A stretch of DNA of 24,713 nucleotides from a virus. Shown in pieces: positions 1 through 24,713 of this stretch. Both the position numbers and the translations under genes were made by a program. The stretch is from positions 1 through 24,713 of IMG/VR virus record IMGVR_UViG_3300049847_000329; one strand, written 5' to 3'. Under the pieces are notes generated by a model. The model was not told the DNA's origin. It worked only from the letters and a program-made list of their open reading frames with translations, and did no database searches. Each line of letters begins with the position of its first letter. Position 1 is the stretch's first letter.

Positions 1-1500
1 CCCCCGCCACAACAGCCCAAGCCCGCGCAAGGGTCAGCCGCAACCGACCCCAGTAAGATCGAAGCGGCGCTAGATGTCGTAGACGCTCGCATTGCGCGTA
101 TTGATAAGGCGCAATCGTGGAACACCAATACCGTTACTGCGGTGAGTCTGCGTAATCGGCTCAACGACGCAATGAGTAAGGTGGATAGCCTCTCTATCGA
201 TGGGGCGCGCAAAGACAAAATCAAAGGGCGCATCCAGAAGGCCCTAAAACGGCTCCCCCCTACTGAGGCTGCTAACGCCCCATCCCAGCCACCCACCGCG
301 AAGGGAAAAGACTTCGGTTCTGGGATTTTGGTATTTAAAAGTGGCGGCGCAACACCTAACTATCGTTGGGTATCGTATTCGACTAACGCATTTAAAGACC
401 GCGAGCGCGAAATTTTATCGACAGATGCTTTATATAAAAGCGTTGACCGAATGGATGCGCGCCAGTCGTACGGCCCGCTTCGATTTTGGCATGTGGGGGA
501 CGTATATCTTCCACCCCCAGACCAGTGGGATACTGCATACGCGTTGAAAGGTGTAGATTTAGGGCAGTGCGATTACTGCGCGGTGCATGATCGCGTGTTA
601 ATCGAATCAGGTACATTCAAAAGCGCAGTTATCGCCGAGCATGTAATGAAATCGGCGAATGATCTAGCCATCTCGGCAGGGTTTACCCACCCACCTGGAC
701 AGCCAGAAATATCAGGAGGCGTTTATACAGATGTAAATATATTTGAACGGAGTTTATTGCCACGCGGCAAAGCCGCTAATGAATTAACGGGAGTATTAGT
801 AACGAAGGAATTGAATATGAATATAAAAGCTGAAAAATTAGCGGCGCTTAAAGCCCTACTGGGGAACGATCATGATGCAGTCGTGAAAGTTCTGGGTGGA
901 GCCGAGGCAATCATGAAAGAAGCCGCAGGACAAAATCTATCGTTTAAAGAACTTGGGGCAAAACTAGGTGACAAAGATGCGCCGGTACCTGATGCGCTAA
1001 TTAATGCGCTAAAAGAGATTGGGATCATCGAAGACAAAGCCGCGCCCGCGCCCGCTACTGATGGTGATCCAGAAGATGTAACCGAGCCGCTAGAAACACC
1101 CGGCGAGCCACCAGACCCAGAAGATGACACCGAAGATCCAGAAGGCGCGATGATTATGGGCGACATGACCCCGAAGGAATTTAAAAGCTTGTTCACAGAC
1201 CCAGTAATTAAGGCCGTCGGCGATCTTGCGGCGGCCATCGCTGGTACCATGAAGGCTGCGCCCCAGACTGTAGCAGGTGATGCGGTTGTTAAAGCGCTTA
1301 AGGCGCTCGATGAATCAAGGGCCGATCTAGACAAGCGGATCAAGTCTCTTGAGGGCAGCGCCCCCACACTTGCGGCGAGTGACTCTCCCACTACGCTGTT
1401 ACAAAGTGGGGTTAAACGAAAATCCTATACCGAGAATAGCAACGGTGAGGTTTTGACTGACGATGACCGCCTAGCTAAGTTATGGGTAGGCGGCCAATAG
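1..1500 (+). CDS. Head maturation protease fused to scaffold (5' partial)
   Basis: The reading frame is open from base 1 with no stop, so the gene begins upstream of the window; the GTG at 142 is only the first start-like codon. Codons 1-20 are a Pro/Gln-rich linker. Codons about 105-270 look like an XkdF-type phage serine protease: a WHVGD segment with His at codon 164, an LIESGTF segment, an LAISAGF segment with Ser at codon 225, and an FERSLLP ending. His164 and Ser225 are my candidate catalytic residues. After codon 273 the protein changes to helical scaffold-like sequence with a very acidic Pro/Glu/Asp linker near codons 345-385. It lies 14 bases before the capsid gene, as expected for a protease-scaffold unit that matures the prohead. 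Whether the missing N-terminus carries another domain cannot be seen. Confidence 0.8.
   Translation, partial: PPPQQPKPAQGSAATDPSKIEAALDVVDARIARIDKAQSWNTNTVTAVSLRNRLNDAMSKVDSLSIDGARKDKIKGRIQKALKRLPPTEAANAPSQPPTAKGKDFGSGILVFKSGGATPNYRWVSYSTNAFKDREREILSTDALYKSVDRMDARQSYGPLRFWHVGDVYLPPPDQWDTAYALKGVDLGQCDYCAVHDRVLIESGTFKSAVIAEHVMKSANDLAISAGFTHPPGQPEISGGVYTDVNIFERSLLPRGKAANELTGVLVTKELNMNIKAEKLAALKALLGNDHDAVVKVLGGAEAIMKEAAGQNLSFKELGAKLGDKDAPVPDALINALKEIGIIEDKAAPAPATDGDPEDVTEPLETPGEPPDPEDDTEDPEGAMIMGDMTPKEFKSLFTDPVIKAVGDLAAAIAGTMKAAPQTVAGDAVVKALKALDESRADLDKRIKSLEGSAPTLAASDSPTTLLQSGVKRKSYTENSNGEVLTDDDRLAKLWVGGQ
805..810 (+). promoter_or_regulatory. Internal ribosome binding site for nested scaffold
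   Basis: AAGGAA lies six bases before an in-frame ATG at 817, inside the protease-scaffold gene and exactly where the protease domain ends and the scaffold-like region begins. It resembles a Shine-Dalgarno site and would allow separate production of scaffold. Confidence 0.5.
817..1500 (+). CDS. Nested scaffold protein (internal start)
   Basis: An in-frame ATG at 817 would give a 227-residue protein equal to the C-terminal half of the protease-scaffold polypeptide. It starts with helical, Lys/Glu/Ala-rich sequence (MNIKAEKLAALKALLG), passes through an acidic Pro-rich linker, and ends in another helical stretch, which is typical of scaffolding proteins. In phage lambda the scaffold Nu3 is made in the same way from inside protease gene C. 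The upstream AAGGAA and the position at the domain border support it; there is no direct proof of translation. Confidence 0.5.
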   Translation: MNIKAEKLAALKALLGNDHDAVVKVLGGAEAIMKEAAGQNLSFKELGAKLGDKDAPVPDALINALKEIGIIEDKAAPAPATDGDPEDVTEPLETPGEPPDPEDDTEDPEGAMIMGDMTPKEFKSLFTDPVIKAVGDLAAAIAGTMKAAPQTVAGDAVVKALKALDESRADLDKRIKSLEGSAPTLAASDSPTTLLQSGVKRKSYTENSNGEVLTDDDRLAKLWVGGQ

Positions 1501-1514
1501 ATAACAGGAGAAAT

Positions 1515-2984
1515 ATGAAATCAACACAAACAGGCGCAGACTACGCCGCAAAACTAACGCAACTAGAAAGTGCGGTTGAGCGGATTTTAGATGTCCAATC
1601 TAAAACTCTAACATTTAAAGACGGCGCGACCAGCCCTAATGTCCTTTTTGGGCAGACGATGGGTAACGCGTGGGGCGTTTTGGGACTTGACCCGAAAGTT
1701 ATTAACGCGATGGTGTTGCCCAATCTAGGGTTGATTGGGCGCTTGCCGGTGAGCGCGAGTAATGAACTTACGCCGATACACGCCTATCTAACTGGTGTAA
1801 CTGCGCCCAGCGCAGACAAGCCAACCACGATATGCGGCCCTGGCCCAGTGCCAGGGAACGTAAAGCGCGGGACAGTGACATGGCCGTTTGGTCGTATCGC
1901 GATGAGTACAAAAACCGTGAACCTCACCGCCCCAGTAGGCGCGGTGCTTAATCGCGGGCAGTTTCGCGACCTGCAACTTGTAGGCGGGCCGACAGATCCA
2001 AAAATCGGCCCTAACGTTCCTACGGGAATTGCTGGGATGCTAAACAGCGAGGCCAAGCAATCGATGTTTGAATTCCGTATGGGTTGGATTCAACGTCACG
2101 GGCGCTTGCTTTATAAAGGCGACCCCTCTAACAATACATACGATGGGTCTGGTGACATGATCTACGGCGAACCCGTTGGGCTTGACCGCATGATTAACAC
2201 CGGGTATCGCGATGCAATTACAGCGCAAGCCACACCCAGTCTCGACCCCAAGATTTTGAATTTTGGAACTGGTGTTACGGCCAATCCCACCAAACTAGTA
2301 CAGCAAATTACTGCGCTGGTTCGCTACAACAAAAAGCTTGCCAATGATGCAGGTCTAGCACCAACCCAGATTGCGTTAGTTGGCAGCGAAGGGCTGTTTT
2401 ACGAGATCACAGCCGTGTGGCCGTGTGCGTACGATACGTATCGCTGCACGCTAACAGACAACGGGACAGACCAACGCGTGATAAGCGTTGATGAGCAGAT
2501 CAAAAAAACCGAGGACATGCGCCAGGGTAAGTACCTGTTGGTCGATGGACAGCAGGTCGAATGGATCAGCGATGATTCTGCCACCGAGACAACGGGCGAT
2601 AACGTAACGTGGACGACATCGATCTATGTTGTGCCGCTGAAGTTTTTAGGCAACAACCCAGGCGTGTACGTGCAGTATTTTGATTTTGATACTGCGCCAC
2701 AGGTTGAGTTTAGAAACTTGTACAACCAAAACGATAAGGTGACCACTAGCGATAATGGCCGCTTTATCTGGGTGCGCCGCAGTGATGGGTTCTGTGCATC
2801 GATGGACGCAGTAGAGCGCCCGCGATACGTGCTAGATGTACCGTTTTTAAGCGCGCGTATTACCAACGTCAGCTATACCCCGCTGCTATCGATGCGGTCT
2901 GGGTGGAACGATGACGCTCGGTTCTACAACGGTGGCGTATACAAGAATGGGCCTGTGCCTTACTTCTACTCTAACCCAGCGTAA
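1515..2984 (+). CDS. Major capsid protein (489 aa)
   Basis: The protein follows the protease-scaffold gene directly, which is the usual place of an HK97-fold major capsid protein. Start chosen at ATG 1515 because AGGAG at 1506-1510 lies four bases before it; an upstream in-frame start at 1482 would overlap the previous gene and lacks such a site. The N-terminal 35 residues are helical and could be a short delta-like region. The rest is a globular, mixed alpha/beta protein rich in Gly, Asn and aromatic residues, ending in a Tyr-rich tail. Only a four-codon-scale gap separates it from the glycosyltransferase gene. The assignment rests mainly on position, size and overall composition; I see no diagnostic short motif. 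Confidence 0.75.
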   Translation: MKSTQTGADYAAKLTQLESAVERILDVQSKTLTFKDGATSPNVLFGQTMGNAWGVLGLDPKVINAMVLPNLGLIGRLPVSASNELTPIHAYLTGVTAPSADKPTTICGPGPVPGNVKRGTVTWPFGRIAMSTKTVNLTAPVGAVLNRGQFRDLQLVGGPTDPKIGPNVPTGIAGMLNSEAKQSMFEFRMGWIQRHGRLLYKGDPSNNTYDGSGDMIYGEPVGLDRMINTGYRDAITAQATPSLDPKILNFGTGVTANPTKLVQQITALVRYNKKLANDAGLAPTQIALVGSEGLFYEITAVWPCAYDTYRCTLTDNGTDQRVISVDEQIKKTEDMRQGKYLLVDGQQVEWISDDSATETTGDNVTWTTSIYVVPLKFLGNNPGVYVQYFDFDTAPQVEFRNLYNQNDKVTTSDNGRFIWVRRSDGFCASMDAVERPRYVLDVPFLSARITNVSYTPLLSMRSGWNDDARFYNGGVYKNGPVPYFYSNPA

Positions 2985-2987
2985 ACT

Positions 2988-3695
2988 ATGTGGCCCGACG
3001 TTGCGATTTTGGTACCAACGTATAACCGTGCGGATGTTTGTGTCCGCACGGTTGATTTATTGCTAAAAAACCTTTCTTACTGCGGCGACATGCATTTTCT
3101 TGTCGGGTGTGATGGCACTGACAACACACCCGACAAGTTAGAGGACTGGGCTGCAAGAGAAGGCGTGCGCGACAGGCTCATGGTACTACGTGAGCCTTCT
3201 GGTGGAATAGGCGCAAACATCAATCGCCTAATCGAGCGAGCGCATATGTTCACTGATTTTTACGTGAGTTTAGATGACGACCATCACCTAATCGGCCAGA
3301 TCAGTCTTTCTCGGCATGTTGAGAAGCTGCGCGACGACCGTCAAGCCGGGTGGATTCACCTCATGATGGAGGCGCTAGGCGATGAGCATTTTGATCCGTA
3401 TAAATTTCAAGGCGTTTTAGACAAAGATCATTACTGGCGTATAGACTGGGATTGCCCAGAAAGATTCGTCATGAGTTTTAGGCCGCATATATTTCATCAT
3501 AGGTTTATCGAAGTCATGGGCTATCTAAATGAAGGATTAAAAACCGGCGAGACCGAATGGGAGTATGCAGGCCGAACTAAACGAATTGGCAGTCAAGGCG
3601 GCGGGGTAGATGTTTTAGTGCCGCTATGTGCATATGGGTGTTACCACTGGCGGCATGATGCCGCCGATGTGTCTTGGAATCAAAGGGGGCTTTAA
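2988..3695 (+). CDS. Glycosyltransferase, GT2/GT-A type (235 aa)
   Basis: The N-terminus VAILVPTYNRADV is the first beta strand and nucleotide-binding turn of GT-A fold glycosyltransferases. FYVSLDDDHH places the metal- and sugar-nucleotide-binding Asp triplet at residues 96-98. A C-terminal GETEWEYAGR segment holds acidic residues where GT2 enzymes carry their base. It would transfer a sugar from a nucleotide sugar to an unknown acceptor in the host cytoplasm. It begins three bases after the capsid gene stop and ends in a TAATG overlap with the next gene, so it is transcribed with the capsid gene. This placement suggests a virion protein as acceptor, but a host-modifying or DNA-modifying role is also possible. 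Confidence 0.85.
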   Translation: MWPDVAILVPTYNRADVCVRTVDLLLKNLSYCGDMHFLVGCDGTDNTPDKLEDWAAREGVRDRLMVLREPSGGIGANINRLIERAHMFTDFYVSLDDDHHLIGQISLSRHVEKLRDDRQAGWIHLMMEALGDEHFDPYKFQGVLDKDHYWRIDWDCPERFVMSFRPHIFHHRFIEVMGYLNEGLKTGETEWEYAGRTKRIGSQGGGVDVLVPLCAYGCYHWRHDAADVSWNQRGL

Positions 3696-3994
3696 TGACA
3701 AATATATTGCTAGGCAAGGCGATCCACTACGTATTGGCGCAGTATGACCTAGGCGAAGGGCGCAAGACTTCAAAGCCGGGGCGACATGTGCCTGGGATCA
3801 TCGTTCAAGATTGGGGCAGCTCAATCAACGCGGTAATTTTCATAGACGGTACTAATGATTTCTGGGATGGTAAACCCGCTGCAAGCCCAGGCCAAGAAAA
3901 ACTTACCCTATGGAGAACCAGTATCACGCGCGATGAAGATACCCGCAAGCCTGGATCGTGGCATTTAGAAGACGACACAATCCAAACCGAATAA
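3695..3994 (+). CDS. Conserved small phage protein of unknown function (99 aa)
   Basis: Start chosen at ATG 3695, which shares one base with the preceding TAA and has AAGGGGGC just upstream; an in-frame TTG at 3674 is less likely. The sequence has GKAIHYVLAQ near the start, then PGIIVQDWG, NAVIFIDGTND, LWRTS and KPGSWH. I recognise this pattern from small proteins encoded near head genes of many phages and have no function for it. It is probably a compact beta-rich fold. It sits between two glycosyltransferase genes, with one-base overlaps on both sides. Confidence 0.75.
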   Translation: MTNILLGKAIHYVLAQYDLGEGRKTSKPGRHVPGIIVQDWGSSINAVIFIDGTNDFWDGKPAASPGQEKLTLWRTSITRDEDTRKPGSWHLEDDTIQTE

Positions 3995-5925
3995 TGGCGA
4001 CACTCTCCCTAGAAGTAACCCGGTCAGACTACACCATAGAGGGTATGCGTAGGCTACGCAGTGCGGCTAGCGTGTGGTCTAGCGACGAGGTTGTTGCCGC
4101 GCAGGTGGAGCGCGAGACCCGTAGACCGTGCCCAAACAATCCCATAGATGCAGATACCTACGCCCGCCTGAAGGCCGAAAAATCTAACGGGCTGGTCTGT
4201 GTGGTAATCCCTAACTACAATTACGGGGCCTATGTTGGTAGTGCCATCATGTCGGCGATTAAGCAAACTCGCCGCCCAGATGAAATAATCATCGTAGACG
4301 ATGCCAGTACCGACAACTCTATTGAGGTAATTAATGCTTCGATAGAGCAAGCCGACAAAGCCGGGATCAGTGCGAGGCTCATTCAGCATGACGTAAATTC
4401 TGGTACCGTGGGCGCATCTCGTAATACTGGCATATCTGCAACGATATGTGAGTACATCGTGTGTCTAGATAGCGATGACATGATCGAACCGCTGTATATC
4501 GAGACACTACTAAACGCGATTAAGTCTCGCCCTGATGTCGGTGTAGTTTATTCGGGCGTAAGGACACTCGAAGAAAACGAGGGTAACGCAATTAGGTTAT
4601 GGGAGAACTGGCCGCCTCTATTTAATTGGGGCTGGATGACGACAAAATCCGAGACGATTAATAACTGTATCCCAGTTGCGAGTATGTTTAGGCGCGAGAT
4701 GTGGCATCGCGCAGGCGGCTATGACGCTGCAATTAGAAGCGCTGAAGACGTTGATTTCTGGCTGCGCGGGTTGTCGCTGGGGTTTGATGCAGTAAAGGTC
4801 ACCAGCGAGCCGCTATTTACCTATCGACGGCATGGAGCAAGCATGAGTACGTCCCGTAGGCCCGATAATATTAGGTATTGGCAACGCGCCTATGACGGAT
4901 ATAAAGCACTTGCTTCACCGTGCGGTGAAGCACCTACGTTTAGAGATTACACCCACCCGCTAATTAGCGTGATTATTCCAGTCGGCCCTAGTCATGCTGC
5001 GCTTGTTAAAACCGCGCTGTATTCGCTTGATGCGCAGACATATAAAAACTTTGAAATAATCGTCGTAGACGATACCGATCAAGATATCGCGCATGTGGTT
5101 AGATCTATTCGCCCGTACGTGCGGGTGATTAGTGATGGTAATTCTGGCGTGAGCGCGGCCAGAAACAAAGGTATAGAAGCGGCGCGGGGCAAGTTGGTTT
5201 TATTTCTAGACGCAGACGACTATCTAGCCGCCGATGCGCTTGAGGTGATGCTAAAAACTTATCTGGGAGCGCGCGGCGGATACGTATATGCAGGCTGGCA
5301 TATCGTGGGCGAGCGCGGTGAGATTACCAGTAGCCACGAAGCACCTCAACATCATACGATTGATTGGATGAGTCCAAGCACACGCGGGATGCACCCCGTG
5401 ACGGTGCTTATGCCGACTGAACACGCCAGGCGAATTAGATTCGATATAGATGTACCAGTATTTGAAGACTGGGACTTTTTCGCGCGTTGCGCGATGAATG
5501 CGCTATGGGGCACGACTGCGCTAAAGCCCTTATTGTTTTATCGCGCCACGACTGGCGCGCGCAGAAAACTAAGCGAGGACAATATTAATATTATGCGTAC
5601 TCGTGTAAAAGAGCGCTATGAGCCGCATATAGCCGAGGTAATGAATATGGGGTGCTGCGGAAACACTGAGCCTATCGAGTCTATATATAACCAAGCATAC
5701 GATCCAGCGTATCGATACTCGTTTACGCCAACAGGAAAGGTTTTGTACGATTACATTGGCGATTATGCCGCGCCGGTGTTTTATTTTGGTAAATACCAGG
5801 CTTATAAAGGTTGCCCACCAATCGAAGTAGACCCAGGCGATAAAAATAAAATCGAGTCTACGGGGGTTTTTGTGCCACACGAGAATGCGCCAACGCATGA
5901 GCCGGCCTTGATGGAGGATCGATGA
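3994..5925 (+). CDS. Tandem-domain glycosyltransferase with C-terminal extra module (643 aa)
   Basis: Two GT2 domains are visible. Domain 1 (about 66-300) has VVIPNYNYG at 70-78, IIIVDDAS at 98-105, CLDSDDM at 157-163 and EDVDFW at 251-256. Domain 2 (about 322-530) has ISVIIPV at 324-330, IIVVDDT at 355-361, FLDADDY at 404-410 and EDWDFF at 491-496. Both keep the acidic motifs, so both may be active. Residues 550-643 form a separate module starting MGCCGN and holding VLYDYIGDY, YFGKYQAY and a VDPGDK...GVFV ending; similar modules occur as small stand-alone phage proteins. Start chosen at ATG 3994 (TAATG overlap); no Shine-Dalgarno is visible, so coupling is likely. A host surface-glycan role is the alternative to virion glycosylation. 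Confidence 0.85.
   Translation: MATLSLEVTRSDYTIEGMRRLRSAASVWSSDEVVAAQVERETRRPCPNNPIDADTYARLKAEKSNGLVCVVIPNYNYGAYVGSAIMSAIKQTRRPDEIIIVDDASTDNSIEVINASIEQADKAGISARLIQHDVNSGTVGASRNTGISATICEYIVCLDSDDMIEPLYIETLLNAIKSRPDVGVVYSGVRTLEENEGNAIRLWENWPPLFNWGWMTTKSETINNCIPVASMFRREMWHRAGGYDAAIRSAEDVDFWLRGLSLGFDAVKVTSEPLFTYRRHGASMSTSRRPDNIRYWQRAYDGYKALASPCGEAPTFRDYTHPLISVIIPVGPSHAALVKTALYSLDAQTYKNFEIIVVDDTDQDIAHVVRSIRPYVRVISDGNSGVSAARNKGIEAARGKLVLFLDADDYLAADALEVMLKTYLGARGGYVYAGWHIVGERGEITSSHEAPQHHTIDWMSPSTRGMHPVTVLMPTEHARRIRFDIDVPVFEDWDFFARCAMNALWGTTALKPLLFYRATTGARRKLSEDNINIMRTRVKERYEPHIAEVMNMGCCGNTEPIESIYNQAYDPAYRYSFTPTGKVLYDYIGDYAAPVFYFGKYQAYKGCPPIEVDPGDKNKIESTGVFVPHENAPTHEPALMEDR
4911..4932. repeat. Inverted repeat at GT domain border
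   Basis: TGCTTCACCG and CGGTGAAGCA form a ten-base inverted repeat separated by two bases. It encodes residues about 306-313, exactly in the linker between the two glycosyltransferase domains. There is no T-run after it, so it is not a typical terminator. It may be chance or a scar of gene fusion. Confidence 0.4.
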
Positions 5926-6212
5926 GTATTGAGCGTATCGTCATCGCTGGGCTAATTGCCTATCGGGTGAGCCGTATCGTTATCGCTGACGATGGGCCAT
6001 TTGACGTACTTGCAAATTTACGCGCTAGGGCCAGTATCAATAAACAAGATACCTGGTGGCGTAGAGGACTGGCGTGTATGGCGTGTGTGTCGTTTTGGGT
6101 TGGGGTTGTTTCTATCTTTGTGCTGGGCGAGCGTGAATTAATCGGGGTTGTGAGCGGCGGGTTGGCTGCATCAACCATTGCGATACTGGTTAGCCGCAAT
6201 GCGAAAGTTTAA
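5922..6212 (+). CDS. DUF1360-like membrane protein (96 aa)
   Basis: ATGA overlap with the glycosyltransferase gene. The start, IVIAGLIAYRVSRIVIADDGPFDVLANLRARA, is typical of DUF1360 proteins: a hydrophobic helix, then an RxxRxxxxDxGP-type segment and an LR motif. A second segment, LACMACVSFWVGVVSIFVLG, holds the conserved CxxC before a Trp and continues as a membrane helix; a third hydrophobic stretch lies near residues 74-90. The family is common in phages and spore-formers and has no known reaction. A lysis-related role is possible because another small membrane protein follows, but nothing in the sequence proves it. Confidence 0.75.
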   Translation: MSIERIVIAGLIAYRVSRIVIADDGPFDVLANLRARASINKQDTWWRRGLACMACVSFWVGVVSIFVLGERELIGVVSGGLAASTIAILVSRNAKV

Positions 6213-6369
6213 ACAACCAAACCTAGTTATTGCGCTTGTCGCGCTGGTCATCATTGGACTAGTACTGTTAGCGCTGGCTGCGATTGTCAGCGCAGTTGTT
6301 CGAAACGCCCCTACCTGGATGGGGGTGCTAATAATTATCGTCGTAATCGCTTTTTTAGTTAAGGAGTAA
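6199..6369 (+). CDS. Small two-helix membrane protein (56 aa)
   Basis: The chosen ATG at 6199 overlaps the end of the DUF1360-like gene by 14 bases. The protein begins MRKFKQ (basic, cytoplasmic), then has two hydrophobic helices, LVIALVALVIIGLVLLALAA and WMGVLIIIVVIAFLV, separated by a short polar turn. Size and topology resemble class II holins, but many small phage membrane proteins look like this and no endolysin gene is visible nearby. The stop overlaps the AAGGAG ribosome binding site of the next gene. I do not assign a function. Confidence 0.6.
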   Translation: MRKFKQPNLVIALVALVIIGLVLLALAAIVSAVVRNAPTWMGVLIIIVVIAFLVKE

Positions 6370-6371
6370 AA

Positions 6372-6830
6372 ATGGCAGGCGTAACAAACAGAGGAAAGTT
6401 TTTAATGCTACAGCTTTGGGGGCGCACTACATCCCCAGTGACGAGCGTGTTTTATTTGGCGCTATCTACATCTACGACAGCACCAAACCCAGATACAAAT
6501 ACCGTCGCAGATATCAGCGAGATTGCAGCCGGTAACGGCTACACATCAGGCGGTCTGAGTGTGAGCCGCAACTCGACGGATTTTGACGTGCTGACAGAAG
6601 ACGACACCAATGACCGAGGACTAATTCAGCTAAAGGACTTTGTGTGGACTGCATCGGGCGGCAATTTGCCCGCATCGGGTTTAGGCGCGCGCTATGCGCT
6701 GGGTCTAACCGACGAGGGCACGATCTCAGCGCGTCAGGTGTGGGCGTTCTGGGATTTGGTGAGTGACCGTACTGTATCGGTGGGCCAAACTCTGACCCTG
6801 CAAAATTGTGAAGTGAGGTTAACTGAATGA
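6372..6830 (+). CDS. Conserved phage structural protein, head/decoration-like (152 aa)
   Basis: ATG at 6372 follows AAGGAG at 6361-6366. The sequence begins VTNRGKFLMLQL and holds FYLALSTSTTAPNPDT, ISEIAAGNGYTSGG, NSTDFDVL, DFVWTASGG and VSVGQTLTLQ. This set is familiar from a family of about 150-residue phage proteins encoded close to the capsid gene. The fold is probably all-beta. A role as decoration or minor head protein fits the position; I know of no proven function. Its stop forms an ATGA overlap with the next gene. Confidence 0.7.
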   Translation: MAGVTNRGKFLMLQLWGRTTSPVTSVFYLALSTSTTAPNPDTNTVADISEIAAGNGYTSGGLSVSRNSTDFDVLTEDDTNDRGLIQLKDFVWTASGGNLPASGLGARYALGLTDEGTISARQVWAFWDLVSDRTVSVGQTLTLQNCEVRLTE

Positions 6831-7255
6831 TTGATCTATCGATTGCCAAACTGGTACCAGAAAATAAAGACACCGAGGTTATGTGGTTTGAGGTTGCGCC
6901 AAGCGACCTGTATCCAGGGATGGTCGAACACCTGAAGCCTATTAAAGATAAAAAGATTTTCCCGCAAGGGCAGACCCCGTTATCTGCATACTACGCTGTA
7001 CTAATAGGTCTGCCTGATGATGTGTTCACGCTTATCGATATGGCGGCTGAAGACACGCCCACAGATAGGCTACGAGAGCGCGCGGCAATACTGGAAATAT
7101 CACGCCTGTGGTTTACAGAAATGTTGCACTATCAATTAGGATCTGTCCCAATGGGTTTAAGGATTCTTAAGGACGACAAATACAGACTGGCGTTGCCACA
7201 AGGGGCAACGCATTCGCCTGCGGCTACGCCCTATTTTGGAATCCTTGAGGACTAA
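6827..7255 (+). CDS. Hypothetical phage protein (142 aa)
   Basis: ATGA overlap upstream and TAATG overlap downstream place it firmly in the late operon. It is a soluble, mixed-composition protein with a helical middle (DRLRERAAILEISRLWFTEML) and no motif I recognise. Near its 3' end, 7190-7211, an eight-base inverted repeat (GCGTTGCC/GGCAACGC) with a six-base loop lies inside the coding sequence and has no T-run. Function unknown. Confidence 0.65.
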   Translation: MIDLSIAKLVPENKDTEVMWFEVAPSDLYPGMVEHLKPIKDKKIFPQGQTPLSAYYAVLIGLPDDVFTLIDMAAEDTPTDRLRERAAILEISRLWFTEMLHYQLGSVPMGLRILKDDKYRLALPQGATHSPAATPYFGILED

Positions 7256-7932
7256 TGAGCGTTATCCAGTCGAAGATAGCAACAACGACAGCCAGCACCG
7301 CGCTCGCTTGTACGTTTGATTTACCCGTGAAGGCGGGTAATACCGTTGTTGCTATTTTTACAACGCTCACGGTACCGACATCTCCGACAGTAGATGACAA
7401 TCAGGGTAATGGCAACTATGCAATAGTGACCAATGACGGGACTGGCACGCGCGAATTAACAATGCACTACAAGCCAAACGTGGCGGCATCGGGGACGTTT
7501 ACGGTGACGTTTCACTCAACTAATTCAATTGCCAGTTCACTCGTGATTTTAGAAATTGCGGGAGTAACTGCATCACTAGACAATTTCAATGGCACAGGAT
7601 CAGGCACAGGCACAACCGTAACGACTGGGAGCGTAACGCCCACTGTAGTGGGAACAATTGTTATTGCGGCGTTTGTACATGGATCGGCCAGTAACCTAAC
7701 GATTACTCCGTCAGCAACGTACACACAGGTTCAAGAAAACGAAGGCGGCGCAACGACTGCCCCTATTGGGGTCGAGTGTCAAACTAGGCCACTTGCAAGC
7801 GCCGGTACTGCAACCTGGACAATCAGTAGTAGCGCTACCTATGCCTCCGTAATTGCGTCGTTTAAATTGCGCGATACGTTCCCAGCGGCGTATGCGCCTA
7901 GCAAGAGGGTGAATGCAGCCTATAGGATGTGA
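7255..7932 (+). CDS. Beta-sandwich, Ig-like surface/decoration protein (225 aa)
   Basis: The sequence is rich in Thr, Ser, Ala and Val, with alternating hydrophobic strands and few charged residues. It has the order typical of an Ig-like or jelly-roll virion domain: VKAGNTVVAIFTTL, PTVDDNQGN, ELTMHYKPN, GTFTVTFHS, then SLVILEIAGV and a Gly/Thr-rich loop GTGSGTGTTVTTGS before the second half. Such domains are often head-decoration or fibre parts. TAATG overlap with the gene before it. The short C-terminal tail (SKRVNAAYRM) is basic. Exact location in the virion is not known. Confidence 0.6.
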   Translation: MSVIQSKIATTTASTALACTFDLPVKAGNTVVAIFTTLTVPTSPTVDDNQGNGNYAIVTNDGTGTRELTMHYKPNVAASGTFTVTFHSTNSIASSLVILEIAGVTASLDNFNGTGSGTGTTVTTGSVTPTVVGTIVIAAFVHGSASNLTITPSATYTQVQENEGGATTAPIGVECQTRPLASAGTATWTISSSATYASVIASFKLRDTFPAAYAPSKRVNAAYRM

Positions 7933-7935
7933 TAA

Positions 7936-8376
7936 ATGAATTCAGGCGTATTTATGGCCGAGATGAGGCAGGTATCTGTAACGATAGCTAAAACGTTAGT
8001 TCAGATCGATGCCCCAGCGACTAAAACAATAGAAATTATCCGAGCCGAGGTGAGCTTTAGCTCTATTGCCTCAACTGCAATAGAGGTTGGGCTAAAAAAA
8101 GTTACCACCGCTGGCACTAAAACCGGCTTCACGCCGATAAGGTTACAAGGCGCGGCAGCAGCAGCGTCAGCGGGTACCAACAACACCGTCGAAGGGACAT
8201 CTGGCGACCTGCTAATGCAATGGTACGTCAACTATCTAAGTGGGCTGGTTTATTTTCCAGCGCCAGAAGAAAGAATTATTTTGGCTCCATCTGAGCGCAT
8301 CGCGCTATATCTACCCAGTGCGCCGGGTGCGGGAATTACGATTGATGCGTTTATTGTTTGGGGTGAGAGTGGCTAA
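7936..8376 (+). CDS. Conserved phage structural protein with PxPEER motif (146 aa)
   Basis: The core runs from a short beta hairpin with a TIAKTLVQIDAPATKTIEIIRAEVSF region through a disordered-looking Ala-rich loop to YFPAPEERIILAPSERIALYLPSAP. The last segment resembles the P-x-PEER-x-x-V-x-P-x-x-R motif of a family of about 140-residue phage proteins with no assigned function. It is probably all-beta and virion-associated. Two starts are possible, ATG 7936 and ATG 7954; I chose the first because AGGA lies eight bases upstream. TAATG overlap with the repeat protein gene follows. Confidence 0.65.
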   Translation: MNSGVFMAEMRQVSVTIAKTLVQIDAPATKTIEIIRAEVSFSSIASTAIEVGLKKVTTAGTKTGFTPIRLQGAAAAASAGTNNTVEGTSGDLLMQWYVNYLSGLVYFPAPEERIILAPSERIALYLPSAPGAGITIDAFIVWGESG

Positions 8377-9767
8377 TGGCGTTTGTATTTCGTCGTCCGT
8401 TTGATGCAAGAAACCGTGGGCCTAGCGCGGTTATTCTTGCGTTATCTGGTGGCGGGGGTGATGTTAGTGTTACTCCCGACCCAGCGGCATCGAGCGCCGT
8501 CACAATCGCGCCCAGCGTAATACTAGGGGCGCTGGTCATCGCCCCCAACCCAGCGGCATCGAGCGGGGTAACAATTGCGCCTAGCGTGGTAATGGATTTG
8601 GCTGTTACGCCCAGTCCTGCTACGGCTAGCATCGTCACGATTAACCCCAGCGTGGTGCTAGGTAGTCTCGTCGTTGCACCTAACCCCGCTACCTCTGCGA
8701 GTGTGGCAATTGCACCTAGTATTGTGCTGGGTAGCGTCGTGGTTGCGCCCGCGCCCGCTACCTCTGCGGGCGCGGCAATTGCGCCCAGCGTGATACTGGG
8801 GGCGTTGGTGGTTGCTCCCAGCCCAGCGAGCGCGAGCGCTATCACAATCAATCCAGGCGTAATACTGGGGGCGCTAACTATTACGCCGAGTCCCGCGCAA
8901 GCCAGCGTCGTCACAATTAACCCCAGCGTAGTGCAGTCATCTATTAGTGTTACGCCTAACCCCGCGCAGGCGAGCGTTATCACAGTCAACCCCAGCGTGA
9001 TTATGGGCGGGTTGGTAGTTGCGCCAAGCCCCGCGCAGGCGAGTGTTATCACGATTAACCCCAGCGTGGTATTAGGTAGTCTCGTCGTTGCGCCTAACCC
9101 CGCTACGGCAAGCCTGGTTGCGGTTAACCCTGGGGTAATTCAGTCATCGCTCGCGCTCGCGCCCAGTCCAGCGCAGGCGAGCGCCATCACGATTAATCCG
9201 GGCGTGATTATGGGCGCGTTGATTGTTGCGCCTAACCCAGCGAGCGCGAGCGCTATCACGATTAATCCTAATGTCATCGCTGGAAATAATATTAGTATTA
9301 CGCCCGCGCCCGCGAGCGCGAGCGCCATCACGATTAGTCCAGCCGTTGTACAAAGCTCGATGGCGTTTACGCCTAACCCCGCGAGCGCGAGCGCCATCAC
9401 GATTAACCCTAATGTGATACTTGGGGCGCTAACTATTACGCCAAGCCCCGCGCAGGCAAGCGTTATCACGATTAATCCAGGTGTGATACTTGGGGCGCTG
9501 GTGGTCTTGCCCGCGCCTGCACAAGCCAGCGTTATCACGATTAATCCAGGTGTGATACTAAGCAGCGTTGTAATCGCGCCAAGCCCCGCGCAGGCAAGCC
9601 TAATCACGATTAATCCAGGCGTGATACTAAGCAGCGTTGTAATCGCGCCAAGTCCAGCCAGCGCGAGACTAATTACGATTAATCCAATCGTGATCGGCGG
9701 CGGTGGCGCGATACTAGAGGCGCTATTCAAGGCGATGGCGCGCAAAATGTTTAACAGGGTCAAATAA
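8376..9767 (+). CDS. Repeat protein built of 18 x 23-residue beta repeats (463 aa)
   Basis: After a 29-residue start that includes a Gly-rich hinge, the protein is 18 tandem units of about 23 residues with the consensus LxVxPxPAxASxITINPxVILGx (one unit of 22, two of 24). Each unit alternates hydrophobic residues in two short strands joined by Pro-rich turns, which suggests a long beta-solenoid or fibrous rod. The last 19 residues (ILEALFKAMARKMF...) form an amphipathic helix that could anchor or trimerise it. There is almost no charge in the repeat region. Placement among head and decoration genes suggests a surface fibre or head filament. Function is inferred only from architecture; no catalytic motif is present. 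Confidence 0.75.
   Translation: MAFVFRRPFDARNRGPSAVILALSGGGGDVSVTPDPAASSAVTIAPSVILGALVIAPNPAASSGVTIAPSVVMDLAVTPSPATASIVTINPSVVLGSLVVAPNPATSASVAIAPSIVLGSVVVAPAPATSAGAAIAPSVILGALVVAPSPASASAITINPGVILGALTITPSPAQASVVTINPSVVQSSISVTPNPAQASVITVNPSVIMGGLVVAPSPAQASVITINPSVVLGSLVVAPNPATASLVAVNPGVIQSSLALAPSPAQASAITINPGVIMGALIVAPNPASASAITINPNVIAGNNISITPAPASASAITISPAVVQSSMAFTPNPASASAITINPNVILGALTITPSPAQASVITINPGVILGALVVLPAPAQASVITINPGVILSSVVIAPSPAQASLITINPGVILSSVVIAPSPASARLITINPIVIGGGGAILEALFKAMARKMFNRVK
8463..9707 (+). repeat. 69-bp tandem coding repeats (18 units)
   Basis: The units correspond to the 23-residue protein repeats. The 3' units are most alike at DNA level (for example ATCACGATTAATCCAGG recurs from about 9471 onward), while the 5' units have diverged, which suggests recent expansion at the 3' end. 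The repeat also keeps long reverse-strand frames open; these are a by-product of the biased codons. Confidence 0.85.
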
Positions 9768-10279
9768 TGTACAAAATCGCAATCAACCAACCCAATACGA
9801 TCCCGTTTGTGATGGTCAACGCCAGTGGCACCGAGGTTACCGGGTTGGGGACTACGTTTGTGGTAAGTGTGTCAAAAAATGGCGGCGCGTTTAACGCGGG
9901 CGCAGGCGCAAAGAGCGAAATCGGGTCGGGGTGGTATCAATACATCGCAACAGCGGGCGAGTGTGATACAGCGGGGCCACTCTCGATCAAAATCACAGGC
10001 GCGGGGTGCCTGCAACAAAACCTAGTCTATCCTATAGAGACTGTTATGGCTAATGCGATAAAGTTCACCTATACGCTCACCTCTTCCGTGGGCGGCGCGC
10101 CCATCGTTGGAGCATTCGTTTGGTTTACGACTGACCTAAACGGGCAAAACATCGTCGCTAGTGGGACTACTGATGTGATGGGCCAGGTGTCATTTTATTT
10201 GTCTACAGGGACGTACTACGTATGGCGATCTAAAGACGGTTTTTCGTTTACCAATCCCGATACGGAGGTTGTTAGTTAA
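9767..10279 (+). CDS. Two-domain beta-rich fibre or adaptor protein (170 aa)
   Basis: TAATG overlaps on both sides. Residues 1-90 have the pattern NTIPFVMVNASGTEVTGL, VSVSKNGGAF and EIGSGWYQYIATAGECDTAG, which I recognise from an immunoglobulin-like domain found repeatedly in phage tail and fibre proteins. Residues about 98-165 resemble a carboxypeptidase-regulatory-like (prealbumin-type) domain: FTYTLTSSVGGAPIVGAFVW, then GQVSFYLSTGTYYVWRSKDGF. Both are binding or spacer domains without enzymatic activity. It follows the repeat-rod gene and could join the rod to the virion or be a decoration protein in its own right. Confidence 0.65.
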   Translation: MYKIAINQPNTIPFVMVNASGTEVTGLGTTFVVSVSKNGGAFNAGAGAKSEIGSGWYQYIATAGECDTAGPLSIKITGAGCLQQNLVYPIETVMANAIKFTYTLTSSVGGAPIVGAFVWFTTDLNGQNIVASGTTDVMGQVSFYLSTGTYYVWRSKDGFSFTNPDTEVVS

Positions 10280-11574
10280 TGCCCAGTTCAGGATCAGGTA
10301 CCGGTACACCCATTACGCCGCCAGTGGCAGGCGCAATAAGCGCTGAGTTGCACCGCCCACTTGTGAGCCTAGATCAATGGCGGCAATTAATGGGGCTGCA
10401 TCCGTGGCATTTCTGGCGCATTGCCGGGGCGAAAGTGCCTATCGTATCGAGCTGCAACCCGCTAACGTTTCTGCATCCGTGGCAATACGCGATGCAAGCA
10501 TCGCGCGATGACGTAACGCGCGCACTACTCAAAGCCGAACGGGTGTTTGCCGAGTATGCTCATTTTTGGCCCGCGCCGAGGTTTATTAAAGATACGCTCG
10601 ATTTCCCAATGCAGTCAGACCCCCGCAAGAATTATCTAAGTTCTGTTAGCGTGCAAGGCGAATTTTTACCCATACAACTGAAGTACGGCCACCTGCGGAC
10701 TTTTGGCGCTGAGAGTTATCAGTACATTGCAAGCCCTAGCGTTGCGTACTATGACTACGATGGCGATGGGATAAATGAGACCTTCGGGGTTACGTTTCCT
10801 ACTAGCGTGGCAGACCCCGAAGAGATTGCGCTCTACTTTTCGGGCGCGGATAGGTTTGATGGCAGCGCTGTCAGCCCACGCTGGCAGATCGAGCCGATAA
10901 AAGTCTCTATCGATGGGGGCGTGGCAACGGTTACAGGGTCGCGCTGGCTAGCGGTAAAGCCTGCACTACAAGAGGGCTATAAAAACACCGAGATTGACGA
11001 AGGCACAGTTGGAAATTTTGTTTCCAACTTTGACGTGTACCGGCGATATGCCGATACGACCAATCAAGGCCGCTTCGTGTGGCTGGTGCGCCCAATAGGT
11101 TGCTATACGTGTCCCGATGGGTACGACATAAGCGGCGACCCATCGGCTTATGCTGTGCAGGTCGCGCGCTTTGGCGCGCGTAATGCAACGCTGGGCGCGG
11201 CCTTTGGGGAGAGTGCCGCGCTTAGCGGATCAACGTACGTAACTGCATTGTGGTCACTGGGTTACCAGCCCAATAAAATTGACGTGTACTACAAAGCCGG
11301 CTATCCCCTCGATGGCGGTGCGGTTTCAACAGATATCGCCTTAATCATCGCAAGGCTAGCAGCCGCCGAAATAGGCGTACATGTTTGTGGGTGCAGTAGC
11401 GCTTATCCAGAGGTGAGTTATTGGCAAGAGGATTTGGCTGTTTCGACGAGCGATTCAAGCCGACAAACCCCATTCGAGATGTTAGGTAATCCAATCGGTA
11501 CGAGGCGCGGCCAGGTGTATGCATGGCAGGCGATTAATCAGTTAGAGTTAGCACGCGCTAGTTTAAGCGCATAG
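10279..11574 (+). CDS. Probable head-tail connector protein with Ca-binding-like loop (431 aa)
   Basis: The N-terminal 110 residues are helical (LDQWRQLMGLHPWHFW, then ALLKAERVFAEYAHFWPAP), like the helical bundle of Gp6-type head-tail connectors. The rest is beta-rich and contains YDYDGDGINETF, where Asp159, Asp161, Asp163 and Glu167 fit a DxDxDGxxE calcium-binding loop. The Cys-rich segments CYTC and CGC occur later. It sits immediately before the probable tail-tube gene, as expected for a connector or neck protein. Similar large proteins occur in other phages at this place, but I am not certain of the role; it could also be a minor tail protein. GGAGG lies ten bases before its ATG. Confidence 0.5.
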   Translation: MPSSGSGTGTPITPPVAGAISAELHRPLVSLDQWRQLMGLHPWHFWRIAGAKVPIVSSCNPLTFLHPWQYAMQASRDDVTRALLKAERVFAEYAHFWPAPRFIKDTLDFPMQSDPRKNYLSSVSVQGEFLPIQLKYGHLRTFGAESYQYIASPSVAYYDYDGDGINETFGVTFPTSVADPEEIALYFSGADRFDGSAVSPRWQIEPIKVSIDGGVATVTGSRWLAVKPALQEGYKNTEIDEGTVGNFVSNFDVYRRYADTTNQGRFVWLVRPIGCYTCPDGYDISGDPSAYAVQVARFGARNATLGAAFGESAALSGSTYVTALWSLGYQPNKIDVYYKAGYPLDGGAVSTDIALIIARLAAAEIGVHVCGCSSAYPEVSYWQEDLAVSTSDSSRQTPFEMLGNPIGTRRGQVYAWQAINQLELARASLSA

Positions 11575-11581
11575 GAGACAT

Positions 11582-13135
11582 ATGGCAAACACTCAACAGG
11601 TAATGAATCTAATCAAAACAGGCGGCGGGCGGCCATACATACAGTTTGGCGGCAGCCGACCCAACAACCAGCCGCTATTTTATGGCGGCGAGACAAATTT
11701 TATGGCCCTATCGGGGTTAAGCGCTCCCGTGCGCGGCGGGGTATCACCTATCAATATGCACGACCCCTACGCTAACGCTCGCTATCGCGCAGTCGATTCA
11801 ACTATCGATGCACCTGATTTGCCTAACGCGTCAGTCATGATCCGTCACCGCGTGGGGGCGCTTCCTAGACATCTCGTCGCGGCCAATTGCAAAATCACTA
11901 ACTACATGCTGTTTGGTGCGTGTAGAGATCTATCCCAGTTTGACGTAGGCTGGGAGAGTTTTATCTATGTGCTAAGCAATGGGCTGGTGACGGATCGTGA
12001 TCTAGGCGATTTGTTTATGTGGGACGCAGACGACCCCAACGAAGCAAACTTGAGCCTTACGTATGAAAGTGCCTACGGGATTGGTCAGGTTGGCTTCGGC
12101 GAAAAGAATGCCGCAGCCATCACGCTTGAGATACTTGACGTTTGCTACATGAATCAGGTCGCGTGTGGCGATTGCGGCATTAACAACGATGGCACGCAGA
12201 AAATTTACGTGAGCGAAAAAGGCGGTGCGGCAGCGAAGCCCATCATTCACTACTCGCTCGATGGTGGCGTTACCTGGTCTACCTCAAGCGTTGTAGCGGC
12301 GGCAAATGCCGAGAGTCTCGTAACGATTAGGGTGATGGGGAGTTACCTAGTCGCCTTATCGCCGACTGCATCAAGCGCCACACAAGGTGGCTACTACTAC
12401 GCGCCCCTCAATACGCTTACAGGTGCGCCGGGAACGTGGGTAAAAGTTACGGCTGGGTTTACCAACAACCAGCAACCGCGCGATATGTTTGTCGTTGGCC
12501 CGCGCGAGGCTTATATCTGTGCAGATACAGGAGAGATCCTAAAACTCACTGATGTTGTGAGCGGCCCGCGATCATTGGGGCAAGTGTCCGCGTCTAACCT
12601 ATCGCGCATTGATGGCAGCGCGGATGCTATCGTAGCAGTCGGGGCAAACGCGGCGTGTGTAGTTTCTGTTAATCGTGGCCTTAGCTGGGCTGCAACCCCA
12701 ACTAGTCCAGGCGCGGCAACCCAAAATGCAGTGCAGACGATAGACCGCTATCGTATATGGGTGGGTGATGCGTCGGGCGTGGTTCGATATACCCTAGACG
12801 GTGGTAACACCTGGACGACGCAAGGGCTGGGGTTGACGCTGGCGAGTGTGCAAGATATCAAGGTAGCCTCGCCTGAAGTTATCTGGATTACGGGGCTAGA
12901 GTCCACTACGCCACGCCTAGTTGGGACAAACAACGGCGGCTATAGTTGGTTTAACTCGGGCAACGTAGTGCCGCGTATTACGGGTGTGCCATCTAGCCCA
13001 ACTGCGCAACGCTGGAATCGAATTGCGGTGCCAGGGATATTTGACAACAACGTGAACGCAAACTATGCAGTATTGGGCGGGCTGGGCGTGGCGACAGATG
13101 GTAGTTTACTGGTCGGCTCGGCCAATATGTTTTAA
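11582..13135 (+). CDS. Probable major tail protein fused to Asp-box beta-propeller (517 aa)
   Basis: ATG at 11582 follows AGGAG. Residues about 1-205 form a beta-rich domain (for example MIRHRVGALPRHLVAANCKITNYMLFG split over several strands) in the slot of the tail-tube protein, just before the tail chaperones. Residues about 215-460 carry Asp-box (BNR) repeats: YSLDGGVTW at 224-232, SVNRGLSW at 362-369, YTLDGGNTW at 403-411 and GTNNGGYSW at 448-456. These S/T-x-D-x-G-x-T-W motifs mark blades of a sialidase-like or Ycf48-like propeller. If the N-terminus is the tube, each subunit would display a propeller on the tail surface. The tube assignment rests on gene order. Confidence 0.55.
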   Translation: MANTQQVMNLIKTGGGRPYIQFGGSRPNNQPLFYGGETNFMALSGLSAPVRGGVSPINMHDPYANARYRAVDSTIDAPDLPNASVMIRHRVGALPRHLVAANCKITNYMLFGACRDLSQFDVGWESFIYVLSNGLVTDRDLGDLFMWDADDPNEANLSLTYESAYGIGQVGFGEKNAAAITLEILDVCYMNQVACGDCGINNDGTQKIYVSEKGGAAAKPIIHYSLDGGVTWSTSSVVAAANAESLVTIRVMGSYLVALSPTASSATQGGYYYAPLNTLTGAPGTWVKVTAGFTNNQQPRDMFVVGPREAYICADTGEILKLTDVVSGPRSLGQVSASNLSRIDGSADAIVAVGANAACVVSVNRGLSWAATPTSPGAATQNAVQTIDRYRIWVGDASGVVRYTLDGGNTWTTQGLGLTLASVQDIKVASPEVIWITGLESTTPRLVGTNNGGYSWFNSGNVVPRITGVPSSPTAQRWNRIAVPGIFDNNVNANYAVLGGLGVATDGSLLVGSANMF

Positions 13136-13140
13136 CTAAT

Positions 13141-13626
13141 ATGAGCGACGGAAGACAACACACTCCCCATGTGTTTACGAGTACGGGGGTTGAATGCACG
13201 ATAAAACACGTATCTAATATCAAGGTAAGCGAGGCTATTGCGGTGGTACCAAAGCCGGTACCACCGCTAACAGAAGTTAAAAACGCAGATGGCACTGTTA
13301 GGCAAGAACCCAATAGAAGCCACCCAGATTATTTGCAAGCCGAGGCTGAGTACAGAATGGATATGGAGCGGCTACTACGGCTTGTGTACGTTAAATTTGG
13401 CGTTGAGTATGAGCTCACTGATAAAGACATCCGGGACGTGGCTCAGTTTAGAGCTGAGGTTAAGGCAACGTCTGGGCGCGATATGGTTGGCGACGATAAG
13501 ACAATTTTCATTACGTTTTTTGCAATTGGCGATGACCAGGACTATCAGGATTTTGTATCGGTATGCCAGGGTAGGAGCCTAGCGACCGACCCAAAATCGA
13601 CACTTGGCACGAATATTTCGACGTAA
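13141..13626 (+). CDS. Tail assembly chaperone, short form (161 aa)
   Basis: It lies between the probable tail-tube gene and the tape measure, where phages encode lambda G-like chaperones. The protein is soluble, acidic and mostly helical, with KNADGTVRQEPNRSHPDY and a YVKFGVEYELTDKDIRD segment and no enzymatic motif. Near its 3' end is the heptamer CCCAAAA in the correct phase for a -1 ribosomal slip. Ribosomes that do not slip read TDPKSTLGTNIST and stop at 13626. No clear Shine-Dalgarno precedes the ATG. Its role would be to bind the tape measure during tail assembly. Confidence 0.7.
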   Translation: MSDGRQHTPHVFTSTGVECTIKHVSNIKVSEAIAVVPKPVPPLTEVKNADGTVRQEPNRSHPDYLQAEAEYRMDMERLLRLVYVKFGVEYELTDKDIRDVAQFRAEVKATSGRDMVGDDKTIFITFFAIGDDQDYQDFVSVCQGRSLATDPKSTLGTNIST

Positions 13627-13862
13627 AAATCGATGGCGTGCCCGTCAGGCGCTACGTAACCCCCAGATCGGGGATTACGTTTACGCTTGAATTTGAGCGT
13701 AGGCTAGTTGCAAAATGGGCGGGCTACACGTATGAAGCATTTTGTGACCTTGATGGATTTAACCAGGCGGGGCACGTAGCTGCCTATCGAGACTATCAAT
13801 ACATGAGCGCGGCTGAAGCTGAACGCGACAAGCGAAACAATAAAAAAGGCAAACATGGCTGA
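13141..13862 (+). CDS. Tail assembly chaperone, -1 frameshift fusion (about 240 aa, join 13141-13596 and 13596-13862)
   Basis: The second part is open in the -1 frame from 13575 to 13862 and has no good start: the first candidate, GTG 13638, has no ribosome binding site. A slip at 13590-13596 joins TDPK to IDTWHEYFDVKIDGVPVRRYV, then a Lys/Arg- and Tyr-rich domain ending KRNNKKGKHG. This is the G/GT arrangement of lambda-like phages: the shared N-terminus and the longer minor form with a T domain work together to load tail-tube subunits on the tape measure. The fusion ends eight bases inside the tape-measure gene. Total length by count is 152 plus 88 residues. Confidence 0.7.
13590..13596 (+). 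promoter_or_regulatory. Programmed -1 frameshift site CCCAAAA
   Basis: The zero-frame codons are GAC CCA AAA TCG, so the heptamer reads C CCA AAA, matching X XXY YYZ. After slipping by one base both tRNAs can re-pair with CCC and AAA, and translation continues ATC GAC ACT TGG in the -1 frame. Confidence 0.75.
13606..13642 (+). promoter_or_regulatory. Possible stimulatory hairpin after slip site
   Basis: GGCACG at 13606-13611 can pair with CGTGCC at 13637-13642 with a 25-base loop, starting nine bases after the slip site. The stem is short, so its role as a frameshift stimulator is uncertain. Confidence 0.3.
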
Positions 13863-16488
13863 GGATGCTGGTGTAAATTTAGTCGCTCAAGGCGGTGCTG
13901 GGTTTGTTGGGCAAATGAACTCAGCATCAGGCGCGTACAAGGGCTTTGTGGATGGACTAGGTGATGGCGCTAACCGCGCGCCTGGATTTAGCGAAGTCGT
14001 TACGGGTGCGCTTCGTAAAATGGGCGAAATGGCCGTCACTGCTGGTTTACAGGCGGCCCATGCGATTGGTGAGTTTGTCGTAGATTCGATCAAAGTTGCC
14101 GGCGATTTTGAGGGCGGTATGAATCGCTTTGGCGTTGCGATAGGTAACGCCATGCAAGGGTCGGGTAAGAGCACCGAGGATTTTAAACAATTATTTTTAA
14201 CGCTCGGTGCCGAGCTGCCCGTATCGACCAGTGAGGTACAGGACGCTGCGATAGAGCTGGCTAAAGGCGGGCTTGATCCACTTGTGATTGCGGGGGATCG
14301 CGCGAAAGGCACAATGGGCGCATTAGAGTCAAGCCTAAAGTTTGCGGCGGCTGCGCAGATGGATCTAAAAGGCGCGGCTGAGCTGAGTATCAAAATGCTT
14401 GGGTCGTTTGTTCCCACAACCGCTAGCGCGGCTGAGCAAACAACGTTTATGGCTCATGCACAAGATATATTAGTAAAGGCGGCGGGTGCATCTACGCTTG
14501 ACGTGGCTCAGCTAGGCGATGCGATGTTGCAAGCTGGCGGGCAAGCCAAAACCGCTGGGTTGGGCTATGACGATTTTGCTACCACGATGGGATTGATATC
14601 GCCTTCGTTTGGTTCAGCCGCCGAAGCCGGTACCAGTTTTAAGAATTTCTTAATCCGGCTTATCCCTCAAACAACAGACGCAAAGGCGGCAATGAGCGAC
14701 CTGGGACTGGTAACGTTTGATACGGCTAAGGCTCAAGCGAATTTAGCGGCGGTTGGTATTAATGCCGCTGGCATGAGCGCTGAGCAAATGACCGCCAAAA
14801 TGCTCGAGTATGCAAAATCAGTTGGCATGAGCAAAAAAGATACGGCTGACTGGCTCGGCTCGATGGATAAATCTGCGTTCTATGATGCTCAAGGCAATTT
14901 CATCGGCATGGAGCAAGCGGCGCAGAAGTTGCAGGACGCGACAAAGAACTTAACGGCTGAGCAACGCGTACAGGCATTTCAAACAATTTTCGGCAACGAT
15001 GCCATGGGCGCAGCCGCAACCCTAGCCAGCGGCGGCGGCGAGGCGTATGCAGCGTTTGCTAAAAAAATGGCTGATGCGGCTGGGGTTCAGGCTGCGGCGG
15101 CTGGCACCCAGAAGGGTTTTAACGTTGCAATGGACAATCTCAAGGGTAGCCTAGAGGCGTTGCAAATAACAATCGGGTCGTATTTACTGCCAATCCTCAC
15201 AGATCTATTTAATAACTATTTAGCGCCGGGGGTGAACTACGTTAGAGACTTAGTAACGTCCTTTGCAGGGGCGCAAGATAAGGTGGGTTTTTTGTCTAAA
15301 ACGTTCGGTGACTTCAGCCCAGTCATGGAAGAATTCGGAGCGCAGTTCAATGCAGCAAAAAAGATTATCGGGGATGTAATGGCGCTTATTAATTCAATCG
15401 TGGGGCAGTACCTAAAGTTAATTACAGAGTGGTTTGATAAAAACGGCGCAGACATCAAAAGAACAATGGAGGTTGCGTTTAATGGCATTAAAGATATCGT
15501 CACGCTGGTCATGAAGCTGCTACAAGCGACGATTATTCCCGCGCTTACTGCGATTGCGGGGTTTATCAAAAACCACGGCGACGAAATAAAAATGGTGTTC
15601 GATACAGTCTGGACGGTGATAAAAACATTAATCACCACTGCGCTAACGGTGATACAAAATATTATTAAAATTGTCCTCGCGCTCATTAACGGCGACACAA
15701 AGACCGCAATGGATTTATTGTTTCAAACCTTCGACGTGATACTGAAGGCCATTCAAACGATATTCACGACGGTATTTAATTTAATCTGGTCGTTCATTAA
15801 GGGCGCGATGACCAACATCTACAACACAATCAAAACGCAAATGGAGTTAGCGCGGGCAAAGGTCTTAGAACAGGTAAACAATATCTTAGCTGACGTAACG
15901 AGGGTTTTTACAACTATAGTGGCTGAGGTGGTTAGCAAAGTAACCGAGATCTATAACTCAATCGTGACGTGGTTTACAAACGCCAGAGATAGGGCAATTG
16001 CGCTAGTAGGCGAGATGCTCACTGGTATCAGTAACACGATGATACGAATTAGAGATTCGATCATTAATGCAATTAAAGACGCAGTTAATTTTATTACGTC
16101 CCCCAGCGCTTTGTCGGACTTTATTAGCGCGGGTATAAAAATGGTTGAATCTATCGTGAGGGGGATCAAGGATAGCGCCTCTAAAGTTGTTGACAATCTA
16201 TGGGCTGTGGTGCGAGGCGCATTAGATAAAGTGTTTGAAGAGTTAAAGCGATTTATCTCTAACCCGTTTGGGTATTTTGGCTTGTCTATACCATCGATAG
16301 GCTCACTAATTGGAATAAAGTCGTCTCCGGTAGATGGCGTAGGCGGAAACCCAAAATTGCCGCAATCTATTTCGACAGTTACTAACGTCACCAACAACTA
16401 CAATTTAAGCGTTGCATCAGCCCAATCTCAAGGGAGCGTCGTGTACGACTTTGGAATAATGCGTGCAATTGCACTAGGAGCGCACTAA
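13855..16488 (+). CDS. Tail tape measure protein (877 aa)
   Basis: It is the second-longest gene in the window and follows the chaperones. The N-terminal part, residues about 70-420, matches the phage tape-measure core: helical, Ala/Gly-rich, with SVGM and QAGGQAKTAGLGYDDFATTMG and FKNFLIRLIPQTTDAKAAMSDLGL segments. Residues about 430-700 are long amphipathic and hydrophobic helices (for example VWTVIKTLITTALTVIQNII), usual for the part that inserts into the host membrane. At about 1.5 angstrom per residue, the known ruler rule, the tail would be near 130 nm. No peptidase or lysozyme domain is visible. The ATG overlaps the chaperone stop by eight bases. Confidence 0.9.
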   Translation: MAEDAGVNLVAQGGAGFVGQMNSASGAYKGFVDGLGDGANRAPGFSEVVTGALRKMGEMAVTAGLQAAHAIGEFVVDSIKVAGDFEGGMNRFGVAIGNAMQGSGKSTEDFKQLFLTLGAELPVSTSEVQDAAIELAKGGLDPLVIAGDRAKGTMGALESSLKFAAAAQMDLKGAAELSIKMLGSFVPTTASAAEQTTFMAHAQDILVKAAGASTLDVAQLGDAMLQAGGQAKTAGLGYDDFATTMGLISPSFGSAAEAGTSFKNFLIRLIPQTTDAKAAMSDLGLVTFDTAKAQANLAAVGINAAGMSAEQMTAKMLEYAKSVGMSKKDTADWLGSMDKSAFYDAQGNFIGMEQAAQKLQDATKNLTAEQRVQAFQTIFGNDAMGAAATLASGGGEAYAAFAKKMADAAGVQAAAAGTQKGFNVAMDNLKGSLEALQITIGSYLLPILTDLFNNYLAPGVNYVRDLVTSFAGAQDKVGFLSKTFGDFSPVMEEFGAQFNAAKKIIGDVMALINSIVGQYLKLITEWFDKNGADIKRTMEVAFNGIKDIVTLVMKLLQATIIPALTAIAGFIKNHGDEIKMVFDTVWTVIKTLITTALTVIQNIIKIVLALINGDTKTAMDLLFQTFDVILKAIQTIFTTVFNLIWSFIKGAMTNIYNTIKTQMELARAKVLEQVNNILADVTRVFTTIVAEVVSKVTEIYNSIVTWFTNARDRAIALVGEMLTGISNTMIRIRDSIINAIKDAVNFITSPSALSDFISAGIKMVESIVRGIKDSASKVVDNLWAVVRGALDKVFEELKRFISNPFGYFGLSIPSIGSLIGIKSSPVDGVGGNPKLPQSISTVTNVTNNYNLSVASAQSQGSVVYDFGIMRAIALGAH

Positions 16489-18998
16489 TGCCGATATCGA
16501 CTGTCCTTACCCAGCGCAATGCGGTACTATCTATCGTGCCGCATTTGATCGATCCGGGATTAATCGGCTGGTGGGGTGTCGTGGTACCAGAAGGCACAAC
16601 AAACCTTTGCTATAACCCCAGCTTTGAAGGCCCTAGCGCTTCGGGCTGGAATGGCTATGCAACCGGGAGCGCTTCCGGTACCAGTACCGTTGTTGCGGCA
16701 AATGCCTATAAGGGGCAGCATTCATATCGAGCCGTGAAAACCACTGGCGCATTAGGCGATAAATACGGGGCGTATTTTGTCATTAGTATTACCGCAACTA
16801 AACATTACACATTTAGCGTTTATGCGTCGTGCCCTATTGGGGCGGCTGAGCTGACCATCGATGGATCGTATGGAGCTGGCGGTGCGGCGATGGTGCAAAC
16901 AGTACAGATATCGGGGTCTAACTGGAAACGTTACAGCGTTACGATACATTGTCAAAATTCAGCGACAGTAAATATGCGGGTGTATCTGACAAGCCTAACT
17001 GGCACGTTATATTTTGATTGTGCCCAAATTGAGGCTAAGCCGTACGCAACGACGTACTGCGATTTGTATCAAGAAGATTGTGGGCGCGACGATCCCTATA
17101 ACGCGGCCAGTCCAATATCAAGGTCTAGCCTCTCAAGAAAAGGAGGTCGCGTCGTGAACCTGAAACAATTTCGCTTTACATTACTGGCGATGGTTGGGCT
17201 AGGGATGAGCGGGCTAACGGTCTCTGATGCGCAGTTTGCGGTTGCGGGGGGTGGCTATTACCAGCGGTCAGTTGCCAATATTAGGCAATTTACTCTATCA
17301 GGGACGCTAGATTGCGTTGACAAATATCAATTAGCCGAGGCTAGACAAGGGTTAATCGATGTGTTTTTTCCGTCCAACTCATCGAATAGACAAAAAATTA
17401 GGCTTATCTACCAGCCCATGAATGATGAGGGTGAATCTGGGCTAGTGCCTGTTTACATTGATTGCGTATATGTATCGGGGTTGGAAGGAAACTTTAACAA
17501 CTTTCATCGCGAGATGCTGCATCTCACGTTTAGAACCTACTTACCGTACATTGTTGCTACCAGCGAAAAGACAAGTGGTACGGGTTTAAGTTTCCCGGCA
17601 TCGCTAAACGGCGGGGTAAATGGATTAAATCTAATCAAGCGCGATTCGTTGGGGAACTGGTCGAGTGTTGGTAATCCAGCCGATGCAAACTATCCGACGA
17701 TTGTTGATCGCGTGATTGTTACCCGCGCGGGCGATGTCTACACGATAAATCTGTCTGAAAGGATTTTGTATAGATACACCCTTTCCACTAATGCCTGGTC
17801 GAAAATAACCGTAGGTACCGCTGGGCACATTACAGCGCTGGCAGAGGCATTTGATGGGAGAATTTATTTAGGTGGGACGTTCACCGGATCGGGGCTATCG
17901 CGCATGGCCTATTACGCTCCAGGCGGCGGTAGCCTTACGCAGGTGTCTACAGGGGCAGATAACGGCGAAGTCAAAGCGATCAAAGTTGGCAACGACGGCC
18001 GTATATGGTTTGCAGGTAGCCAAGACACGTACGGGGGCGTGACTAAAGGTGCCATTGTTGTGTACGACCCCGTTACGGCTGTTATCTCGGCGGGGTCGAA
18101 CCCGGCGTATATCGGAAATTTCACCGATATGGAGATAGACAAAATAGGGCGCACTGTTTACGTGATGGCTCCATCTGGGGCAGTGCTCAGAATAGATACC
18201 GCGACCCTAATTGTTACCGACGATTTAACCGTCCCCAGTCACGCCGCGAGCACCTACTATGGAATTGCGTTTGACCCGCAAGGCAACCTTTGGCTAGCGG
18301 GCAGTTTTACAGTGGTAAATGGCACGACTGCGCCAGGGCTAGCTGTTTGGAATGGCGTTGCGTGGCTTCCGGCCCCCGCCCGGTTTGACCCTAACAGCGC
18401 TTCGCCAGTGATTAAATTTTTAGACTGGACGCAAGACGGTTTGTATCTGGGTGGGTCTGGTATAAAGGTTCAGAATTTTACGATTCTGACCGCTGACGCA
18501 TTTTTATGGACTGGCTCAGCGTGGCAAGTTGCTACGTTCGACATGACCGGGGGCGTGTATCCAACATGCGCGTATTCGAGCGCGCAAGGTGATTTGTATT
18601 TTGGGGTAGACGCAACCCCTACGACAGTCGTAGTGCCCATATCGACAACTGTCGCAAACGGTTCTGCGATGCCTTCGCCTGCGGTGATTTATTTAACTGG
18701 CCCGATGCGAGTATTAAATATTCGCAATTCGACCAACCAGGCGGTACTTAATTTCGACTTCGTTATAGGCAATGCAGAAACAATCCGTATTGAGACTGGC
18801 GCGATATGGAGCATTATTAGCGACAAACGCGGCGATGTGAGTTATGCGTTATTGCCTGGCTCTAGCCCAGCGCTATTTACGCTCATGCCAGGAGACAACA
18901 AAATCAGTATCTATACAACTGGTACCAATGGATCGAGCGTTGCGTGGGTAGAGGCGACGAATACATATAACTCGCTTGACGGTGTAATGGTGCGCTAA
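16488..18998 (+). CDS. Distal tail protein with carbohydrate-binding and propeller-like inserts (836 aa)
   Basis: TAATG overlap after the tape measure, in the distal tail (Dit) slot. Residues 36-190 look like a CBM4/9-type carbohydrate-binding module (TTNLCYNPSFEGPSASGW, then HYTFSVYASC and LYFDCAQIEAKPYATTY). Residues about 200-355 resemble the Dit core (RQFTLSGTLDC, IDVFFPSN, MLHLTFRTYLPY). Residues about 385-705 have repeated IYLGGTFTG, IWFAGSQDT, LWLAGSFTVVNG and LYLGGSG segments spaced like propeller blades. The C-terminus (TLMPGDNKISIYTTGT ... SLDGVMV) looks like the second half of a siphovirus tail component. It probably forms the ring at the tail tip and binds sugars on the host. Confidence 0.7.
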   Translation: MPISTVLTQRNAVLSIVPHLIDPGLIGWWGVVVPEGTTNLCYNPSFEGPSASGWNGYATGSASGTSTVVAANAYKGQHSYRAVKTTGALGDKYGAYFVISITATKHYTFSVYASCPIGAAELTIDGSYGAGGAAMVQTVQISGSNWKRYSVTIHCQNSATVNMRVYLTSLTGTLYFDCAQIEAKPYATTYCDLYQEDCGRDDPYNAASPISRSSLSRKGGRVVNLKQFRFTLLAMVGLGMSGLTVSDAQFAVAGGGYYQRSVANIRQFTLSGTLDCVDKYQLAEARQGLIDVFFPSNSSNRQKIRLIYQPMNDEGESGLVPVYIDCVYVSGLEGNFNNFHREMLHLTFRTYLPYIVATSEKTSGTGLSFPASLNGGVNGLNLIKRDSLGNWSSVGNPADANYPTIVDRVIVTRAGDVYTINLSERILYRYTLSTNAWSKITVGTAGHITALAEAFDGRIYLGGTFTGSGLSRMAYYAPGGGSLTQVSTGADNGEVKAIKVGNDGRIWFAGSQDTYGGVTKGAIVVYDPVTAVISAGSNPAYIGNFTDMEIDKIGRTVYVMAPSGAVLRIDTATLIVTDDLTVPSHAASTYYGIAFDPQGNLWLAGSFTVVNGTTAPGLAVWNGVAWLPAPARFDPNSASPVIKFLDWTQDGLYLGGSGIKVQNFTILTADAFLWTGSAWQVATFDMTGGVYPTCAYSSAQGDLYFGVDATPTTVVVPISTTVANGSAMPSPAVIYLTGPMRVLNIRNSTNQAVLNFDFVIGNAETIRIETGAIWSIISDKRGDVSYALLPGSSPALFTLMPGDNKISIYTTGTNGSSVAWVEATNTYNSLDGVMVR

Positions 18999-20278
18999 TG
19001 CCGATTGACCCAAATATCCAATTTAGAGGTATCGCTAACTATGAGGTTAGGATTTACTCAGCTAACCGTAGACGGTTATTTGCAGTATTGAGCAGCGGCG
19101 CTTCGATTGATGCAGATGAACCTATAGATATATTTGCGCGAACACAAATGCGCTGGGAGGTTCAAGGCCCGTATGTGCGCGGCGGGTTTTATAAACTCGA
19201 TTACGTCATGAATGAGTCAGATGTGGGGGCGCTAACGCTAGAAATGCCGGCATTGTTTCCCTCAACGTGGCTGACGATAGATTGCAGTATCGAAGTGTGG
19301 CGCTCTACTGATATTGATGGAAAGTCTTGGGCGCTTGATGGGTCAAGGTTGTGGCTTGTAAATAAGGTGCGCTGGGTGGGCGGTGCTACCCCTAGACTAA
19401 TCATCGGGGCAGTAGATACGATAGATATTCTGAGGCGCAGAATTGTGGCTTATGCCGCTGGAACAACGTACTCAAGTAAAGGCCCCGAATACATCGATGA
19501 AATTATCAGGCAGGTAATTGTCGAAAACTTCGGTAGTGTAGCGGTGAACCATTCGCGTGATATCACTCAATTTGATACGGGGTTTGAATGGACGCATCAG
19601 GGAGCGCCAGTAATATTTACCTTCTCGGCGGGGCTACTTCCGCAAACACGTAAGGGATTTGCGTGGCGTAATGTATGGGAGGTTGTTAAAGAATTGTTAG
19701 GCGAGGCGGCGACATTGGGGACATATGCGTCAGTGCAATGCAGGTTTTTACCCAGTATCGATACGATAGAGTTTGTGCTTATTGTTGGCACTACTGGTGC
19801 AGACCGTGGGCTAAAAAGCGCCAACCCATTGATTTTGAGTGAAGATTCTGGCACGCTTAAAGACGTGAGTATCGAGCTGGACTGGACATCGACAGCCAGC
19901 GCTATCTATGCGGGTGGCGCTGGCGAGGGCGCTAATAGATTGATTTTGTATGCAACTGACCAAGCGCGGCAGTTTGCGAGTCCATTTGCGCGTATAGAGA
20001 AATTTATAGAAAACACATCGATAGAAAACAGAGCCGCGCTTCAATCTGAGGTCAATAGCGCGTTGCGTGAAGCGCGACCTATAAAACGGTTTGAAGGCTT
20101 TGTAAACGAGACAGAAACGCTGCGTTATGGCTACGACTATGCGTTAGGTGCGACACTGGTTGCATCGGCAGAAAATCAAATGTTTAACTGCCGCATTATC
20201 CAGGTGCAGGTCACTGTTGATAGTAAAGGCGAAACAATTCGTGCTCGGCTTGCGCAAGACGAGTTATTGGAGTTTTAA
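18998..20278 (+). CDS. Tail hub protein, ReqiPepy6 Gp37-like (426 aa)
   Basis: It follows the distal tail gene by a TAATG overlap and precedes a fibre gene, the normal place of the tail hub (Tal-type) protein. The sequence has YEVRIYSANRRRLFAVL, WEVQGPYVRGGFYKLDY, WLVNKVRW and IIGAVDTIDILRRRIV near the start and a GYDYALGATLVA ... RLAQDELLEF ending. This outline is like the Siphovirus ReqiPepy6 Gp37-like family, in which beta domains build the hub. I see no peptidase or glycosidase motif. It would form the cap of the tail tube and carry fibres. GGAG precedes the next gene inside its 3' end. Confidence 0.65.
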   Translation: MPIDPNIQFRGIANYEVRIYSANRRRLFAVLSSGASIDADEPIDIFARTQMRWEVQGPYVRGGFYKLDYVMNESDVGALTLEMPALFPSTWLTIDCSIEVWRSTDIDGKSWALDGSRLWLVNKVRWVGGATPRLIIGAVDTIDILRRRIVAYAAGTTYSSKGPEYIDEIIRQVIVENFGSVAVNHSRDITQFDTGFEWTHQGAPVIFTFSAGLLPQTRKGFAWRNVWEVVKELLGEAATLGTYASVQCRFLPSIDTIEFVLIVGTTGADRGLKSANPLILSEDSGTLKDVSIELDWTSTASAIYAGGAGEGANRLILYATDQARQFASPFARIEKFIENTSIENRAALQSEVNSALREARPIKRFEGFVNETETLRYGYDYALGATLVASAENQMFNCRIIQVQVTVDSKGETIRARLAQDELLEF

Positions 20279-20982
20279 TGATTGAATTCGCGCAGAAATT
20301 ATCCGAACTAGAAAGGCGTGTCGAGCGCCTTACAGCCCATGAGCCGCGCGGCAATAGAAATAAATATCCACTTGGGCTGGGGGTTGCCGCTGAGCTGGAC
20401 TTTAATACCCCTGGGGGTAACGCTGGATGGGCATGGTCTACGACAGCGCCGTTTTCTACGCCTAATGTGGCAATTGACTATGCGGGCGCAGATAATTATT
20501 TAGTGGTGTCGGCCAACACCGGGCGCAACTTTTATCGGAAGATTACAAGTGGCGCTACGTTCCTAAATCAATCTGCATACGCCCGCATTGCAGTTCAGCA
20601 TGGTGCAAGCTGCGGCATTCGGCTAGATGCAAATAATGGCGATACTGACTACGTAGAGTTTTTTATGCTGCACACATCAGGCGTTAGTGCTGAATGGCGC
20701 ATTAAACAGTCCACAGCGGGAGTAGCCACTGACACGGTACTCACTACGCCCAGGAGCGATCTGTTTACAACGTTTGCGCTCAACCTCTATGCACCCTCTC
20801 CTCCTACGTGGACACCGGCTGTATACGTGGTTCAAGAGGATGGTAACCTCCTAAACATCGGCGGCGGGTCGAGCGCGACATGGACAGTCACGCGCGTGGG
20901 GATTGTGTGTCGCGAAGATATTGGCGGCAGCAATTTTGGATTTGCTAGATGCGATTGGTTAGCAATGCAAGGATTTACCTAA
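20278..20982 (+). CDS. Tail fibre-like protein: N-terminal coiled coil, lectin-like domain (234 aa)
   Basis: The start MIEFAQKLSELERRVERLTAHE is a short heptad coiled coil, which in phages often trimerises a fibre and fixes it to the hub. After a Pro/Gly linker, residues about 40-234 form a beta-rich domain with concanavalin-like features: LDFNTPGGNAGWAW, DNYLVVSANTGRNF, ARIAVQHGASCGIRLDAN, DTDYVEFFML and a WLAMQGF ending. Such domains bind glycans. It follows the hub protein by TAATG overlap, so it is a good candidate receptor-binding protein. No catalytic residues for a depolymerase are visible. Confidence 0.6.
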   Translation: MIEFAQKLSELERRVERLTAHEPRGNRNKYPLGLGVAAELDFNTPGGNAGWAWSTTAPFSTPNVAIDYAGADNYLVVSANTGRNFYRKITSGATFLNQSAYARIAVQHGASCGIRLDANNGDTDYVEFFMLHTSGVSAEWRIKQSTAGVATDTVLTTPRSDLFTTFALNLYAPSPPTWTPAVYVVQEDGNLLNIGGGSSATWTVTRVGIVCREDIGGSNFGFARCDWLAMQGFT

Positions 20983-21588
20983 ATGGCAAAGAAATCAACC
21001 TCGCCGAGCCTGGCTAGCCTAGACCAGCTCGCGCTGAGCCTAAACCCAGTACCAGATAAGGCCAGCACCGGACACGCCTACACGCATATCTACGATCAAC
21101 TATTTAGCCAGTATCGTGACGATAGAATCACAATACTTGAAATAGGCGTGTGGGAGGGTGCGAGTATTGATCTATGGCTGAAGTATTTTTTAGGAGCGCG
21201 CATTATCGGCGTTGATATAGATTTATCGCGCGCGAAAGATAAATTCACCGACAATGCCAGAGTCACGCTTTATCAAGGGAACCAGGAAGATAGCGAGTTT
21301 TTAAAATCATTACCTGGTGCTGACATCGTAATTGACGACGGCGCGCATTTAGTCTATCCAACTGTAAGCGCATTTCATTGGCTATGGCCTAAAACTCGAT
21401 TGATGTATATCGTAGAAGATCTGCACACCTACTATTGGCCCGAATCTAATCCATCTAATTCAGACCAATGGCTAATAGAGCTGGCGCGCGATTGTCTAGG
21501 TCGGGGTAAAACCCATGCAGACAATGCAGCAACCGAGATCAAAAGCATTCAGTTTTATCAATCGTTAGCGGTAATTAAAAAGATATGA
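20983..21588 (+). CDS. Class I SAM methyltransferase, sugar-O-methyltransferase-like (201 aa)
   Basis: Residues 51-60 [10 protein letters not shown] are the glycine-rich SAM-binding motif I and GVDID at 76-80 carries the acidic ribose-binding end. IVIDDGAH at 115-122 and [11 protein letters not shown] at 142-152 resemble the metal-binding motifs of MycE-type (mycinamicin 2''-O-methyltransferase-like) enzymes, which methylate sugar hydroxyls. The [14 protein letters not shown] lead-in at 28-41 is also typical. The likely reaction is SAM-dependent O-methylation of a sugar, possibly one added by the phage's own glycosyltransferases. Its start directly follows the fibre stop and its stop overlaps the next gene by ATGA. 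A host-glycan or other small-molecule substrate is possible. Confidence 0.8.
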
Positions 21589-22931
21589 ATTTACTACCGA
21601 TAGTTTTGGCGCTTTTAATACAAGCCCCCACGCCAACCCCAGCGGCGGTAATGCATTTGCCGAAAATGGGAGTTGATAGAACCCTAACCCCCACGCCAAC
21701 CCCCACGCTCACGTATACACCTACTCCCACGCCAACTAACACGCCAACCAACACCCCCGCGCCCACGCCCACGCCAACGCCAACGCCAACCAACACCCCG
21801 ACAAACACCCCCACGCCCACGCCAACCCCCGCGCTCAAAATCTACTACGGCTCGCTGTTTGGCGCAGGTGATTTATACAACCTTGATATAGGCGGTAAAT
21901 GGAGACAATCAGTATCGATCAGGTTTAGGGCTATTACGACTGATAGGCTCAGATCGATCAGAGTATTTTTTACAGACAATCGAAATGCACCAGGATACGC
22001 AAGTGGCAGCGGCGGCAAAATCCTTATACAGGTATTTGCAGACAGCGGCACAGCCAACCATGAGCCATCAGGCGCGGCGCTGACTGCGATTAATTTCTCA
22101 CCCAATTACGTTGGCGGTAAAGACCCTCTTGGTACCAGTGGCATATTTAGGTCGCTGGAGTTTGGGGAGCCTATTACGCTGAGCGCTGGGAGCCTGTACC
22201 ACGTTGTATTTAGTAATGTCGATCCCTCACCGACAAACAATTATTTAGGGATCGATAACAACATCGTATTTAATGGTGAATCACAACCCACGATAACAAC
22301 GCTGGATTTGGGGTTGTTGTTTAGAGATAAAACAACTAGTGGCTGGGGCGATGCTAGCAGGAATTTTGCATCAATCAAGCCCAGCTCGATGAGCCCAATT
22401 ATTTCGCTCTCTTATTTGAGCGGCAGAACTCAAGGCGATGGTTACATGGAGGTATGGTGGCAGCAACCCAGATATGTATCGGGGGTTCAGGGCGTTAGGG
22501 AAATATTCACACCCACTAAAACCATTAAGGCGCTGCGGACAATATCGATTAGGCTAAAAAGATTGTCCGGTGATATTGCCCTTTCTATCAGGGTGACGAG
22601 ACTCGACGGCAGTCTAGTTGCACAAACCGATATACCGGCTAGTGCGATCAAACTCAACCGCCACGACTGGGCTACGGGGGTGTTTGCTGCACCGTTTGAT
22701 TTAGCGCTGGGAACGCAATATTTTTTATCACTGGCGAGCGTCGGCAATTATGAGGTGATTGCCATTCGAGATGGAGGCGCGTTTGGGTTTGGGCGCGAGA
22801 CAACCTTTAGCGATGGCTACGTGCAATTTAATCGTGGCGATGGCAAGGGTTGGCAGGGTTGGTACGGCTGGTCGTATGAGGGAGCGCCAAACCAGGTATT
22901 TGGCGATTTGCAGTTTTACCTATCTGACTAG
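21585..22931 (+). CDS. Thr-Pro linker protein with two beta-sandwich domains (448 aa)
   Basis: The N-terminus [13 protein letters not shown] is a hydrophobic, signal- or anchor-like segment without the usual basic start. Residues 33-82 are a Thr-Pro-Asn-rich linker (runs of [13 protein letters not shown]). The C-terminal part has two jelly-roll-like halves: about 85-275 ([47 protein letters not shown]) and about 285-448 ([38 protein letters not shown]). Similar domains occur in phage tail-end proteins. It is the last gene of the late operon, after the methyltransferase, so it may be a receptor-binding or secreted accessory protein. The linker is a plausible O-glycosylation site; this is inference. 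Confidence 0.65.
21681..21830 (+). repeat. Thr-Pro-Asn coding repeat (linker)
   Basis: Short CCCACGCCAAC-type units encode residues 33-82 of the linker. The opposite strand shows a long GlyVal-rich open frame that is only a mirror of this repeat. Low complexity makes this stretch prone to length changes. Confidence 0.8.
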
Positions 22932-23006
22932 TTGTCAAGGACTGTGGATAGGTGTAGAGTTGAGCTGCACCCTGTGGCGGGTGACACTCCTCCTCCTCCT
23001 CGTGAA

Positions 23007-23034
23007 GCAAGCGCCTGACGCGTCAGGCGCTTGC
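23007..23034. repeat. Perfect 28-bp palindrome
   Basis: GCAAGCGCCTGACG is followed directly by its exact reverse complement, with no spacer. As RNA it would make a GC-rich hairpin, but neither strand carries a T-run after it. It may be a terminator element for the plus-strand operon, a protein-binding site or a recombination site. Confidence 0.6.
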
Positions 23035-23054
23035 GATGTACAGCTGGCAAATAA

Positions 23055-23085
23055 ACGCCCCTGTTAGCACTGCTAACAGGGGCGT
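23055..23085 (-). terminator. Rho-independent terminator for the minus-strand operon
   Basis: A 15-bp perfect stem (ACGCCCCTGTTAGCA and its complement) with a one-base centre is followed on the minus strand by TTTATTT. It lies 20 bases after the stop of the last minus-strand gene, so it fits as that operon's terminator. Confidence 0.8.
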
Positions 23086-23104
23086 GGTGATGAGCTAGGG
23101 TTAC

Positions 23105-23251
23105 TTAGGGGGCGCGCCCCTTGCGCGGCGGGGGCTTAGGTGCCTTAGACGACACAATTTTGAGTATTAGCGCCTGAACGATATTGCGGGGCTGGCCCTG
23201 GCGCTTTGCTGCGCGCGCGAGCTTGAGGGCATCGGTTGATACGTGTTTCAT
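23105..23251 (-). CDS. Small basic protein of unknown function (48 aa)
   Basis: The start MKHVSTDALK at 23251 lies one base after the TAA of the zinc-ribbon gene, in a TAACATG junction like that at 24269-24273, so translation is likely coupled. An upstream in-frame ATG at 23281 would overlap that gene by 29 bases. The protein has a helical middle (DALKLARAAKRQ ... NIVQALILKIV) and a basic Pro-rich tail (PKPPPRKGRAP), and ends with a second TAA nearby. It may bind nucleic acid or protein; I recognise no family. It is the last gene before the terminator. Confidence 0.5.
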   Translation of the reverse strand: MKHVSTDALKLARAAKRQGQPRNIVQALILKIVSSKAPKPPPRKGRAP

Positions 23252-23252
23252 G

Positions 23253-23462
23253 TTATCCGCAGTCCGCGCATACTGGCTCATCAAAAAATCCGAACCCAGT
23301 TGCAGGCATTCCACAATAGTGACAGGATCGCGATTTGCTCAGCTCGCTTGGTTTTACGATGTATTCGTAGCGACTATCCTCTATTTTGATGATGATGAGT
23401 CCTTTTTCGGTTTCATGTTTTCGCTGAGAGATGACCAATTTATTTTGATAGTACTTGTCCAT
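23253..23462 (-). CDS. Zinc-ribbon-like small protein (69 aa)
   Basis: A strong ribosome binding site (AAGGGAGGAAA, 23466-23475) precedes ATG 23462, so this is a real gene. The N-terminal 40 residues are Lys/Ile-rich and beta-like. The C-terminus CHYCGMPATGFGFFDEPVCADCG split here as CHYC and CADC places Cys47, Cys50, Cys65 and Cys68 in two CxxC knuckles that would bind one zinc ion. Such small proteins often bind nucleic acid or protein partners, but no specific role can be assigned. The SD overlaps the end of the preceding gene. Confidence 0.75.
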   Translation of the reverse strand: MDKYYQNKLVISQRKHETEKGLIIIKIEDSRYEYIVKPSELSKSRSCHYCGMPATGFGFFDEPVCADCG

Positions 23463-23473
23463 GATTTCCTCCC

Positions 23474-23851
23474 TTACGACTGATTTACCTGGCGGCCGAT
23501 TTTTTTACTAACAAACGCTGCGCCATACTTTTTAACCGCTGCGCGCCGACCTGCGGTGCGTTTGCGCATCTCGATCTGAGACGCGAGCTCGGCTTCAATT
23601 TGCGCGTCAGACATACCATATAGATAGCTAAAGGAAGTCTTTCCTTGAATATAGCTGTCGCCGGTTTTTTCACTGCGGAATGTCTCGAATGCCCAGTTGA
23701 CGATAGCCTGTAGGCGTAGGCACGTCTGATAATCGAGATTGCGACCCTGGAGCCCGCCCGCGATTTTATACAGACCCGATACGTATTTTTCGACGCGTTG
23801 ATTAATAATCAACTCGCTATCTGGGGGGAGTTTAACAATTTGAGTGTTCAT
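23474..23851 (-). CDS. Hypothetical protein with basic C-terminus (125 aa)
   Basis: ATG 23851 overlaps the stop of the 35-residue membrane peptide gene by ATGA, with no visible Shine-Dalgarno, so coupling is likely. The protein is helical, with VEKYVSGLYKIAGGL, RLQAIVNWAFETFRSEK and MSDAQIEAELASQIEM, and ends in a strongly basic RKRTAGRRAAVKKYG stretch. A DNA-binding or packaging-related role would fit such a tail, but I recognise no family. The gene ends just before the strong ribosome site of the zinc-ribbon gene. Confidence 0.65.
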   Translation of the reverse strand: MNTQIVKLPPDSELIINQRVEKYVSGLYKIAGGLQGRNLDYQTCLRLQAIVNWAFETFRSEKTGDSYIQGKTSFSYLYGMSDAQIEAELASQIEMRKRTAGRRAAVKKYGAAFVSKKIGRQVNQS

Positions 23852-23955
23852 ATAAATAGTCCGAGTAGAGAAATAGAAATTACTGTTAGCGTTGCGATGA
23901 CTACCACTGCGAGTATGCAGCGGCGGTTAATGGGGTCTGATAAAAATGTGTTCAT
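23848..23955 (-). CDS. Small single-span membrane peptide (35 aa)
   Basis: ATG at 23955 overlaps the TGA of the upstream gene and its own TGA overlaps the ATG of the next gene, giving ATGA at both ends. The peptide is MNTFLSDPINRR followed by a hydrophobic helix of about 22 residues, CILAVVVIATLTVISISLLG, ending LFI. A short cytoplasmic, partly basic start and one helix suggest an N-in membrane anchor. No Shine-Dalgarno is visible, so it would be made by reinitiation. The double overlap makes it a convincing small gene that gene finders may miss. Function unknown. Confidence 0.65.
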   Translation of the reverse strand: MNTFLSDPINRRCILAVVVIATLTVISISLLGLFI

Positions 23956-24269
23956 GCTAATTCAAGCGCTAGGGCTGCTAGACGCTTAGCGATCCAGCGC
24001 CCGACCGCTCGGCTTGATTGCGTAGTAGGCGTTACCCAGCGCATCGGGATAAACCCGTCTACTGAGCGCGCGGGGTTGTCTGTCACCTCATACTGCGCTG
24101 AGACGACCTTGCCCATAAAATCTCGCGACATAGGAATCACTCTAACGGTCACTGCGTCCCCCGCGCTGTTAGTCAAGCGGAAGATGTGTCGCCCCAGCAT
24201 CACGGGGGCGCACTGAGCAATACTTGCGATATCTGAAATATTAACGGGAATACTGGTTGGGTTCGTCAT
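23952..24269 (-). CDS. Hypothetical protein (105 aa)
   Basis: Start chosen at ATG 24269, one base after the TAA of the preceding gene (TAACATG) with GAGG a few bases upstream; an in-frame TTG at 24281 is less likely. The protein has a beta-rich first part (GRHIFRLTNSAGDAVTVRVI, SAQYEVTDN) and a helical basic C-terminus (SSRAVGRWIAKRLAALALELA). Its stop overlaps the small membrane gene by ATGA. I recognise no family. Confidence 0.65.
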   Translation of the reverse strand: MTNPTSIPVNISDIASIAQCAPVMLGRHIFRLTNSAGDAVTVRVIPMSRDFMGKVVSAQYEVTDNPARSVDGFIPMRWVTPTTQSSRAVGRWIAKRLAALALELA

Positions 24270-24270
24270 G

Positions 24271-24612
24271 TTAGGCCTCAATATTCATCCCATTGGCGCG
24301 CATGTAGTTAGATACTGCAAACGGGGTAAATGTCCGTAAAAACCCGAAACGGATTTTTTTAGCACATGCTGCAACGCTGCGTAGATCAGCGGGTTGTAGG
24401 CAAAGCGCGTAATCAAACGTCAGCGCGTGCACCTCGCAGTAGCTAGAACTGGCATCAGCTAGCTCGATGACGTAAAAAATCGGGACGCTGGCACCAGTGA
24501 CCTCAATGGTCGCCCTATTAAGCGCGTGATCGTGACTAATCACTTTATGGCCGAGCGTTTGAGCGACTTCGTTAATGAATTCGTGGGGGGATTTATCGCA
24601 ATAGTTTGTCAT
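24271..24612 (-). CDS. Hypothetical protein (113 aa)
   Basis: ATG 24612 has AGGG four bases upstream. It is the first complete gene of the minus-strand operon. The protein is alpha/beta with SPHEFINEVAQTLGHKV at the start, a beta region (NRATIEVTGASVPIFYVIEL) and a Cys-containing helical end (LRSVAACAKKIRFGFLRT). No motif is recognised. The following gene starts one base after its TAA, so the two are co-translated. Confidence 0.65.
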   Translation of the reverse strand: MTNYCDKSPHEFINEVAQTLGHKVISHDHALNRATIEVTGASVPIFYVIELADASSSYCEVHALTFDYALCLQPADLRSVAACAKKIRFGFLRTFTPFAVSNYMRANGMNIEA

Positions 24613-24649
24613 GATGCCCTAATGCTATAGATTCCTCCTGAGGCGTATG

Positions 24650-24713
24650 TTAGGTAGGTATAAGGCATTCCTGAGGCATTCCTGAGGCGTACATGAGAAG
24701 GGCGGAGCCGTCA
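24650..24713 (-). CDS. Possible C-terminal end of an upstream gene (partial)
   Basis: On the minus strand a frame is open from the window edge to a TAA at 24652-24650, reading about 20 codons (DGSALLMYASGMPQECLIPT). It would be the end of a gene that starts beyond the window. The presence of 11-bp repeats, which do not keep frame, makes coding doubtful. Confidence 0.25.
   Translation of the reverse strand, partial: DGSALLMYASGMPQECLIPT
24663..24690. repeat. Tandem 11-bp repeat AGGCATTCCTG
   Basis: Two exact copies of AGGCATTCCTG (24663-24673 and 24674-24684) are followed by AGGCGT. A related ATTCCTCCTGAGGCGTA occurs at 24631-24647. The block lies upstream of the minus-strand operon and may be regulatory. 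Confidence 0.6.

Follow-up and report, generated by a model that had tools for sequence, protein, structure and literature searches.

A probable gene for a 35-residue single-span membrane peptide in a packed minus-strand operon of a tailed-phage fragment

The virus record IMGVR_UViG_3300049847_000329 (IMG/VR), analysed here over its whole length of 24,713 bases (the window), is a fragment with tailed-phage genes. Its minus strand very probably carries a real gene of 35 codons, designated r3, which is the third of six genes in a packed operon. On the strength of its sequence context, we consider it likely that r3 is a small phage gene for a single-span membrane peptide whose translation is coupled to that of the genes on either side (r2 upstream and r4 downstream; Table 1). 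The first-pass annotation had proposed a membrane-peptide gene at this position, and the interpretation was partly supported overall: chance statistics, the packing of the operon and a 100-nt gap that would otherwise be left uncoupled all spoke for it.

Table 1. Features of the minus-strand operon and recognisable plus strand genes
Feature	Coordinates	Strand	Remarks
r1	24271..24612	-	First operon gene seen, 113 aa; no convincing homologue
r2	23952..24269	-	Gene before r3; 105 aa with the ATG start, 109 aa with the TTG at 24281; GAGG Shine-Dalgarno
r3	23848..23955	-	35 aa, predicted single-span membrane peptide; ORF list, hydrophobicity rank, chance estimates
Predicted transmembrane helix, r3 residues 13-35	23851..23919	-	Hydrophobicity scans; Arg11-Arg12 just before
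ATGA overlap, r3 start and r2 stop	23952..23955	-	Sequence, junction table; r2 TGA at 23954-23952
ATGA overlap, r3 stop (TGA) and r4 start	23848..23851	-	Sequence, junction table; r4 ATG at 23851
r4	23474..23851	-	Gene after r3; 125 aa; z 4.45 for synonymous codons; lacks a clear Shine-Dalgarno
r5	23253..23462	-	69 aa, CxxC pairs (zinc-ribbon-like); strong Shine-Dalgarno
r6	23105..23251	-	48-aa basic protein, last operon gene; TAACATG junction
Perfect hairpin and T-rich tail	23055..23085	-	Likely terminator of the minus-strand operon
Tape measure protein	13855-16488	+	Recognisable
Minor tail or endopeptidase-like protein	18998-20278	+	Recognisable

The coordinates and the 35-residue length first given for r3 were exact on the sequence; the strand, which had been left unstated, is minus, and reading from 23955 to 23848 gives the product MNTFLSDPINRRCILAVVVIATLTVISISLLGLFI. 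The ATGA overlaps reported at both ends were likewise exact, both in the sequence and in the junction table, so that at each junction r3 and a co-directed neighbour share a 4-nt stop/start overlap, the arrangement of a coupled gene pair. With 35 codons in a virus record, r3 lies within the limit of 50 codons that marks a small phage protein. The nearest in-frame stop 5' of its ATG is two codons away, so there can be no longer version of the gene and the ATG at 23955 is the sole possible common start. Prodigal has a usual minimum of 90 nt, and r3, at 108 nt, is above that.

The six small genes of the operon run from 24612 to 23105 and face the plus strand tailed-phage genes. AlphaFold models built without alignments gave a mean pLDDT of 49 for r2 and 45 for r4, and scans for Rfam families and tRNAs found nothing. 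A plus strand ORF antisense to r3 (23798-23989, 63 aa) was not accepted as a gene, since it spans the r4 and r2 junctions in antisense orientation and has a TTG start. Just upstream of the operon, at the end of the contig (24636-24691), there are three TCCTGAGGCGTA-like 12-mers that are possible regulatory sites, and a spacer-free perfect palindrome of 14 bp (GCAAGCGCCTGACG/CGTCAGGCGCTTGC, 23007-23034) lies between the convergent operons, beside the minus-strand terminator.

Residues 13-35 of r3, CILAVVVIATLTVISISLLGLFI, form a single uncharged segment of 23 residues, which is enough for a helix to span a membrane, and the maximum 19-residue Kyte-Doolittle mean of the peptide was 2.79, ranking second among the window's 138 ORFs of 30-70 aa. 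Biological-scale insertion values summed to -3.8 (an unweighted sum). The clean hydrophobic helix that the first-pass annotation had noticed was thus borne out, and helices of this hydrophobicity proved rare among random open frames (see below). Under the positive-inside rule, an Arg-Arg flank is expected on the cytoplasmic side of the membrane. As such a pair stands ahead of the helix, r3 is predicted to have an N-in, C-out topology, in which the short hydrophilic N-terminus with its two arginines would be cytoplasmic, the helix would span the inner membrane, and the C-terminus would lie at the outer face with no exported tail.

Profile searches (PHROGs, Pfam, NCBIfam and PADLOC) gave no convincing homologue for any of r1 to r6, the matches of r3 in PHROGs, Pfam and NCBIfam being noise below the cut-off (NapE, E 0.16; a SpoV-family peptide, E 0.043). 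When r1, r2, r3 and r4 were compared with phages by tblastn, only two matches were obtained, both to r1 and both at E 0.4, and the 3' region had no match to phages by blastn. Scanning viral contigs for exact peptides from r1, r2, r4, g1, g2 and g16 gave no match, and a scan of genome contigs returned one weak, uninformative match. An alignment-based scan of viral contigs with the tail endopeptidase-like g16 recovered 39 distant loci, mostly at 24-31% identity and at best 31-32%; no relatives of r1 to r6 were present at these loci, and r2 and r4 were absent from 17 whole records among these distant relatives. A second alignment scan of viral contigs found only the record of L023, one of these 39 contigs, which has several tail genes in a common order with this virus. 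The kinship of the virus with known ones is thus only distant. By profiles, phage tblastn and viral-contig scans r2 and r4 are orphans, and this counts against the r3 call, as does the failure of profiles and phage tblastn to find a homologue of r3 that would show conservation.

Since no relatives of r3, r2 or r4 were found in the records searched, which may not have included those nearest to the window, the function of r3 had to be inferred. Nothing extends past the helix on the outer side, and contact within the bilayer is for that reason the most plausible mode of action; the helix might dock on a membrane protein of the host or of the phage and modulate that protein during infection, a specific role that we put forward tentatively. 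The size and hydrophobicity of r3 would also fit a lysis accessory, in other words a small holin-like or antiholin-like protein with one span, aiding permeabilisation or timing lysis, and this reading is favoured by the observation that single-span proteins are common beside phage holins and often toxic if overproduced (PMC11797047). However, the orphan genes flanking r3 include no endolysin match (the record is a fragment, and an endolysin may lie outside it), r3 itself had no holin profile match in PHROGs, Pfam or NCBIfam beyond sub-cut-off noise, its operon runs opposite to the structural genes, and likelier membrane lysis candidates are found on the plus strand at 5922-6212 and 6199-6369, so that a part in lysis seems unlikely. 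A role for r3 in superinfection exclusion or host takeover, with the peptide lodged in the inner membrane and either barring the DNA of other phages from entry or inhibiting a host envelope protein, seems to us rather unlikely. An operon of small orphans set apart from the structural operon would resemble accessory or early gene clusters, but r3 had no match in PADLOC or PHROGs, and the fact that we know of no exclusion protein as short as r3 also counts against this idea.

The r3 start lacks a Shine-Dalgarno sequence: pairing with the anti-Shine-Dalgarno was 0.0 kcal/mol for r3, compared with -5.6 for r2 and -11.3 for r5, values to be read bearing in mind that the host's ribosome-site rules may differ. 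For r4 the pairing was -3.2 kcal/mol, around the 25th percentile of background and so no clear site, and clear sites were also present at many plus strand genes. Because its ATG has no such site, r3 is probably translated via reinitiation after r2. Ribosomes that terminate on r2 would reinitiate at the shared ATGA to read r3, and the second ATGA would take them on into r4 in the same way. Reporter tests in E. coli and Haloferax showed that termination-reinitiation is nearly abolished once the spacing reaches about 20 nt, and across 1,695 species the most frequent spacings are -4 and -1 nt (PMC10666635). With r4 starting 100 nt past the r2 stop, and about 20 nt being nearly abolishing already, the r4 start would be uncoupled if r3 were absent. 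As r3 bridges this gap to a gene that is itself without a clear Shine-Dalgarno, it probably passes ribosomes to r4, and we infer that translation of r3 would explain both the r3 and the r4 start. Coupled overlapping gene pairs described before (PMC6728339, PMC10666635) resemble this arrangement in the 4-nt ATGA and in the absence of a Shine-Dalgarno proper to r3; the difference is that here two successive couplings would run through one 35-codon gene.

Taken further, r3 could represent a new phage membrane peptide family, in which r3, r2 and r4 would form one small complex that alters a host membrane protein, at a fixed ratio set by two successive termination-reinitiation steps, but we regard this as improbable. 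We give little credence to the idea that r3 is read mainly to deliver ribosomes to r4 and that the peptide has no role: the absence of a clear Shine-Dalgarno at r4 and the exactly 100 nt that r3 bridges with coupling overlaps are what such a relay would have, but a relay needs no uncharged helix of 23 residues, and that is rare in random open frames.

To estimate how often the overlaps would arise by chance, a second-order Markov model of the window's trinucleotide statistics was used to generate 80 Mb. Stop/ATG pairs at the r3 spacing numbered 52,214. Both the open frame and an ATGA at either end were present in 164 of them (0.31%), not one of which encoded a transmembrane-like helix (19-residue mean hydropathy of at least 2.5). 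The probability of a 19-residue mean of at least 2.5 given an open frame was 0.055% in mononucleotide shuffles, 0.09% in dinucleotide shuffles and 0.013% with the window composition. Overlaps and helix together have a probability of about 1e-6 per gap, a figure good to an order of magnitude only because the hydrophobicity threshold was chosen after seeing the peptide. Thus, the initial argument that the double overlap and the helix are hard to explain by chance holds for the two jointly; the overlap alone is a normal junction here. Tabulation of the plus strand junctions gave seven 1-nt (TAATG) overlaps, two 4-nt overlaps and several gaps of 0-7 nt, and since genes in this virus usually join by an overlap of 1 or 4 nt, a double ATGA is by itself unremarkable. 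The r3 junctions match the style of the genome, and this supports r3 as a gene. In the plus strand operon the longer apparent intergenic gaps hold overlapping ORFs; 100 nt left empty between r2 and r4 would therefore break with the style of the genome.

The codon evidence was mixed. Synonymous-codon z scores were 1.88 for r3 (weak at 35 codons), 2.46 for r2 and 4.45 for r4, so that r3 leans toward the virus's genes, and the GC3 of r3 (0.39) was below that of all other tabulated genes, which counts against the gene call. Statistics of this kind bear on whether r3 is a gene; accumulation of the peptide is beyond their reach. A chance open frame inside a non-coding r2-r4 gap, to which the missing conservation evidence and the weak codon signal would lend themselves, is unlikely given the joint probability of about 1e-6 per gap and the fact that it would leave r4 with neither coupling nor a Shine-Dalgarno.

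Taken as a gene for a membrane peptide, r3 can be set beside small membrane proteins that are already known. CydX, KdpF, AcrZ and MgtS are host-chromosomal single-span regulators of bacterial membrane complexes, with known partners; r3 resembles them in size and architecture, these proteins having about 30-50 residues, one helix and little outside the bilayer. Small phage proteins (<100 aa and often <50 aa; PMC11323111) have been predicted by the thousand, according to Fremin et al. (2022) as cited in that paper. In its size, its orphan status and its site among small genes r3 is like them, and it differs in being unmatched in the families searched and in the unusually neat ATGA at both ends. 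Ms6 gp27 and Amelie gp29, single-span non-holin proteins of lysis cassettes (PMC11797047), are also small, phage-encoded and built on one helix. They adjoin lysin and holin genes, whereas r3 lies amid orphans on the strand opposite the structural genes, and they have no sequence match to r3. Tiny membrane peptides without an assigned role are common in bacterial viruses, and the annotation of r3 is therefore ordinary in kind: it is a new orphan of a well-known kind, the small phage membrane proteins. If the call is right, the tiny membrane peptides known from phages, whose number is growing, gain one clear orphan, and an exact double ATGA together with a missing Shine-Dalgarno can support a 35-codon gene call without relatives. 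Until r3 can be given a function or placed in a conserved family, its wider importance is limited.

Several features outside the minus-strand operon were recorded in passing. The hydrophobic 96-aa product of 5922-6212 matched phrog_781 (E 1.2e-5), and its gene, in the structural operon, has an ATGA overlap with a glycosyltransferase gene; 6199-6369, in the same operon, encodes 56 aa with two hydrophobic stretches and the top hydropathy among the window's short ORFs. The ORF ranked above r3 in the list of 138, given there as 6178-6369, is probably itself a gene. The products of 5922-6212 and 6199-6369 are candidate holin-type or host-modifying membrane proteins. Two glycosyltransferase-like proteins are encoded in the structural operon at 2988-5925, one of 235 aa (recognised by eye only) and one of 655 aa with GtrB-like PHROG matches. 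A 463-aa protein (8376-9767) has many similar repeats (..PSPAQASVITINPGVILGAL..), and the opposite strand also has long open frames there. A programmed -1 frameshift likely produces a tail-assembly chaperone pair at 13141-13862, where a 161-aa ORF (13141-13626) contains a slippery CCCAAAA at 13590-13596, in frame C CCA AAA, and the overlapping -1 frame (13575-13862) has no stop before position 13855, where the tape measure gene starts. The last structural gene (21585-22931) has a long Thr-Pro repeat linker. Linkers of this kind are common in Chloroflexota proteins, and the one seen here is a weak hint of a Chloroflexota host.
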